A stretch of 61,942 nucleotides of DNA. Source: Planctomycetota bacterium. Lineage in GTDB: Bacteria; Planctomycetota; Phycisphaerae; Phycisphaerales; UBA5793. The position numbers and the translations under genes were made by a program. Shown piece by piece: positions 1-61,942 of the stretch. The stretch is from assembly GCA_963205185.1 (NCBI GenBank), contig CAUJHZ010000039.1, positions 1 to 61,942 on the forward strand, written 5' to 3'. Numbering within the stretch: position 1 is the first letter of the stretch; every line of letters begins with the position of its first letter. Below the pieces are notes generated by a model that was not told where the DNA came from, searched no databases, and was given only the letters and a program-made list of their open reading frames with translations.

Positions 1-393
1 GCCGGGAATGAGATCGAGACGATGAATGCCGCCATCCGCGGTCCACGCAAATGCATGAATGCGCGAGTTCTCGAGTTCAGTGGCGCGGCCGACGATGACG
101 CCGCCCGAACCGATGTCGTTCGCGAGGACCAGTTTGTATCCAGGTGGAGGCGGAATGATCTCCTGCCGCCCGTTTATCCAAACGAAGGGGGTGCTCGGCG
201 CATTGCTCGATCTACCCAAGACCCGAGCGAAGTTGTCTAGGGCACCGACGGAACTCGACAGGTCCCCTTCCAGCGGCCGGATCTCGATGACGTCATAGCC
301 GGTCACGCCCGTCGGCTGCGCCGCCGCGATGCCGGCGAGCGCGGCGAAGGACCCGCACACGATCAGCCGTCGAATCGAGTTTCGGATCGCCAT
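1..393 (-). CDS. HAF-repeat secreted protein, 3' end beyond window
   Basis: The first 131 codons of a minus-strand gene are present; it continues past base 1. The start ATG at 393 follows a good ribosome site (GGGGAGG about 8 bases upstream). Residues 1-25 look like a signal peptide (basic MAIRNSIRR, then a hydrophobic stretch ending in AAAQ). The last visible residues, HAFAWTADGGIHRLD, match the 'HAF' extracellular repeat (HAFxW..G.. DLG-type). The gene at 22570 has the same repeat style. The family is known as exported and beta-propeller-like with no assigned biochemical role. Signal peptide and repeat are seen directly; secretion is inferred. Confidence 0.75.
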   Translation of the reverse strand, partial: MAIRNSIRRLIVCGSFAALAGIAAAQPTGVTGYDVIEIRPLEGDLSSSVGALDNFARVLGRSSNAPSTPFVWINGRQEIIPPPPGYKLVLANDIGSGGVIVGRATELENSRIHAFAWTADGGIHRLDLIPG

Positions 394-663
394 GCCCCGC
401 CTCCCCTTGCGATGCGTTCACGAAAAGTCTACATCATTTTTGAACAGGCCAGCACGTCCCGCGGCACTTTGGCCTTGAGAATCTCACCCTGATCCTGGCC
501 GGCCGGCCGAATTGGAGCCGCTCGGCGCGCCATTTTGCTGCATCCTTCACCGCGCTGAGTCTGAGATCTCCGCCACGCCGCCGGCTGACGCGGCATCGAC
601 ACGACCCCGACCCGGCCTTAAGATCAGGCGGAGGCCCGACCGCTTCCTGAATGGAGTTTCAGC
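394..663. promoter_or_regulatory. Divergent intergenic region
   Basis: This gap separates the HAF-repeat gene (minus) from the response regulator (plus), so it should hold both promoters. A TAGACT hexamer on the minus strand near 450 could be a -10 box for the HAF gene, but no convincing -35 is present. Nothing else was recognised. Confidence 0.3.
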
Positions 664-1173
664 ATGGCAGCCGACGCGGCGAAACCGAGCGACACGTTGA
701 GCGATCGCCAGTGCGCGGGCTGCCGCCTGCTCATCGTCGATGACAACCCGCAGAACGTCGAACTGCTCGAAGCCTATCTCGCATCGCTCAAGTGCTGCGT
801 GAGCAGTGCCGCCGACGGCATCGAGGCCCTCGCCGCCGTGCAGCGGGAGCAGCCCGATCTCATTTTGCTCGACGTGATGATGCCGCGCATGTCGGGCTTT
901 GAAGTCTGCCAGCGGCTCAAGTCCGACCCGGCCACGCGCGACATCCCCATCCTCATGGTCACGGCGCTGAACGAAGTGGGCGACGTCGAGCGCGGCGCCG
1001 AAGCCGGCACCGACGACTTCCTTTCCAAGCCCTTCAACAAGGTGGAACTGCTCACGCGCGTCCGCTCGCTGCTGCGGCTGCGGCTGCTCAAGCGCGAACT
1101 CGACCAGCAGATGGGCCGCAGCGACGTCGATCGGCGATCCGATCTCGATCAGCAGACGAGCCCGGGGTTCTGA
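664..1173 (+). CDS. Single-domain response regulator (CheY-like)
   Basis: A 169-residue protein made of one receiver domain (about residues 20-140) with a short polar tail and no output domain. The acidic pocket is D26-D27, the phospho-acceptor is D70 in LILLDVMMP, T100 follows in MVTAL, and K122 sits in LSKPF, so the phosphorylation machinery is intact. The sequence is close to receiver domains of PleD/DivK-type regulators. No kinase gene is adjacent; orphan kinases lie at 28879 and 40941. A GGAG motif 8 bases before the ATG supports the start. A phosphorelay or scaffold role is inference. Confidence 0.9.
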   Translation: MAADAAKPSDTLSDRQCAGCRLLIVDDNPQNVELLEAYLASLKCCVSSAADGIEALAAVQREQPDLILLDVMMPRMSGFEVCQRLKSDPATRDIPILMVTALNEVGDVERGAEAGTDDFLSKPFNKVELLTRVRSLLRLRLLKRELDQQMGRSDVDRRSDLDQQTSPGF

Positions 1174-1187
1174 ATCGCGAGTCGGCT

Positions 1188-1349
1188 TCAGCGGTCTCTG
1201 CGGCGACGGCGCGGCGGCGACTGATCCGCGCGCGATTCGCTCGGGATGGACGCGGGTTGCGGTCGCTGGGCCGCCTGGGCGTCGCGATTCAACGCGTTGA
1301 GTTTCATCACGATGCGGCGGAAGTTCTGTTCGAATCGGACCTGGTCCAT
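1188..1349 (-). CDS. Small hypothetical protein (53 aa)
   Basis: A short ORF beginning MDQVRFEQNFRRIVMKLNALN and ending in a very basic, arginine-rich tail. The start is chosen at 1349 because GGGGAG lies just upstream; longer readings run into low-complexity sequence. An overlapping frame (1307-1582) encodes a possible hydrophobic segment, and the two cannot be separated by inspection. No family is recognised. It lies in the gap between the response regulator and the NPCBM-like gene. Confidence 0.35.
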   Translation of the reverse strand: MDQVRFEQNFRRIVMKLNALNRDAQAAQRPQPASIPSESRADQSPPRRRRRDR

Positions 1350-1603
1350 GGCCGCTCCCCTGCTCGCCGAGTTCTCCGAATGAGAGGGAGCAAGCAGCGC
1401 GCCGCCAGCGACGCAATCGCCCACACCGATAAACCCAGCCGCGGCGCTGCCGTCCGCGGCGTGAACGCGGCCGCGCAGAGCCTGGTCTGATAGCGCAGCC
1501 GGCGGCGGCGCCGGATGTTGCCGCGCGGGCACAACCGCGCCGTCGGGCGAAGAAACATGGCGCCAACTACCCAGTTTACCAAAAAGACGCCAGGTGCCTT
1601 TTC

Positions 1604-2800
1604 TTAGTCGAAGAGCAGCATGGGGCGCTGGAGGAGGATGACATCCTGAATCGGACCGCGCCGGCCTTCATCGATGCGAATCGTCAGCGTCGAAGCCCCG
1701 TTCAGCGGCACATCAATCTCCCGCCGCGATCGCCCGGCTCCGTCCATCTCTTCGTCGAACTCGACTTGACCGTCTACGAGCACCACCAGCTGAAGATCAG
1801 CCCAGTCGGCCGCGAAGCGCGGCACGATCGCCGTCGTCACCAGCCGCCCCGCGCCGGGCGGCAGTTCATACTCCACCACGACCGGCCCGCGCATCTGCAC
1901 ATCCGAAAGCCCCACGGCCCGCCCCGGATCCACCACCACCGGCGCCTCGACCACGCTGAGCCACTTCGAGTCGTGGCTGATGGCCGGGCGCAGCTCCGCC
2001 AGCGGCATGACGCGCTCGGCCGCGAAGTTGATGCCCCGCAGCATCTCCGGCTCCACGCTGCACTGGCGCGATTCGGCGGCGGTCGTGAACTGAAACGACG
2101 CCGGCGACCAGCGGCACTGCGTGATGCTCAGCACGCTGCCATCGGCCAGCCAGATCATCGTGCCACTGGCCCGCTCAGGCGGGTTGACCAGCGCCAGCGA
2201 CGCGACCTGCGCCAGAGGGAGGCGCGTCACCTCGCTCGCTCCCGCCACTTCGAACTCAACCTGCTCATCGATCGCCACCAGCAGGCCGGAGAGCACATCG
2301 CCGTTGGCGAGCACGAGGCGATCCTCTGCGGCGTTGGCGTCGAGTTTCGGCATTGGCGCTTCGGCCAGCAGACGGGCCCGCAGCACGCGCTCCAGCGGCG
2401 CAGAAAGCACGCCGACGCGATCGATCTTCCAGTCCAGATGATCCGGCAGCGACTCGGGCGCCGGCGCGCCGACCCACCGCTGCCCGTCGGCCAGTTCCAG
2501 AACGCGGTCATCCGCCGCGAAGCGACTGGCATCGACCGCATCGGTTTTCATCAGCACCAGCAGATCGCTCACCGGACGGCGATCGATCAGCCCCGAGCGC
2601 AGACATTCCACCCAGCCGTCTTCGATACCGACCAGATCGACGACCTCAGCCCGCAGCTCGCGGTCGATGAGCAGAAAGGGCGAGCCCGATTGCGCCTGCG
2701 CGGCCGAGAGCGGCAGTGACCACCAGGCCGCGGCCGCGAGTGCGCAGCAGGTCGCGCGCCGCCTGATATCACCACGGGTTTTCCGGCTTGCGCTTCGCAT
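1604..2800 (-). CDS. Secreted NPCBM-domain-like protein
   Basis: A 398-residue protein starting MRSASRKTRGDIRRR with a clear signal peptide (hydrophobic core, then AQAQSG). The middle holds short beta-rich segments with repeated 'LANGDVLSG'-type turns, as in planctomycete proteins that store a nucleotide- or rule-like string. The last 120 residues (ADWADLQLVVLVDGQVEFDEE ... LTIRIDEG) resemble the NPCBM/NEW2 putative carbohydrate-binding module. It starts 24 bases after the stop of the toroid protein, so it is the last gene of the MoxR operon. The domain call rests on pattern only; ligand unknown. Upstream in-frame starts exist but would add a non-signal-like leader. Confidence 0.65.
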   Translation of the reverse strand: MRSASRKTRGDIRRRATCCALAAAAWWSLPLSAAQAQSGSPFLLIDRELRAEVVDLVGIEDGWVECLRSGLIDRRPVSDLLVLMKTDAVDASRFAADDRVLELADGQRWVGAPAPESLPDHLDWKIDRVGVLSAPLERVLRARLLAEAPMPKLDANAAEDRLVLANGDVLSGLLVAIDEQVEFEVAGASEVTRLPLAQVASLALVNPPERASGTMIWLADGSVLSITQCRWSPASFQFTTAAESRQCSVEPEMLRGINFAAERVMPLAELRPAISHDSKWLSVVEAPVVVDPGRAVGLSDVQMRGPVVVEYELPPGAGRLVTTAIVPRFAADWADLQLVVLVDGQVEFDEEMDGAGRSRREIDVPLNGASTLTIRIDEGRRGPIQDVILLQRPMLLFD

Positions 2801-2823
2801 GACTGAATGTACGCCCACCGTGC

Positions 2824-3912
2824 TCACTTCTGGAAGATCGGCAGATAGCGCTTGGGCATCTGCAGAACGATGAGGGCCATGGCCGTGGCGTAGGGCCCGC
2901 CGGCGTTGGGATCGCTCCACGAGCCGCTGGTGGAGTCCTGCCGCGCGATGATTTCATCGCGGGCTTCGGGCCACCACTTCGCCCAGTGCTCGCCGCCGGC
3001 CAGGTACATCGCCTGCGCCGTGTAGTAGATGCCGTAGAAGTAGTGCGCCTGCTGGCGCGACCGGCCGGGCGGCGCGTTGTCGTGCAGGTACTGCAGCGCC
3101 TTTTCGAGCGACTCGTCTTCGTAGATGCCGGCGTAGTTCAGGCTCGCGATGCCCGCCGCCGAGCGCGGCCACGCGGAAGCGCCGGGCACTGACATGTACC
3201 GGAAGCCGCCATCGGGATTCTGGCACAGCCGAACGTACTCCACGGCGCGGTCGATCGTCTCCTTGGGCACCTTGATGCCCGCGTTGCGCGCCGAGCGCAG
3301 GGCCATGATCTGGCAGATCGTCACCGACACGTCGGCGTCTTCGGGCAGCGGGTTGTAGCGCCAGCCGCCTTCGGGATTCTGGCAGTTGACAATGAGGCGC
3401 ACGGCCTTGACGAGCGACTCGCGCAGGCGCGCATCATCTTCAACCGCGCCCATGCCGTAGATCTCACCCAGAAACAGAGTGGCAAAGCCGTGGCCGTACA
3501 TCGGCCCGTGCGATTCGCCGCCGACGATCAGGCCGGTCTCGGTGCAGTTGCTCAGGACGTAATCGAGCGCCTTTTGCACCTGCGGGCCGTACTTGCCGCG
3601 TCCGGGCAGATGGCCGTCGGACATGAACGCCAGCGCGCACAGCCCGGTGATGCCGACATTCTTGCTGAAGCGGTTGTCCGGGCCGAAGGAGCCGTCGGCG
3701 TTCTGCTGCGAGGCAAGACACTCGAGGCCGAGGCGCACCGACTCATACAGGCGCTCGTTCATCTCCGGCTCGGTCAGGAGCGGCGCGTTGGCGGCGCCGC
3801 CATCGACGGGAGGCGCGGATTGATCCATGCGCACGCCCGCGCCGGCCAGCAGCGCGGCCGAAGTGAGTGCCGCCGCCGGGCCGGCGAGTCGGTTCATCGC
3901 CGCGCGCCTCAT
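2824..3912 (-). CDS. Prenyltransferase/squalene-cyclase-repeat toroid protein
   Basis: A 362-residue exported protein with an N-terminal hydrophobic segment (LAGPAAALTSAALLAGAGV), followed by repeated QN-DG-F/W motifs (QNADGSFG, QNPEGGWRY, QNPDGGFRY) at spacings typical of alpha/alpha-toroid terpene-cyclase folds. The DxDD acid motif of squalene-hopene cyclases is absent, so cyclase chemistry is unlikely; a binding or scaffold role is inferred. The start ATG overlaps the stop of the upstream gene by four bases (ATGA), indicating translational coupling. Such toroid proteins commonly accompany MoxR/DUF58 clusters in planctomycetes. A second toroid protein is encoded at 24006. Confidence 0.85.
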   Translation of the reverse strand: MRRAAMNRLAGPAAALTSAALLAGAGVRMDQSAPPVDGGAANAPLLTEPEMNERLYESVRLGLECLASQQNADGSFGPDNRFSKNVGITGLCALAFMSDGHLPGRGKYGPQVQKALDYVLSNCTETGLIVGGESHGPMYGHGFATLFLGEIYGMGAVEDDARLRESLVKAVRLIVNCQNPEGGWRYNPLPEDADVSVTICQIMALRSARNAGIKVPKETIDRAVEYVRLCQNPDGGFRYMSVPGASAWPRSAAGIASLNYAGIYEDESLEKALQYLHDNAPPGRSRQQAHYFYGIYYTAQAMYLAGGEHWAKWWPEARDEIIARQDSTSGSWSDPNAGGPYATAMALIVLQMPKRYLPIFQK

Positions 3913-4634
3913 GGCTGGGACTCCTCGGCGAGTCGCTGGTAGTAGATTTCGGTCAAGCGCTGGTACAGCCGCGCTGCCGCGTCGCCCCGACCCTGGCGCA
4001 GCAGGTCGCGCACGCGCGGCGGGAGGTTGCCCCACTCGCTGCGCGTCTCATCGATGGCCCCGTCGAGATTCCGCTGCTGCAGGGCCATGTTGTGATCGCC
4101 GACCTCGCTCGTGTTCGACGGGCCGGACGGGTTGGTCGGCTGGCTCTCCTGCTGCTGCGGCGCCTGCTGCTGCTGGTTCTGCTGGTTCTGCGGCTGATTC
4201 TGCTGCTGGCTCTGCTGCTGGGCCTGGGCGATGAGCGTGTCGAGCTTGAGCATCGCCTGCTCCTGGTAGCGCTGCGTCGCCAGCCCCGCGCTGCGCTCGT
4301 CGAGCAGAAGCGCTGCCGACTTGCCCATGCTTTCCACAGCCTCGAGGAACGTAACCGCAATGTCCACGCCCGCGGCGGCCTGCTCCTGCCCCGTCAGCTT
4401 CTCGATGATCTCGGAAGGCTCCTGCTCCTCCGCCGGCTTGTCCTTCTTCAAGCCGAGCAGTTCATCGAGCGTCGGCGGGGCCGGCGTCTTGTCCGCTTGC
4501 TTCGAAGCCGCCGGCGGCGCGGGATTCTCCTTCGGCGGCTGCTGCGGATCCTGCGCTGCGGCGGCGGTCAGGATGACGGCGCCGAGCGCGGCCATCGCCA
4601 GGTTGCGCGCGAAAATGTTGCTGATCGAACTCAT
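3909..4634 (-). CDS. Exported glutamine-rich protein
   Basis: A 241-residue protein with a signal peptide (ending AAAAQD), a proline/lysine-rich linker, a helical middle, a long Gln/Asn-rich low-complexity tract (about residues 138-165), and a compact helical C-terminus ending in WGNLPPRVRDLLRQGRGDAA...YYQRLAE. That C-terminal pattern recurs in planctomycete proteins next to DUF4175 genes. ATGA overlaps couple it to both neighbours. No enzymatic motif is visible. It may be a periplasmic adaptor of the 1171-residue membrane protein encoded just upstream; this is inference from coupling. Confidence 0.75.
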   Translation of the reverse strand: MSSISNIFARNLAMAALGAVILTAAAAQDPQQPPKENPAPPAASKQADKTPAPPTLDELLGLKKDKPAEEQEPSEIIEKLTGQEQAAAGVDIAVTFLEAVESMGKSAALLLDERSAGLATQRYQEQAMLKLDTLIAQAQQQSQQQNQPQNQQNQQQQAPQQQESQPTNPSGPSNTSEVGDHNMALQQRNLDGAIDETRSEWGNLPPRVRDLLRQGRGDAAARLYQRLTEIYYQRLAEESQP

Positions 4635-7600
4635 TGCTGGGGCTCCTCGGGTTCGCCGGGCCGCTCGGGGGCGTCGGAGTTGGGCATGCCATTGCCCTGC
4701 TGCATCATTTCAATCAGCCGCTCGGCGAGGTCGGTCAGTTCCTTCTGCGCGGCGCCGAGTTCATCCAGGCGCGTCGAGCGAGCCGCGTCATCGAGTGACT
4801 GGCCCGATTCATCGAGCAGGCGCGTCGAGCGGTAGACCGACTCCTGCAGGCCGCGCAGCAGTTTCAATTGCGCGATGGGCGGCACGAGCTGTTGTTGGCC
4901 TCCTCCCCCGCCACCTCCGCCGCCACCCTGCTGCGAATCGCCCGGCTCTTCGAACTCGCGATTCGATTGCGAGTCCTGCAGCGCCGTCGCCAGCGCGAGG
5001 AAGCGGTCGGCGATGTCCTGCTGGCGCATCAGCGCCGCCGGACCCACCCGGGCGTTGCGCAGATCTTCCACAACTTGCCCCGCGAGCGCGTGAATCTGCG
5101 CGTGGCTTGCTTCAAAGACGAACGACTCGGCGAGTTCCTGCGTCTGCTCAAACAGGTCGTGCGCGTCGGTGCGAATGAGCGCCTCCTCGTTGCCCAGTTG
5201 CCGCGCCTGCACGCGCTGTCGGCGATCGAGATCGGCGCCGGCGATCGCCTGGGTCTGCGCCTTCAGCCCGACCTGCCGCTCGTGCAGGTCGAGGTAGGCG
5301 CGGATGAGTTCCTGCTTGCGGCGCTGCTGCTCCTGCTGCTGCAGCTTTTCCTGCATCTTGGCCGCGAGGTCCCGCGCTTCCTTGAGGCGGGCGAGGCTTT
5401 CCTCCTCGCTCTGCCGCGCGCTGGTGGCGTCGATGGAGGCGGCGCGCAGCGCGGTGATGGCCGCCTCCTGCGAGCCCGCTGCCGCTTCGATGAGCCGGGC
5501 AATCTCCGCCAGGTCACGCCCGCCCTCCACGGCGAGGTCGAGCACGGCGTAGGTGTTGCGGCTCAACTGGAGCATGGCGCTATCCAGGCCGCCGTACTGG
5601 CCCTCGGCTCCGAGCAGCGCCGCCAGTTGCGCTTCCTGCGCTGCAATGAGCGCATCGAGCGACTGGAGCAGGCTCTCGATCTGCCGCGCCAGCCGCTGGG
5701 CCCGGGCCCGCTCGGTCTTCTCGAGCTGGTCGAGCATGTTCTGCAGCGCCGCCATGGCCTGCTGCTGCTGTTCGGAAGCGCGCTGGCCCTGATTCTGCTG
5801 CAACTGCTCGGCTGCTTCATCCATCTTCTGCTCGAGTTGCTGCTGCTGCGCCTGGCTCGCCGCCTCGTCCATGGACTGCGACAGATCAGGATCGGTTTCG
5901 CGGATCTGGTCGGCCCGATTGCGCAGGTCATCGACGAGTTCCTGCGCCCTCCGGGCCAGGTCATCCTGCTGGCGGGCGAGTTCGTTGAGTGATCGGCGCT
6001 CCTCCTCGGTGAGTTGCGACGGGTCCTGTCCGCGCGTGCGGTCGGTCGTCTGCCGCGCCTCCTGTTCGAGCGCGCGCTGGTCGTTGAGCAGCTGCTCGAC
6101 CTGCCGCCGCATGACCCACGAGTCCTGCCCGCGGTCGAGCATTTCGATCAGCGCTGCCAGTTCATCTGAGACGCGCCGCTGCGCGGCCTGGCGCTCTTCA
6201 CTGTGCTGCTGCGCCTCCTGCTCGTTCTCCGGTGGATTCTGCTGCGCCTCGGCGAGCGACTCGGATGCCGCATTGGAGGCCTGGCCGGCCTGTTCGAGCG
6301 CCTCGGCCGCCTCGGCGAGCAGTTCTTCGATTCCGCGATCGCCCAGCCGGTTGTCGCGCACGCGATCGGTGATCTGGCTGAGCGATTCGCGCTGCCGCTC
6401 GATCTGCTGGCCGATGCGCGACTGGTCGCGCAGGTCGCCGGGCCGGCTCTGGCCCTTGTCGAGCCGCTCGCGCAGGTCGCTCTGCTCCTGCTCGATGCGG
6501 ATCGCGCTGTCGCGCACGGCTGACAGGTTCTGGTAGACCTGCTCGACGAACTCCGCCTCGCTGATGATGCGCAGCCGGCGCGGCGAAGACTGCACCTGCC
6601 CGTGCGTCGCGCCTTCGAAGGCATAGGTGTCGTTCGCCACGGCCACGAGCGTGATGGTGTCGCCCGGCTCGACCTCCAGCATCGAAAAGTCGAGCGTCTG
6701 ATCGAGCTGCACCTGCGTTCCCTCGCCGCGCTGCGACATCATGACGCGCGGCTCGCCGTCATTCACCGCCGCCTGCAGCGCCAGTGTATCGACGAGCACA
6801 TCATCGCGCGACTCGGCCTTGAGCGGCACATACGCCTGGGGCAGGCACGTGCGATCCGTAGCCGGGTCGATGATCGTCGCCGTGGGCGGCGCATCGGGCC
6901 GGACCTCGATCCGATATGCCACGTCGTCCGGGCCTGCCAGGCCGTATTCATCCACAGGAACCGGCTGCAGTCGCGTCGTCGAGCCCAGTGTCCAGGTGAT
7001 CGTCCATTCCGACGCCCGCCCGTCGTCATCAACGGCAGCGAGCAGTTCGGCGTCGTCGCCGACGTAGCGCTCCTCTGACTCGTCCACGCGCCAGTTGAGC
7101 AGACCCTTCCACGCATCGCTGCCCACATCGGTGGGCAGAGGCTTGTTAAACGACAGCGCCAGCGAAGCGCGCGAGCCGGCCAGCGCCGGCGGGCTCAGCG
7201 CCGCCCGCTCATCCGTGCCCGGACCGAGATCGACCGTCGCCTGGTCAATCACGCTCGCCGCGTAGGCCGGCGGCGTAACAAGCAGTTCAGCGCGCTCGAT
7301 GCGCGGCGGCGGGACGAGGCGGATCGACTCGACGGGCGTCTCGTCATCCTGCGTCGAGAATCGAATCTCGATCGAATCGGCGCTGGGCTCGATGAGGCGC
7401 TCGAAGAGATCATCCTGCTGCCGGGTGAGCACAACCTGCTCCCACGCGCCCGTTTCCCCCTCGCGCACGAGGCGGTAGTGAGCCATGACGCGCATGTCCT
7501 CGCTCAGGCCGCGCGTGACGCGGGCCCTCAGCGGCAGCGCCTTGCCCAGCGGATGCACGTTGCCGGCCATGGCGGACTCGACGCCGGTGCGCTTGAGCCA

Positions 7601-8146
7601 GCGCGTATCGCCCAGCGGGTTGAACCAGCGCTGCGCGGCGATCGACGCCGAACCCGGCATCGTGATGCACAGTACCAGTGCGAGCCCGGCGGCGAGCGCG
7701 AACACGCTCAGATCGCTCAGCGTGCGCTTCGGCGCCACGAGCGAACGCAGATTCTCCCGGCCGACGCGCTGCTGCGCCTCGGAAACGGCCTGGGCCGCCA
7801 GGGCGGACTGCTCTGCTTCGTGGCCGAGAATGAAATCGACACCCGAGGCGAGGTGGCCGCGCAGCGACGGCACCGAGCGCTCAAAGCGCAGGGCCATGTC
7901 AGTCAGACTTGGTCGGAAGCGAACCGCCGGGGCGATGTACCGCCACAGGGCGGCGAGGATGGAGATGGCCGCCGCGATATCCAGCCCGAGCCGCGCCGGG
8001 CCGGGCAGGCGGAAGACGTAGTCGAACACGACCAGCGCCAGGGCAATGCCGATGACCCACGCCGCAAGCACCGCCGTCCGCTGAGCCAGCAGCATGAGCC
8101 GCGCGCGGCGGCGAATCGATTCGATTTCCCTGAGCACGTCGTGCAT
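4631..8146 (-). CDS. DUF4175-family membrane/coiled-coil protein
   Basis: A 1171-residue protein. Two N-terminal membrane segments (about residues 20-45 and 55-75) are followed by a helix, a third segment near residue 150, a beta-rich extracytoplasmic region (residues 180-500), and a very long Gln/Glu/Arg-rich coiled coil. A glycine run lies near residue 1110. ATG 8146 is preferred over an in-frame TTG at 8173 because GGGAG stands 8 bases before it. The family is typical of planctomycete MoxR clusters; function unknown. Its ATGA stop overlaps the Q-rich gene. Unlike the other junctions, about 200 bases separate it from the VWA gene, so a second promoter is likely (a TATAGG hexamer lies near 8216 on the minus strand). 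Confidence 0.85.
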   Translation of the reverse strand: MHDVLREIESIRRRARLMLLAQRTAVLAAWVIGIALALVVFDYVFRLPGPARLGLDIAAAISILAALWRYIAPAVRFRPSLTDMALRFERSVPSLRGHLASGVDFILGHEAEQSALAAQAVSEAQQRVGRENLRSLVAPKRTLSDLSVFALAAGLALVLCITMPGSASIAAQRWFNPLGDTRWLKRTGVESAMAGNVHPLGKALPLRARVTRGLSEDMRVMAHYRLVREGETGAWEQVVLTRQQDDLFERLIEPSADSIEIRFSTQDDETPVESIRLVPPPRIERAELLVTPPAYAASVIDQATVDLGPGTDERAALSPPALAGSRASLALSFNKPLPTDVGSDAWKGLLNWRVDESEERYVGDDAELLAAVDDDGRASEWTITWTLGSTTRLQPVPVDEYGLAGPDDVAYRIEVRPDAPPTATIIDPATDRTCLPQAYVPLKAESRDDVLVDTLALQAAVNDGEPRVMMSQRGEGTQVQLDQTLDFSMLEVEPGDTITLVAVANDTYAFEGATHGQVQSSPRRLRIISEAEFVEQVYQNLSAVRDSAIRIEQEQSDLRERLDKGQSRPGDLRDQSRIGQQIERQRESLSQITDRVRDNRLGDRGIEELLAEAAEALEQAGQASNAASESLAEAQQNPPENEQEAQQHSEERQAAQRRVSDELAALIEMLDRGQDSWVMRRQVEQLLNDQRALEQEARQTTDRTRGQDPSQLTEEERRSLNELARQQDDLARRAQELVDDLRNRADQIRETDPDLSQSMDEAASQAQQQQLEQKMDEAAEQLQQNQGQRASEQQQQAMAALQNMLDQLEKTERARAQRLARQIESLLQSLDALIAAQEAQLAALLGAEGQYGGLDSAMLQLSRNTYAVLDLAVEGGRDLAEIARLIEAAAGSQEAAITALRAASIDATSARQSEEESLARLKEARDLAAKMQEKLQQQEQQRRKQELIRAYLDLHERQVGLKAQTQAIAGADLDRRQRVQARQLGNEEALIRTDAHDLFEQTQELAESFVFEASHAQIHALAGQVVEDLRNARVGPAALMRQQDIADRFLALATALQDSQSNREFEEPGDSQQGGGGGGGGGGQQQLVPPIAQLKLLRGLQESVYRSTRLLDESGQSLDDAARSTRLDELGAAQKELTDLAERLIEMMQQGNGMPNSDAPERPGEPEEPQQ

Positions 8147-8346
8147 CACTGGCGACTCCCGCAATCCGCTCAATGGTACGGCCGGGAGGGCGAACCCGTT
8201 CCGTTCCCCCTCCTATAACATCGGCCCAAGGCCGCGTTGCGTTGGCAAATGTGCGGCTTACCCGCAAGGAACTTCCCTACCGGACGCTCCGGCCTGCACG
8301 ATCCGCCTGCTTTCGAGGTCGCGCGGTCCAGACGGCGCCGCGGACA

Positions 8347-10644
8347 TCAGTTGAGCCGGATGAGTTTCCGCCCCACCCACTCGAAGGTCAGCAGGACGAT
8401 CACGAGGATGAGGCAGAGCGGCGTGTCCCAGAGCGGCTCGATGAGGTCCATCGGCGTGATGATCGAGCGGTCCGGCAGGCTGCTCAGGGCCGTGAGGTCC
8501 TGCGGGTCGAGCACCTGGCCGCCGGTTTCTTCCGCGAGGCGGGCGAGCAGATCGTGATCGGCGGCCGGGTCGCGCATTTCGTCATCGGGCCGCGTCACTT
8601 CGATGCGCTGGCCCAGGTCGAAGCGCACCAGCGCCGGATCGACCATGCGGACCTCCAGCGTCCCGGCACGATCGGGCACGTACGCGGCCTCGTAGCGCGT
8701 GGAACTCTCATCCACGGCCGTGAGCGAAAGCGAGATCACCGAGCCGTCGGCGGTATCGACGAGTTCGATGGGGATCTCAGAAACAGCCCGCTGAGCGAGT
8801 TGGGCGTCGAGCAGGCGAAGCTGCACCACCACCGGCTGGCCGACCTCGGCGCGGCGCGGGTTGATCGTGAGCACCGCCGGCTGGCCCGAGAGCGTGAGCC
8901 GGTCGCGGCCGAGCATGCGGATCAACTGGTTCCAGAACTGCTCGGGCAGCGTGTCGCCCAGGCCGTAGCGCCAGCGCCACGTTTCATCCGTCGCCACGAA
9001 CGCGGTCTGACCCGCGCCGAAGCGCATAAACGTGACCAGCGGCAGCGGCTGGTCCTCGTCGAGCGACTCACTCGTCTCGGCCAGCACTTCGACCGCCGGC
9101 TTGAGCGAACGATGATCGAGCCGCAGCGCCCATTGCAGATCCGCCCAGGGCTGGAGCGGATCCTTGAGGATGTCCCATGCGTTCTGCTCGCCGAGCATGA
9201 GTTGCAGCACGCTCAGGCGATGGGCAAGATCGGTCGGGATCATCCGCACCGGCTGCTCGATGAGCGGCAAGTTGAGGTTGCCGCGGATCGGCAGCAGCGC
9301 CGCGAGCGGGCTGTCGGCGTAGGCCGAGGGATTGGCGCGCGGCCCGGCGATGAACAGCAGCCCGGCGCCGCGCTCGGACACCTGGCTGCGAATCATCTCC
9401 TGCTGCGGTATCGAAAAGAAATCCGCGTGCACATCGCCGAGCACGATGACGTCGTAGGGCTCCCACTCCTCGGGCGAATTGGGCAGCCGCGTGATCGGCG
9501 TGTTGCCCTCCTGCGCAAAGCCGCGATCGGCTGACAGGAGCATCACGCTCGAATCGATCGTCTGCTCGCGGACGATCAGGTCCTTGATCCAGCGGTACTC
9601 CCAGCGCGGCCGGGCCTCGACGTAGAGCACCTTCAGGGGACGATCGACCAGTTCGATGTCAAACTCGCGCTGGTTGTTGTCGGTGATGAGATCGATGTCT
9701 TCGCTCTCGATCTCGACCCGCCAGGTCGAAGTGCCCGGCAGGCGCGGCCGGGCCAGCAGCGTGATCCGGTCGCGCCCGTCGTCCGGCTCGAGACGCTCGC
9801 GGTCGAACACTTCGCCGGTGAGGGCATCGACGAGTTTGACTTCCGCGCTGCCCGAGGCGTCCATGGAGCCGACGCGATCAATGGCGATCTCCACGGGAAC
9901 GATGTCGTGCGCGAATGCGCGGCCGGGCGCATCGACGCGCCCCACCGCCAGATCGCCCACCGGCTCACCCGACCCCAGCGGCACCACCAGCAGCGGCACC
10001 GCAGCCGCCTCGAGTTGGCGCAGGATCGCGCGCGTCGGCGGCTGAGGCGTGCGGCCGTCGGTGAAGAGCACGACCGAATTGATCGGCCGCGCCGAGAGTC
10101 GCCGAAGCGCCTGATCGAGCGAGGCGGCCAGCAACGTGCGCCGCCCGTCGGCCGCGCTCAACTTTGGCTCGCTCGCGCCTTCATCCGTCGGCAGGTCGTA
10201 GGCGCCTTCGTCAAAGCCCAGCCAGAGCGTCTCGTGCTCCACGGCGACGCCGTCGAACACCGGCTGCGCAGCGGACAGTGCCCGGCGGAGCTGCTGATCG
10301 CGGCTCGTGCGGCCGGGCAGATCGGGAATGGTCATCGACGTCGAACGATCCAGCAGATACACCACCCAGTCGCGCTCGACCAGATCGCGCGGCACGACGA
10401 TCGCCGGGCCAGCGATGAGCGCAATGAGCAGCAGCAGCAGCCCGAAGCGCGATGCAGCCAGCAGGCCGCGACCGCGACGGTTGCCGATAAGCCCGCTGTA
10501 ACTCCACACCGCGAGCAGCCCGAGCGCGATGATCGCCAGGGCCCAGCCCCAGCCCGGCAGCGGCCGCTGCCAGCCGAAGTGCATCGTCTCCGCGTCCGCG
10601 GGCAGACGATCGAGGTTGAGCAGCCAGTTCCACAGCGCGCTCAT
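8347..10644 (-). CDS. Membrane VWA / glutamine-amidotransferase-like protein
   Basis: A 765-residue protein with two N-terminal membrane segments (WALAIIALGLLAVWS; ASRFGLLLLLIALIAGP) and one at the C-terminus. A von Willebrand A-type domain starts at VVYLLDRSTSM, which keeps the DxSxS metal-site motif. The middle (VLYVEARPRWEYRWIKDLI ... DVIVLGDVHADF) matches the class I amidotransferase-like fold common in this family, without an obvious catalytic Cys-His-Glu triad. The start overlaps the stop of the BatA-like gene (ATGA). It is probably a membrane subunit working with the DUF58 and BatA-like proteins. Confidence 0.85.
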   Translation of the reverse strand: MSALWNWLLNLDRLPADAETMHFGWQRPLPGWGWALAIIALGLLAVWSYSGLIGNRRGRGLLAASRFGLLLLLIALIAGPAIVVPRDLVERDWVVYLLDRSTSMTIPDLPGRTSRDQQLRRALSAAQPVFDGVAVEHETLWLGFDEGAYDLPTDEGASEPKLSAADGRRTLLAASLDQALRRLSARPINSVVLFTDGRTPQPPTRAILRQLEAAAVPLLVVPLGSGEPVGDLAVGRVDAPGRAFAHDIVPVEIAIDRVGSMDASGSAEVKLVDALTGEVFDRERLEPDDGRDRITLLARPRLPGTSTWRVEIESEDIDLITDNNQREFDIELVDRPLKVLYVEARPRWEYRWIKDLIVREQTIDSSVMLLSADRGFAQEGNTPITRLPNSPEEWEPYDVIVLGDVHADFFSIPQQEMIRSQVSERGAGLLFIAGPRANPSAYADSPLAALLPIRGNLNLPLIEQPVRMIPTDLAHRLSVLQLMLGEQNAWDILKDPLQPWADLQWALRLDHRSLKPAVEVLAETSESLDEDQPLPLVTFMRFGAGQTAFVATDETWRWRYGLGDTLPEQFWNQLIRMLGRDRLTLSGQPAVLTINPRRAEVGQPVVVQLRLLDAQLAQRAVSEIPIELVDTADGSVISLSLTAVDESSTRYEAAYVPDRAGTLEVRMVDPALVRFDLGQRIEVTRPDDEMRDPAADHDLLARLAEETGGQVLDPQDLTALSSLPDRSIITPMDLIEPLWDTPLCLILVIVLLTFEWVGRKLIRLN

Positions 10645-12872
10645 GCCGGCCGCCCTTCCGCCGCGAAGGTCGAACTGATCGCGTAGCGATCGGTTCCGAG
10701 TCCGCCGACTTCGAGATCGCGGCGCAGGCCGTGGCTGAACCATCGCGCCAGCAGCGTTTCGATCAGCGCCAGCACCAGCGCCGCGATGAGCAGCGCGAGG
10801 CTGATCTCGCCCCACGTGGTTTCGCCGGCCAGTGCAGCGCCGCTGTCGAGCGCATCGAGCCACTGCCACGAGCCGCTGGCGCTGAGCCAGTCATTCACCT
10901 GCACGGCCCCGAGCGACTCGGTACGGCCGGCGTCAGGCTCGACGTTGACTCCCAGCAGGCCCAGCGAGGCGTCGCGCTCGTCGAGCACCTCGTACACACC
11001 CGCTTCGCGAATCGGCCGATCGAGCGTGGCGCTGCCTTCGCGCGCGAGCACGGTGTAGCGCGATGAGTTCGGCCCGATGATGGTCGCCGCGCCGGCAGGC
11101 AGTGCGCCGGCCACGACCTGGCCGGGCGTGAGTTCGCGCTGCTCGCGGCTGCGGCCGACGCCCTGGCGCACCACTTCGTGCACGAGCGCGACCATGAACG
11201 GCTTGGCGGGCAGGCTCGTCCAGTCGAGATGCACGGCGCTGGCGAGATAAACGATCAACCCGCTGCGCCGCTCGCCGCCGGCCGTGGTCCACATCATCCA
11301 CGGCGTGCCGTCGGCGAGTCGCAGCACGGTCGAATCTTCTTCGAGCCCTTCCTCGACCGGCAGAATGCGGCTGATGCGCACCGGCTCGGTGAGTGATTGC
11401 AACTCGCCGCCGAGCAGGCTGAGCAGTTCGCCGGATGGCTGCTCGTCGGCAAGCGCCACGCCTGACTCTTCCTGCCCGATCTCGACCGCTTCGCGCGCCC
11501 AGCGCCAGTTGAGCCCGAGCGCCTGGGCGGCGCGATCGGGCCACGTCGCCACCTGGTCCTGCTCGGCGGGTTCGAGCCAGAGCAGGCCGCCATCGTCCAC
11601 GAACTGGCGCAGCACGCTCCAGCCCTCTTCGGTAACCAGATCGGGTCGCGTGAGCACCGCCGCCTGCAGCCGTCGCATGGCGGCTCGATCGATCGACGCC
11701 GGGTCGATGTCGATAACGCTGATGGCTGAACCCTGGCCCGGATCGAGCGCGCGGCGGATCCACGCACCGCTGGGGAAGGACGCGAGATCGCCCGGCCGGC
11801 CGAATTCGCGTCGATCAAGCACGCCAACGCGCAGCACATCGCGCACGTCGAGCACGCTGTAGCGCGCGTTGTCGGCGCTCAGGGCGTCGCGATCGATCGC
11901 CGCGGTGACCACCACTTCGCCCGGCTCCACGCCGCGCACATCGAGGCGCAGGTCCACGGCTGCCTCGCTCTGGCCGCGAGCCCAGTGCACGGTGACCGGC
12001 TCGGGGTTGGACAGCGATTCAGCGCTGAGCCGCACCGTGCTCACCGCTTCGCCGGTCACATCGCCCACGCGGCGCAGGTGAATGGTGAACTGCCCGCTCA
12101 GATCGGTCGCGCCGGCCAGCGCGACGCGGCGCTTTGAGTCGATCGACTCGACCTGCACGTTGAGCGGCGCCTCGGCCGATGGTTCGGAGGCGATCAGCCG
12201 AATGCTGCGTTCATCATCGACGAATCGAGCCGAGAGCGGGCGCGTGAGATCGGCCGAGCCGGCGAGAAAGTCGCTCAGCAGGTAGACGAAGACCGGGCTC
12301 GGATCATCCTGCCGCAGCGCGATCGACTCGCGCACGCGCGACAACGCGGCATCGATGTCAGTGGGCGTGTGTGACGCCTTGAGTTCGCCAAGGTTCGCCA
12401 GCACCGCAGCGTGATCGACCGCCGGCGGATCGATGATCGCCTCAATCGGTCGCGCCGCAGCGACCAGCGCGACGCGATCTGACGCCTTGAGCGAACCGAC
12501 GACCAGGCTCGCCTGCTGCACGTGGCGCTGCAGCGCGGTGCGGCCATCGGCGCCGGTAGCCGTCGAAGCGAGGCCGTTGTCGATGACGAGATACACCACG
12601 CGACTGCCGGGACCCAGCGGCAGAGCCGAATTGCTCAGCAGCGGCCGGGCCAGCGCCAAGCCGAGCAGCGCCAACACCAGACAGCGGATCGCCAGCAGCA
12701 GCCACTGCTCGAGGCGCATGCGATGGCGGCTGCGCCGATACGCCTCCAGCAGAAAGCGCATCGCGCCCCACTCGATCGGCCGGCGCCGCTGACGGAACAG
12801 CAGGTGAATGATGATGGGAATCGCCACTGCGGCGAGACCCGCGATCGCCAGTCCCACGTGCACGAAGTTCAT
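10641..12872 (-). CDS. BatA-domain membrane protein with degenerate VWA site
   Basis: A 743-residue protein with the classic aerotolerance-regulator N-terminus (HLLFRQRRRPIEWGAMRFL) between two membrane helices, a large extracytoplasmic region and a final helix near residue 700. Where a VWA domain would have DxSxS, this protein reads VIDNGLAS, so the metal site looks lost. The region around residues 340-480 resembles a ThuA/amidotransferase-like fold. Both ends overlap neighbours by ATGA. The BatA family is linked to stress tolerance and MoxR chaperones in other bacteria; the exact role here is inference. Confidence 0.88.
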   Translation of the reverse strand: MNFVHVGLAIAGLAAVAIPIIIHLLFRQRRRPIEWGAMRFLLEAYRRSRHRMRLEQWLLLAIRCLVLALLGLALARPLLSNSALPLGPGSRVVYLVIDNGLASTATGADGRTALQRHVQQASLVVGSLKASDRVALVAAARPIEAIIDPPAVDHAAVLANLGELKASHTPTDIDAALSRVRESIALRQDDPSPVFVYLLSDFLAGSADLTRPLSARFVDDERSIRLIASEPSAEAPLNVQVESIDSKRRVALAGATDLSGQFTIHLRRVGDVTGEAVSTVRLSAESLSNPEPVTVHWARGQSEAAVDLRLDVRGVEPGEVVVTAAIDRDALSADNARYSVLDVRDVLRVGVLDRREFGRPGDLASFPSGAWIRRALDPGQGSAISVIDIDPASIDRAAMRRLQAAVLTRPDLVTEEGWSVLRQFVDDGGLLWLEPAEQDQVATWPDRAAQALGLNWRWAREAVEIGQEESGVALADEQPSGELLSLLGGELQSLTEPVRISRILPVEEGLEEDSTVLRLADGTPWMMWTTAGGERRSGLIVYLASAVHLDWTSLPAKPFMVALVHEVVRQGVGRSREQRELTPGQVVAGALPAGAATIIGPNSSRYTVLAREGSATLDRPIREAGVYEVLDERDASLGLLGVNVEPDAGRTESLGAVQVNDWLSASGSWQWLDALDSGAALAGETTWGEISLALLIAALVLALIETLLARWFSHGLRRDLEVGGLGTDRYAISSTFAAEGRPA

Positions 12873-13819
12873 CCGCGCCCCCTGCGGCCCTGGGCCATGC
12901 GCCGGGCGAGAAAGTGGCTCAGCACGGGGCCGAGCGAGTCGTGCGTGTCGATCCGCTGGTAATCGAAGTGAAAGCCGCGTGCGAGTTTTTCAAGTGCGCG
13001 GCAGTGTTCGCTGAGCACTTCGAGGTACGCCTGCCGCAGCGAGCGTGGGTCGAGATTGAGCTTGCCTTCGAGTTCCATGCCTTCAAAGGGCGCGGGCGTG
13101 CGAAAATCGAACCGCATCTCCTGCCGATCGAGCACCTGCAGCAGAACGAGGTCGTGGCCGCGGTGGCGCACGCGGGCCATCGCGCTGCGGATCTGATCGA
13201 GGTCATCGAAAAAGTCGCTGATGATGACAAAGAGCACGCGGTTGGTCACCTTGCCCAGCGCCTGATCGACGCACCGACCGATGCTCGTGGGCGCTTCCAC
13301 CGGGTGGGTGTTGAGCGCCGCGATGATCTGGCGCCAGTGCCCCTGCGCGCTGCTGCGGTTGACCAGCGAGCGCACGCCGTCGGCAAACACGACCATGCCC
13401 ACGCGGTCCTGCTGCTGCAGGGCGAGAAAGCCCATCGCGGCTCCCAGCGCCGTCGCGTGGTCGAACTTGCGCCAGGTGCGCTTCTCGCCGTCGTCCCCGG
13501 TCACCTCGAGCGTGCCGAAACGCATCGAGCCCGATGAATCGACGAGCAGCACGACGTCGAGATTGGTCTCCTGCTCGTACTGCTTGAGATACAACTTGTC
13601 GCTGCGGCCGAAGACTTTCCAGTCGAGGTGGCGGATGTCATCGCCCTGCACGTACTGGCGGTGCTGGGCGAACTCGACGGAGAAGCCGTAGTACGGGCTC
13701 TCGTGCATGCCCGAGCGAATGCCCTCGATGATCATCCTGGCGCGCAACTCAAACGCGCCCAGCCGCGCCAGCGTCGCAGGCGAGAGGTAGTCGTCAGTCT
13801 GGAGAGGGGTGTCGGGCAT
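12869..13819 (-). CDS. DUF58 family protein (VWA-like)
   Basis: A 316-residue soluble protein with the family hallmarks: YYGFSVEFAQHRQYVQGDDIRHLDWKVFGRSDKLYLKQYEQE, then a VWA strand with D94-S-S-G-S98, and a later IISDFFDD. The MIDAS residues are intact, so divalent-metal binding is likely. DUF58 proteins are the usual direct partners of MoxR ATPases. Normally its gene directly follows moxR; here 646 bases holding a plus-strand cassette intervene. Its stop overlaps the BatA-like start. Confidence 0.92.
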   Translation of the reverse strand: MPDTPLQTDDYLSPATLARLGAFELRARMIIEGIRSGMHESPYYGFSVEFAQHRQYVQGDDIRHLDWKVFGRSDKLYLKQYEQETNLDVVLLVDSSGSMRFGTLEVTGDDGEKRTWRKFDHATALGAAMGFLALQQQDRVGMVVFADGVRSLVNRSSAQGHWRQIIAALNTHPVEAPTSIGRCVDQALGKVTNRVLFVIISDFFDDLDQIRSAMARVRHRGHDLVLLQVLDRQEMRFDFRTPAPFEGMELEGKLNLDPRSLRQAYLEVLSEHCRALEKLARGFHFDYQRIDTHDSLGPVLSHFLARRMAQGRRGRG

Positions 13820-13846
13820 GGTGGTTCAGTTGCGAGCGTATAAAGG

Positions 13847-13867
13847 ATTGTCCGCCGTTGGCGGCAA
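13847..13867. promoter_or_regulatory. Inverted repeat between DUF58 and DUF4258 genes
   Basis: ATTG-t-CCGCC-GTT-GGCGG-CAAT forms a near-perfect hairpin or operator-sized palindrome, 27 bases upstream of the DUF58 start and 40 bases upstream of the DUF4258 start. A TTATAC-like hexamer on the minus strand lies beside it (near 13840). It may be a shared operator for the divergent genes or an edge of the inserted cassette. Confidence 0.45.
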
Positions 13868-13906
13868 TGTAAGATGGGTCTGAGCTTTGAAGTCGGGATC
13901 GCGGCG

Positions 13907-14191
13907 ATGAGTTCGCTCTTTCAGAAAATCAAACAGGCGGTTTCGCTGGACCGCTATGTCATCGGGATCCATGCCGCCCACAGGCTGCGGGAACGACGAG
14001 TTCCACAATGGCAAGCGGTCGCAGGCCTGGCAGACGGAGTCCTGATTGCTGAACGCCCCCGATCGAAGCCCAACGCCTCGGTTGAGGTGGAGCAATCGCT
14101 GCCGGACGGGACGGCCGTCAAGGCCGTATGGTCGTGGCTCCCCTATGATCAAGCAGCAAAACTGGTAACGGTCCATTTCCTGGACAGGTGA
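13907..14191 (+). CDS. DUF4258 domain protein (toxin-antitoxin-like)
   Basis: A 94-residue protein matching the DUF4258 pattern: DRYVIGIHAAHRLRERRVPQWQ (the H..xRl.eR.i stretch), a conserved middle PDGTAVKAVWSW, and a C-terminal strand AKLVTVHFLD. DUF4258 proteins are small and often sit in toxin-antitoxin-like or mobile pairs; RelE-like folding has been proposed, but activity is unproven. ATG 13907 is chosen because the domain starts right after it; ATG 13874 in the same frame is possible. The gene runs opposite to the flanking MoxR-operon genes and is followed after 3 bases by a second small gene. Confidence 0.7.
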   Translation: MSSLFQKIKQAVSLDRYVIGIHAAHRLRERRVPQWQAVAGLADGVLIAERPRSKPNASVEVEQSLPDGTAVKAVWSWLPYDQAAKLVTVHFLDR

Positions 14192-14194
14192 GCA

Positions 14195-14428
14195 GTGAAA
14201 CTCGAGGGTCAGCACGTCAAGCAGACTTTGTGGTTCGAAAGCGGCGATTCCGTCGTCCGCATCATCGTTGACGCCGTTATCCCCAGAGATGATGCTTCCG
14301 AACCGTGCTTTGAGCCAGAGACCGTCCGGTTCCTCAGCGAAGTGCAGCAGCGCGCCAACGCCGGCGACATCGAGTGGCTCAAGACCGTCGGCGACGTCTA
14401 CGTACTCGCGCACTCTCGTTCCGCCTGA
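14195..14428 (+). CDS. Small protein paired with the DUF4258 gene
   Basis: A 77-residue acidic protein (MKLEGQHVKQTLWFESGDSVVRI...), starting with GTG three bases after the DUF4258 stop, so the two are co-transcribed. No family is recognised. The pattern (beta strands, then the helix TVRFLSEVQQRANAGDIEWLK) suggests a small folded domain. Position and size fit an antitoxin or partner, but no DNA-binding motif is evident. It ends 38 bases from the convergent moxR stop. Confidence 0.6.
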   Translation: MKLEGQHVKQTLWFESGDSVVRIIVDAVIPRDDASEPCFEPETVRFLSEVQQRANAGDIEWLKTVGDVYVLAHSRSA

Positions 14429-14465
14429 ACGTCGCCACCCTTTGCCCGCTGGTATCACGCCGACC

Positions 14466-15566
<1,101 letters not shown>

Positions 15567-15871
15567 CCTCGTGTTCGGTCACCTCGGGATCGGCTCGCCG
15601 GCGGCTGCAGCTTCGAGCCGAGCGAACCGCCGACGCTCGTCAGGAAGAAGATCGGCGCTGGGCCCGGTTCGCTTCGAGTATAGTCGCCGGCCCCCTGACC
15701 TGTTGCAGCCGCGGCGCTGCGCTGCGCGGTAAAGTTGACATTCCGCTCGACTTGACCGGCGATTCCCGCCGCTGTTCGCCCACGCGTTTCTCCCGCTCGG
15801 TTTTCCCCGATCTGAAGCGCTTTCCAGCACCGGCCGCAAGTTGACCAGGCGTTCTGGCCGACCAGATTCGC
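15567..15871. promoter_or_regulatory. Divergent promoter region moxR / cytochrome
   Basis: A 305-base gap between divergent genes. On the minus strand TATACT (15677-15682) could be the -10 of moxR, about 110 bases before its ATG, with a weak GCAACA-like -35. On the plus strand TTGACC at 15841 lies close to the cytochrome start but lacks a good -10. No RNA gene is recognised. Confidence 0.35.
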
Positions 15872-16522
15872 ATGAACGCATTCATGCCCTCCAGGTCGGT
15901 CGCCGTGTTGCTCACGCTTGCCGCCGCCCCCGTGGCGCCGGGCCAGATTCTCGGCAGTGCCCACGACTTCACCTCGGCCGGCTGGGCCCAGTCGCAGTCC
16001 TGCCTGCCGTGCCACACATCGCACAACGCTGCGGCGATCGAGATCAACGGCTACAGCGCCGGCCGCCTCTGGAACCACGCCTTGCCGGCCCAGAGCCAGG
16101 TCTACACGACCTACGAGGGCGATCTCACCCGTGATGAGGCGCTCGACTCCTACAGCCTGCTGTGCATGGGCTGCCACGACGGCACCGTCGCGCTCGACGC
16201 GTTCGGCGACGGCATCGGCACGCAGTTCATCTCCGGCTCGGCGCTCGTGGGCACCGATCTCACCGCGCAGCATCCCGTCGGCGCCAGCGCCGTCTGGCCC
16301 AACCCCGAGCCGAGTTACCTCAACCCGCGCAGCACCTGGGAGAACCAGTCCTTCGGCGGCGATCGCATGGGCCGCCTGCGCCTCATGGTCGTGCAGGGCG
16401 TCGAGCAGTCGGTCGTGAGCTGCGCTACCTGCCACGAGCCGCACAACCGCGGCGGCAACGACTACCTCCTGCGCATCGACAACACGAACAGCCAGATGTG
16501 CCTCACCTGCCACAGCAAGTAG
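15872..16522 (+). CDS. Exported multiheme cytochrome c (four CxxCH)
   Basis: A 216-residue protein with a signal peptide (VAVLLTLAAAPVAPGQ) and four heme-binding motifs: CLPCH (C44), CMGCH (C98), CATCH (C184) and CLTCH (C210). The spacing and the SCATCHEPHNRGG / MCLTCHSK ending match the doubled-CXXCH domain of multiheme cytochromes. It should carry covalently bound hemes in the periplasm and shuttle electrons; the partner is unknown, since no reductase or heme-lyase gene is near. The ATG at 15872 lacks a clear ribosome site. Confidence 0.88.
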   Translation: MNAFMPSRSVAVLLTLAAAPVAPGQILGSAHDFTSAGWAQSQSCLPCHTSHNAAAIEINGYSAGRLWNHALPAQSQVYTTYEGDLTRDEALDSYSLLCMGCHDGTVALDAFGDGIGTQFISGSALVGTDLTAQHPVGASAVWPNPEPSYLNPRSTWENQSFGGDRMGRLRLMVVQGVEQSVVSCATCHEPHNRGGNDYLLRIDNTNSQMCLTCHSK

Positions 16523-16698
16523 CGCCGATCACGCCGACAGCGCCCTCGCCCGCCACACCAGAGTCGAACGACCAGCCGCGGCATGAGCCGCGCCGGACTC
16601 TATAGTGCTGCTTCAACCGCGCTGCTTCGTGCGCAGGCTCATCGCCGCCACGCGGCGCGCGTCCGCTCTGTCAGGCCGCACACACCGGCGAGGCCATC

Positions 16699-17514
16699 GT
16701 GACCACAGGTGACGACTCAACTCGACAACTCACCCCGACAGCGCCGCCGATCATTGAAGGCATTAAACTGCATCTCGATCCTCCGCCGCCGCCGCGCCCG
16801 CCGTGGTGGCTGCGCCGCGATGTCATCGAGATGGCCGTCGTGTTCGTCATCGCCGTGCTGCCGGCGCTCACCGGGGCGATGACTTCGTTTGTCCGTTACG
16901 GCGGCGCAGAAGGGGATTTCGTACACGACGACAGCCTGTATCTCTGGCTCATCGGCCGCTCGTTTGTCGTGGCCGTGCCGGTGCTGTACATCATGTGGCG
17001 CAGCCACGTGGGCTGGGCCTTCTTCGGCATGAGCCATCGCCCGCGCTTCGTCGATGCGCTCATCGGCGCCGCCGTGCTCATCTTCGATTACATGCTCTAT
17101 TACGCTCTCTACTACATGTACTACTTTTCATTCGGGCGACTGAGCGAACGGTGGCTCCACCCGCTGACGCCCATCTTCAGCGCCTACATTCCCACGATGC
17201 CATCGCTCGATCCCATCACTGCCTCACTGGCGGTGCTCGCGGCCGGCGCCAATGGATTCGCCGAAGAACTCGTCATGCGCGCCTACTTCATCCCCCGCCT
17301 CGAAAAGCGCCTGCGCTCCACGCTCGCCGCCATCGTCATCACCTCCGTCGTCTTCGGCTTGTACCACATCTACCAGGGCGTCTGGGCCGCGTCGTTCACC
17401 GTCGTCACCGGGCTGATCCTCGGCTGGGTGTTCGTGCGGACGCGGAAGCTTTGGCCGGTCTTCTTCGCGCACATGTTCATGGATCTCGTACCGTTTCTGT
17501 TCTGGAGTTCCTGA
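16699..17514 (+). CDS. CPBP-family intramembrane protease (CAAX/Abi)
   Basis: A 271-residue multi-pass membrane protein with an N-terminal proline-rich stretch and about 7 hydrophobic segments. The CPBP motifs are clear: EELVMRAYF (motif 1, the EExxxR form), FGLYHIYQG (motif 2, FxxxH) and HMFMD (motif 3). The family includes Rce1-like prenyl-protein proteases and bacteriocin-immunity proteins; the substrate here is unknown. Start is GTG at 16699; no strong ribosome site was seen. The next gene begins 31 bases after its stop. Confidence 0.88.
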   Translation: MTTGDDSTRQLTPTAPPIIEGIKLHLDPPPPPRPPWWLRRDVIEMAVVFVIAVLPALTGAMTSFVRYGGAEGDFVHDDSLYLWLIGRSFVVAVPVLYIMWRSHVGWAFFGMSHRPRFVDALIGAAVLIFDYMLYYALYYMYYFSFGRLSERWLHPLTPIFSAYIPTMPSLDPITASLAVLAAGANGFAEELVMRAYFIPRLEKRLRSTLAAIVITSVVFGLYHIYQGVWAASFTVVTGLILGWVFVRTRKLWPVFFAHMFMDLVPFLFWSS

Positions 17515-17533
17515 ACGCGGCGCGGCAGGGCCA

Positions 17534-17539
17534 TACGAT
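17534..17539 (+). promoter_or_regulatory. -10 box (TACGAT) for a leaderless methyltransferase mRNA
   Basis: TACGAT ends six bases before the ATG at 17546, so transcription would begin at or within a base of the start codon. No Shine-Dalgarno sequence is present. This is one of six exact TAnnnT-N6-ATG cases in the window. No clear -35 is seen. Confidence 0.5.
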
Positions 17540-17545
17540 CGCGGC

Positions 17546-18157
17546 ATGACGCCGGGCGAGCAGCAGAATCCGCACTGGAACGACTACTACGCGGCCACCG
17601 AAACCCGGCCGCCGCGCGACACCGTGCTCAAGGCCCTGCAGCACACCCCAAACGACGGCCGCGGCTTCGATCTCGGCTGCGGCGTCGGCCACGACGCCAT
17701 CGCCATGCTCCGACACGGCCTGCGCGTCACCGCGGTCGATCAGTCCGAAGAAGCCATCACCCGCACGCGCCGCCAGGCGCAGGACCTCGGGCTCGATGCG
17801 CGGCTGACGACCATCGTGCAACCGTTCGAACGCGTCGCACTGGAGCCGGCCGAGCTCATCAACGCGGCGTACTCGCTGCCGTTCTGCGCCCTCGACGCGT
17901 TCGAGCCGCTCTGGGCTCGCATCATCGCGTCGCTGCGGCCGGGCGGCATCTTCGCCGGCCAGTTCTTCGGCGTGAATGACCAGTGGGCGACCGAGCCGGG
18001 GCACCACGCCAACGTCTTTCTCTCGCGGCCGCGTGTCGATGAACTCACCGCCGGCCTCGAGCGCCTGCACTTCAACGAGTTCGAAGGCGACGGCACCACC
18101 GCCACCGGAAAGCCGCGCTACTGGCATCTCTACCACATGGTGTTGCGCCGGATGTGA
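17546..18157 (+). CDS. SAM-dependent methyltransferase
   Basis: A 203-residue class I methyltransferase. Motif I is FDLGCGVGHDAIAML, followed by VTAVDQSEEAI (acidic ribose-binding end of strand 2) and LRPGGIFAGQFFG (motif III region). The closest known pattern is the TehB/thiopurine-type small-molecule methyltransferase group; the opening HWNDYYAATETRPP fits. The substrate cannot be read from sequence. It stands in line with the CPBP protease, but its own -10 box suggests independent transcription. Confidence 0.82.
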   Translation: MTPGEQQNPHWNDYYAATETRPPRDTVLKALQHTPNDGRGFDLGCGVGHDAIAMLRHGLRVTAVDQSEEAITRTRRQAQDLGLDARLTTIVQPFERVALEPAELINAAYSLPFCALDAFEPLWARIIASLRPGGIFAGQFFGVNDQWATEPGHHANVFLSRPRVDELTAGLERLHFNEFEGDGTTATGKPRYWHLYHMVLRRM

Positions 18158-18191
18158 GCAAACTCGAATCGGGGAGCGAACTTGGTCTCGT

Positions 18192-18797
18192 CTAGTTCTG
18201 CGCGAGTCCGACCGGCTGCATCAAGCCGCCGCCCCAAATGAGCGGCGTCAACCAGATCGGACCGTGTGACTCGGCCGAGGTGACCTTCGTCTCCAATCGC
18301 AGTTTGTATCGGCTGTTCGGCCGAAACCGATACCACCCGGCGCCATAGGACCACGATGCGGCCCGATCCGCTTCTTCGAAACCTTGGGAGGGTGGCAGGA
18401 TGAATGTGGCGCTTCCGAACCAGTGTGGGACGACCGTCCGATCATTGACGAGAGGTCCTTCCAGTTCGAACACAGTCGCGGCCATACCGGCGGAATCGGC
18501 TTCAAGAAGACGTGCAGAGACTACTGCCGACAACTGGGTCAGGGCAGGTTCGTCGCGCTTTCGATCTGCAAGAACCAAGCCCACGTGCAGCGTCTTCGGC
18601 GGGCAGCCCCCGAACTCGAATTCGTACACGCCCTTTGAGCCCGCATCGATGCTCGGCAGCTCAATGGCGTACTCGCACCACGCTGAGTCGATGTGCGTGA
18701 TTGTGCCATCTCCCTCAAACTCGCGGGTCGAGTAACAGCACTGAAGGCAACTTAAGGCGATCACCGTTCCGACACGAACGAACACGTGTCTCATCAC
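18192..18797 (-). CDS. Hypothetical secreted or lipid-anchored protein
   Basis: A 201-residue protein starting MMRHVFVRVGTVIALSCLQCC, a short signal followed by a Cys pair that could act as a weak lipobox. The rest is beta-rich with no recognised domain (EFEFGGCPPKTLHVGLVL, WYRFRPNSRYKLRLETKV). GGGAG stands before the ATG. It is convergent with the methyltransferase, and the rhodanese-like gene lies upstream on the same strand, 44 bases away. Function unknown. Confidence 0.6.
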   Translation of the reverse strand: MMRHVFVRVGTVIALSCLQCCYSTREFEGDGTITHIDSAWCEYAIELPSIDAGSKGVYEFEFGGCPPKTLHVGLVLADRKRDEPALTQLSAVVSARLLEADSAGMAATVFELEGPLVNDRTVVPHWFGSATFILPPSQGFEEADRAASWSYGAGWYRFRPNSRYKLRLETKVTSAESHGPIWLTPLIWGGGLMQPVGLAQN

Positions 18798-18840
18798 TGG
18801 CTCCCGTCTCGCTCGCGCGGCACTGCACCGACGATGGACT

Positions 18841-19293
18841 TCAATTGGAGTTCTCCAGCGGCGGCTCGGTCGGCTTGCCGAGGTCGATCCACTCGCGCAG
18901 CCCGCCGCGATAGGTCTGCACCTCCTTGTAGCCCAGCGCCATGAGCTTCTTGCTCATCGCCAGCGCGATCGGGTCTTCCCAGTCCAGCGCATAGACGATG
19001 ATCCCCTTGACATCCTTGAGTCGCTCGTCATCGCGCACCGCGTCGGCCAGCGGGATGTTGATCGCCCCGGGGATGTGGGCCAGTTCGTAGCGCGGGGCGA
19101 TTCGGGCATCGACGATGACGACCCGCTTCTTCGAACTCTCCATCGCCTCGGCGAGGGCCGGCGTCTCGATGTAGACCAGGTCGCTGTCGTTGACCTTGGG
19201 CTGGTTGCTGCAGCCGGCGGCCGCCAGGCACAGACCGGCGACGGCCGCGGCCAGCACAAGCCTCCACGCGGAGCGGGTGGGCGGAGAAATCAT
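18841..19293 (-). CDS. Rhodanese-like lipoprotein lacking the active Cys
   Basis: A 150-residue protein with a lipoprotein signal (LVLAAAVAGLCLAAAGC, lipobox AAGC) followed by a rhodanese fold: VVIVDARIAPRYELAHIPGAINIPL matches the CH2A region and LMALGYKEVQTYRGGLREW the C-terminal half. Where the sulfur-carrying cysteine loop is expected the sequence reads IIVYALDWEDPIAL, with no Cys, so sulfurtransferase chemistry is unlikely. AAAGGATGG before the ATG at 19293 supports the start. It is divergent from the DsbD-alpha-like gene; a binding or regulatory role is inference. Confidence 0.85.
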   Translation of the reverse strand: MISPPTRSAWRLVLAAAVAGLCLAAAGCSNQPKVNDSDLVYIETPALAEAMESSKKRVVIVDARIAPRYELAHIPGAINIPLADAVRDDERLKDVKGIIVYALDWEDPIALAMSKKLMALGYKEVQTYRGGLREWIDLGKPTEPPLENSN

Positions 19294-19485
19294 CGGGAAT
19301 GGCCATCCTTTCACTCGTGTCTTGTCTGATGTACGCCGGCCGAGCGGCCGCACGGGGACATCCTTACTCTAAGCGCCTGCCCGGCCGGCCAGCGGCCGCA
19401 TCGGCATTCGGCCCAGCGTTCGGACGCGCCGGCGGGCACTACCATTCCACGGCTGCGCCCGAACTGGAGTGGAAAGGAACCGAAC

Positions 19486-20349
19486 ATGACACCACTGCGC
19501 GCTGCGGCGCTTAGCCTTCTTGCCCCTGCGACGGCCCTCTTGGGCGCCTCGCCGGCCCACTCGGCGGGCCCTGCCGCCCAGCCTCAGCCGGATAAGGTCA
19601 CCGTTGAGCTGTACGCCGACGTCGCGGCCATCGGCGCCAACGCCACCTTCCACCTCGCCGTGCAGTACGACATCGCCAAAGACTGGCACATCTACTGGGT
19701 CAATCCCGGCGACACCGGCTTCGCCACCAGCCTCGAAGTCAAAGCTCCGGAGAACTTCATCGTCGGCCCCGTGCAGTACCCCGGGCCGCACCGCTTTGAA
19801 CAGCCCGGCGATCTCGTCAGCTTCGGCTACGAAGAGCAGGCCACGCTCATTGTCGAGATCAAGGCGCCCCAGACGCTGCGGCCTGACGAGGAGTTCACCT
19901 TCGAGATCCGCTCCGACTGGCTGGTGTGCAAGGAAGCCTGCATGGCCGGCAGCGCGGAGAAGTCGATCACGCTCAAGTCGAAGGTATTCATCGAAGAGCC
20001 CGAGCCAGCCGCCCAGGAGCGATTCAAGAAGGCCCTCGCTCGCCTGCCCCAGCCGCTCAAGGAACTCAAGATCGGCCAGACCCGCTGGCAGGGCAGCAAG
20101 TCGCGGCCGCGCTTCGAAGCGACCTTCCCCGAAGATGTCGAGTTCGAGGTGTTCCCGCTCATCGTCGAGGGCGCCGAAGCACACGAGCCCGAGGTGATGC
20201 ACCTTGGAGATGGCTCAAGCCGCCTGTCGATAACGTTCGATGTGGATGAGAGCCGCGCCTGGCCCGCCGGACCGCGTCCGCTGGCGGTGCTGCGCGTGCA
20301 GGGCGGTGATGAAGAGAAGTTCTACGACCTGGTGCCGAAGTTTGACTGA
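19486..20349 (+). CDS. DsbD alpha-domain-like exported protein
   Basis: A 287-residue protein with a signal peptide (LLAPATALLGASPAHSA). The body matches the N-terminal domain of DsbD/ScsB-type disulfide reductases: DWHIYWVNPGDTGFATS, GPVQYPGPHRF, FGYEEQATLIVEI and SDWLVCKEACMAGSA, which keeps the Cys pair (CKEAC). The transmembrane and thioredoxin parts of DsbD are missing, so it is a stand-alone domain, probably receiving electrons from a separate partner. GAAAGGAA precedes the ATG. A redoxin gene follows 11 bases after its stop. Confidence 0.85.
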   Translation: MTPLRAAALSLLAPATALLGASPAHSAGPAAQPQPDKVTVELYADVAAIGANATFHLAVQYDIAKDWHIYWVNPGDTGFATSLEVKAPENFIVGPVQYPGPHRFEQPGDLVSFGYEEQATLIVEIKAPQTLRPDEEFTFEIRSDWLVCKEACMAGSAEKSITLKSKVFIEEPEPAAQERFKKALARLPQPLKELKIGQTRWQGSKSRPRFEATFPEDVEFEVFPLIVEGAEAHEPEVMHLGDGSSRLSITFDVDESRAWPAGPRPLAVLRVQGGDEEKFYDLVPKFD

Positions 20350-20360
20350 CTGATCGCCGC

Positions 20361-21026
20361 ATGACCGACGCTTCGCTCCATCCCGTCTTTCGATTCGGCC
20401 GGCTCGCATTCGCCCTGGCGCTGCTGGCGCTTCTGTGCGCTGCAGCCGCCGCGCAACGCGCCAAGCCGGTGGAGATTGGCGATGTCGTGCCCGATTTCAA
20501 ACTCACCGGCATCGACGGCAAAGAGCGGCAACTGAGCGACTGCAAGGGCAAGACCGTCATCCTCGAGTGGTTCAACCCTCAGTGTCCCTACGTCATCGAC
20601 CAGTACACCAAGCGCACGCTCAAGACCTTCGGCAACGACATGCAGCAGGCCGGCGTCATCTACCTCGCCATCAACTCCGGCGCGCCCGGCCAGCCCGGGT
20701 CGGGAAAGCAGGCCAACGAAGAGGCCCGCGAGCGCTTCGGCATCCGCTTTCCGATCCTGCTCGATGAAGACGGACAGGTCGGCCGCATGCTCGATGCCCG
20801 CTTCACGCCGCAGATGTTCATCATCGACGGCAAGGGCGTGCTGCGCTACGCCGGCGCCCTCGACAACGCGCCGCTGGGCAAGGTGATCGAAACCTACCCG
20901 CCCGGCAAAGGCAAGCAGCGCGGCGAATACGTCAACTACGTCCAGCAGGCCTACGACGAACTCAAGGCCGGCGAAGATGTGACGACGCCCAAGACCAAGC
21001 CGTACGGCACGCGGGTGAAGTACTGA
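20361..21026 (+). CDS. Exported redoxin (thioredoxin-fold)
   Basis: A 221-residue protein with a signal-like helix (LAFALALLALLCAAAAAQ) and an AhpC/TSA-type thioredoxin fold: VGDVVPDFKLTGIDGKERQL, then VILEWFNPQCPYV with a single Cys, FPILLDEDGQVGRMLDARFTPQMFIID and a C-terminal helix region. A lone Cys in NPQCPY is typical of the redoxin group often found beside DsbD-like genes. It is probably co-transcribed with the preceding gene and paired with it in periplasmic thiol redox; this is inference. Confidence 0.82.
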   Translation: MTDASLHPVFRFGRLAFALALLALLCAAAAAQRAKPVEIGDVVPDFKLTGIDGKERQLSDCKGKTVILEWFNPQCPYVIDQYTKRTLKTFGNDMQQAGVIYLAINSGAPGQPGSGKQANEEARERFGIRFPILLDEDGQVGRMLDARFTPQMFIIDGKGVLRYAGALDNAPLGKVIETYPPGKGKQRGEYVNYVQQAYDELKAGEDVTTPKTKPYGTRVKY

Positions 21027-21163
21027 AGTAGGCCGGGACAAGGCTTTGCGCGGGCCCGGCGATTGCGTGTACGCACATCCGAAATTCCAACTTTTTTCCG
21101 CGACTCGCGCCGAACCCGCCGAACCGCGCCCAGAGCAATGGTCCCGACCTGCCCGCGTGCGGT

Positions 21164-21169
21164 TACACT
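21164..21169 (+). promoter_or_regulatory. -10 box (TACACT) for a leaderless oxidoreductase mRNA
   Basis: TACACT is followed by exactly six bases and the ATG at 21176, predicting transcription from the start codon itself. No Shine-Dalgarno site is visible. It has the same geometry as the sites at 17534, 45079, 45158, 45876 and 48880. Confidence 0.5.
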
Positions 21170-21175
21170 TTCCCC

Positions 21176-22348
21176 ATGGGTTTCATCGAGCACATACCCG
21201 GCACGCAGCCGGTCGTTGCCCCGCCGCGACACCCCAAGGCGATCGGCGTGGGCGTGCTCGGCCTGCACGAGGGCCGCACGATGCTCATGGCCCTGGCGAC
21301 GCGATGCGGCTTCGTCTATCCCGTTGCCGGCTGCGACTTGAGCGCCGAGAAGATCGACGCCAGCAGGCGGCAGTGGCCCGATCTCTTCTACACGAACGAC
21401 TACGACGCCATGCTCGCGCGCCCCGACATCGGCATCGTTGCCATCTACACGCCTGACCGCGAGCACGCCGGGCACATCATCAAGGCCTTCGAAGCGGGCA
21501 AGGATGTCATCTGCACGAAGCCGATTGTCAATTCTCTCGATGCGGCGCGGCAGGTGCTTGCCGCCGGCCGGCGCACGGGCCGCCAACTCCTCGTCGGGCA
21601 GAGCACGCGCTTCTTCGAACCGTTTCGCCGCCAACGCGCGGCCTTCGAGCGCGGCGAAATCGGCGCCATCGAACTCGCCGACGCCCACTACATCCACCGC
21701 ATGGACTGGTACTACCGCAAGAGCCCCTGGGCCGCCACGGACACCGACTGGGTGTTTCTGGGCCTGTCGCACCCGCTCGATCTGCTGCGCTGGTACCTCG
21801 GGCCGATCAGCAGTGTGCAGGCGGTCGGCTCGCGCTCGAAGATGGGCGGCGCGTTCAATGTAAGAGGACGCGATATGTACCTGGTCAATGTTGAAGCAGT
21901 GAGCGGCGCGATCGGCCGGGCCATGGGGCATTACGGCTGCCATGAACTGGCGCGGGCCCGCAACTGCATCGAACTGATGCTCTACGGCAGCGCAGGCAGC
22001 AGCCTCGCGCAGTACCACGACATGCGCTACATCCACACCACGCCGCAAGCGGCCGCGAAGGAGAGCGCCGGCGGCTTCGATCCCGGCGCGCTGGGCGAAG
22101 TGGTGGAGGATTACCTCTATGCAGGCCGGCAGTACTATTTCAATTCCGAGGTGCACGGCATGCACTACGGCGAGTTCGCCAACTACGCCGACCACTTCGG
22201 CCGGGCGCTGATCGAGGGCTCGCCGTATTCGCCTGATCTCGAAGAAGGCATCGAGACGCTGTGCCTCATGGAAGCCGTGCGCCAGAGCGCCGAATCGGGC
22301 CAGCCGGTGGAGTTGGCGCCGATACTCCAGTCTGCGGGGCTCCAATAG
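21176..22348 (+). CDS. Gfo/Idh/MocA-family oxidoreductase
   Basis: A 390-residue NAD(P)-dependent oxidoreductase. The Rossmann half shows IGVGVLGLHEGRTM (variant glycine motif), YPVAGCDLSAEKI, the beta-alpha turn VAIYTPDREHAGHIIKAFEAGKDVICTKP (the usual EKP motif here reads TKP, keeping the key Lys) and a C-terminal alpha/beta domain with LGLSHPLDLLRWYLG (His near the catalytic site). Substrates in this family are sugars or inositols; none can be named. No sugar-transport or catabolic genes are adjacent. Confidence 0.88.
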   Translation: MGFIEHIPGTQPVVAPPRHPKAIGVGVLGLHEGRTMLMALATRCGFVYPVAGCDLSAEKIDASRRQWPDLFYTNDYDAMLARPDIGIVAIYTPDREHAGHIIKAFEAGKDVICTKPIVNSLDAARQVLAAGRRTGRQLLVGQSTRFFEPFRRQRAAFERGEIGAIELADAHYIHRMDWYYRKSPWAATDTDWVFLGLSHPLDLLRWYLGPISSVQAVGSRSKMGGAFNVRGRDMYLVNVEAVSGAIGRAMGHYGCHELARARNCIELMLYGSAGSSLAQYHDMRYIHTTPQAAAKESAGGFDPGALGEVVEDYLYAGRQYYFNSEVHGMHYGEFANYADHFGRALIEGSPYSPDLEEGIETLCLMEAVRQSAESGQPVELAPILQSAGLQ

Positions 22349-22499
22349 TGCCGCGTGCAGATCAGATCCTGACCTGACACTTGAGCCTGTGCGCGCAGCC
22401 TTTCGTAACTTGCTTGGCGCGAGTCCAGATCGCGCAGAATTCCTCGGACCTTTTGGCAGTTTCCAGTCGGAAACAAGCCGATTCGGGGTAGACTTGTCG

Positions 22500-22521
22500 C
22501 AACGATTCTGCCGAATCGTTG
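22500..22521. promoter_or_regulatory. 9-bp inverted repeat upstream of HAF gene
   Basis: CAACGATTC-tgcc-GAATCGTTG is a perfect 9-base inverted repeat with a 4-base centre, 48 bases upstream of the ATG at 22570. A smaller one (GTTTCC-agtc-GGAAAC) lies about 40 bases further upstream. TAGACT at 22490 could be a -10 box. It could be an operator or a 5'-UTR hairpin. Confidence 0.4.
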
Positions 22522-22569
22522 ATGTCGACTGCAAGTCAGTCGCCGCCCCACAGATCGGAGGTGATTCAC

Positions 22570-23913
22570 ATGCCACGGCCTCTATGCGCGCGAGCGGCGG
22601 TGCTGCTGGTCGCTGCGGTGTTCTTCGAAGCACGTCCCGCCTGCGCACAGCGCTACGACGTTTCGTACCTGGAGTTCCCCTACGGATTTCTCTCGAGCAG
22701 CATCGGTGGCATCAGCGACGAAGGCCATGTGGTGGGTGCCGGGATTTACCGTCATCGCATTGAGTACGTGCCCGTCCTCTGGCGAGAAGGCGAACTCACG
22801 GGCTTGCCTCTTCTCCGCCAAGAGGCGTACGGCCAAGCGTCACAGTACAGCCGGGGACTGGCGTGGGGCATCAACGAACCAGGCGATATTGTTGGCCAGT
22901 CGGACACGCCGACGATCGGTCAGAAGGCAGTCCTCTGGCCGGCCGGGGGCGGAGTGATTGACCTGATCGATCGCGACAGCATCGCTTTCGACATCAACGA
23001 TTCGCGTGTCATCGTCGGCAGTTACCTGGTCGGCGGCTTCAGCACCAACGCCTTTCGATGGGAGAACGGCAACTGGAGTTCGCTCTATCCACCGATGGAG
23101 GTCGCGGAGGCCATCAACAACCACGGACAGATCGTCGGCTACGGCGGTTCCGGTTCGTTCGTGTGGGACAGCGGAGTGTTTACCACGCTGCCCAGCCTTG
23201 GAGGAAATGATCGGGTTCGCGATATCAACGACGCCGGCCAGATGGTCGGCTCGTCGGGCGTTGAGGGCCTGCCCGTCATCTGGGAGAACGGGACAATCCG
23301 CCAACTGCCGCACTTCGGCGTCGGTGCCTGGGGGCTGTCGATCAACGAAGGCGGCGACATCGTCGGCAAATACTTCTATCGCGACGGGCCAATCATGCGA
23401 ATGCGCCCGTGCATCTGGCGCAATAACTTCATGATGATCCTCAATGACCTCGCCGATCTGCCGCTCAAGGGCGACGGCGAACTCGTCGGTGATCCCTGCA
23501 TCAACGACGCCGGTCAGATTGCAACGGTGGCGCTGAGCTATGAGTGGGAGACCGCCTATCCCGTGCGCCTCGAACCCGTGGACATCGGCCTCGCCCTCTG
23601 GGGCATCGACCCATCGCGCCCCGGCCGGCGCAACACCATCGAGATTCATCACGTCTCGCCCAACGGCCGGGTGATTCTGCTCTGGGGCACGACGCGCGGC
23701 GAGGGGCAACCCTTCGAGCAGTGCAGCGGCGCGATGATCGATCTTGCTGACCCGCACCTGGCCGCCGTCGGCGTCGCGGACGCAAACGGCGTGGCGCGGA
23801 TCACTCTCAACGTGCCCGCGAACGTCGAGGGCAACTACATCTTCCAGGCCGTCGATCACACGACCTGCGAAGTCAGCCCGCCGGCGTGGGCGCTGTTCAA
23901 AATGGTGAATTGA
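22570..23913 (+). CDS. HAF-repeat secreted protein with planctomycete C-terminal domain
   Basis: A 447-residue protein with a signal peptide (MPRPLCARAAVLLVAAVFFEARPACAQ). Residues 40-310 contain repeated short units such as GISDEGHVVG, GINEPGDIVGQSD, INNHGQIVGYGG, INDAGQMVGSSG and SINEGGDIVGKY, the 'HAF' extracellular repeat, probably a beta-propeller. The last ~90 residues (LWGTTRGEGQPFEQCSGAMIDLADP...VPANVEGNYIFQAVDHTTCEVSP) are a Cys-containing module seen at the end of many planctomycete exported proteins. A perfect GGAGGTGAT site before ATG 22570 fixes the start. Function unknown. Confidence 0.85.
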   Translation: MPRPLCARAAVLLVAAVFFEARPACAQRYDVSYLEFPYGFLSSSIGGISDEGHVVGAGIYRHRIEYVPVLWREGELTGLPLLRQEAYGQASQYSRGLAWGINEPGDIVGQSDTPTIGQKAVLWPAGGGVIDLIDRDSIAFDINDSRVIVGSYLVGGFSTNAFRWENGNWSSLYPPMEVAEAINNHGQIVGYGGSGSFVWDSGVFTTLPSLGGNDRVRDINDAGQMVGSSGVEGLPVIWENGTIRQLPHFGVGAWGLSINEGGDIVGKYFYRDGPIMRMRPCIWRNNFMMILNDLADLPLKGDGELVGDPCINDAGQIATVALSYEWETAYPVRLEPVDIGLALWGIDPSRPGRRNTIEIHHVSPNGRVILLWGTTRGEGQPFEQCSGAMIDLADPHLAAVGVADANGVARITLNVPANVEGNYIFQAVDHTTCEVSPPAWALFKMVN

Positions 23914-24005
23914 GCGGACTGCTTCGCAGCGATTCGCCTCGAATGCGCCAGCCCGCCCGCCAAACCCGCCAGCAATGCAGCGCGGTACCATCTCAGTGTA
24001 GAGCC

Positions 24006-26456
24006 ATGCCGCGCCTTGCCGCTCCATCGCTGCTGTTCGTGCTTATTGCGCTGCTCGTCGCCGGCGCCGCGTCGCCGCACGCCATCGCCCAGCGGCCGGC
24101 TGATCCCGTTATCGTCACGCCCGAGGGCCTTACCGACGTCGAGATCGGCTGGGCCATCGACGCCATCCGCGACGGCCTGTACGCCCGGCAGAACCGCTCG
24201 GGCACGTGGGAGTTCGAGTCCGGCGACCCGTCGCTGCTGCACCTGGTCACCCACCTCACCGGCCAGACGACCATCGCGGTGTACGCCCTGCTCGCGTCGG
24301 GGCAGAGTTACCAGGAGCCGCGCCTCCAGCCGGCGATCGACTTCCTCCGGGCCCAGAAGCCGGACTACACCTACGTCCGCTCGCTGCGGGCCCACATCTG
24401 GGCCCTGCTGCCGGAGAAGTTCGGCCCGCTGCTCGAAGATGATCGCAACTGGCTGCTGCGCGCCTACGGCTTTGACAGCGGCTCATGGGCGTACACCGAG
24501 ATCCCCATGGAATCGGGCTATGACAACTCGCTCACGCAGTACGGCTTGCTGGGCCTGTGGGAAGCGGCCAAACGCAACCACGAGATTCCCGATCGCATCT
24601 GGAAGCGCATCGAGGACCACTACCTGCGCACGCAACTCGTGGATGGCGGATGGAACTATCGCCCGCAGTTCGCCGAAGCGCGCGGCTCGATGACGGCGGC
24701 GGGGCTGACGTGCCTGTTTGTCACGCAGGACTTCCTCCACGCGGATGAGTTCCTCAAGCCCGGCCTGCGCGACACCGACCAGCAGAAAGCGATCGAGCGC
24801 GGGCTCGACTGGTTCGACCAGAACTTCGCCGTGCAGCGCCACCCGGGCCTCGTGTTCGAAGCCGATCAGACGTACCTGTTCTACTACCTCTACGGCATGG
24901 AGCGGGTGGGCCTGGCCAGCGGGTACAAGCGCTTCGGCCGGCACGACTGGTTTCGCGCCGCCGCCGCCGAAGTCATCAACCGCCTGTGTGATCCGATCAT
25001 CGATCCGGAGACCGGACGCCTCGCCGGGCTCACAGCCAAGGCGAACATCGGCTCGACGGGCATGGTCGAGACGCCGGTCGTGCAGATGTCATTCGGCCTG
25101 ATGTTTCTCGCGCACGGCCGCGTGCCGATCATCGTAAGCAAACTGCGCGATCCGTCCCTGGCGTGGAACAATCGGCCGCGCGACGCGGCCCACCTGGCAT
25201 CGTGGATCGGCCGCGAAACCGAGCAGCGCCTCAGCTGGCAGATCCTCAACATTGATGCGCCGCTCGAAGAATGGTTCGACGGGCCGATGGTCTACCTCGC
25301 CAGCCACGAGGCGTTCGACTATCTCAGCGAATACAACGATGAACTGCAGCGGCGCGGCCGCGGCGATGCGCCGCGCTTCACCAAGCTCGAGCGACTCAAG
25401 CGCTACATCGACCTGGGCGGGCTGGTCCTCTCCAACGCCGATGCGGGCAATCAGCGCTTCACCGACGCCGTGCAGACGCTGGGCCGCAAGATGTATCCGC
25501 AATACGAGTGGCGCGAACTGTCCGCCGATCACTTTGTGTACACGATCTCGGCGCCGGTGGAGCGGCCCGGCGGGCTTATCGGCCTGAGCAGCGGCGCGCG
25601 CGAACTGATGATCCACTGCCCGAAGTCGGACTTCGGCGCGGCGCTGCAGGTCAATGATGTCAACAAGCGCCGCGACGACTTCAGCACGCTCAGCAACGTT
25701 TATTACTACGCCTCGGAGCGCGGCCTCACTTCGCCGCGCCTCAATCGCAAACTGCTTCTCGACGAAAAGCAGGTGACGCAAGGCGTGCAGCCGCTGGGCG
25801 CGCCGCTCTTTACCAAGGCGACCATCGCCCGGGCCGTGTACGGCGGCAACTGGAACCCCGAGCCTGCCGCCGACGAACTGCTCGCGCTGCGCCTGCGCAC
25901 CAGCCGCAGCATCGATCTGAATACCATCGACGTGCCGCTCGAGAGCGTGGATGATTCGCCGGCCCGCGCGGCGGCGCTGCTCATTGTGCGCGGCACGGCG
26001 GCGCATACGTTCACCCAAGCCGAGGGCAAGGCGCTCAAGGCCTACATCGACGGGGGCGGAACGGTGCTGTTTGAAGATGTGGGAGGCGCCTCCGCCTTCG
26101 GCCGCAGCGCTGAGGAGTTCGTCGAATCGCTCGCGCCTGGCTCGCGCTTCCGCCGGCCCACGCGCCACGCCGTAATCACCGGCGCGACGATCGAGCGCGG
26201 CGTGGACTGCACCAACGTCTCGTATCGCCTGTACTCGCTCGAACGCTTTGGCGGCCGCGAGCCGCGGCCGCGCCTCCGTGCGCTGCACGAAGGCAATGAC
26301 AGCGAAAAACTGCGCGTGTTCGTCAGCCGCGAGGACCTGAGCAACGCGCTGCTCGGCCAACCCTGCTGGGGCGTGAGCGGCTACACCACCGCCGATGCGG
26401 CCAACCTCATGGGTAATCTCATCGAATACGGCCTGCAGCGCCGCGCGGGGAAGTAA
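24006..26456 (+). CDS. DUF4159 protein with N-terminal toroid domain
   Basis: An 816-residue exported protein. After the signal peptide (SLLFVLIALLVAGAASPHAIA) comes an alpha/alpha toroid (residues 40-370; RQNRSGTWEFES, LVDGGWNYRPQFA) of the squalene-cyclase/prenyltransferase-repeat kind, without the catalytic acid motif. It is followed by two class I amidotransferase-like segments of the DUF4159 type (SWQILNIDAPLEEW...YIDLGGLVLSNADAG and ALLIVRGTAAHTFTQAEGKALKAYIDGGGTVLFEDVGG). The same building blocks are split over separate genes of the MoxR cluster, suggesting a related process. The start is chosen at the ATG that opens the signal peptide. Confidence 0.82.
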   Translation: MPRLAAPSLLFVLIALLVAGAASPHAIAQRPADPVIVTPEGLTDVEIGWAIDAIRDGLYARQNRSGTWEFESGDPSLLHLVTHLTGQTTIAVYALLASGQSYQEPRLQPAIDFLRAQKPDYTYVRSLRAHIWALLPEKFGPLLEDDRNWLLRAYGFDSGSWAYTEIPMESGYDNSLTQYGLLGLWEAAKRNHEIPDRIWKRIEDHYLRTQLVDGGWNYRPQFAEARGSMTAAGLTCLFVTQDFLHADEFLKPGLRDTDQQKAIERGLDWFDQNFAVQRHPGLVFEADQTYLFYYLYGMERVGLASGYKRFGRHDWFRAAAAEVINRLCDPIIDPETGRLAGLTAKANIGSTGMVETPVVQMSFGLMFLAHGRVPIIVSKLRDPSLAWNNRPRDAAHLASWIGRETEQRLSWQILNIDAPLEEWFDGPMVYLASHEAFDYLSEYNDELQRRGRGDAPRFTKLERLKRYIDLGGLVLSNADAGNQRFTDAVQTLGRKMYPQYEWRELSADHFVYTISAPVERPGGLIGLSSGARELMIHCPKSDFGAALQVNDVNKRRDDFSTLSNVYYYASERGLTSPRLNRKLLLDEKQVTQGVQPLGAPLFTKATIARAVYGGNWNPEPAADELLALRLRTSRSIDLNTIDVPLESVDDSPARAAALLIVRGTAAHTFTQAEGKALKAYIDGGGTVLFEDVGGASAFGRSAEEFVESLAPGSRFRRPTRHAVITGATIERGVDCTNVSYRLYSLERFGGREPRPRLRALHEGNDSEKLRVFVSREDLSNALLGQPCWGVSGYTTADAANLMGNLIEYGLQRRAGK

Positions 26457-26554
26457 CCATTACGCAACCGAACGGCGCAGGCTCACAAACGAGCCGCGCC
26501 TGTCTGCACGACCCTGAGTTCATCGAAGGGTGAGGGAGCGGTGTTCGCCGATCA

Positions 26555-27382
26555 TCAGTACCGGCCCGCCGATGCTGCATCTCCGAGCCCGCTGGCGAGG
26601 TCGCGCACGAATTCCTCGATCGCCGCGATTCGCTGATCGATCGGCGCCTCGCGCACCTCCGCCAGCCGCTTGACGATGGCACTGCCGACGATCGCCGCAT
26701 CGGCGTGCTTCGTCACTGCGCGCACCGCATCGGCTGACCCGATCCCAAATCCGCATGCGATGGGCAGGTCCGTCACCTCTCGCAGCGCCGCCACGCGTGA
26801 CTCGATCTCCGGCGCGTCGGAGCGCACGCCGGTGATCCCTGTTCGCGCGATGAGATAGACAAAGCCCGTGCACGCCCGGGCAATCGCCGCGGCCCGCTGA
26901 GCCGGCGTGGTCGGCGCTATGAGCAGCGAGCACGTCAGCCCCGCCGAGTTCGCCAGCGCCCGCGCGGCATCCGACTCCTCCAGCGGCAGATCGGGAAAGA
27001 TGAAGCCGTCGAACCCCGCCGTCGCGCATTCCTTAATAAACGCCTCCGCCCCGCGCCGCTGCACGATCGACCAGCTCACCATCGCGACCAGGCCCATCGT
27101 CGTCTGCGGCCGCACGGCGCGGATCATCTCAAACACCTCCGCGAGGCGCAGGCCGCGCTGCAGGGCGTCATGCATGCTTGCGGCGATCACGGGGCCGTCT
27201 GCAATCGGGTCCGAAAACGGCAGGCCGATCTCGCAAACGCTCGCGCCCGCCCGTTCGAGCGCGGGAATGAGCGCGGCCGTCGTCTCCAGGTCGGGAAAGC
27301 CTGCGGTGACAAACGGCATCAGCCCGGCCCGTCCGGCGCTGCGCTGCCCAGCAAAGATCGATTCAATGCGGCTAACGCTCAC
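26555..27382 (-). CDS. trpA: Tryptophan synthase alpha chain
   Basis: A 275-residue TIM-barrel subunit that cleaves indole-3-glycerol phosphate to indole and glyceraldehyde 3-phosphate. Catalytic E51 (VCEIGLPFSDP) and D62 (DPIADGP) are present, as are the phosphate-binding end GFGIGSADAV and the flexible loop RTGITGVRS. The start is GTG at 27382, overlapping the stop of the MazG-like gene by GTGA, so translation is coupled. trpB and other trp genes are not in the window, so this trpA is outside a compact trp operon. Confidence 0.95.
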   Translation of the reverse strand: MSVSRIESIFAGQRSAGRAGLMPFVTAGFPDLETTAALIPALERAGASVCEIGLPFSDPIADGPVIAASMHDALQRGLRLAEVFEMIRAVRPQTTMGLVAMVSWSIVQRRGAEAFIKECATAGFDGFIFPDLPLEESDAARALANSAGLTCSLLIAPTTPAQRAAAIARACTGFVYLIARTGITGVRSDAPEIESRVAALREVTDLPIACGFGIGSADAVRAVTKHADAAIVGSAIVKRLAEVREAPIDQRIAAIEEFVRDLASGLGDAASAGRY

Positions 27383-27675
27383 GACTTGGTGCCCTGCGGC
27401 CCGCCGCCGACCGTGTACTTGCTGATCGCCTCGGTCAGATCGACATCGTTGATGTTCGCCAGCGTGCACAGCCAGGCCAGCACGTCGGCGAATTCCTCTT
27501 CGAGGTTGGCTCGGTCCTCGCGTCCGCGGTGCTTTTCACCCAGGGCGTGGGCGAGTTCGCCGACTTCCTCGCTGAACCAGAGAAACGTTGCCGCGCTGCC
27601 GCGCGCGCTGTCGGTGGCGTAGTAGCGCTGCCGGATGAGGTCCTGAAAGGCGCGGATGGTCAGATCATCAGCCAT
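27379..27675 (-). CDS. MazG-like nucleotide pyrophosphohydrolase
   Basis: A 98-residue all-alpha protein of the MazG family. The metal-binding acids appear in WFSEEVGELAHAL and LEEEFADVLAWLC (ExxE...ExxD arrangement). Such small forms hydrolyse nucleoside triphosphates to monophosphates plus pyrophosphate, usually for house-cleaning; the exact substrate is unknown. Its GTGA overlap with trpA couples the two. A TACACT box eight bases before the ATG suggests a near-leaderless mRNA. Confidence 0.85.
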   Translation of the reverse strand: MADDLTIRAFQDLIRQRYYATDSARGSAATFLWFSEEVGELAHALGEKHRGREDRANLEEEFADVLAWLCTLANINDVDLTEAISKYTVGGGPQGTKS

Positions 27676-27747
27676 GCGCGATGAGTGTAGCTCGAGGCTG
27701 CCCGCGGGAATGCCCGACATGGCACGCCTACCGTCGCGCCGGCCCTG

Positions 27748-28815
27748 ATGAAACCCGACGCCGGCACATCGTTGCGCCTCAATCGTCTGGCAGCGCCGCT
27801 GCTGGCCACGGCTGTTCTTTCGCTGCTGCTGCTGACCGACGGCGCGCTGGTCCGCTGGCATGCATCCATCAACTGGCCATGGTGCCTGAGCGAACTTGAG
27901 CACTTCGGCAGCGCGTGGTGCAATCGCATCGTGCCTTACGCGGCCCTGCTCGTGGGCCTGATCTTCAACCGGCGCGCCCTGCGCCAACTTGTCTTCGCCC
28001 TGCCTCTGCAGGCGATCGTCACGCACCTGCTCAAGTGGTTCATCGGCCGCGTGCGCCCGATCCACGGCGATGCGCCGCTGCTGTTCTCACCCTTTTCGGC
28101 CGTGCACGAGGCCTTCCCATCCGGACACGCATCACTCGTCTGGACCGTGGCGTTCGTCTTTGCGTATCAGAATTCGCGCTCGACGGCATTGTGGTTTGTC
28201 GTGGCGCTGTTCATCTGCTGGGCCCGGCTGCAAACGAATGCCCACTTTCCCAGCGACCTCTTCGCCGGCGCGATCATCGGCTGGATGGTTGCACTGTTCA
28301 CCGGACAGGCGCTGGCGAAGTGGATCGAGACCGGCGAATTCGCGAGCCTGCGCGCGACGCCGAGCATGCACTGGCGGGAACTGATCCTGTGGTGGATGGC
28401 CCTGGCAGCGCCGATCGGTGTGGCCGTCGCGCTGGGTCAGCACCCCGTCTCCAGCGATCCGGCCGCAGCGCGGCAGCATGTCGCCGCGCTCTATCGCGAT
28501 TACCTCGGCCGCGAGCCCGACGAGCCGGGCCTGCAGGCGTACACGCGCCAGCGCCTCGACGGCCAGCCCCTGCTCGCCATCGCCCGTGATATGCTCGACA
28601 GCGACGAGTTCCGCAGGCGCCTGCGCGACCTCGAGCCGCCCCAGCGCGTGGCACTGCTTTATGAATTGCTCGTGCACCGCGAGCCGACTGCCGAAGAGGT
28701 CGCGCGCGATGTCCCGCTCATCGAAGACCTCTCGCGCCAGCGCAGCCGCCTGCCGCTGCTCATCATGCGCCTCACGTGGGGCCCGCGCAGCCAGCCTGGC
28801 CAGCCTCACCAGTGA
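27748..28815 (+). CDS. PAP2 phosphatase fused to a DUF4214 domain
   Basis: A 355-residue protein. Residues 1-195 form a PAP2-type membrane phosphatase with about 5-6 helices and the three family motifs: KWFIGRVRP (KxxxxxxRP), PSGH, and ARLQTNAHFPSD (SRxxxxxHxxxD with Ala for Ser but R, H and D kept). After a transmembrane helix (ILWWMALAAPIGVAVAL), residues 240-340 match DUF4214 (HVAALYRDYLGREPDEPGLQAYTRQRLDGQPL), a module better known from large exported or surface-layer-linked proteins. It is divergent from the MazG-like gene. The fusion is the unusual point. Confidence 0.85.
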   Translation: MKPDAGTSLRLNRLAAPLLATAVLSLLLLTDGALVRWHASINWPWCLSELEHFGSAWCNRIVPYAALLVGLIFNRRALRQLVFALPLQAIVTHLLKWFIGRVRPIHGDAPLLFSPFSAVHEAFPSGHASLVWTVAFVFAYQNSRSTALWFVVALFICWARLQTNAHFPSDLFAGAIIGWMVALFTGQALAKWIETGEFASLRATPSMHWRELILWWMALAAPIGVAVALGQHPVSSDPAAARQHVAALYRDYLGREPDEPGLQAYTRQRLDGQPLLAIARDMLDSDEFRRRLRDLEPPQRVALLYELLVHREPTAEEVARDVPLIEDLSRQRSRLPLLIMRLTWGPRSQPGQPHQ

Positions 28816-28878
28816 AGCGACGCGACCGGCGGACCGTCTAAACTGACATCAACCCGCGGCCGGCGGGCGATTGTCTGC

Positions 28879-29754
28879 ATGTGGACCGAAGTTCTCATCT
28901 TCCTCGGCGGCATGCTCGTGTGCGCCATTCTCGCGGCGCCGCTGCTGCTCATCATGCGCCGCGAGCAGGATCGCCGCGCCCGCATCGCCAAACGCCGGAT
29001 GGATGACGCCGAGCGCCTCGCCGAGCTGGGCACGATGACCGGCGGGCTGGCGCACGAGATCAAGAACCCGCTCTCCACGCTCAGCCTCAACGCCCAACTG
29101 CTCGCCGAAGACGTCGCCGAATTGAACGTGGCTGATGACGCCCGCCAGCGCATCGTTCGCCGCACCGAGTCGCTGCGGCGCGAAGCCGACCGGCTCAAGG
29201 GCATCCTCACCGACTTTCTCCAGTTCGCCGGCCAGATCCGCCTTGACCCCGAGCCGCACGATCTCAATGTGCTCGTCGATGAACTCGTCGATTTCTTCCT
29301 GCCCCAGGCGCTGGCGGCGGGAGTGCAGCTGCGCACGACGCTGGCCGGCAAGCCCGCCATCGCTCGCGTTGATTCGGCCCTGTTCAAGCAGGCGCTGCTC
29401 AACCTGCTCATCAACGCCGTCCAGGCGCTCGAGACGCTGCCCGCCAGGGACACCCGCAGCCGCGAACTGATGATCCGCGTCGAATCTGCCGCGCCCGCCC
29501 GTTCGCGCGACGCTCAGGCGGCCATGCACTGCATCCACGTGACCGACACGGGCCCGGGCATCGCGCCCGAGCATCTCAAGAGCATCTTCCAGCCGTACTT
29601 CTCCACGAAGAAAGGCGGCACGGGCCTGGGCCTGGCAACGACGCGCCGCATCATCGAAGAGCATCGCGGCTCGATCGAAGTGCACGCCGAACTGGGGCGC
29701 GGCACCGACTTCGTCATCCATCTGCCCAGCGCAGCCGCAGACGAACCGGCCTGA
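28879..29754 (+). CDS. Membrane-anchored sensor histidine kinase
   Basis: A 291-residue kinase with one N-terminal membrane helix (LIFLGGMLVCAILAAPLLLIM) and no visible sensor domain. The H-box is TGGLAHEIKNPL (H59), the N-box is LLNLLINAVQAL, and G-boxes are DTGPGI and GGTGLGL, so the core is complete. The fold resembles NtrB/AtoS-like kinases. No response regulator is adjacent; the lone regulator at 664 is a candidate partner by inference only. Confidence 0.92.
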   Translation: MWTEVLIFLGGMLVCAILAAPLLLIMRREQDRRARIAKRRMDDAERLAELGTMTGGLAHEIKNPLSTLSLNAQLLAEDVAELNVADDARQRIVRRTESLRREADRLKGILTDFLQFAGQIRLDPEPHDLNVLVDELVDFFLPQALAAGVQLRTTLAGKPAIARVDSALFKQALLNLLINAVQALETLPARDTRSRELMIRVESAAPARSRDAQAAMHCIHVTDTGPGIAPEHLKSIFQPYFSTKKGGTGLGLATTRRIIEEHRGSIEVHAELGRGTDFVIHLPSAAADEPA

Positions 29755-29813
29755 CCTCGAATCGACTCGCAGCGCCACAGCCCAAACGCCAAATCGCCGA
29801 TACCCATGAGGCA

Positions 29814-30413
29814 GTGGATCGCGCACACACCATACCGGACGCCTGGTCATCGCCCAAGGCCGGTCTTATCGGCCTTGTCTCCGGGTCGCTGGCCGCCGGC
29901 GCCATGTACGCGTGGCAGAACAGCGTCGAACTCACCGTCGCCACTTTCATGATCGCCGGCTACACCGCCAGCCTGTGGCTGCACCTCAGCGCGGCCGCTC
30001 GGCGATACGGCAACCATTACCACCATCTCAAGCAGATGGAAATCAACCGCCGCTCCCTGCGCTTCCGCCGCATGCTCACCGACTTCGCCTTCTGGTGGTC
30101 GCTCATGTTCGGCCTGGCGGTGATCGGCGGAGCCGCGTGGTACGGCGGCCTGCGCAGCACCACCACCATCGGCTGGATCGAACTGTGCTGGGCCCTCGTA
30201 ACGCTCTTTCTCAACTTCGAAGTCACCGTGCTCGAACCCACCACCCGCTGCCGCCACTGCGGCTATCAACTCATCGGCCAACTCGACCCCAGCGACGCCG
30301 CCCAGCGCGTCCGCTGCCCGGAATGCGGCAAGACCTGGTCCAAGAGCGACCTGTGCCTCATCCCCCCGGGCTATCACGTCGTCACCACGGACCCGGTCAC
30401 CCGCGCTGCGTAG
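29814..30413 (+). CDS. Membrane protein with C-terminal zinc ribbon
   Basis: A 199-residue protein with about four hydrophobic segments (AGLIGLVSGSLAAGAMYAW; VATFMIAGYTASLWL; FAFWWSLMFGLAVIGGAAWYGG; IGWIELCWALVTLFL), then a zinc ribbon CRHCGYQLIGQ...VRCPECGK. This ribbon type is typical of Phycisphaerae. Start is GTG 29814; GAGG lies very close before it, so the exact start is uncertain. It follows the histidine kinase by 59 bases; function unknown. Confidence 0.8.
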   Translation: MDRAHTIPDAWSSPKAGLIGLVSGSLAAGAMYAWQNSVELTVATFMIAGYTASLWLHLSAAARRYGNHYHHLKQMEINRRSLRFRRMLTDFAFWWSLMFGLAVIGGAAWYGGLRSTTTIGWIELCWALVTLFLNFEVTVLEPTTRCRHCGYQLIGQLDPSDAAQRVRCPECGKTWSKSDLCLIPPGYHVVTTDPVTRAA

Positions 30414-30581
30414 ATCTGATGTCGGATGATGAACTCTTCAGCACCAGGTCACCAAGGCACGAAGCCACCCAGTCAAGGCAGATCCTTGAATCAGCCCTCG
30501 GCGCACCCGGTTAGCCGCGACGCGCAGGCTCTGCGAAGCGGAGCGATTCGTCTCCGGGCATCGTGCAGAAAATCCTGAGCC

Positions 30582-31976
30582 TCAAGCCGCGTGCTGCAGC
30601 GTTGTTGCGAGACGGCGGGCGTCTGCATAGTTCGGGTTGATGCTCAATGCTTCGTGCACCGCTTCGACCGCTTCGCGCTCGCGGCCCAGCGCGCTCAGGC
30701 AGTTGCCGCGATGGAAGTGCACATCGGCAAAGCGCGGCGAATGCTCCACCACTTCACCCAGCACGTCGGCTGCGCGGCTCAGCAGCGGCTCGAGCACGCT
30801 CTGCGTCGGATCGGCGCCGGCTCGCTCGCACGAACTCTGCGCCGCGATGATCTCCGCCATCAGCCCACGCCGCCACGCCCGCGCCAGCAGCGACTGATCG
30901 CGCACGCCCAGCCGCGCCCGGCAGCGTTCGGCGAGCATCGGCCGGCCCAGCAGCGTCGCCGCCACCGAGAGCAGCGCGATCGCCATCGGCGCCTGCCCGC
31001 CGGTTCGACACCGCCGCGCCAGCCGCACGCTGCGCCGCGCATCGCCCATGTTCAGGGCGCTCTCGGCCAGCCGCACGACCACCGCATCGCAGCGGAATGG
31101 ATCATCGAGTTCCGCATCGGCCAGCGCCTGCAGGGCCGCGCGATCGCCGAGGCGTTCGAGCACTTCGATGCGCTCGATCGACGCGCGGAGCAGATCGGCA
31201 TCGCCGACCAGGCCGCGATTGGGTCTTTGCAGCGCCATGCTCGCCACGTGCGTCGGCGAGATCGACTGGAACGCCGGCGCAGCGTGCCCGGCGTCGATTA
31301 CGCGGTCGTACATCTCCACCGCTTCGCGCCACCGACCCGCGCCCGCAAGCAGGCGCGCGTGCAGCAGGCAGGGTGGATCGATGAGCGCGCCCAGCGCCGC
31401 CAGGCCGAGGTCGTACTGCTCCGCCGCCAGCGCGAGTTCGGCCAGTTCGATGCGCAGGCTCGCGCGGCGCGGCCGGATGCTCACTGCAGCGCGCACGGCA
31501 TCGAGTGCGGCGCCAATGTTGCCCGCCCGCGATTCGACGCGACCGAGCCATTCCAGCAGCCGGGCCCGCCGGGGCGCCAGCGCGCAGGCCCGCCGGGCCG
31601 GCGCCAGCGCCTCTTCGATTCGTCCTTCATCCATCGCCGCGCGGGCCGCGATCTGCAGCAGCGTCGCGTCCTCGCCGAAGCGCTGCTCCGCCATGTTCAG
31701 CAGTTGCGCGAGCCGTGTATGGCAGCCGGCCAGATAGGCGCACTGCGCCGCCATGCGCGTCGCCCCGAGCGCCCAGCGCTGACGGCGCGCCGCCAACGCC
31801 TCGCCTGCTTCGCCTTCGCAGGGCGAGGCGATGAGTTCGCAGCCTTCTTGGGCGAGGCGCACGATCGGCTCGAGCGCGTCGAGCGCTTCGCCGAGCCGGC
31901 TGAGCCGCCAGTTGAATCGCGCCTGCCGCAGCAGTCGCGCCACTTCGAGTCGCGCTGGGCATTGGATCGTGTTCAT
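30582..31976 (-). CDS. TPR-repeat protein
   Basis: A 464-residue alpha-helical protein with tetratricopeptide-like repeats: APARRACALAPRRARLLEWLGRVESRAGNIGAALDAVRAAVSI and DVHFHRGNCLSALGREREAVEAVHEALSINPNYADARR. No signal peptide. It overlaps the upstream TPR gene by ATGA. Such pairs usually form scaffolds. The antisense frame is also long and open, but its residue mix (Arg/Gln/His-rich) marks it as a shadow. Confidence 0.85.
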   Translation of the reverse strand: MNTIQCPARLEVARLLRQARFNWRLSRLGEALDALEPIVRLAQEGCELIASPCEGEAGEALAARRQRWALGATRMAAQCAYLAGCHTRLAQLLNMAEQRFGEDATLLQIAARAAMDEGRIEEALAPARRACALAPRRARLLEWLGRVESRAGNIGAALDAVRAAVSIRPRRASLRIELAELALAAEQYDLGLAALGALIDPPCLLHARLLAGAGRWREAVEMYDRVIDAGHAAPAFQSISPTHVASMALQRPNRGLVGDADLLRASIERIEVLERLGDRAALQALADAELDDPFRCDAVVVRLAESALNMGDARRSVRLARRCRTGGQAPMAIALLSVAATLLGRPMLAERCRARLGVRDQSLLARAWRRGLMAEIIAAQSSCERAGADPTQSVLEPLLSRAADVLGEVVEHSPRFADVHFHRGNCLSALGREREAVEAVHEALSINPNYADARRLATTLQHAA

Positions 31977-33028
31977 GCCGCCTCCAGTCGCCGCCGGATC
32001 TGGCGCACGTCATTCCAATCCGGATGCGCACGGATGACCAGGTCGAGCGCCTCGATCTGCTCGCTGCGCCGCGGCAGAATGTGAACGTCCACGGTGCGAC
32101 CCTGCTTCGCGAGCGCCTCATCCGCAGCCGGCAGTTCGGCAAGCAGGATGGCCAGCGGCGCCGAGAGCGGGTTGATTCGCAGGCCCGCGTCGATCCACCG
32201 CCGCGCCGTGGCCGTGTCGTCGAGCGTCAGCGCCAGCCGCGCCATCGCTTCGCACGCCGAACCCGGCGCTTCGAGCCGGTCGAACGCCGACTCGAGCGCG
32301 CGAAGCAGCAGCAGCGCGCGCGGCTGCGAACGGTCGTAACGCGCCGCCGCCTCCAGCGACGCGATCACCGATTCGCACGCGAGCAGTTCCAGCGCCAGTT
32401 GTTCAACAAGCGCATCAGGCGGCTCGGCAGACGCATCAACGCAGGGCAGGCCCATCGCCGTGAGCCACGCGCTCACCGCCGGCCGGTCCGTCCAGTTGAT
32501 GGCAAGGCTCTGAAGCCGCTGAGCCCAGCGCTGCGCCTCGGCCGCGTCGCCGCGCTCGAGTTGAATGAGGATGATCGCCTGGATCGTCCGGGGATCGTCG
32601 ATCTGCGCGAGGTTGCGATTGAGCGTGGCGATGGCCCGGGCCCGGTCGCCATCGTCGATCTGCAGCAGCGCGAGCATAAGCCGCGCATCCATCGGACAGC
32701 ACGACCGCTTGGACCATTCGACGAGGTCGAGTTGCGCCTCGACGCGCCGCCCCGCGAGCGTGCGGCAGGTATTGATGAGCAGGCGCGAAGCCGACGTCGG
32801 CGCTGCCTGCCGCTCGGCAAAATCGAGCGCCCCGGCAAGGTCGCCGGCTGCAAGCATGGCGCGGGCCTGGCGTTCGCAGCGTTCAAGTGGTTTGTGATTC
32901 GCGCGGCAGTCGCGCTGCGGCCCGGCCGCGTCCGGCTTCTCGCCGCCAGGGCAAGGCGCGGCGACCTCGATGGCCCGCCCGCGCCGCACCTGCCGCCATC
33001 CTGCCGTTATCCGACTCAGCATTCCCAT
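31973..33028 (-). CDS. TPR-like helical protein
   Basis: A 351-residue protein dominated by paired helices (LERCERQARAMLAAGDLAGALDFAERQA; LLINTCRTLAGRR; ARRWIDAGLRINPLSAPLAILLAELP), typical of degenerate TPR units. ATG 33028 is used, with ATG 33022 as an alternative (GGGA before it). It is first in a two-gene unit with the TPR gene downstream. Its promoter should lie in 33029-33180. Function unknown. Confidence 0.75.
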   Translation of the reverse strand: MGMLSRITAGWRQVRRGRAIEVAAPCPGGEKPDAAGPQRDCRANHKPLERCERQARAMLAAGDLAGALDFAERQAAPTSASRLLINTCRTLAGRRVEAQLDLVEWSKRSCCPMDARLMLALLQIDDGDRARAIATLNRNLAQIDDPRTIQAIILIQLERGDAAEAQRWAQRLQSLAINWTDRPAVSAWLTAMGLPCVDASAEPPDALVEQLALELLACESVIASLEAAARYDRSQPRALLLLRALESAFDRLEAPGSACEAMARLALTLDDTATARRWIDAGLRINPLSAPLAILLAELPAADEALAKQGRTVDVHILPRRSEQIEALDLVIRAHPDWNDVRQIRRRLEAA

Positions 33029-33188
33029 AGCCGAGGCTCCGAACCGGCGTCTGCAGACCAGACGCCCCCACTCCCATCGGTTCCCGGACTGAGGGGGTTA
33101 AGGCGAAAGAGGTAAAATGTGCGGGTGTGGGGGGCGCGGGATGAGGACGCGGCTTTGACGCTTGAGACAGCTGTTCAGGCGCCTGGGT

Positions 33189-33214
33189 TGTGGAAAACTA
33201 CCCAGTTATCCACC
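33189..33214. promoter_or_regulatory. Pair of DnaA-box-like sites next to an AT-rich stretch
   Basis: TGTGGAAAA (33189-33197, reverse of TTTTCCACA, a match to TTWTNCACA) and TTATCCACC (33206-33214, one mismatch) lie 8 bases apart. An AT-rich run (33231-33265) follows, then a strong promoter at 33264. It may be a DnaA-controlled promoter or a secondary origin-like element. Seen by eye only. Confidence 0.35.
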
Positions 33215-33263
33215 GTTCTCGCCAGAAACCGGATTAATTTTGGCTTAAGTTTGGTTTTTGGCC

Positions 33264-33292
33264 TTGAAGTGCGGCCTTTGATAGGGTATATT
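33264..33292 (+). promoter_or_regulatory. Strong sigma70-type promoter toward lexA
   Basis: TTGAAG (33264-33269), a 17-base spacer, and TATATT (33287-33292) form one of the best consensus promoters in the window. It points rightward with a start near 33299, about 715 bases before lexA. The intervening DNA has no certain gene. Confidence 0.6.
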
Positions 33293-33298
33293 CAGCGC

Positions 33299-33579
33299 GA
33301 GCGGCGGAGTCCGCGGGTTGAGCGGCGTGGAGACGCCGGCCGCCTGGGCCACCTCGGCCGGGGCGGGACACACAGGTCTCGAACGGATTCGAACCGGAGC
33401 GGCCATGGTCGGCCAGAGCCCGCGACTCCATCCAGTGCTGTCCGCGCCAGCGCGCCCCGTGGGCGCTGCGCCCGGCGAGAAGTGCCTGTCGGCCCCGGTG
33501 GCCGGCCCTGCCCGACACGTCGGGCGCCTCGGCCAGCACACACAGCCCGCTGATCGAGCCGGTCAGCAGGAGTTGGAGC
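33299..33579 (+). other. Hairpin-rich leader or possible small RNA
   Basis: Downstream of the promoter, several strong GC stems can be drawn, for example GGCGT-ggag-ACGCC near 33325, GGGCG-ctg-CGCCC near 33468, and GCCCGA-cacg-TCGGGC near 33506. No known RNA (RNase P, tmRNA, SRP, 6S) is recognised. A weak open frame (33318-33701) crosses it, but its product looks unlike a protein. Confidence 0.3.
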
Positions 33580-33715
33580 ATGCCACACGACCATCGCCAT
33601 CACCTCGGCCGGCACGGCGCCCGCGAGTGCACCACGCGCCCGCGCGGCACATCCGTCTCGCCGCGCTGGGCCCGGTTCATCGCTTCGAGGCCCGCAACTG
33701 AGAGGCGATGCACCC

Positions 33716-34216
33716 ATGGCGACCCCCCTGCTTATCCTCGGCCCCGGCGGCGACTTCACCTGCGAGTACCATCCTGCGCCGCGCGGCACGCAACTGATCA
33801 AGACCGGCCCCTCGTGGGCGCCGTCCAACACCGTCGTCGGCTGGATCGTCGCATCGCGCCAGCGCCTCGCCCGGCACCTGGCGCGCCTCGCCACGCCCGC
33901 CGCCGCCGCCTCGATCCCCCGCACCTCCGCCGCGCTCCATCAGCCGGCCGGCGCCGCCCGCGCAGCGGATGCAGCGCCTGATCGCCTCCATCGAGCATCG
34001 GAAAGGAATCGCCATGAACCTCACTCCCAAACAGCTTCGCATCCTTCAGATCATCCGCGACCAGCGCACCCGGTCTGGCTATTCCCCGACGCTGCAGGAA
34101 ATGGCCGACGAACTCGGCGTCAGCAAAGTCACCGTCTTCGAGCACGTCGAGGCGCTCATCCGCAAGGGAGCGCTCGTGCGCGATCCGAACAAGGCTCGCT
34201 CTTTAGCCATCCGTAA
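33716..34216 (+). CDS. Doubtful ORF overlapping the lexA start
   Basis: An open frame starting MATPLLILGPGGDFTCEYHPAPRGTQ has G/C at nearly every third base for its first 90 codons, as real genes here do. It then overlaps lexA by about 200 bases in another frame, which is unusual. A second frame opens at ATG 33580 after AGGAG and shows similar bias until about 33700, so a single gene broken by a frameshift is possible. No family recognised; overlap with lexA argues against the full length. Confidence 0.3.
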   Translation: MATPLLILGPGGDFTCEYHPAPRGTQLIKTGPSWAPSNTVVGWIVASRQRLARHLARLATPAAAASIPRTSAALHQPAGAARAADAAPDRLHRASERNRHEPHSQTASHPSDHPRPAHPVWLFPDAAGNGRRTRRQQSHRLRARRGAHPQGSARARSEQGSLFSHP

Positions 34217-34631
34217 CGACTCGGTCGTGCCCGATGAAGGCCGGCCGATGCGCTTCCCGCTCGTCGGCCGCATCGCCGCCGGCTATCCGATCGAGAAAGT
34301 CGAGAACCGCGATGAACTCGACCTCGAGGATTTCTTCGGCCCGCGCCGCGGCCAGTCGGGCGCGGTCTTCGCCCTGCAGGTCGAGGGCGAGTCGATGCGC
34401 GATGAAGGCATCTGGGACGGCGACTACGTCCTCATCCACCGCCGCGAAACCGCCCGCAACGGCGAGCGCGTCGTGGCCATGCTGCCCAACGGCGAAACCA
34501 CGCTCAAGCGCTTCTACAAGGAGCACGGCCGCATCCGCCTCCAGCCGTCCAATCCTGACTTTGAACCCATCATCGTCAGCGACTGCCAGATCCAGGGCGT
34601 GGTCATCGGCGTGATCCGGCGTTACGACTGA
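34014..34631 (+). CDS. lexA: LexA repressor
   Basis: A 205-residue SOS repressor. The N-terminal winged helix (LTPKQLRILQIIRDQRTRSGYSPTLQEMADELGVSKVTVFEHVEALIRKGAL) is followed by the cleavage site A89-G90 (RIAAGYPIE) and the S24 peptidase dyad S127 (GESMRDEG) and K165 (TLKRFY). RecA-stimulated self-cleavage should release SOS genes. GGAAAGGAA before the ATG fixes the start. No SOS gene is adjacent, and no LexA box of known type was identified upstream. Confidence 0.95.
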   Translation: MNLTPKQLRILQIIRDQRTRSGYSPTLQEMADELGVSKVTVFEHVEALIRKGALVRDPNKARSLAIRNDSVVPDEGRPMRFPLVGRIAAGYPIEKVENRDELDLEDFFGPRRGQSGAVFALQVEGESMRDEGIWDGDYVLIHRRETARNGERVVAMLPNGETTLKRFYKEHGRIRLQPSNPDFEPIIVSDCQIQGVVIGVIRRYD

Positions 34632-34780
34632 GCGTTTTCCTGATGCAATGATCAGCACGTTCGGCCCCCCGCTGCTCAATGGGCGCAGCGCGCCTGCGCG
34701 TACCATTTTCTGTCGGCGCCGCGCTCGCATGGCGCGGTGGGCCGCATGGTCAATGAACTGTGCTCAGAAAGGCGCAACCA

Positions 34781-35179
34781 ATGAAAGCAGCATTGCCCCT
34801 TACGCTCGTCGGCACAATCGCTCTATCACTCGCCGCTCTCCTGTTGCCCGGCTGCGCAGCGCTGGTCGTCGGCGCCGCCGCGGGCGTCGGCACGGTGGCT
34901 TACGTCAACGGCGAACTCGACACCGTCGTCGAAGCCAGCCTCGATGACACGTGGGAGGCGACCCAGGCCGCGATCGAGGATCTCGAGTTCACCGTGACCG
35001 AGAGCAGCAAGGATGCCCTCGCCGCCGAGCAGGTCTCGCGCACCGCCGAGGACAAGAAAATCCAGATCCACCTCAATCGCGAGACGGACTCGACGACGCG
35101 CATCCGCATCCGCGTGGATGTGTTCGGCAACGAGGACCTCTCGCGCACCATCCTCGAGGAGATCAAGGATCACCTCTGA
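34781..35179 (+). CDS. DUF3568 family lipoprotein
   Basis: A 132-residue lipoprotein: signal SLAALLLPGC (lipobox LPGC), glycine-rich segment GAAAGVGTVAYVNGEL, then one alpha/beta domain (DTVVEASLDDTWEATQAAIEDLEFTVTESS...RIRIRVDVFGNEDLSRTILEEI). This matches DUF3568, small exported proteins of unknown role. AGAAAGG lies upstream of ATG 34781. It is separated from lexA by 149 bases and is probably its own unit. Confidence 0.8.
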   Translation: MKAALPLTLVGTIALSLAALLLPGCAALVVGAAAGVGTVAYVNGELDTVVEASLDDTWEATQAAIEDLEFTVTESSKDALAAEQVSRTAEDKKIQIHLNRETDSTTRIRIRVDVFGNEDLSRTILEEIKDHL

Positions 35180-35699
35180 GCGCGGTCGGAAGCGGTGTTG
35201 TGATCACTTCTGCGAAGGCCGGTGATCGGCGAGCGACGCTTCCTGACAGGCGCGGCTCATCGCGGGCGCTTCGCTTCGCAATGTGACGAGGCCGAAGGCC
35301 GAGACGAGCCGCGCGTGCGAGCAAGCGCGTTGGGCGCGTGCGCGCGGCGGCGAGCGCCCGAACTCGTCATGCGCACACTGCAGCCCTTTACGTGTGGCAT
35401 GGCCTTGCGCCTCGCATGACTATGTCGGACGCTCTCTGACGTATCCCGCCAGCACGGGCGGCATAGCGACGCAAAGCGCGACTGCCATGCCACGCGCTGC
35501 AATGACATCCGCGAAGGCAGGTGTTCCGGCGAATACCGCGTCCTCACCTTCGACGGGTCACGCGGGCGGGCACGGCTGGTGCGGGCGAGTCCGATAGAAC
35601 CAGCGCGCAGGATCCCGCCCAAGTCGGATTCCAGCCTCCGCCGAGGCGCCGGCCCGAAATCCCGGGCTTCTGCTCCCGAACAAGTCCTGCGGGCGGCAC
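35180..35699. other. Gene-poor gap with an imperfect direct repeat
   Basis: No convincing gene in 520 bases. Two related stretches share the core GCGAAGGC-n-GGTG...CGGCGA at about 35202-35233 and 35503-35533, roughly 300 bases apart. Both strands have open but low-complexity frames. The gap ends in a TAAGAT box (35700-35705) just before the DUF4230 gene. Confidence 0.4.
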
Positions 35700-35714
35700 T
35701 AAGATTGTCTGGCC

Positions 35715-36377
35715 ATGTTTACCACCATTGTCATCAGCATTCTGTCGGTTGCGCTGGGGGCTCTCGGAGCGTGGGTGCTGCTGCGCCGATTTGCCGGCAA
35801 TGCCGCGCCCACGGTCACTACCCACGTCATCGCCGAGCGCGTGCGCTCGGTGGGCAAACTCATCGGCCTCGAGGTCATGTCCAAGGAGATCGTGACGCAG
35901 ACGCGCGGCCTGTCGTGGCTGCCTCCCCTTCTGCTCAGCCAGGCCCGGCTGGCGATGATCTTCTGCTTTGAAAAGCAGTACTTCGTCGATCTCGCCCGCC
36001 TGCGCGAGTCCAATGTCGAACATCTCGGCGGCAAGCAGTACCGCCTCACACTGCCGCCCATCGACGGCTCGCTGCGGCTGCTCGACGTCACGCCCTACGA
36101 CATCCAGTCCGGCAAACTGCTGGGCCTGCTCGATGTGTTCCGCATGGACGCCCCGGCGCAGAAGGAACTCATGGTCCGAGCCCAGGATGAAGCCCAGCAC
36201 CTCTACGAGACCCACGCTCGGCGCTACGAGCAGGAGGCCCGCCACGCGGTGGTGCGGCAGGTTGTGGGGCTGCTGCAACTGTTCGACATCGACGTCGAGG
36301 TGCGATTTGAGTCGGGCGATTCCGCCGTGCGCGTCGAGCCTGCCCGGCCGCGCTCGCTCGCCCCGGCGCCCGCCTGA
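35715..36377 (+). CDS. DUF4230 domain protein
   Basis: A 220-residue protein with one N-terminal membrane helix (TIVISILSVALGALGAWVLL) and a DUF4230-type domain: THVIAERVRSVGKLIGLEVMSKEIV, ARLAMIFCFEKQYFVDLARL, YRLTLPPI and the C-terminal helix QEARHAVVRQVVGLLQLFDIDVEVRFE. Orientation suggests an anchored extracytoplasmic domain. TAAGAT (35700-35705) ends nine bases before ATG 35715, so the mRNA may be nearly leaderless. Role unknown. Confidence 0.8.
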   Translation: MFTTIVISILSVALGALGAWVLLRRFAGNAAPTVTTHVIAERVRSVGKLIGLEVMSKEIVTQTRGLSWLPPLLLSQARLAMIFCFEKQYFVDLARLRESNVEHLGGKQYRLTLPPIDGSLRLLDVTPYDIQSGKLLGLLDVFRMDAPAQKELMVRAQDEAQHLYETHARRYEQEARHAVVRQVVGLLQLFDIDVEVRFESGDSAVRVEPARPRSLAPAPA

Positions 36378-36453
36378 GACCGCCAAACGGATGCGACAGG
36401 GCCGGCGAGCCCGGAAAAAACAAAGATTCGCGGCCCGTTGGGCGGATTTCCCC

Positions 36454-36481
36454 TTGCACGATGCGGATAAACGGGTATTCT
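36454..36481 (+). promoter_or_regulatory. Promoter for prepilin and dockerin genes
   Basis: TTGCAC (36454-36459), a 16-base spacer and TATTCT (36476-36481) resemble a sigma70 promoter. It leaves a leader of about 115 bases with a GAGAGGTG ribosome site at the prepilin ATG. A terminator after the dockerin gene (38447) suggests a two-gene unit. Confidence 0.5.
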
Positions 36482-36601
36482 GAAGGTATCTGACCGCCCG
36501 AACAAGGCGGCGGTTGCGCGCGCCGGCGTCGCACAGCGCCGGATCAGGCGTCGCAGGTTTCGAACTCTTCCGGCCGGACGCGGCTCTGAGAGAGGTGTGG
36601 T

Positions 36602-37390
36602 ATGCAGAACAATTCGCCCACGTCAAGCGGTCGAGGCTTCACCCTCATCGAACTGCTGGTGGTCATCTCGATCATTGCCCTGCTCATCGGGCTGCTCCTG
36701 CCCGCCCTGTCGCGGGCCCGCGAGGCCAGCCGCAATGCGACCTGCGCCAACAACCTCAAGCAGGTCGCCACGGCGATGGAGCTGTACGCAGACGACAATC
36801 AGGATCTCTACCCGCGCGCCTTGCCGCTGGTCGATCCATCCAACGCCGATGACCCGGCCGAGTGGAAGATCCCCTGGCCGGCCGAGCAGTGCCCGCTCTA
36901 CTGGCAGTCGGGCTATGCATCGATGGTCGTGCCATATCTCGGCATCCCCGTCAAGAACCCTTTCGACTACTCCCGCCTGCCCGAGCAGTTCGACGACCCG
37001 CAGTCGCCCAACCTCAATCCAGCAGCGAAGATCACGACCTTCTTCCGCTGCCCGAGCAATAAGATCGACCGCAGCGAACTTGACAAGCGCAAGTGCGGCT
37101 ATCCGATCGACTACGGCCTGGCCAACTGGGCCAGCCAGAACCGCCGCCGCGACGTGCACATGAACCGGCACTTCCTGGCGTCGGACATGACGTGGGGCCT
37201 GGGATTCGTCAAGGGCAGCGACACATCGGCACTCAACGCCGAAACGGATCTGGACGGGTGGTGGCTGCCGTTCATCCACACCGGCGAGTCGCTGAACGTA
37301 CTCACGCCCGACGCGGCAGTGTCTTCGATGACCAAAACTGAGTTCATCAGTCGCTTCAAGAACTTGCGCGACGAAGAGGATCCGATCTGA
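36602..37390 (+). CDS. Type II secretion/pilin-like prepilin protein
   Basis: A 262-residue pseudopilin-like protein. The N-terminus [18 protein letters not shown] is a class III prepilin signal cut after the Gly by a prepilin peptidase; the helix continues [27 protein letters not shown], the form abundant in planctomycetes. The globular part has several Cys and a late [14 protein letters not shown] stretch like the H-x9-DG proteins. It is probably exported through a type IV pilus/T2SS-related machine. The thioredoxin-dockerin gene follows 97 bases later. Confidence 0.93.
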
Positions 37391-37486
37391 CCAGGCTGCA
37401 GGAACGTGTTCAACCGCCGGCACGTGGCGCCGGCGTCACCGGTCAACAGGGATGACCAGCCATCCAACGCTGAAGGAGATTCGGGA

Positions 37487-38404
37487 ATGACTGCACGTTT
37501 GACTCAACTCGTGGCCGGCTCGCTCGCGGCCGTGGGCGTTGCCTCCGCCGCATTCGCCGCGGCCGAAGGCGTCACCCGCCGCACTGTGATCGTCGAGGAA
37601 TTCACCGCCGAATGGTGCGGACCGTGCGTGGGCGGTTTCTATGCCATGGAGCGCATGCAGGCGCGCTGGGGCGATGAGGTGTCGCTGCTCACGTGGAGCA
37701 TTGCCGATCGCTACACCCACGGCGATGCGACGCGACGCCAGAACGAAGTCGGCGTGACCGCAATCCCGTCGTTCCTCTTCCAGGGCACCTACTTCTCAGT
37801 CGGCACGCCCTCGGACCAGACCATCGACACCTACGTGCGCAACAGCCAGAGCCTGCCGACTTCGGGCAGCGTCATCGGCCGCTGGAAGCTCAAGCCCAAC
37901 AGCATCGTGCGCGTGGGCCTTAAGTTCCAGGCGGACCAGAACCTGAGCAACTACGAACTGCGCGTGCACGTGCATGAGTCGAACTGGTTCGTCTTCTGCA
38001 GCAACGGCTTGACGCACTACAACAACCACGTGCAGCAGGTGTTCTACGAGGCGCTGCCGACCATGCAGGCCGGCGAGCAGTTCTCGCTCATCAAGGAATA
38101 CGACCTCTCGAACAATTCGTGGATCCATGATGTTGAGCAGCTCGGCGTCACCGTCTTCCTGCACGACCGCGCCAGCAACCGCAGCGTCAAGGCCGGCTGG
38201 GAACTCGGCGCGGTCAACCTCGGCGACCTCGACGGCGACCTGAACATCACCCGCGCTGACGGCGTGCTCTTCCAGCAGCAGATGGGCAAGAACAGCGGCC
38301 AGCAGGGCTTCAACCCCGCCGCCGACTGGGATGGCAACGGCTCGATCAACAACATCGACCGCCAGATGTTCCTCGACTACGTCCGCAACGGCGGCATGCG
38401 CTGA
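37487..38404 (+). CDS. Secreted thioredoxin-fold protein with dockerin domain
   Basis: A 305-residue protein: signal peptide (LVAGSLAAVGVASAAFAA), a thioredoxin-like domain with WCGPC (C44, C47) and cis-Pro region VTAIPSFLF, then a beta-rich middle, and finally a type I dockerin pair (GDLDGDLNITRADGVLFQQQ and DWDGNGSINNIDRQMFLDYV) with Ca-binding D/N positions. The combination suggests a disulfide-active protein held to a cohesin-like or surface partner. AAGGAGA precedes ATG 37487. A terminator follows. Confidence 0.88.
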   Translation: MTARLTQLVAGSLAAVGVASAAFAAAEGVTRRTVIVEEFTAEWCGPCVGGFYAMERMQARWGDEVSLLTWSIADRYTHGDATRRQNEVGVTAIPSFLFQGTYFSVGTPSDQTIDTYVRNSQSLPTSGSVIGRWKLKPNSIVRVGLKFQADQNLSNYELRVHVHESNWFVFCSNGLTHYNNHVQQVFYEALPTMQAGEQFSLIKEYDLSNNSWIHDVEQLGVTVFLHDRASNRSVKAGWELGAVNLGDLDGDLNITRADGVLFQQQMGKNSGQQGFNPAADWDGNGSINNIDRQMFLDYVRNGGMR

Positions 38405-38446
38405 GGCGATACGCCGCAAACGCGCATCACAATCACAACACCGCCC

Positions 38447-38476
38447 AAAGCCCCCGGTCTCCCGATCGGGGGCTTT
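38447..38476 (+). terminator. Rho-independent terminator
   Basis: AAAGCCCCCG (38447-38456), a 10-base loop and CGGGGGCTTT (38467-38476) form a perfect 10-bp stem followed by a pyrimidine run, 43 bases after the dockerin gene stop. Confidence 0.85.
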
Positions 38477-38539
38477 CTCTTGCGCAAGAGTTGAAAGGCG
38501 CTCTACACTGCTCATCTTCGCACACCGGATGCGCACGCC

Positions 38540-39238
38540 GTGCAACGCAGCGATACACAGGATGAACTTCTCCGCCTCGCGCGGGTTGGCGTGCGCGCCG
38601 ACGCGGAGTCGACCGTCGTGCGGCTCGCCGAATCGAGCGCGTTCATGTCGTTTGTCGCGTGGCTCATCGGCCTGGGGCTGCTCGGCTGTCTCGTCTACGT
38701 CGGCATGGCCGCGGTGCGGCCGTCGCACCAGGTGCCGCGGCCGTGGGTCGCGCTGGAGGTGATCATCATCATCGGCGTGTCGCTGGCGATGGGCTATCGC
38801 CGGCATCTCATCAACGAGAGCGGCGAGCACGATCTGGTCATCGATCGCGTGAGCGCCAGTGTGTCGCTGCCGCGCTCGTGCGGGCGGATCGATCCGATCT
38901 CCATGCCGCTGTCGAGCATCGGCGCGATTCTTCCCGCCGAAGAGTTTGCCCGGCACGACACGCCGATGCTCAGCGATGAAACGTTCGGGCCCAAGGTCTA
39001 CAAGCCGCTGCGTCTGGTCGTCGGCGAGCCCGTGCGAGATTTCGGTCACCGGCAGAACATCTGCTTTGGCGTGGTGATCGTGTGGCGCGATGACGATGGC
39101 CGCGAGCGCATCGACGCGGTCGCCCGCTGGTACGACCACCCGCGCGCCAACGCCTTTGCGCACTGGCTCAGCGTCGAGTGCGGCGTGCCGGTGGACGTGG
39201 AAGATATGCGTTCGGAGCCACGTGTGCCGTCGTCGTGA
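38540..39238 (+). CDS. Two-helix membrane protein of unknown function
   Basis: A 232-residue protein with two hydrophobic segments (FVAWLIGLGLLGCLVYVGMA; VALEVIIIIGVSLAMGY) followed by a soluble C-terminal domain rich in beta strands (LVIDRVSASVSL, FGVVIVWRDDDGRERIDAVARWYDHPRANAFAHWLSVECG). No family recognised. GTG 38540 is used; no ribosome site is clear. A TACACT hexamer lies 31 bases upstream of the GTG. Confidence 0.7.
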   Translation: MQRSDTQDELLRLARVGVRADAESTVVRLAESSAFMSFVAWLIGLGLLGCLVYVGMAAVRPSHQVPRPWVALEVIIIIGVSLAMGYRRHLINESGEHDLVIDRVSASVSLPRSCGRIDPISMPLSSIGAILPAEEFARHDTPMLSDETFGPKVYKPLRLVVGEPVRDFGHRQNICFGVVIVWRDDDGRERIDAVARWYDHPRANAFAHWLSVECGVPVDVEDMRSEPRVPSS

Positions 39239-39277
39239 GTCACCCAAATGCGACGAAGTGCATTCTGGTGGATCACC

Positions 39278-40747
39278 TCAGAGCGCGAGACGCTGGCGAA
39301 GCGCAGCGCGTGTCTGGGTGCCGACTGCGAGCAGGAAGGCGGTTAGGGGAATCCGTCCGATTCCATCATGACTGTCTCGCGGGAGTCGGTAAGTTCCGCC
39401 TCTCGAAGTGACGAGAAAGCAGCGGCCCGAGAATTCCGGGTAGCGCTCGACGAGTGCCTGCAGCCCAGTGACGCGATGCCCTGGACTGGAGGCAATCTCG
39501 AAAGCTACGGGCTGGCTCGTGTCGTTGTAAACCAGGTCAACTTCATCTCGACCATCGCGCCAGTGAAACAACCTCATCCCGCTTTGCAGAGACAGAGAAT
39601 ACAAATGGGATGCGGCGGCGTTCTCCAGAAGGATGCCCTGCTCGACTGTGTCTTTCATCGGCGCCAGCCCGCGCTGCAACGCGGCATTGCGGACAGCGCC
39701 GTCGACGAAGTAGACCTTTCGCCCCTTACGCTGCACCTTCTCTTCGGTCTTCGCGAAATTCGGCAGTGTGAAGATCAGATACGACTGTTCCAGATACCGG
39801 ATGTACTGGTGGATGGTCGGCCGAGTGAGCTCCAGCATGCCGGCAAGCTTGGTATTGTTGACGAGCCCGCACAATTGACCGGCGAGCGTATACAGCAATC
39901 GCTCGAGCGTGAGCGGATTGCGGATATCGAACGCCTGGGGAATGTCCATGCCGGTCACGCGCTGCACGGCCTCCGATCGCAGCACCTGCTGTGAGCGGAG
40001 GAGTTCTCCGGGAATGTCCGATTCCTGAAGCGCATCCAGAAGTTCCGGGAAGCCGCCGACCAACAGGAACCGGAGGAGAGGTTCTTCCAGACCCGAATGG
40101 TCGACAGCGGACTCGATGCTGGCACAGATTGTTCGATACAAATCCTCCCGTGCAGCGGGCGGCGGCGCATCGTAGCCTTTGAGATCCAGGAACTCGTTGA
40201 ACGTGTACGGCGTCAGGAACTGCTCTGACCATCGGCCGATACCGCTCTCGATGTTGCGGTCGCGGAGCGCGGCGGTCGCGCTGGAGGTCGCCACGATGCG
40301 CAGCGGCCACTTCTCGTCGTAAAAAGTTTTGAGCCATTTATCCCAGTGCTCGGCGTAGTTCACCTCATCTAGAAAAAGAAACAACGGTGAATCCGCACTG
40401 CCCTTGTAGCGTTTGATGATTGCCCTCGCCCAGCCGTCCAACTGGTAGTGCATGAGCAGCGGATGATCCAGCCGAAGAAAAAACAGCCGAGACGCAGCAA
40501 CGCCTGTGTTCAGCAGCTGCTGAATCGTCTGATAGAGGGCCACCGTCTTGCCGACGCGCCGCGGACCGAGGACGACCTGATATCGATACTGCGGCTTGAG
40601 AAGCACCCGCCACAGTTCGTCCGCAAGGGGCCGACGGACCTTCCTGGCCAGTGTTTCGGGCACCTCGCCGAGCTGAATCCAAGGGTTCTGGTTCAGAAGG
40701 GCGTCCAGATAATCCTCGGGCTTGAGGGTCCAGCGGTTCCTTTCCAT
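39278..40747 (-). CDS. AAA ATPase with DUF4143 domain
   Basis: A 489-residue protein of the AAA_14/DUF4143 family. Walker A is GPRRVGKT, Walker B is LFLFLDEVNY, a helix-turn region (LAGMLELTRPTIHQYIRYLEQSYLIF) follows, and the C-terminal nuclease-like half contains DEVDLVY and FEIASS. Proteins of this family are often mobile or solitary with unknown function. Its DNA is visibly less GC-rich than the neighbours, suggesting acquisition. A TAAGAT box ends five bases before the ATG and a 12-bp palindrome lies 40 bases upstream. Confidence 0.88.
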   Translation of the reverse strand: MERNRWTLKPEDYLDALLNQNPWIQLGEVPETLARKVRRPLADELWRVLLKPQYRYQVVLGPRRVGKTVALYQTIQQLLNTGVAASRLFFLRLDHPLLMHYQLDGWARAIIKRYKGSADSPLFLFLDEVNYAEHWDKWLKTFYDEKWPLRIVATSSATAALRDRNIESGIGRWSEQFLTPYTFNEFLDLKGYDAPPPAAREDLYRTICASIESAVDHSGLEEPLLRFLLVGGFPELLDALQESDIPGELLRSQQVLRSEAVQRVTGMDIPQAFDIRNPLTLERLLYTLAGQLCGLVNNTKLAGMLELTRPTIHQYIRYLEQSYLIFTLPNFAKTEEKVQRKGRKVYFVDGAVRNAALQRGLAPMKDTVEQGILLENAAASHLYSLSLQSGMRLFHWRDGRDEVDLVYNDTSQPVAFEIASSPGHRVTGLQALVERYPEFSGRCFLVTSRGGTYRLPRDSHDGIGRIPLTAFLLAVGTQTRAALRQRLAL

Positions 40748-40786
40748 GCCCTATCTTACACTTTATTCACGATGTGTCAACTGCCC

Positions 40787-40798
40787 GTTTACGTAAAC
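40787..40798. promoter_or_regulatory. Palindrome GTTTACGTAAAC upstream of the AAA ATPase
   Basis: A perfect 12-bp palindrome, with a partial repeat of its half (ACGTAAA) 20 bases further upstream of the gene, 40 bases before the ATPase start. It sits where a -35 or operator would be, so autoregulation or control by an unseen repressor is possible. Confidence 0.45.
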
Positions 40799-40940
40799 TG
40801 TCTGAAACGTAAAATGCTAGGCATGAATTGACGGACGCTTTGGAGCGGCCCGGGTATCCAAAGCACGCACGGCTCGCGAGAATCAACTCGCGTGGCCCGG
40901 CCCATGACCGCCTCAACTATAAGAGATCGGTTTATCGGAC

Positions 40941-41762
40941 CTACGCCGACCGTCGCGACTGGTTCTGCCTCGGCGCCGGCAGGCGGATGCAGAACGTCGT
41001 CCCCTGGCCGGGCGCGCTGTGGAGGTCGATGTCCCCCCCTGCTTCTTCCACCAGCCGCTTGCAGATCGCCAGGCCGAGCCCATGGCCGCGGCGCGGCGAA
41101 GCGCCCCCGCCATCGCTCATTTCGCACGGCCGGCTCTTGAGCGGCGTGAACGCCTGCTCCACCATCTCGCGCGACATGCCGCAGCCGGTGTCGGCGACGA
41201 TGAGCCGCACCTGGCCGCGGGCCTCGATCTCAGAATCGATGCGCAGCTCTCCCCCGCTGCCGCGCATGGCGTCGATGGCATTGAGGAAGAGATTGAGCAG
41301 CACCTGCTGCAGGCAGATCGGCCGAATGCCCGCGCGCAGGCCGCCGGGAATGCGTCGAACGAGCCGCACCCCCGCCTTCTGCGGATCCTTGGCCATGCAC
41401 TCCAGGGTGAGATCGACCACCCGATTCACGTCGGCATCGGCCAGCTGATCGTCATCGCGCAGGAAGCCGAGGATCGCGCTGGCGATGCGACTCAGCTGCT
41501 CGGCGCCATCCACGGTTCGAGTCAGGGCTTTGGTGACCAGCTCGCGATCATCCGGCGAGGCGATGGCCAGTTGCGAGTAGCTCATGACCGGCGTGAGCAG
41601 GTTGTTGAACTCGTGGGCGATCATGCCCGCGAGGATGCCCAGCGTCGCCAAGCGGCTCGTGCGATCGAGATCGGACTCCAGCCGCTGGATCTGCGACTCC
41701 ATCTCGCGGATCCGGCCGAGGAGCACATCGCGATCGTTCTCGAGTTTGGCGTCGTAGGGCAT
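40941..41762 (-). CDS. Soluble histidine kinase
   Basis: A 273-residue cytoplasmic kinase with a short N-terminal coiled coil (residues 7-36), H-box GMIAHEFNNLLTP (H50), N-box LLNLFLNAIDAM and G-boxes DTGCGM and GHGLGL. There is no membrane helix or PAS domain, so its signal must come from a partner. ATG 41762 is used; an in-frame TTG at 41801 is less likely. It is divergent from parB with the twin parS sites between. Confidence 0.9.
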   Translation of the reverse strand: MPYDAKLENDRDVLLGRIREMESQIQRLESDLDRTSRLATLGILAGMIAHEFNNLLTPVMSYSQLAIASPDDRELVTKALTRTVDGAEQLSRIASAILGFLRDDDQLADADVNRVVDLTLECMAKDPQKAGVRLVRRIPGGLRAGIRPICLQQVLLNLFLNAIDAMRGSGGELRIDSEIEARGQVRLIVADTGCGMSREMVEQAFTPLKSRPCEMSDGGGASPRRGHGLGLAICKRLVEEAGGDIDLHSAPGQGTTFCIRLPAPRQNQSRRSA

Positions 41763-41860
41763 ATCGCTACCGGTCGAATCTGCAGGGACGTTCCGAGCCA
41801 AGATCGGCGTTTCCAGCGGGGGGCTTAAGCCGTACGTGTCGCCCCGCGGCTGCGGGTCTG

Positions 41861-41876
41861 TGTTCCACGTGGAACA
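41861..41876. other. parS centromere site 1
   Basis: TGTTCCACGTGGAACA, a perfect 16-bp palindrome matching the chromosomal parS consensus, 107 bases upstream of parB. Confidence 0.95.
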
Positions 41877-41899
41877 CGCCAGCTGGGCAATCCGGGTGG

Positions 41900-41915
41900 T
41901 GTTCCACGTGGAACA
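41900..41915. other. parS centromere site 2
   Basis: A second identical 16-bp palindrome, TGTTCCACGTGGAACA, starts 39 bases after the first. The two may act together in ParB loading or in parB autoregulation. Confidence 0.95.
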
Positions 41916-41982
41916 TCTTGCCTGCCTCCACGCGCAGCGCTAGATTCGATGGCCCGACACACCTCCTGCGAAAGGACCAGGG

Positions 41983-42951
41983 ATGGTCGATTCACCCGCC
42001 AGCGCCAGGAACCGCAAGCGCCTCGGCCGCGGCCTGGCCAGCCTGATGAGCCAGCCGGTCAGCATCACCGCCAAGCCTGAGCCGCCCAGCGAGCCCGTGC
42101 ACTCCGCCGATACGCACGAGCCAGCGCTCAAAACAGCGCCGTCTCCGGCCGCCGACCAAGGCCTGCGCAGCATCGCAGTGGGGGAGATTCAGCCGAATCG
42201 GTACCAGCCGCGCAAGCAGATCGATCCCGCGCGCCTCGAATCGCTCGCGGCGTCCATCCGTCAGTCCGGCGTGATGCAGCCGGTGCTCCTGCGGCCGCGG
42301 AAGGGGGGTGGCTACGAACTCATCGCTGGCGAGCGCCGCTGGCGTGCAGCGCAACTCGTTGGCCTGCAAGCACTTCCAGCACTTGTGCGCGACCTGCCCG
42401 ACTCGCAGGCTGCCGAATGGGCCCTCGTCGAGAACCTCCAGCGCGAAGATCTCGACCCGATCGAGCGGGCCGAGTCGTTCCAGTCCCTGGTCACCGAATT
42501 CGGCCTGACCCACTCTCAGATCGCTGAACGCATCGGCCTGGATCGCTCCAGTGTAGCTAACACCATACGCCTCAACAACTTAGATGATGACACGAAGGCC
42601 GACGTCCGCGCAGGTCGTCTGAGCCAGGGTCACGCCAAGGCGCTGCTGGCCATCGCCGATGCGCCGCGCCGCCGGACGCTGGCCCAGCGCGCGCTGCGGC
42701 AGGGGTGGACGGTGCGTCGGCTCGAGCGCGAGGTCGAATCGCTCGCCGCCGCCCAGGGCGGCGCGTCGCGCGCTTCAGCAAGCGCGCCCAAGGCGGCGCA
42801 CATCACCGAACTCGAAGAGCGTCTCTCCAGGGCGATGGCTCTGCCCGCGCGCATTCGCTCGCGCTCGCGCACGAGCGGCCAGGTCATCTTCACCTTCCGC
42901 ACGCTTGAAGAGTTCGAAGCGTTTCTTTCGCGCGTGGAGCGCGCCGATTGA
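41983..42951 (+). CDS. parB: ParB chromosome-partitioning protein
   Basis: A 322-residue ParB/Spo0J protein. The N-terminus (RLGRGLASLM) is the ParA-stimulating peptide; the CTP-binding region shows LIAGERRWRAAQ and ENLQREDLDPIERA; a helix-turn-helix (LTHSQIAERIGLDRSSVANTIRLNNL) recognises parS; and a short C-terminal dimer region ends FTFRTLEEFEAFLSRV. GAAAGGA precedes the ATG. No parA gene is in the window, and upstream stands a divergent histidine kinase instead, which is atypical. Confidence 0.95.
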   Translation: MVDSPASARNRKRLGRGLASLMSQPVSITAKPEPPSEPVHSADTHEPALKTAPSPAADQGLRSIAVGEIQPNRYQPRKQIDPARLESLAASIRQSGVMQPVLLRPRKGGGYELIAGERRWRAAQLVGLQALPALVRDLPDSQAAEWALVENLQREDLDPIERAESFQSLVTEFGLTHSQIAERIGLDRSSVANTIRLNNLDDDTKADVRAGRLSQGHAKALLAIADAPRRRTLAQRALRQGWTVRRLEREVESLAAAQGGASRASASAPKAAHITELEERLSRAMALPARIRSRSRTSGQVIFTFRTLEEFEAFLSRVERAD

Positions 42952-43080
42952 TGTGCGCTGCGCCGCTGCGCTTTGTTCGCCACCCGTTCGGTCGCGCGCA
43001 GTGACGAATGCGCATGTGCGTCGAGCATTGCGATGGCGCATTGCATTGGACCTGGCGAACTGCTTTTACTAACATTGCAG

Positions 43081-43106
43081 TCGAATTCTATTCTCTCTGA
43101 ATTCGA
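43081..43106. promoter_or_regulatory. 8-bp inverted repeat in AT-rich upstream region
   Basis: TCGAATTC-tattctctct-GAATTCGA is a perfect inverted repeat in an AT-rich island upstream of the AT-hook gene (ATG 43195). Arm spacing puts both arms on one helix face. It could be an operator for that DNA-binding protein. Confidence 0.45.
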
Positions 43107-43194
43107 TGTAATTCAAATGTGCAGTGCCGGACGCCGATGTGTGGTCGCGTCGAAGCGGCAGCGCGTGTCAGACTGACATCGATAAAGGCAGCAA

Positions 43195-43659
43195 ATGGCA
43201 AAACGCAAACTGAGCAGAATCTCCACCCTCGATCTCCGCCGCGAACTCGATCGGCGCCAGAGTCAGTTGGGCAAACTCATGGCGCAGCGGGAGAAGATCG
43301 CCGCCGAACTGGCGCAACTCGATGCGGAACTCGAAGCCTTCGGCCCCGTCACGGCGCGCCGGGGCCCCGGCCGGCCGCGCGGCAGCAAGAACAAGCGCAA
43401 GACCGGCAAGCGCGGCCGCAAGACGCGCCGCAAGAATCGCGGCGCCGTCACGCGCTCCGAGAACTCGATGACGCTCACCGAGTCGCTGCAGAAGGTGCTC
43501 AAGGGCAAGACCATGGGCGTGACCGAAGTCGCCGCCGCCGTGCAGAAGGCGGGCTACAAGACCAACGCCGAAAACTTCCGCACCATCGTCAACCAGACGC
43601 TCATCAAGAATCCCAAGATGTTCAAGAAAGTCGCGCGCGGGCAGTACACCGCCGCCTGA
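43195..43659 (+). CDS. AT-hook DNA-binding protein with C-terminal winged-helix-like domain
   Basis: A 154-residue basic protein. Residues 1-55 form a coiled coil, a linker carries GRPRGSKNKRKTGKRGRK (an AT-hook with flanking basic stretch), and residues 90-154 (MTLTESLQKVLKGKTMGVTEVAAAVQKAGYKTNAENFRTIVNQTL...) resemble a winged-helix HARE-HTH fold. Such proteins are probably nucleoid-associated or regulatory in planctomycetes. AAAGG lies before the ATG. The inverted repeat at 43081 may be its target; this is inference. Confidence 0.8.
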   Translation: MAKRKLSRISTLDLRRELDRRQSQLGKLMAQREKIAAELAQLDAELEAFGPVTARRGPGRPRGSKNKRKTGKRGRKTRRKNRGAVTRSENSMTLTESLQKVLKGKTMGVTEVAAAVQKAGYKTNAENFRTIVNQTLIKNPKMFKKVARGQYTAA

Positions 43660-43695
43660 GATTCTCGCAACATCACAAGCATGCGGCGCAGCGAA

Positions 43696-45072
43696 TCAGG
43701 CCGATTCGCTGCCGCCGTTTTTGGCCGCGGCATCGGCGTCGGCGGCGAGACGGCGGAAATCGCGCACCGGCGTCTCGATGAGCGGGATTTCCGGCACACT
43801 CTTGGATGAGCCGGCGCCCATCGCTTCGAAGCGGCGCGCCTGCGGCAGGGCGCTGCTCTCGAGCGAGCCGACGAATCCGTTGTAGCAGCGCACCGCGCGA
43901 TCCAGGCCGTCGCCGACCTTCGACGCGTGATCTGCAAGGGTGCACAATCGACTGTGCATCTCGCACCCGAGATTCATGATCTCGCGCGCGTTGTCGGCCA
44001 GCGCTTCCTGCCGCCACCCATACGCCACGCTCTTGAGCAGGGCCATGAGCGTCATCGGCGTGGCGATGAGCACGTTGCGCGCCATGGCGTCGTCGAACAG
44101 CGCTTGATCGACGCGGATCGCCTCGGCAAAATGCGACTCGCCCGGCAGGAACATCACGACGAAATCCGGCGTGTGATCGAACTGCTCCCAGTACGCCTTG
44201 GCGCCCAGCGCGACGACCTGCTCGCGCAGGTGCCGCGCATGTCGCGCCAGCGCCGCCGATCGCGCTTCATCGCTGTCCGCAGCGATCGCGTCCTGGTAGG
44301 CGTCGATCACCGCCTTGGCGTCCACGACGATGCAGCGCCCCTCGGGCAGATGCACGATCATGTCCGGCCGCTGCCGCGCGCCGCCGGCCGTCTCCAGCGA
44401 CGGCTGCTCGACATAATCGATGTGTTCCGCCAGCCCCGCGAGTTCAACGATGCGCCGCAGTTGAAATTCGCCCCACCGGCCGCGCGTCTGTGATCCCTTG
44501 AGCGCCAGGGTCAGCTGCGACGTCTCGCGCCGCAGCGTCTCGCCCGTCTGTTTCATGTATTCGATCTGCTCGTGCAGCCGCGTGTGCGACGCGGCGCGGT
44601 CTTTCTCGATCCCCGCGAGCATCTTCTCGTAGCGCTCGAGCGACTCGCGCATGGGTTTGATCATCTCGTCGATGGCTTTGCGCCGCTGGTCGAAGTGCTC
44701 GGCGGCGCGGGCGTTGTTGTCTTTGAGAATGTCGCTCGATATCGCCTTGAACTGGTCGGTGAGCTGCTGCCGGGCGGACTGGAGATCGGCGAGGCGCTGC
44801 TGGTGCGATCGCTCATCGGCATCCTGGCGGGCTTCGAGGGCCGCAACCCGCTGGCTCGCCTGCGACAGCTCCACCGCCAGCCGCTCGGCCCGCTCGGCGG
44901 CGGCGCGGCGATCCTGCTCGACGCGGTCCAGCGCCGCCTGGCCGTGCCGCAACTCCTCCTGCACCCGAGCCGCAGCCAGCGCCAGCCGCGCCCGACCGAC
45001 CGCCAGCCACCCCGCCAGCGCCAGAGTCAGCAGAAACAGCACAAGAAACACGATCGCCAGCGTCTCAGCCAT
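43696..45072 (-). CDS. rmuC: RmuC-family DNA recombination protein
   Basis: A 458-residue protein with one N-terminal membrane helix (LAIVFLVLFLLTLALAGWLAV), a long coiled coil (residues 30-190), and an RmuC nuclease-like domain: KGSQTRGRWGEFQLRRIVELAGL, YVEQPS...RQRPDMIVHLPEGRCIVVDAKAVIDAY and MFLPGESHFAEA. Members limit inversion-type recombination. TACACT ends six bases before the ATG at 45072, predicting a leaderless mRNA. Confidence 0.93.
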   Translation of the reverse strand: MAETLAIVFLVLFLLTLALAGWLAVGRARLALAAARVQEELRHGQAALDRVEQDRRAAAERAERLAVELSQASQRVAALEARQDADERSHQQRLADLQSARQQLTDQFKAISSDILKDNNARAAEHFDQRRKAIDEMIKPMRESLERYEKMLAGIEKDRAASHTRLHEQIEYMKQTGETLRRETSQLTLALKGSQTRGRWGEFQLRRIVELAGLAEHIDYVEQPSLETAGGARQRPDMIVHLPEGRCIVVDAKAVIDAYQDAIAADSDEARSAALARHARHLREQVVALGAKAYWEQFDHTPDFVVMFLPGESHFAEAIRVDQALFDDAMARNVLIATPMTLMALLKSVAYGWRQEALADNAREIMNLGCEMHSRLCTLADHASKVGDGLDRAVRCYNGFVGSLESSALPQARRFEAMGAGSSKSVPEIPLIETPVRDFRRLAADADAAAKNGGSESA

Positions 45073-45078
45073 GCAATC

Positions 45079-45084
45079 AGTGTA
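45079..45084 (-). promoter_or_regulatory. -10 box (TACACT) for leaderless rmuC
   Basis: TACACT on the minus strand, then six bases (GATTGC), then ATG. It is only 74 bases from the opposite TATAAT box at 45158, making a compact divergent promoter pair. Confidence 0.5.
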
Positions 45085-45157
45085 CCCGAATCGACGGCGA
45101 AAGTGGGGGATTCGTCGTTCAAATCGCACCACGCGACCGTTGTATTCCGGCTTCCGT

Positions 45158-45163
45158 TATAAT
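45158..45163 (+). promoter_or_regulatory. Perfect -10 box (TATAAT) at a leaderless start
   Basis: The consensus TATAAT is followed by exactly six bases (CAGCAC) and ATG 45170. There is no room for a ribosome-binding site in the mRNA. A -35 of consensus type is not obvious. Confidence 0.65.
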
Positions 45164-45169
45164 CAGCAC

Positions 45170-45922
45170 ATGCCCAAGACCGGTCCTGCGTTCGACAGCG
45201 GTGAAGACACGCCGCGCGCCGTTTGCCCCGCGTGCGGCTACACGCTCGATCCGCTGGCCAGCTCGGGCCGGTGCTCCGAATGCGGCCTGTCGCCGGCCAA
45301 CATCCTCGTTGAAACCGATGCCCGCGTCACGTTCTGCACGTCCGCTCCGCAGATGATGAACGTCGTCTTCGGCCTGTGCGTCATCGCCACGGTGCTGGCC
45401 TTTCACTTCGGCTACATCTCCTCGAACACCGCGTTCGTCCTGACCGTTGCGGCGACCCTCGCGCTGCTCGCGGGCGCACTGGTGTGGCATGTGCGCGACT
45501 TCTCGTCGCCGCACGTCATGCACCGCTTCTGGATGATGCCCGACGAAATCATCATCCACCTGCCCAACGGCTGCATCATCCGGCTGCCGTGGCGCACGCT
45601 GCGCTCGGCCGTGAGTTCGCAGCGCGATCCGCAGTCGGGCTCGCTCTCGCACCGGCTGCAGCAGCTGTCGCCCGCGCGCCTCGACCTTTCCCCACCCGAT
45701 GCACACTACTGCACGCTTCGCTTCTATTCGACGGTGTGGCCCACGCTGCTATGTCCGGTCAAGATGATCGTGGTCATCATCCCGCCCGAGCGTCGCGAGG
45801 TGTTCAACGCCAAACTCCGGGAGGTGCTGCGGCCCGACGCCGCGCCCGCCGCACCTGCATCGCCGCCAGACCCCTTACAATCACCGGATGTCCGAGACGA
45901 TCACCAGCCTGCTCGCGCCTGA
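45170..45922 (+). CDS. Zinc-ribbon membrane protein
   Basis: A 250-residue protein with an N-terminal zinc ribbon (CPACGYTLDPLASSGRCSECGLS), two hydrophobic helices (MNVVFGLCVIATVLAFHFGYIS; FVLTVAATLALLAGALVW), and a PH-like soluble region (MMPDEIIIHLPNGCIIRLPWRTLRSAVSS). The start is fixed by the adjoining -10 box. Its 3' end overlaps dinG by 35 bases in a different frame, so it and dinG may be regulated together. Confidence 0.8.
   Translation: MPKTGPAFDSGEDTPRAVCPACGYTLDPLASSGRCSECGLSPANILVETDARVTFCTSAPQMMNVVFGLCVIATVLAFHFGYISSNTAFVLTVAATLALLAGALVWHVRDFSSPHVMHRFWMMPDEIIIHLPNGCIIRLPWRTLRSAVSSQRDPQSGSLSHRLQQLSPARLDLSPPDAHYCTLRFYSTVWPTLLCPVKMIVVIIPPERREVFNAKLREVLRPDAAPAAPASPPDPLQSPDVRDDHQPARA
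45876..45881 (+). promoter_or_regulatory. -10 box (TACAAT) inside upstream gene for leaderless dinG
   Basis: TACAAT plus six bases (CACCGG) precede the dinG ATG, all within the last codons of the zinc-ribbon gene. No Shine-Dalgarno motif is seen. Confidence 0.5.
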
Positions 45923-48029
45923 AGGGCCGATCGCCCGCCGCATCGCCGGCTTTGAGGCCCGGCCGCAGCAGACCGAAATGGCACGGGCCGTCGAGCGCAC
46001 GCTCGCGACGCGCGGCCACCTGCTCGTCGAGGCGGGCACCGGCGTGGGCAAGAGCTTCGCCTACATGCTTCCGGCCATCCAGCGCGCAGTCGCCGCCCGC
46101 GAGCGCATCGTCATCGCAACCAACACCATCAGCCTGCAGGAGCAACTGATGGAAAAGGACATCCCGCTGCTCCAGGCGGCGCTGCCCGACGAGTTCACCG
46201 CCGTACTCGTCAAGGGGCGCGGCAACTACCTTTCCATCCGCCGCCTCAAGCTCGCCAGCGAACGGCAGAAGACGCTATTTCCCGATCGCGCCCAACTCGA
46301 CGACCTGCACATGATCGAAGACTGGGCCTATGAGACCAACGACGGCACGCTGGCCACGCTGCCGCAACTCGCCCGGCCGGACATCTGGGACCGCGTGCAG
46401 TCGGACGCGGACAACTGCATGGGCCGGCGCTGCCGGACGTATCGCAAGTGCTTCTTTCAGAGCGCGCGGCGGCGCATGGAGGTGGCCAATATCCTCGTGT
46501 GCAACCACGCCCTGTTCTTTTCCGATCTCGCGCTGCGCAGCCAGGGCGTCGGCTTCCTGCCGCGCTACGACCACGTCATCTTCGATGAAGCGCACAACAT
46601 CGAAGACGTCGCATGCGAGCACTTCGGCCTGTCGCTCACCGAGGGGCGCGTGGCGCACCTGCTCAACTCGCTCTACGCCGATCGGCGCAGCAAGGCGCAG
46701 ACCCGGCCGCGCGGCTTTCTCGCCTCGCTCGAACTCGAAGACGGCGACGACGAGGCCATCAACCAGACGCTCAACGCCGTGAGCCGCTGCCGCGCCGCCA
46801 TGCGCGCCTGGTTTGACAACTGGATCGCATATTACGAGCGCCAGCGCGGCAGCCAGCAGGCCGTGCGCCTGCACGAGCCAAATCTCGTCGAGAACCTCCT
46901 CAGTCCGGTGGCGACAGAACTGGCCCTGCGCCTGCGCCGCCTCAAGGAGTGCGCCCGGCGCGATGAGGACAAGTTCGAACTCAATTCGTACATGCAGCGG
47001 GCCTCGGCCATCGCCGGCGACGCCGCGGCGCTCACCGAGCAGGCGCTGGGCGGCTGCGTGTACTGGGTCGAAGTGGGGGCCCGCAGCGAACATCGCGCCT
47101 CGCGCCGCGTGAGCCTGTCGTGCTCGCCCGTCGAAGTCGGCCCCGTGCTGCGCGAGCAACTGTTCGAGAGCGAGGTGACGGCCCAAGCGGCGCGCGCTGA
47201 TGATGAAGCGGGGGACGACTTCACTGCGGATGAAGACGAGGCGCCGCCGCCTGCCGCGCCGGCGCCGTCTTCCAGTGTCGCCAGGCGCCCTTCGATCATC
47301 CTCACCAGCGCCACGCTCACGACCGGTCGCGGCGACTTCTCGCACCTGCGCTCGCGCCTGGGCTGCGATGACGCCGACGAACTGCAGCTGGGCAGCCCCT
47401 TCGACTATGCGCGGCAGGTGAAAGTCATCGTCGAGCGCGACCTGCCCGACCCCGGCGACGGGTTGTACATCGACCGCCTCGTGCCGCGCGTGCTCCATCA
47501 CCTCCGCGCGACCGACGGCGGGGCGTTTGTGCTCTTTACGAGTTTCGCGATGCTCAATCACGTGGCCGACCGGCTGCTCGTGCAGTGCCGCGAGACGGGC
47601 GTGGAGGAATTCCCGCTGCTCATTCACGGCCAGGACGGGCCGCGCGGCCTGCTGCTCAAGCGCTTCCGCGAAGATGAGCGCAGCGTGCTGCTGGGCACGG
47701 CGAGCTTCTGGCAGGGCGTCGATGTGCGCGGCCGCAACCTGCGCAACGTCATCATCACGCGCCTGCCCTTTGACGTGCCCGACCGGCCGCTCATCGAAGC
47801 ACGGCTCGAGCGCATCAAGCAGCGGGGGGGCAATCCGTTCATGGAAGATTCGCTGCCGCGCGCTGTGATCCGCTTCAAACAGGGCTTCGGCCGGCTCATC
47901 CGCTCGACGACCGACACCGGCCGCTTCGTCGTGCTCGACTCGCGCGTGGTGACGAAGTTCTACGGCCGCAAGTTCCTCGATGCGCTGCCCGAAGGCGTGG
48001 TGGTGGAGGTGGAAGACCGAGACTCTTAG
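45888..48029 (+). CDS. dinG: DinG-like ATP-dependent helicase
   Basis: A 713-residue superfamily 2 helicase of the XPD/DinG branch. Walker A is EAGTGVGKS (K55), Walker B/box II is DEAHN, and four Cys (NCMGRRC...C..., then VCNHALFF) fit the Fe-S cluster site. Motifs SATLTTG, GTASFWQGVDVRG and the box VI region GRLIRSTTDTG are clear. DinG unwinds 5' overhang DNA, R-loops and G-quadruplexes. Residues 440-470 hold an acidic, Ala/Pro-rich insert. Its stop is one base from the first 126-bp repeat. Confidence 0.92.
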   Translation: MSETITSLLAPEGPIARRIAGFEARPQQTEMARAVERTLATRGHLLVEAGTGVGKSFAYMLPAIQRAVAARERIVIATNTISLQEQLMEKDIPLLQAALPDEFTAVLVKGRGNYLSIRRLKLASERQKTLFPDRAQLDDLHMIEDWAYETNDGTLATLPQLARPDIWDRVQSDADNCMGRRCRTYRKCFFQSARRRMEVANILVCNHALFFSDLALRSQGVGFLPRYDHVIFDEAHNIEDVACEHFGLSLTEGRVAHLLNSLYADRRSKAQTRPRGFLASLELEDGDDEAINQTLNAVSRCRAAMRAWFDNWIAYYERQRGSQQAVRLHEPNLVENLLSPVATELALRLRRLKECARRDEDKFELNSYMQRASAIAGDAAALTEQALGGCVYWVEVGARSEHRASRRVSLSCSPVEVGPVLREQLFESEVTAQAARADDEAGDDFTADEDEAPPPAAPAPSSSVARRPSIILTSATLTTGRGDFSHLRSRLGCDDADELQLGSPFDYARQVKVIVERDLPDPGDGLYIDRLVPRVLHHLRATDGGAFVLFTSFAMLNHVADRLLVQCRETGVEEFPLLIHGQDGPRGLLLKRFREDERSVLLGTASFWQGVDVRGRNLRNVIITRLPFDVPDRPLIEARLERIKQRGGNPFMEDSLPRAVIRFKQGFGRLIRSTTDTGRFVVLDSRVVTKFYGRKFLDALPEGVVVEVEDRDS

Positions 48030-48030
48030 G

Positions 48031-48156
48031 TAGGGTGCTGTTGAGGCTCTGCGAAACGCACCAATCGGCGGCCCACTCGCCAACGACGGTCATCACCTGT
48101 CGTGCGTCCGCCTCGGTGCGTTCCATTTCGCTTCGCTCCATTGCACGGCACCCTAC
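48031..48156 (+). repeat. 126-bp REP-like repeat, copy 1
   Basis: It begins TAGGGTGCTGTTGAGGCTCT, one base after the dinG stop, and ends ...GCACCCTAC. The two ends form an imperfect inverted repeat (TAGGGTGC at both outer ends, ACGCACC/GGTGCGT further in), a REPIN-like layout. Confidence 0.9.
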
Positions 48157-48169
48157 AAGACCGCGAATG

Positions 48170-48295
48170 TAGGGTGCTGTTGAGGCTCTGCGAAACGCAC
48201 CAATCGGCGGCCCGCTCGCCAACGACGGTCATCACCTGTCGTGCGCTCAACCCGGTGCGTTCCATTCCGCTTCGCTCCATTGCACGGCACCCTAC
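48170..48295 (+). repeat. 126-bp REP-like repeat, copy 2
   Basis: Same length and ends as copy 1 and nearly identical in its middle (a few substitutions). Thirteen bases separate the copies. The transposase stop lies 50 bases beyond. Confidence 0.9.
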
Positions 48296-48345
48296 AAAGC
48301 CGCGAAGCGCACCATATCTCACTCCATCTGCGCCACCGCGAGTCA

Positions 48346-48873
48346 TCAATCCAGGTCAAGATCGACGCTTGGCCCCGCCGTACCCCAATCCGCCGACAGG
48401 ACGCCGCGCCGAACGAACTTGTGCAGTGACGAATACGGCCAATCGATCGGTCGCAACGCATACCCATGTTTCACTGGGTTGTAGTGGATGTAGTCCACAT
48501 GTCGCGTGTAATCAGCCTCGTCGCGAATGACATGCTCCCAGAATCGCCTCTGCCAGATTCCGCGCTCACTTCGCGCCTCTCGGCTGCGAGACCGTGACTC
48601 GCCTCGGGGCATCGCGCGGCTGAATGCACTTTTGATCCGGCTCCATCGCGCTGAGTAATCAACGTCGCCAGGCGGCAGCGTCCAGATGGTGTGCAGATGA
48701 TCAGGGAGAACAACGATTGCATCGATGTGAAATGGAAGCTTCCGTCTAACCGCGTGGAAGGCGCCACGCAGGTTTTCAAGACGATCAATCAACAGAGTCG
48801 CCCGGCGATCAAGCAGCGTGAGCGTGAAGAAGTACGTGCCGCCGGCCACACGCCAGCGCCGATAGTGTGACAT
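48346..48873 (-). CDS. REP-associated tyrosine transposase (RAYT)
   Basis: A 175-residue Y1 HUH transposase. The HUH motif is H59-L-H61 (VVLPDHLHTIW), and HVDYIHYNPVKHGY holds the likely catalytic Tyr (Y128). GGTYFFTLTLLDRR and ERGIWQRRFWEHVIRD are hallmark stretches of the RAYT family. RAYTs are single-copy genes linked to dispersed REP repeats rather than ordinary insertion sequences. TACAAT ends six bases before the ATG, and part of that box belongs to repeat copy 3. Three repeats flank it, two beyond its 3' end and one at its 5' end. Confidence 0.93.
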   Translation of the reverse strand: MSHYRRWRVAGGTYFFTLTLLDRRATLLIDRLENLRGAFHAVRRKLPFHIDAIVVLPDHLHTIWTLPPGDVDYSARWSRIKSAFSRAMPRGESRSRSREARSERGIWQRRFWEHVIRDEADYTRHVDYIHYNPVKHGYALRPIDWPYSSLHKFVRRGVLSADWGTAGPSVDLDLD

Positions 48874-48879
48874 GACGCC

Positions 48880-48885
48880 ATTGTA
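48880..48885 (-). promoter_or_regulatory. -10 box (TACAAT) of the RAYT gene overlapping repeat copy 3
   Basis: TACAAT-GGCGTC-ATG on the minus strand. Its first two bases are the outer end of the 126-bp repeat, so repeat placement helps create the promoter. Confidence 0.5.
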
Positions 48886-49009
48886 GAGTGCTGTTGAGGC
48901 TCTGCGAAACGCACCGGTTCATCGCCCCAAGCGCGAATCAATGGGTTGCACGCTGATCATCCAACCCGGTGCGTTCCATTTCGCTTCGCTCCATTGCACG
49001 GCACCCTAC
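48884..49009 (+). repeat. 126-bp REP-like repeat, copy 3
   Basis: Same length and ends as copies 1 and 2 (one base differs in the first eight), but a different 50-base middle. Its right end (CCTAC) supplies the TAG stop codon of the zinc-ribbon gene at 49006-49737. Confidence 0.88.
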
Positions 49010-49737
49010 AAAATCGCCCCGCACTCCGGACACACACCGGAAGTGTTGCCGCGGAGGTCGTAACCGCAATGTTCGCACAGTCCGGCGCGGGGGATCGTGA
49101 AGCGCGGGCAGATGAAGGCGGCGAGCACGCTGAGCAGGCACACCGAGATGAATGCCGGCACGGCCGAATCGAGCGGGTAATACAGTGATCGGCTCCTTGT
49201 CATGTATGCGATGGTGACGATCGCCGCGCCGCCGTAGACCAGCGGCAGGGCGTATCGCAGATCGCGCCGCTCCAGCAGCGGCACCACGATCAGACTGCTG
49301 CACATGCCCACGACGCAGCCGACGAAGAACGAAACTGGCAGACCCAATGCCACATCATCCGCCGAAACCGAAATTCCTCCAAACGCCGACGGAGTCACGA
49401 GCAGCGCGAAGAGCATGGCCATCATCCCGAGGCCACCCATGGCAAAGATTGATGTCGCGACGAGCCGCGGCACGCGTGAAGCGACCGACAGCGATCGCGC
49501 CACCGCAAAGCCGCACGTGAGGCAGCGGCTGTCGCGCGCCACGTACTCAAGCCGTGCGCCGCAGGCAGCGCACGCCACACAAACGAAATCAACGTGGTGG
49601 ATGATTTCGCTCGGAGCATCGCCATGCCCCCGGTTCCACTGCGACCACTGCGGCAGCACGCGCTCCTGAGCCGGCGAGCCGCCCCGCCGCCGCAGGGCAA
49701 AGGCATGCACGAAATAGCGCCGCAGCCGCGACATCAT
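49006..49737 (-). CDS. Four-helix membrane protein with two zinc ribbons
   Basis: A 243-residue protein. The first ribbon (CVACAACGARLEYVARDSRCLTCG) is N-terminal, four membrane helices follow (for example LVATSIFAMGGLGMMAMLFALLV), and a second ribbon (CEHCGYDLRGNTSGVCPECGAIL) ends the protein. The ATG at 49737 overlaps the stop of the upstream gene (ATGA). The stop codon is formed by the end of repeat copy 3, so its natural C-terminus may have been altered. Function unknown. Confidence 0.82.
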   Translation of the reverse strand: MMSRLRRYFVHAFALRRRGGSPAQERVLPQWSQWNRGHGDAPSEIIHHVDFVCVACAACGARLEYVARDSRCLTCGFAVARSLSVASRVPRLVATSIFAMGGLGMMAMLFALLVTPSAFGGISVSADDVALGLPVSFFVGCVVGMCSSLIVVPLLERRDLRYALPLVYGGAAIVTIAYMTRSRSLYYPLDSAVPAFISVCLLSVLAAFICPRFTIPRAGLCEHCGYDLRGNTSGVCPECGAIL

Positions 49738-50486
49738 GATGTGACTCCGTGGATTTCGACTCCACATTCGGGGCACACGCCGGTGGTGTTGCCTTGGAGG
49801 TCGTAGTTGCAGCTGGTGCAGCGGCAGCGCGCCGCGCGCCGGCGGTGGCGCGCCTCGCGCAGCACTAAATCGAAAAGCCTGCACAGCGCGACGATGACGA
49901 ACCAGAAGGTGCCGTACGCAAGTTGGCCCGTCCAGATGGGGCGGAAGGGGAGAACAGTGGCGACCGTGAATGGATCCGGCGGATCCGCAATGATCATCGC
50001 CGTTGCCGGATCGGGATCACACCAGTCGAACCACCGGCACCACAGCACCGGCACCGGCCAGCCGACTCCGGTGAATGTCTCGTAAGTGCGCTCGCCCTCC
50101 GCAAGGTCGGCACCGCGGCCAAGCGCATGGGGACTTACCCAACCAGGCCGGGTCGTCGACATCAATCCGCTCTCGCGCAGCAAATCATGATCCTGCCAGC
50201 GGCTTGCCGGAGTGGTTGTCGTCTCATACCAAAGCAGCCACGGGTACCGCTTCTCATCTCCGCTCTCATAGAAGGTAACGACGACGCGATCATCCATCTC
50301 CAAATGCACGGGCCACGGCCGTGGAAACCGAGTCATCTCTTGCCTCAGTCGCTCCTCAAACACCTCAGCAAAGCGCTGCGAAAACCACCCCGACCACGCC
50401 GCGTTGGTCGCGAGCAGCAGCGCCAGCGTCCACGCAAGGTTGGCCGCGAGCCACCGTCGCCAGGATGTCGCACCACCTTTGGTCAT
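49734..50486 (-). CDS. Zinc-ribbon membrane protein, tandem paralog 2
   Basis: A 250-residue protein starting MTKGGATSWRRWLAANLAWTL, with an N-terminal helix, an extracytoplasmic region, a second helix (YGTFWFVIVALCRLFDLVL) and a terminal ribbon CTSCNYDLQGNTTGVCPECG. The start overlaps the previous stop (ATGA). Its first ~12 residues and DNA closely match those of the gene at 50483, indicating tandem duplication. Confidence 0.82.
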   Translation of the reverse strand: MTKGGATSWRRWLAANLAWTLALLLATNAAWSGWFSQRFAEVFEERLRQEMTRFPRPWPVHLEMDDRVVVTFYESGDEKRYPWLLWYETTTTPASRWQDHDLLRESGLMSTTRPGWVSPHALGRGADLAEGERTYETFTGVGWPVPVLWCRWFDWCDPDPATAMIIADPPDPFTVATVLPFRPIWTGQLAYGTFWFVIVALCRLFDLVLREARHRRRAARCRCTSCNYDLQGNTTGVCPECGVEIHGVTS

Positions 50487-51217
50487 GGGCGCCCGCTTTC
50501 CGCTGCTGCGACTCCGCACTCCGGGCACACGCCGGTGGTGTTTCCTTTAAGACGATATCCGCAGGCGATGCACTGATTCCGGCGCAGGCGCCACCGTCGG
50601 CGCATGCTGAATCCAAGCGGGAACGCGGCAACGACGGCAAGCCACATCGCCGCACACAGCGCCTGCCCGGTCCATATCACGCCAAGGGGCCAGTTGCCTT
50701 CGATCACTGTAAAGCCGGGCGAACCGGCAGGGCGGCGCTCACCCTGCCACGGCACCGTCCGCATGCGCGACTCGAACTCGTCCTGTTGCCGACCCACCCA
50801 CAACAGGCGCATCGGCCAGCCGACTGCGGCGTAATGCGTCCAGTAGATCGGCTCCTCGACGCCTGCTTCCTGTTGCGTGATGGCGGCTCGAGTCGCGCGC
50901 TCGAGCCAGGCGGGCGCAACTTCTTCGTAGCTTGGTTGACGACTCGATACTTCTCGGACTGGTCGAATCGCAACTGTCCACGTCGCGACGGCCCGGGCGG
51001 GCACGACCTCCGTTACACGAATCAGAGTTGGTCCGCCGGGCGAAAGCACCGCAACCGTCATCCCCTGACGGCGAACCGTCTTTCGATTGAACGTCGACAC
51101 GCCGGCAGACTGAAACCAGACCGCCCAGGCAATGTTCGTGACAACCAGCAGCCCCGCGGTCCACAGGAACATGATCAGCGCCGTTCGTCGCCAGGATGTC
51201 GCACCGCTCCTGCTCAT
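50483..51217 (-). CDS. Zinc-ribbon membrane protein, tandem paralog 1
   Basis: A 244-residue protein starting MSRSGATSWRRTALIMFLWTAGLLVVTNIAW, helix-bounded, with a terminal ribbon CIACGYRLKGNTTGVCPECG. It is the first intact gene of the coupled set. Immediately upstream on the same strand is a broken ribbon sequence (51218-51297), so the cluster once had another member. Confidence 0.82.
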   Translation of the reverse strand: MSRSGATSWRRTALIMFLWTAGLLVVTNIAWAVWFQSAGVSTFNRKTVRRQGMTVAVLSPGGPTLIRVTEVVPARAVATWTVAIRPVREVSSRQPSYEEVAPAWLERATRAAITQQEAGVEEPIYWTHYAAVGWPMRLLWVGRQQDEFESRMRTVPWQGERRPAGSPGFTVIEGNWPLGVIWTGQALCAAMWLAVVAAFPLGFSMRRRWRLRRNQCIACGYRLKGNTTGVCPECGVAAAESGRP

Positions 51218-51297
51218 AGGCGCACTTGTTGCTCAGTCCCGCCCCCGCATCGGGCGACTGCCGCTCTCCTCGCCTTCAGACGATACCCGCGAGCCGG
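51218..51297 (-). pseudogene. Degenerate zinc-ribbon gene remnant
   Basis: Translated on the minus strand this reads ...RGYRLKARRAAVARCGG..., aligned to CGYRLKGNTTGVCPECGV of the adjacent gene. The DNA shares the stretch GCGGGTATCGTCTGAAGG with GCGGATATCGTCTTAAAGG at 50545-50563. Three of the four Cys are lost. It is a decayed tail of a fourth copy. Confidence 0.6.
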
Positions 51298-51597
51298 GCA
51301 TCGGCCCGGTGGGGCGCGGGGGCGGCCGGCGCCGCTTCCCTCCACTCCGTGAAACCCGCGGCTGCCGCCGACGGCTCCGGGAAGGCGCTCGACGCGCCCC
51401 ACCCGGACTCCCGGACGAAATGGGAACAAAAATCCTGCGCAAAACGTTGCTCTGTGGGCCATTGGGCGCATTCTTCTGGTACCATACCCGGCTGCCCCCG
51501 GCCAGTGCGTTATCAGACGGCCTCTCACAACCTCTGCCACGGCAACACCTTCCGGACATTTCTGTCCACCACAGCCACATACCTGGAGCATCGAAGC
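51298..51597. other. Gap upstream of the large secreted protein
   Basis: About 300 bases with no gene. GC-rich at first, then less so near 51430-51500, where a promoter for the plus-strand gene may lie (TACCAT at 51480 is the best hexamer). Nothing firm. Confidence 0.3.
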
Positions 51598-54588
51598 ATG
51601 AGTCATCACCAAGGACCGAACCGCCATCTGCGGCCGCTCGCATTCGCAGCCGCCATCACCGCCTTTGCCGTCGCAGCCGCGTCGGCTGACGACACCCGGC
51701 TGGACCTGGGCCGCCTCGCATTCCACGAGGCCCAGGCGAACACATTCACGCACAGCGCGCAGGACCGCGCCTGTCTGGCCATCGACACCAAGGGCAATGT
51801 GCTGGTGGTGTGGGACAGCCGCCGCCAGGAGCTGTACTCCTACGGCGTGGTGGGGCAGTACTTCGATCCGCTCGGTCGCCCGATCGGCAGCGAGATGCGC
51901 ATCAACGCGCACGCGCCGGGCATGCAGCATGAATCGGCCGTGGTGTTCGACAACCAGGACCGCGCCTGGGTCACCTGGGAGTCCAACGACCAGGATGGCG
52001 ATGCGTCAGGCATCTACCTCCGCGCCTTCAGCGCCAAAGACGGCGGCTTTGCACCGATTACCGATGAGATCGCAGTCAACACGACCACCAAGGGTTCGCA
52101 GTGCGACCCTTCGATCGCGATCAACAGCAAGGGCGAAATCTGCGTTGCCTGGTGCAGCGCTGAAGTCGATGGCCGCGCCGTTGCCACGGCCCGGCTGTTC
52201 GACTCGACCGGTCAGCCCGCGAGTGAAGAGATGGTGATCGGCGCCTCCGCAAGCGGTCAGGATCGCCTTGCCTCGGTCGCGGCGCTCTCTGACGGCCGCT
52301 TCGTCGTCGCATGGGATCACGTGGACGGCAAGGGAGTTCCGGCCGGTCTGGTGGCGCGGACCATCGCGCCGCACCGCGAATCCGTGCTCGGCGTGGTCCA
52401 GCGTCTGACGCCCGAGCACGCGGGCGCCACTCATATCGAACCCGCGCTGGCCGTCAACGGCCGCGATGAAATCATCGTCACCTGGATGCATCTGGGCGAA
52501 TTGGCGCAGGGTTACGACGTCGTGGCCCAGCGCTTCGACGCCGATCTCCAGCCCCTGGCTGGCGTGCAGGTCGTCTCCGCATTCACCGGCGCCTGGCAGT
52601 CGGGCGCGGCGGTGACGGTCGCGGGCAACGACGACTTCATGATCGCCTGGAACGTGGATGGCGATAAGCAGCCGTTGACGCCCGATCTGCGCGTGCCCAC
52701 GCCGTCCACCCTGATGGCGCGCAGCTACGACTCAACCGGCAACGCGCTTGGCGATGCAACAGTCGTGAAGCAATCCGAGTACGGCAAGCACTCGCTCGCC
52801 GCAGCCTCCAACGCGCAGCGCATCGCGGCATCAAGCCTCGGTACGTTTGCGTTCGCCTGGGACGGGCGCGCCGGCGACGATGAGTCCGGCATCGGGCTGC
52901 TTGTCGCCGCGCCTGCATCGCTCGACCTTCCGGCGCCGCCCGCAGTCGAACGGCTCGCGGCCGGCCACGAACTCACCGCCGACGACGTGCGCGTCCCGCC
53001 GATCCGCACCGAGAACTGGAAGCCGCAGGAGCGCGAACTCTTCCCGGCTCTGGCGGGCCCGGACTTTGGCTTCCAGGCATTCACGACCACCGAGTGGCAG
53101 CCGCCGGATCCTGATCTGGCCGTCGGACCGAACCACGTCGTGTGCGTCGTCAACATGCGCATCATGGTGCTCGACAAGAACGGCAACCAGATCTCCGAGG
53201 AATACCTCGAAGACTTCTGGGGCGATCTCGGCGCCAACTACTTCGTCTTCGACCCGGTCGCGCAATACGACCACTACAGCGATCGCTTCGTCGTCGCCGC
53301 GGCCGAGCACGAAGGCGGCAACTCGAGCCAGAGCCGCATGGACATCGCCGTCTCCAAGACGTCGAACCCCGCGGACGGCTGGCACAAGTATCGCTTCGCG
53401 CTCAACTCGATCGGCTCGTTCGTGGACTTCGAAAACCTGGGCATCGGCAAGGATGCGTACTTCATCAGCGCCGATTACTTCGGCGGCGGCGGCAACAACA
53501 TCCACATCTTTGAAAAGGCGCCGATGCTCGTGGGCGACCCGATCACGATGCGCTGGATCCGCACCGTCAATGACATCATCTCGCTGGGCAGCACCGACGA
53601 CTTCGACGCGAATTCGCCGGCGCAGTACTTCGCTTCGAGTTTCGCCGCAGGCAGCAACCGGATCCGCATCTACGCGCTGCGCAACCCGAACACGAGCCCG
53701 ACGCTGATGCAGTTTGATCTCACCGTGCCCGGCTTCTCGAACCCGCCCAGCGCGCCGCAGCGCGGCTCGTCGAACCGTCTGGCGACGATCGACCGCCGCA
53801 TCAAGCACGGCGTCTATCGCGACGGCTCGCTCTACCTGACGCACGCCACCGGCGAGAACAACATCGCCCGCGTCCGCTGGTATCAGATCGCAATGAACGG
53901 CTGGCCGACTTCGGGCCAGAACCCGACGCTCACCCAGTCGGGCAATCTCGACCCCGGCGCCGGACAGTACTCCTGGTTCGGCGACATCGGCGTCGATGCC
54001 GACGGCGACATGGTCATCGTCGCCAACCGCTCATCGACGGCTGACTATCCCTTCGTCTCGCGCTTCGTGCGCAAGGCCGGCGATCCGACCGGCACGTTCC
54101 GCGCCGAGTCGCGCCTCGTCGAGAGCACCGGCGCTCACACCGGCGGCCGCTGGGGAGACTACGCCGGCGTCGATGAAGACCCGGCCGAGCCCGGCGTCTT
54201 CTGGTCGCACCACGAGTACAACGAAGGCACCGGCACGAACTGGCGCACCTGGGTCGGCCGCGTCGATTCCGATCAGGCGCTCGTGCTCGAAGCGCCGACC
54301 GTGCTGACGCGCGGCAGCCTCGAATCGTTCACGACGCGTGCGGCCAAGCCCGGCGCGACCGTGTACGTCGTCTACAGCATGCAGGGCCTCGGCTCGACGT
54401 ACGTTCCCGCGCTGGACGCCACGCTCAAGCTCGCCCAGCCGCGCCTCGCCGGCTCGTCGATCGCCGACGCAGCTGGCACGGCCACGCTGAGCATGATGAT
54501 TCCCAATAACGCCCCGCGCGTGCCCGTGTGGATTCAGACGATCGAGAACCGCAACACGTCCAACGTGATCGCGGCGACGATCAACTGA
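51598..54588 (+). CDS. Large secreted protein, beta-propeller-like
   Basis: A 996-residue exported protein. After a signal peptide (PLAFAAAITAFAVAAASA) come repeated strand pairs such as ACLAIDTKGNVLVVWDSRR, SAVVFDNQDRAWVTWESND, PSIAINSKGEICVAWCS and PALAVNGRDEIIVTWMH, a pattern of propeller blades ('VVWxS' repeats). The second half (ELFPALAGPDFGFQAF...PDPDLAVGPNHVV...) resembles planctomycete surface-protein domains without catalytic motifs. ATG 51598 opens the signal peptide; GGAG lies 11 bases before. A strong terminator follows. Confidence 0.82.
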   Translation: MSHHQGPNRHLRPLAFAAAITAFAVAAASADDTRLDLGRLAFHEAQANTFTHSAQDRACLAIDTKGNVLVVWDSRRQELYSYGVVGQYFDPLGRPIGSEMRINAHAPGMQHESAVVFDNQDRAWVTWESNDQDGDASGIYLRAFSAKDGGFAPITDEIAVNTTTKGSQCDPSIAINSKGEICVAWCSAEVDGRAVATARLFDSTGQPASEEMVIGASASGQDRLASVAALSDGRFVVAWDHVDGKGVPAGLVARTIAPHRESVLGVVQRLTPEHAGATHIEPALAVNGRDEIIVTWMHLGELAQGYDVVAQRFDADLQPLAGVQVVSAFTGAWQSGAAVTVAGNDDFMIAWNVDGDKQPLTPDLRVPTPSTLMARSYDSTGNALGDATVVKQSEYGKHSLAAASNAQRIAASSLGTFAFAWDGRAGDDESGIGLLVAAPASLDLPAPPAVERLAAGHELTADDVRVPPIRTENWKPQERELFPALAGPDFGFQAFTTTEWQPPDPDLAVGPNHVVCVVNMRIMVLDKNGNQISEEYLEDFWGDLGANYFVFDPVAQYDHYSDRFVVAAAEHEGGNSSQSRMDIAVSKTSNPADGWHKYRFALNSIGSFVDFENLGIGKDAYFISADYFGGGGNNIHIFEKAPMLVGDPITMRWIRTVNDIISLGSTDDFDANSPAQYFASSFAAGSNRIRIYALRNPNTSPTLMQFDLTVPGFSNPPSAPQRGSSNRLATIDRRIKHGVYRDGSLYLTHATGENNIARVRWYQIAMNGWPTSGQNPTLTQSGNLDPGAGQYSWFGDIGVDADGDMVIVANRSSTADYPFVSRFVRKAGDPTGTFRAESRLVESTGAHTGGRWGDYAGVDEDPAEPGVFWSHHEYNEGTGTNWRTWVGRVDSDQALVLEAPTVLTRGSLESFTTRAAKPGATVYVVYSMQGLGSTYVPALDATLKLAQPRLAGSSIADAAGTATLSMMIPNNAPRVPVWIQTIENRNTSNVIAATIN

Positions 54589-54619
54589 ACCGCACGACAT
54601 CTCGCCTCAGGCTCACCCC

Positions 54620-54653
54620 ACCCGGCCGCGCCCCGCGCGGCCGGGTTGTTTTT
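54620..54653 (+). terminator. Rho-independent terminator
   Basis: ACCCGGCCGCGC, a 3-base loop, then GCGCGGCCGGGT makes a perfect 12-bp stem (54620-54646), followed by TGTTTTT. It is 31 bases after the stop of the large secreted protein. Confidence 0.9.
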
Positions 54654-54685
54654 GTAATCACCCCGCGAGGGCGCGCGAACAGACC

Positions 54686-54694
54686 TGCTATGAT
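54686..54694 (+). promoter_or_regulatory. Extended -10 promoter for the MBL-fold gene
   Basis: TGCTATGAT fits the extended -10 form (TGnTATGAT) without needing a -35. Start is predicted near 54701, giving a leader of about 75 bases that contains the hairpin at 54745. Confidence 0.45.
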
Positions 54695-54744
54695 CGCCAT
54701 GCCCCGCCGCGCTGCGGCGAGGCGGCCTGCCCCTTCCATTCCAT

Positions 54745-54760
54745 CCGGGTGAAAACCCGG
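54745..54760 (+). promoter_or_regulatory. GNRA-type hairpin just before the ribosome site
   Basis: CCGGGT-GAAA-ACCCGG forms a perfect 6-bp stem with a GAAA tetraloop, ending four bases before GGAG of the downstream gene (ATG 54777). It could modulate translation. Confidence 0.45.
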
Positions 54761-54776
54761 GTGCGGAGATTGCTTC

Positions 54777-55694
54777 ATGCTCCCCAAGCCGCCGCCGCGC
54801 CTCGGCCAACTCGGCTACCTCTACTTTCCGCCGCTTCGAATCGAAGGCTACTCCATCGCCGGCGAAGCCACCGCCGTCATGGTCCCGGAGTTTGACGTCT
54901 GCTTTGACATCGGCCTCTGCGCGCGGCCCATGCTCTCGGCCAAGTACGTCGCCATCACGCACGGGCACATGGACCACGTCGCCGGCCTGCCGTACTACTT
55001 CAGCCAGCGCTGGTTCCAGGGCATGGGCATGGGCACGTGTCTGTGCGATCGCCGCATCGAGCCCGCCGTGCGCAACATGATGCTCGGCTGGGTCGACCTC
55101 GAGCAGCAGCGCACCTCGCACGAAATCATCGGCCTGGCGCCGGGCGAGACGCATGAGATCAAGAACAACCTGTTCCTCGGCCCGTTTGAAGTGGACCACA
55201 CCGTCCCGAGTGTCGGCTGGGGCGTCGTCGAGCGGCGCACGAAGTTGCGCGAAGAGTTCATCGGCCTGCCGCAGGAAAAGTTGCGCGACCTGAAGATGGG
55301 CGGGACGGAAATCACGCGCGAGTTGCGCGTGCCGCTGGTGGCGTATATTGGGGACACGCTGCCCGGACCACATCTTCTAGCGGATGTCGTGCGCAGGGCG
55401 CGGGTGATTGTGCTCGAGTGCACCTTCTTCGAGCCCGACCACAAGGAGCGGGCGGTCGTGGGCAAGCACGTGCACGTCGATGACATCGCCGAACTACTCG
55501 AGCGCATCCAGGCCGAAGCGGTGGTGCTCACGCACATCTCGCGGCGCACGAACCTCGGGGCGGCCAAGAAGATGCTGCACGATCGACTCGGCGCGCAGGG
55601 CGCGCGCCGCGTGCACCTGCTCATGGATCACGTCGCCAATCGCGCGCGCTATGAGCAGCAGTGCGCCGAAGCAAACGAGAACGAGTCGCGCTGA
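54777..55694 (+). CDS. MBL-fold metallo-hydrolase (RNase Z-like)
   Basis: A 305-residue metallo-beta-lactamase fold protein. The zinc motif ITHGHMDHVAGLPYYF (HxHxDH) is intact, with FEVDHTVPSVGWGV, LVAYIGDTLPG and VLTHISRRTN giving the later metal ligands. The layout is that of RNase Z/ElaC-type or phosphodiesterase-like enzymes, without the long exosite arm; substrate not determinable. GGAG (54765) supports the ATG. It sits between the terminator and dnaA. Confidence 0.87.
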   Translation: MLPKPPPRLGQLGYLYFPPLRIEGYSIAGEATAVMVPEFDVCFDIGLCARPMLSAKYVAITHGHMDHVAGLPYYFSQRWFQGMGMGTCLCDRRIEPAVRNMMLGWVDLEQQRTSHEIIGLAPGETHEIKNNLFLGPFEVDHTVPSVGWGVVERRTKLREEFIGLPQEKLRDLKMGGTEITRELRVPLVAYIGDTLPGPHLLADVVRRARVIVLECTFFEPDHKERAVVGKHVHVDDIAELLERIQAEAVVLTHISRRTNLGAAKKMLHDRLGAQGARRVHLLMDHVANRARYEQQCAEANENESR

Positions 55695-55746
55695 AAGAAA
55701 ACTCTTGCGTGTCTCACGGAACTTTACCGATTCGCAGGATTCGGGG

Positions 55747-55775
55747 TTGACAACCGCGCGAGGAAGAATTACCTT
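55747..55775 (+). promoter_or_regulatory. Possible dnaA promoter
   Basis: TTGACA (55747-55752), 17 bases, TACCTT (55770-55775). The -35 is perfect and the -10 weak. It would give a dnaA leader of about 115 bases. Confidence 0.4.
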
Positions 55776-55895
55776 TGTGCCGTTCGACCGACGACGGCAG
55801 TGACAGCGGCTCAGTTCAGTCTCGTGGCGGTGCAGCGCGGTCGGCGGTGGAGTTTTCCGTAACCAGCAGACTTCCGTTCAGGAAAGTGTCAGCCG

Positions 55896-57398
55896 ATGAA
55901 CACTTCCCCCGATCCCATGATCCGGGACGAGATCCTTGCGCACCTTAAGCGGCACCACCCGGACCGATGCCGGCAGTGGTTTGAAGAAATCGAGATCGTC
56001 GATCTCGCCGCGGGCGTGCTCACGCTCAGCGCTGTTCAGCCCGTGCAGCTGCGCTACTTGCAGCGCGAGTGCGTCGAGATCTTCCGCGAGGCGGCGCAAA
56101 GCGTTACGGGCCGCTTGCTTAGCGTCGTCTTCATCTCTTCCGAAGAGGCCGAGGTCCTGACGCCCTCAGGGGCGGGAGGCGTCGCCACGCTTGCCGCGCG
56201 CGTTCCTGTGGCCGCGACCCCCGCGCCGGCGCCCGCTGCGCGGACCGCCACCGCCGCCCGCAACGGGAACGGCAACGGCCACTTGCGCCCGCCCGTCGCC
56301 ACCACCACCACCTTCGAAGACGACACCGAGCGCACACCCGGCGGCACCGTGTGGGGCACGCTTTACGACGAGATGGTCATTAACCCCGACTACTCGTTCG
56401 AGACCTACATCGTCGGGCCCAACAATCGCCTCGCGCACGCGGCAGCCGTCGCCGTCTCCCAGCAGCCCGGCGTCGCCTACAACCCCTTCTTCATTCACAG
56501 CGGCGTGGGCCTGGGCAAGACGCACCTGCTTCAGGCCATCTGCCAGGCGATCCTTTCGAGCAAGCCCGACTGCCGCATCTATTACGTTTCCTGCGAAGGG
56601 TTTGTGAGCCAGTTCATGGAAGCGGTGCAGGCCGGCGAAATGCTCCAGTTCCGCCACAAGTTCCGCGACATCGATGTGCTCGTCGTCGATGACATCCACT
56701 TCCTCGCAGCGCACGAGCGCACGCAGGAAGAGTTCTTCCACACGTTCAACAGTCTCTGGCAGAGCCGCAAGCAGATCGTGCTCAGTTCCGACGCGGCGCC
56801 CAACGAGATTCCGAAGCTGGAAGACCGCCTGCTCAGCCGGTTCAAGTCCGGCCTGGTCGCGCGCATGGACAAGCCCTGCTACGAGACGCGGCTGGCCATC
56901 CTGCGCATCAAGTCGCGGCTGCGCGGGCTGGTTCTACCAGATGATGTGCTCTGCTTCGTCGCGCACCACACCGATTCGAACATCCGCGAACTCGAAGGCG
57001 CGCTGACGCAGTTGCAGGCCACCGCCATGGCGATGAACCGCGAGATCGATCTCGAACTCGCGCGCGAAGCGCTGGGCGACGCCCCCTCGCCGCTCACGCC
57101 CATCGTCAGCATCCAGGCGATCATCGCCGCGATCGCGCGGCACTTCGAAGTCAAGCAGACGGATCTCTTCTCCAAGAGGCGCCACAAGTCCATCGCCCTG
57201 CCGCGCCAGGTCGCCATGTACCTCGCCCGCTGCCACACCAGCCACAGCCTGCAGGAGATCGGCGGCTTCTTCGGCGGCCGGGATCACACCACGGTGATGC
57301 ACGCGGTCGAGAAGATCAGCCGCATGCGCTCGACGGATCCCGCCATGGATCGCCGCCTCGACATGATCGAGCGCGACCTGGCCATCCGCCTGTCGTGA
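55896..57398 (+). CDS. dnaA: Chromosomal replication initiator DnaA
   Basis: A 500-residue DnaA. Domain I (residues 1-90) is followed by a low-complexity linker (95-145: Ala/Pro, Asn-Gly repeats), then the AAA+ core (DYSFETYIVGPNNRLAH; Walker A G203-VGLGKT209; Walker B VLVVDDIHFL; arginine finger region RLLSRFKSG) and domain IV with the DnaA signature GGRDHTTVMHAVEKI. It binds DnaA boxes and opens oriC. AGGAAAG precedes the ATG. dnaN and gyr genes are not adjacent, unlike many bacteria. The region after 57930 carries candidate DnaA boxes. Confidence 0.97.
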   Translation: MNTSPDPMIRDEILAHLKRHHPDRCRQWFEEIEIVDLAAGVLTLSAVQPVQLRYLQRECVEIFREAAQSVTGRLLSVVFISSEEAEVLTPSGAGGVATLAARVPVAATPAPAPAARTATAARNGNGNGHLRPPVATTTTFEDDTERTPGGTVWGTLYDEMVINPDYSFETYIVGPNNRLAHAAAVAVSQQPGVAYNPFFIHSGVGLGKTHLLQAICQAILSSKPDCRIYYVSCEGFVSQFMEAVQAGEMLQFRHKFRDIDVLVVDDIHFLAAHERTQEEFFHTFNSLWQSRKQIVLSSDAAPNEIPKLEDRLLSRFKSGLVARMDKPCYETRLAILRIKSRLRGLVLPDDVLCFVAHHTDSNIRELEGALTQLQATAMAMNREIDLELAREALGDAPSPLTPIVSIQAIIAAIARHFEVKQTDLFSKRRHKSIALPRQVAMYLARCHTSHSLQEIGGFFGGRDHTTVMHAVEKISRMRSTDPAMDRRLDMIERDLAIRLS

Positions 57399-57422
57399 GC
57401 GCCGTCGTGTCAGGCAGGCCCA

Positions 57423-57923
57423 TCAGCGCCACGTCGCCCACGATGAACCGCCCGCCATGTCGCGCACGCGATCGGGCACGCGGATCCACTGCGCCAGCAG
57501 AATCGCGCTGCCGACGAGCGTGATGAGCAGATACGGCGGCCCGCCAAGCAGCGCCGCCACCGCGGCCAGCAGCGTCGGCGCCTGGATCAGCGCCGCAAAG
57601 GTGATGACGGCGCCCAACACCTGCGAGGTGGCGACGAGTTCGCCGCGCCGAGCCTTCGCGTCAACACCTCGCGCGATTACCAGGCCGATGACCAGATTCA
57701 GAACCATCAGAACGAGCGAGACCGCACCGAGAATCATGGGAAGCGACTGGTTCGCGCCTGTCAGCGGGCCGCGGCTGGCGCTCATCCCAAGCACGATCGC
57801 GGCGAAGGTGAGCGATCCAATCGCCATGGCCCCGACGATCAGCCGCGCCTGCCGGATCGCCGCCTCGATCTGCTCGGCCCTGCTATCCGCCGCCTGTTCA
57901 GTTATTTGCGTCTGTCCCGTCAC
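57423..57923 (-). CDS. Four-helix membrane protein
   Basis: A 166-residue protein with a polar amphipathic N-terminus and four hydrophobic segments (LIVGAMAIGSLTFAAIVLGM; PMILGAVSLVLMVLNLVIGLVIA; VLGAVITFAALIQAPTLLAAVAALLGG; LLITLVGSAILLAQWI). No family recognised. The start is set to GTG 57923, six to seven bases after GGGAGGT; GTG 57929 sits too close to it. It is convergent with dnaA, 24 bases apart. Confidence 0.75.
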   Translation of the reverse strand: MTGQTQITEQAADSRAEQIEAAIRQARLIVGAMAIGSLTFAAIVLGMSASRGPLTGANQSLPMILGAVSLVLMVLNLVIGLVIARGVDAKARRGELVATSQVLGAVITFAALIQAPTLLAAVAALLGGPPYLLITLVGSAILLAQWIRVPDRVRDMAGGSSWATWR

Positions 57924-57929
57924 GGTCAC

Positions 57930-58371
57930 ACCTCCCGATCAGCGGGGCCAGCTCGCCCGGTTGACGTCGCGCACCGGGTCCACTCCCCCTGACTGTCATT
58001 GTGCACAACTTGTTGGGAAGGGCGCGATCCGCCGTACCAATCCGACAGCCGGCCGCGCTGCATGGCTTCCGGTCCACCGTCGGCGAGCCGCTTGTCCACG
58101 AAAGTCCACGGGGCTCGAGGCGCTGCCCGACGCTTCGCGCCAGCGACTTGACAGGCTGTCCACAACCGCCGGCTCGTCCTAACTTTCGAATAGCACGGGA
58201 CTTGCAGCCGGGATGGCGCTCGCTGTGCACTCATTAACAGGGTATTAAACGGAGATGAAGAGTTATTTCTTCAAACTATCCTGGTCTTGACGCCCCCGCC
58301 GGCTCGTCCCCGCCGCCGTTCCGGTCGGCCGCATCCGAAGTCTTCGACCTCGCGCCGGCGCTTGTGGATAA
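57930..58371. other. Candidate oriC region
   Basis: Downstream of dnaA lie variants of the DnaA box: TTGTGCACA (57999-58007), TTGTCCACG (58092-58100), CTGTCCACA (58156-58164), and a perfect TGTGGATAA (58363-58371, reverse of TTATCCACA) inside the end of mutM. An AT-rich stretch (about 58231-58282) in a GC-rich setting could be an unwinding element. By-eye call only; 57930-58262 has no gene. Confidence 0.35.
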
Positions 58372-59231
58372 CCGGTGGATGGCTTCAGGGGTTGGCATTG
58401 GGGACAGAACGTCGTCGTCCGCTGGGCGACCACAAGATGTAGCAGCGGTTCACCGCACGCGCGGCAAGGCTGACCGGCGCGGGCGTACGCCAGCAGGGCC
58501 GGGCGGTTGCGGCCGCCTCGGCCGTTGCCATCCACGTAGTCGCGCAGCGTCGTGCCGCCGGCGCTGATCGATCGCCGAAGAGTAGTGCGGATCGCCTGAG
58601 CAAGTCGTCTCACCTGCGCCGCATCCAGATCGCTGGCAGGGCAGAGCGGATGAATCTCCGCGCGAATCAGCGACTCGTCGGCATAGATGTTGCCCACGCC
58701 GGCGAGCACCGCCTGGTCGAGCAGCGCCGCCTTGATCGCCCGCCGCGTGCCTGCAAGCGCCGGCTTCAACTCCCGCGGACTGATGGTCAGGGCATCGGGC
58801 CCCAGTCGCGACCATGGGCCGGCGTGCACAGCCTCGAGTGATTCGAACGGCGTCAGCGCTCCAAAGCGCCGCGCATCGCGAAAGATGATCCGCTCGCCGT
58901 CCGTCCGGCCGTCGAGCAGCCAGGTGATGTGCACGTGATCACCGCGCGGCGGCTGCGCTCCAGCGCCGACGTACACCACCTGCCCCGTCATGCCCAGCTG
59001 GACCAGCAGCACGGCGCCGTCCTCGGCGATGATCGCCAGCTGTTTGCCGCGCCGCTGCAACTCGGCCACCCCCCGGCCCTCAAGCAGCAGTCGCGGCAAG
59101 GCGTCGCCGGCGATCCCGTCCGCCATGCGCACCACATCCGGGCGATGCGCCAGCACGCGCTCGATCCGCCGGCCGAGCAGCCGCGGCGCCAGCGTCAGGC
59201 GCAGATGTTCAACTTCAGGGAGTTCAGGCAT
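58263..59231 (-). CDS. mutM: Formamidopyrimidine-DNA glycosylase
   Basis: A 322-residue base-excision repair enzyme for oxidised purines. The start MPELPEVE has the catalytic P2 and E3, K63 lies in RRGKQL, the H2TH region includes GVGNIYADESLIRAEIHP, and the C-terminal zinc finger is CRACGEPL...RTTTFCPQCQ. A basic extension of about 45 residues follows the finger; the last part of the gene overlaps the candidate oriC and contains the perfect DnaA box. The HEAT protein gene ends 26 bases upstream on the same strand. Confidence 0.95.
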   Translation of the reverse strand: MPELPEVEHLRLTLAPRLLGRRIERVLAHRPDVVRMADGIAGDALPRLLLEGRGVAELQRRGKQLAIIAEDGAVLLVQLGMTGQVVYVGAGAQPPRGDHVHITWLLDGRTDGERIIFRDARRFGALTPFESLEAVHAGPWSRLGPDALTISPRELKPALAGTRRAIKAALLDQAVLAGVGNIYADESLIRAEIHPLCPASDLDAAQVRRLAQAIRTTLRRSISAGGTTLRDYVDGNGRGGRNRPALLAYARAGQPCRACGEPLLHLVVAQRTTTFCPQCQPLKPSTGYPQAPARGRRLRMRPTGTAAGTSRRGRQDQDSLKK

Positions 59232-59257
59232 GGCGACAGGTGCAAAGAAGGCGGGCG

Positions 59258-60763
59258 CTAGCGGCGCGATTCGGCGGGAAGGTCATCAAGACTCCTGTCA
59301 CCAAGAGTATCCACCGGGGTCCACTCCAGCGCGCGGCTCAGGGCGCTCTGGGCCTGCTCCCAGCCGATGAACTCCGGGTCTCCCGCCAGGCCGCGCAGAA
59401 GTTCGATCTCTCCCGGCCTCAGCGGCGTGAGCCGGCCGATAGACAGCGCCGCCTCCTGCCGCACCATGATGGATGCATCGCCCAGCAGGCGCACCAGGAT
59501 CCGCACCTGCAGCGGCTCATCCGCCCGGTAGCGGCCGATCTCGCTGGCCACTCGATGCCGCACCTCATCCACCGGCACGCGCGAAGCGATCTCCAGTCCC
59601 GCGAGCACTTCGGGGTCGTAGCAGTCGATCGCGAGCAGCGCTTCGAGCGCGGCCACGCGCCGGTAATCCATGACGCGCGGCTCGGTGAGCAGCGATGTCA
59701 GGCGCGGCACGGCCGGCCGCGCCACCGGGCCAAGCAGCTGCAGAGCCCGCAGAGCCGCATCCATCCGACGGTCGTCCGCATCGATCGCCGCGATAATCTC
59801 ATCCACGGCAGGAGTCGCCGCCAGGCCGAGCCGCCCGAGCGCGCGGATGGCGTTGGCCCCCACCGTGCTGGACGGGTCGTCGATGAGTTCGGTCAGCGCC
59901 GGCGCCGCGACCTCGGCCATGCTGCCGAACTTGCCCAGCACCTCGCACACCTCCGATCGAACCTCGGGCCGCTCGTCGGCCAGCGCCTCAACCAGCGGCT
60001 CGATCGCGTCGGGATGCAGCGGCCGAAGGTAGTCAAACACCCGCGCCGCCCGCGTCCGCACCGCCACGCGGCTGTCGCTCAGGCACTCGGCCACGCGCCG
60101 CGCGCAGCGCCCGGCATCGACGATGTGATCCGCCCCGGCAATAAGCGAGAGCGCATTGAGCGACTCGATGCGAACCGTCGGGTTCACATCCTGCGTCGCC
60201 CGCAGCAGCGCCTGCTCGGTGATGTCATCGCGCAGACGCATGTCGGAAATGAGCTGCACCGCCCGCAGGCGCGTCGGGCGACCGGCATCGATGATCGCCG
60301 CACACCGGTGGGCGAAGAACCGGCCGTACTCGGAGATCTCGCGGTTGTGGCGGCGGAACCACTCGGGGTTCGAAGCGTTCACGCGCGCATCGGCTTCGTC
60401 GAGGAACCACTGGTTGTCGGTCCACGGCATGATGATCATCAGCGCGGTGGTCGGGATCAGCGCCGTCCAGCCCTGCTCCTGCACCCGCGGCAGCACCGCC
60501 AGCGTCGTGCCGCACATGATCAGCAACGCGCCCAGCAGGGCCTTGGTGCGATAGCGCCGCGTGCGCAGCAGGTTGCGCTGCCTCCGGGCGTCGTGGCCGC
60601 ATTCCGGGCACACAAACCCCCGGCTGCCGGTCATGTCATACCAGCAACTGGGGCAGCGCGGCTGGCCGCCCGAGCGGTCCGCAAAGCCCGCCCGGTAAAT
60701 GACCAGCAGGCCGACAGCCCCCAGCAGCCCCGCGACGACGAAGAAGATCACATGGACGAGCAC
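59258..60763 (-). CDS. HEAT-repeat protein with zinc ribbon and membrane helices
   Basis: A 501-residue protein with an N-terminal helix, a zinc ribbon (CPSCWYDMTGSRGFVCPECG), two more helices (ALLGALLIMCGTTLAVL; ALIPTTALMIIMP), and C-terminal HEAT repeats (AGRCARRVAECLSDSRVAVRTRAARVFDYL; DAIEPLVEALADERPEVRSEVCEVLGKFG; and so on). The start is set to GTG 60763 because TACGAT ends five bases before it, a near-leaderless geometry; TTG 60769 would lie inside that box. Probably a scaffold at the membrane; function unknown. Confidence 0.8.
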   Translation of the reverse strand: MLVHVIFFVVAGLLGAVGLLVIYRAGFADRSGGQPRCPSCWYDMTGSRGFVCPECGHDARRQRNLLRTRRYRTKALLGALLIMCGTTLAVLPRVQEQGWTALIPTTALMIIMPWTDNQWFLDEADARVNASNPEWFRRHNREISEYGRFFAHRCAAIIDAGRPTRLRAVQLISDMRLRDDITEQALLRATQDVNPTVRIESLNALSLIAGADHIVDAGRCARRVAECLSDSRVAVRTRAARVFDYLRPLHPDAIEPLVEALADERPEVRSEVCEVLGKFGSMAEVAAPALTELIDDPSSTVGANAIRALGRLGLAATPAVDEIIAAIDADDRRMDAALRALQLLGPVARPAVPRLTSLLTEPRVMDYRRVAALEALLAIDCYDPEVLAGLEIASRVPVDEVRHRVASEIGRYRADEPLQVRILVRLLGDASIMVRQEAALSIGRLTPLRPGEIELLRGLAGDPEFIGWEQAQSALSRALEWTPVDTLGDRSLDDLPAESRR

Positions 60764-60774
60764 GGGCAATCGTA

Positions 60775-61303
60775 GGAGCCGGCCGCGAAAGCCGGTCCGG
60801 GGCAGCGTCAGGACAGAGAACGGGCCAGGGCCACGACCCCGTCTCCCTGTCCGCCATCCCGGCGGGGATGTACTCAGCGGCTGCAGGCTCGCGGCTCACC
60901 GGTTTCGTGCCTCAAGCCACGAGAAATCCGCCCTGGTCGGGCGTCGTTCCGGCGCCTTGCTCTCGACGATGCCGCCGTCTGCGGGTACGTTGGAGGGCGA
61001 AAGAACAGCCCGTCGCCCCGCGAGGCGCGAAGCCACGGCCCCGACGCCCGCCCGACACTCATTCCTGAACGGTCTGCGGGATCTGCTGGACGGCCTGACC
61101 GATCGTCTGCGTCATCGCTGATCGTCTTACGGCGTCTTCTTCGTACCCGCTGATCGCGTCATGAGCCTGTCGTAGACTCGCGTTTCGCGCTCGTTGTCCG
61201 GACCACCGGTCCAAAAGCCACTGTCGGCGCATGAGCGCCGAGCCTCCAGCCGAATCGGGTGATTGACGAAAAAAACCACCGACAGCGCGCAAATCACACG
61301 CTA
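60775..61303. other. Gene-poor region
   Basis: About 530 bases with no convincing gene. A 57-codon minus-strand frame (61059-61232; ends MTQTIGQAVQQIPQTVQE) has mixed third-base use and is doubtful. No RNA motif recognised. Confidence 0.4.
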
Positions 61304-61503
61304 CGGCGCAGAATGAGACTCTCCGCCGCACAATGAGACTCTAACTCGCAGAACAAGACGCTCCGGCGCACGCGGAGAGTCTCCCGCGACGAATAAGACT
61401 TCCCGGCGCACGCGCAGAGTCTCCCCCGACGAATAAGTCTCTGCGGCGCAGAATAAGACGCCCCCGCGCACGCGGAGAAACTCCGGCGACGAATCCGGCT
61501 CTC
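61304..61503. repeat. Ten tandem 20-bp repeats
   Basis: Ten consecutive 20-base units with a consensus near CGGCGCAGAATAAGACTCTC, each starting at 61304 + 20n. Units 4-5, 6-7 and 9-10 form a higher-order 40-base pair (a CGCACGCGGAGAGT unit followed by a CGACGAATAAGAC unit). Weaker units flank both ends. Minus-strand frames stay open across the array because the unit has no stop in those frames, but coding is not convincing. Confidence 0.92.
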
Positions 61504-61805
61504 CGGAGTCGGCCAAGACCAATCCGGGCCGTGTCCGGGTCTCCGCCGCCCCGCCGGCGGCCGATAATTCATGGCAGCCACCAGGACCGTCCCACCGCGA
61601 CGTCCGGCGGGAGGTGCGCAATGCAGAGATGCCGGCCCCCCGAGCCCCTCATCGCCCGGTCCCGCTCCAGCACACGGCCAATCGTCAATTTGCACCTGAC
61701 CTACCAGCTGCCAGCCGCGAGCGAGGCGTTGCGATCAGAACAAACGTACCTGTCCCGTTTGCTTCCCTGTCCCGTTGTCTTTCCCGCCGTCATGCGAACC
61801 GCGGC
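61504..61805. other. Non-coding spacer
   Basis: About 300 bases after the array with no gene, hairpin terminator or repeat that I can identify. Confidence 0.4.
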
Positions 61806-61941
61806 CTATTTGCTGCCGCACTCCGGGCACACCGCCATCACTAAGTGCTTCTTGACATAGCCGCACCATACACATCTGCCGTTGTGCTTGCGATATGTGT
61901 ACCTTATGATGTGGATCATGGAGAGCGTCGTGAGAATGCAG
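61806..61941 (-). CDS. 3' end of a zinc-ribbon protein (start beyond window)
   Basis: The minus strand is open from the window edge to a TAG at 61806-61808 and reads ...ILTTLSMIHIIRYTYRKHN then GRCVWCGYVKKHLVMAVCPECGSK. The CxxC...CxxC ribbon is of the type seen in other genes here, following what looks like the end of a membrane helix. Only about 45 residues are visible. Confidence 0.75.
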   Translation of the reverse strand, partial: CILTTLSMIHIIRYTYRKHNGRCVWCGYVKKHLVMAVCPECGSK

Positions 61942-61942
61942 G

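Follow-up and report, generated by a model that had tools for sequence, protein, structure and literature searches.

Arrays of ribbon-tailed membrane protein genes in Phycisphaerales appear to be turned over gene by gene through ordinary homologous recombination at the DNA encoding the ribbon, a reading to which we assign a probability of about 70%. At the level of sequence, comparison of the arrays demonstrates expansion of the family, tandem arrangement, gain or loss of genes with breakpoints inside the ribbon, and exchange of tails. RecA-type homologous recombination is our inferred agent: in some arrays the repeat is both long and near-identical, and it folds in no special way. The window, i.e., the whole stretch of 61,942 nucleotides analyzed, belongs to genome G000 and was compared with the relatives G001 to G005, among which G003 is a member of the same genus.

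The window array consists of three coupled minus-strand open reading frames (ORFs) running from 51217 to 49006, as the sequence-only reading had proposed, and both internal stop/start junctions overlap as ATGA. P0001 (50483 to 51217; 244 amino acids) and P0002 (49734 to 50486; 250 amino acids) encode ribbon-tailed membrane proteins, the former with two transmembrane segments predicted from hydropathy followed by a C-terminal ribbon. The claim that these two genes share their start is borne out by an exact 20-nt run on the minus strand (51186 to 51205 and 50455 to 50474), which has only these two copies in the window, and by the common residues GATSWRR. P0003 (49006 to 49737; 243 amino acids), previously labeled the first ribbon gene, is transcribed last of the three. 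It has mainly the tail in common with P0001 and P0002, and carries this tail on a different multi-transmembrane body with a second cysteine cluster in the N-terminal half. The proposed tandem family of three therefore stands for the ribbon but not for full-length paralogy. Upstream, the array is flanked by a divergently oriented long ORF without a Pfam or NCBIfam family match and, downstream, by a DinG/YoaA-like helicase gene. In G003, the orthologue of P0001 is 80% identical and that of P0003 scores 446 bits; to judge from dN/dS values of 0.35 and 0.33, respectively, both genes evolve under constraint.

A four-cysteine ribbon ends all three proteins, reading CIACGYRLKGNTTGVCPECG in P0001 (50513 to 50572), CTSCNYDLQGNTTGVCPECG in P0002 (49761 to 49820) and CEHCGYDLRGNTSGVCPECG in P0003 (49018 to 49077), each on the minus strand. 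The ribbons had been described as near-identical but are only alike, sharing 15 of 20 residues and 39 to 44 of 60 nucleotides per pair, and the CGY thought to be present in every copy reads CNY in P0002. Two CxxC knuckles are present in all three proteins at a spacing that fits a zinc ribbon, and the tail is probably zinc binding. An alignment of ten sequences, comprising P0001, P0002 and relatives from other contigs, reveals that a hydrophobic helix at the N terminus is followed by a variable part, in which GWP is invariant, and by a P-I-W-x-G-like motif that precedes a second helix; arginine-rich sequence and the ribbon complete the architecture. No Pfam or NCBIfam model reached its cut-off on the three ribbon proteins, the best Pfam scores below it being those of DZR on P0003 (22.7 versus 27.3) and DUF7129 on P0001 (18 versus 30), and the tail profile weakly matches the ribbons of NrdD and Nop10 (E values of 0.007 to 0.9). 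DZR (PF12773), DUF7129 (PF23455) and the rubrerythrin-like NF033497 likewise have two C-x-x-C knuckles about ten residues apart. Unlike in these families, the ribbon here is a C-terminal tail behind a transmembrane helix and a basic stretch. A structural model of P0002 built with nine relatives was poor (mean pLDDT of 63, pTM of 0.47), with helices at residues 5 to 50 and 185 to 220, and had no match in the PDB at an E value of ≤0.001 (best, 0.9). The arginine-rich flanks suggest that both ends are cytoplasmic, and because unlike bodies carry the same tail, this tail may be a shared cytoplasmic dock. We tentatively propose proteins of the inner membrane whose two ends lie in the cytoplasm and whose variable part faces outward, the ribbon serving all of them as a docking module. 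Among the titles and abstract openings listed from an open-access library, none deals with the ribbon-tailed family.

The window array belongs, as a small and partly decayed example, to a large family of membrane proteins with ribbon tails in one genus of Phycisphaerales. Within its own genome, P0001 has 68 matches at an E value of ≤1 and 33 at ≤1e-3. Twenty-eight of the 68 have a same-strand neighboring match within 1.2 kb, compared to a mean of 1.5 and a maximum of 8 under random placement (200 draws). A tail profile of 60 residues (E value of ≤1e-3; 150 candidates scored per genome) matches 99 times in G000, 107 in G001, 25 in G002, 118 in G003, 52 in G004 and 26 in G005. Across the phylum, 31 of 392 drawn genomes match at an E value of ≤1e-4 when 16 candidates are scored per genome, and 27 of these 31 belong to the same order. 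A search with P0001 of the named genome contigs recovered no relative, and the viral collection contains one weak locus (L103; 52% over 31 residues).

Several arrays have features of their own. Six tandem genes at L050 (2351 to 6550) share an array-specific tail, in which five carry a shorter ribbon (CxYPRGTSPVCTECG) and one a variant. At L048 (5656 to 7308), a ribbon array is adjoined by two genes that, by their N termini, we take to be pseudopilin-like. The post-ribbon tail near position 4300 of L074 contains an insert, LRLGSGQAEPEE, with the look of a short dispersed repeat placed within a coding region. In planctomycetes, paralogue families have expanded massively and domains have been shuffled, according to a study of the Tuwongella subcellular proteome (PMC8567305). 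Paralogue expansion is likewise seen in G000 to G005; the passages concerned treat other families, and words beginning with zinc or ribbon are absent from the accessible text.

The evidence for exchange comes from individual gain, loss and replacement events. P0002 is absent from the same locus in G003, where the alignment leaves and re-enters inside the ribbon (window positions 49793 and 50510 versus L043 positions 5073 and 5038), with the P0001 ribbon on one side of the breakpoint and the P0002 ribbon on the other. Consistent with this, the G003 orthologue of P0001 ends after its ribbon in FKVHGDTA, which is like the P0002-type VEIHGVTS and not like VAAAESGRP. Given the P0002-like genes of G001 (118 bits) and G004 (144 bits), a loss of P0002 on the G003 side is more parsimonious than a gain.

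In G001, a 911-bp unit is present in two arrays on two contigs. The copies are 95% identical overall, and 207 of 214 same-residue body codons are identical. The unit begins just upstream of the preceding gene's ribbon, which it includes, and the likeness ends in its own ribbon, so that the two copies finish in different tails (16 of 23 residues and 7 of 16 codons in common). The shared blocks of two further units, B (between G000 and G003) and F (between G000 and G003 and between G000 and G001), begin inside the preceding ribbon, even though this ribbon belongs to a different gene in each case. Between G000 and G001, the copies of unit F are 94.2% identical, while the other blocks of at least 300 bp among the matches listed range from 67 to 85%. 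This suggests that unit F moved between species.

In each of 19 blocks of 350 to 1300 bp, one end or both come within 35 nt of a ribbon (mean of 6.6 and maximum of 12 in 500 random shifts), and in 8 blocks both do (mean of 0.7 and maximum of 4), in a count that is biased toward ribbon ends, as the smaller distance of the two copies was used and the null was drawn from one copy. Two of the eight both-end blocks, both with the orphan ribbon of L053, depend on this two-copy distance, and several blocks compare the same units. Moreover, 3' ends near a ribbon are expected for any homologous genes, and weight is placed on the 5' ends only. Given this bias, the case rests on the single events described above.

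The DNA of the tails was compared across 97 tail genes from chosen arrays in five genomes, which are part of all profile-matched tails; the gene at window position 30249, whose ribbon is longer, was removed from an initial set of 98 ahead of the pair counts. Among the resulting 4656 pairs, 153 are from the same array and have bodies that are less than 35% identical. In these, same-residue codon identity is 0.76 in the tail and 0.36 in the body, against 0.40 and 0.35 by chance, although a peptide or DNA sequence under strong conservation would leave tails more alike than bodies even if nothing were exchanged. Between genomes, tail codon identity is 0.60, again above chance. Individual arrays span values from 0.98 in L071 (three pairs) to 0.31 in L070 (one pair), with L053 at 0.88, L051 at 0.87 and the window at 0.52 (0.40 expected; n = 46). 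Homogenization is absent from L070 and a few other arrays and is weak in the window's own ribbons. Shuffling the array labels reached the observed tail identity in 0 of 2000 trials for G000, 17 of 2000 for G001 and 0 of 2000 for G003. DNA identity rises above background approximately 18 bases before the first cysteine and drops after the stop codon. A 33-nt tail motif, from which the P0002 ribbon differs by three mismatches, occurs with at most three mismatches 6 times in G000, 13 times in G001 and 7 times in G003, and 0 times in G002, G004, G005, G006 and G015. Folding of six junction strands revealed no special DNA structure of the ribbon block.

Tandem duplication followed by plain divergence, in which bodies diverge fast, purifying selection keeps the ribbon and no exchange is required, is the most probable of the alternatives, and we consider it unlikely. 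It agrees with the ribbon cysteines and CPECG being the most conserved positions and with the many pairs whose tails are ordinary in DNA, those of the window included. It leaves unexplained the array-specific synonymous identity, the in-ribbon breakpoint at P0002 and the tail swap between two nearly identical G001 bodies, the last of which already disfavors it.

There is a low probability that the events are artifacts, with draft assemblies from metagenomes wrongly joined at short repeats. The assemblies are drafts and few in number, repeats of the ribbon type invite misjoins, and some arrays reach the end of a contig or take up the whole of a short one (C49, 8.6 kb; C29, 8.7 kb). However, scattered base differences separate the two copies in G001, and the pair of window ribbons involved in the P0002 event agree at only 44 of 60 positions, too few to confuse an assembler.

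Slightly less probable still is selection on the tail DNA or RNA as a regulatory or translational-coupling element that fixes the sequence. Such an element would fit the arginine codon of DLRA tails, which is CGA in 22 of 22 cases compared to 21% in bodies, as well as the many array junctions that read TAG-GATCA-N(1-3)-CG-ATG or close to it. The tails nevertheless differ between arrays, the 33-nt motif is missing from G002, G004 and G005, and the six junction strands fold no better than shuffled sequences (z of -0.5 to 0.3). In integron gene cassettes, as in the ribbon arrays, each unit holds one gene and is delimited by an element repeated at the 3' end, and exchange here runs from ribbon to ribbon, between arrays and species as well; a site-specific cassette system of the integron kind with the ribbon DNA as its target is all the same highly improbable, as no attC-like folded site was seen in the same six strands and the ribbon repeat, unlike that of integrons, is coding.

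Homologous recombination at the ribbons, which we favor over these alternatives, has a partial counterpart in meningococci, where exchange at tpsA reportedly concerns one secreted-protein gene. In both systems, the 3' part of a gene takes part in recombination, as far as the accessible text on tpsA describes it (PMC3848433); here, in contrast to that account, many whole genes have one short constant end in common.

Upstream of P0001, an orphan ribbon remnant (RCPARGYRLK...; 51218 to 51310, minus strand) reads into a TGA overlapping the start of P0001 and is shared with G003. Its similarity to the P0001 ribbon was equaled by 28 of 1000 dinucleotide shuffles, which is marginal taken alone, and that to the P0002 ribbon by 757 of 1000. 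The syntenic stretch of G003 is decisive: its scores against the window P0001 ribbon, G003's own ribbon and the window remnant were each equaled by 0 of 1000 shuffles, which rules out chance similarity of the sequence at 51218. No remnant is found at the locus in G001 (best local scores of 9 to 11). As the remnant is common to the window and G003, it predates the split of these two genomes. The stretch had been described as a decayed fourth gene. The relationship is real, yet the similarity is of ribbon length only and without a gene body, so this description may overstate what is a ribbon-sized piece, and the remnant may be a recombination scar and not a decayed gene. A scar origin is favored because a half ribbon in G001 stands directly before unit F. 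This orphan half ribbon (PNYDLRATATGTCPECGAGITPPSTT-stop; L053, 1010 to 1085, minus strand) lacks the first CxxC and lies between an unrelated ORF and unit F, the transferred cassette. In G003, a tandem ribbon gene (L075, 2450 to 2560, minus strand) has tryptophan in place of the first ribbon cysteine (LWAACAYPIGSSRVCTECG), an instance of decay in progress.

Active duplication and decay, as earlier proposed for this locus, is thus upheld as ribbon-gene turnover, given the P0002 difference from G003 and the in-ribbon breakpoints. That it is active at the window locus is unsupported, since the tails there are only modestly more alike in DNA than chance and the remnant predates the G003 split; the window's own signs of the process amount to a single indel, the remnant and a weak likeness of the tails.

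Between the helicase stop and P0003, the gap is filled by a REPtron-like block (48030 to 49011) of a RAYT transposase and three copies of a REP pair. The transposase gene, P0004 (48346 to 48873, minus strand), matches NCBIfam NF047646 with 197 bits against a cut-off of 80, has a single copy in the genome and lies between inverted GTAG-headed repeats. The repeat at the P0003 end spans 48968 to 49009 on the minus strand, and the TAG of its GTAG head (49006 to 49009) is the P0003 stop codon (49006 to 49008), which agrees with the prediction that a repeat supplies this stop. The G003 orthologue of P0003 continues with GAAFEGGMKS-stop, and the REP/RAYT block is missing there. No such block was seen at the same locus in G003 or G001, and the loci of G003, G001 and G004 gave no RAYT match better than an E value of 0.3. 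In the favored reading, the element arrived later, directly behind the P0003 ribbon, where it cut the tail and supplied the stop. The block adjoins the stop codons of both flanking genes. In G003, its place is occupied by a small ORF of about 90 residues (MMTWSCDKCGRWISAPESM...; L043, 3990 to 4275), read by eye, that contains CxxC pairs and overlaps the end of the P0003 orthologue. RAYT genes with GTAG repeats on either side are known, and such repeats have been reported in Planctomycetes, often downstream of genes, according to the accessible parts of two studies (PMC2817692, PMC3733652). The window block resembles the REPtrons described there in its IS200-like RAYT between inverted GTAG-headed repeats. 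It differs in that the repeats are not abundant, with only three copies in the genome, all at the RAYT locus, and in that the hairpins are weak. Special REP hairpins were not supported, as the repeats fold no better than shuffled sequences.

In the proposed mechanism, each gene combines its own membrane body, probably with an extracytoplasmic part, and a common 3' DNA block that encodes the basic stretch and the four-cysteine ribbon. Exchange of one gene is possible because every gene finishes in a copy of this block. Recombination between two ribbons would remove, insert or replace one gene, from ribbon to ribbon, and would leave the frame, the tail and the transition to the following gene undisturbed. 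More speculatively, the ribbon tail could be both a protein module and a recombination handle, making up a homology-driven cassette system of Phycisphaerales in which the inner zinc dock stays constant and exposed envelope parts are swapped within and between species. We regard this broader view as doubtful; it likens the swapping of exposed envelope-protein parts to the variable-surface and receptor repertoires known elsewhere. Gene-by-gene exchange at the ribbons would explain the presence of up to about 100 ribbon tails per genome in one genus as well as the differences in array content between species, with a short constant gene end allowing clean whole-gene exchange. It would also make a common function of the tail testable, as unlike bodies carry the same tail.
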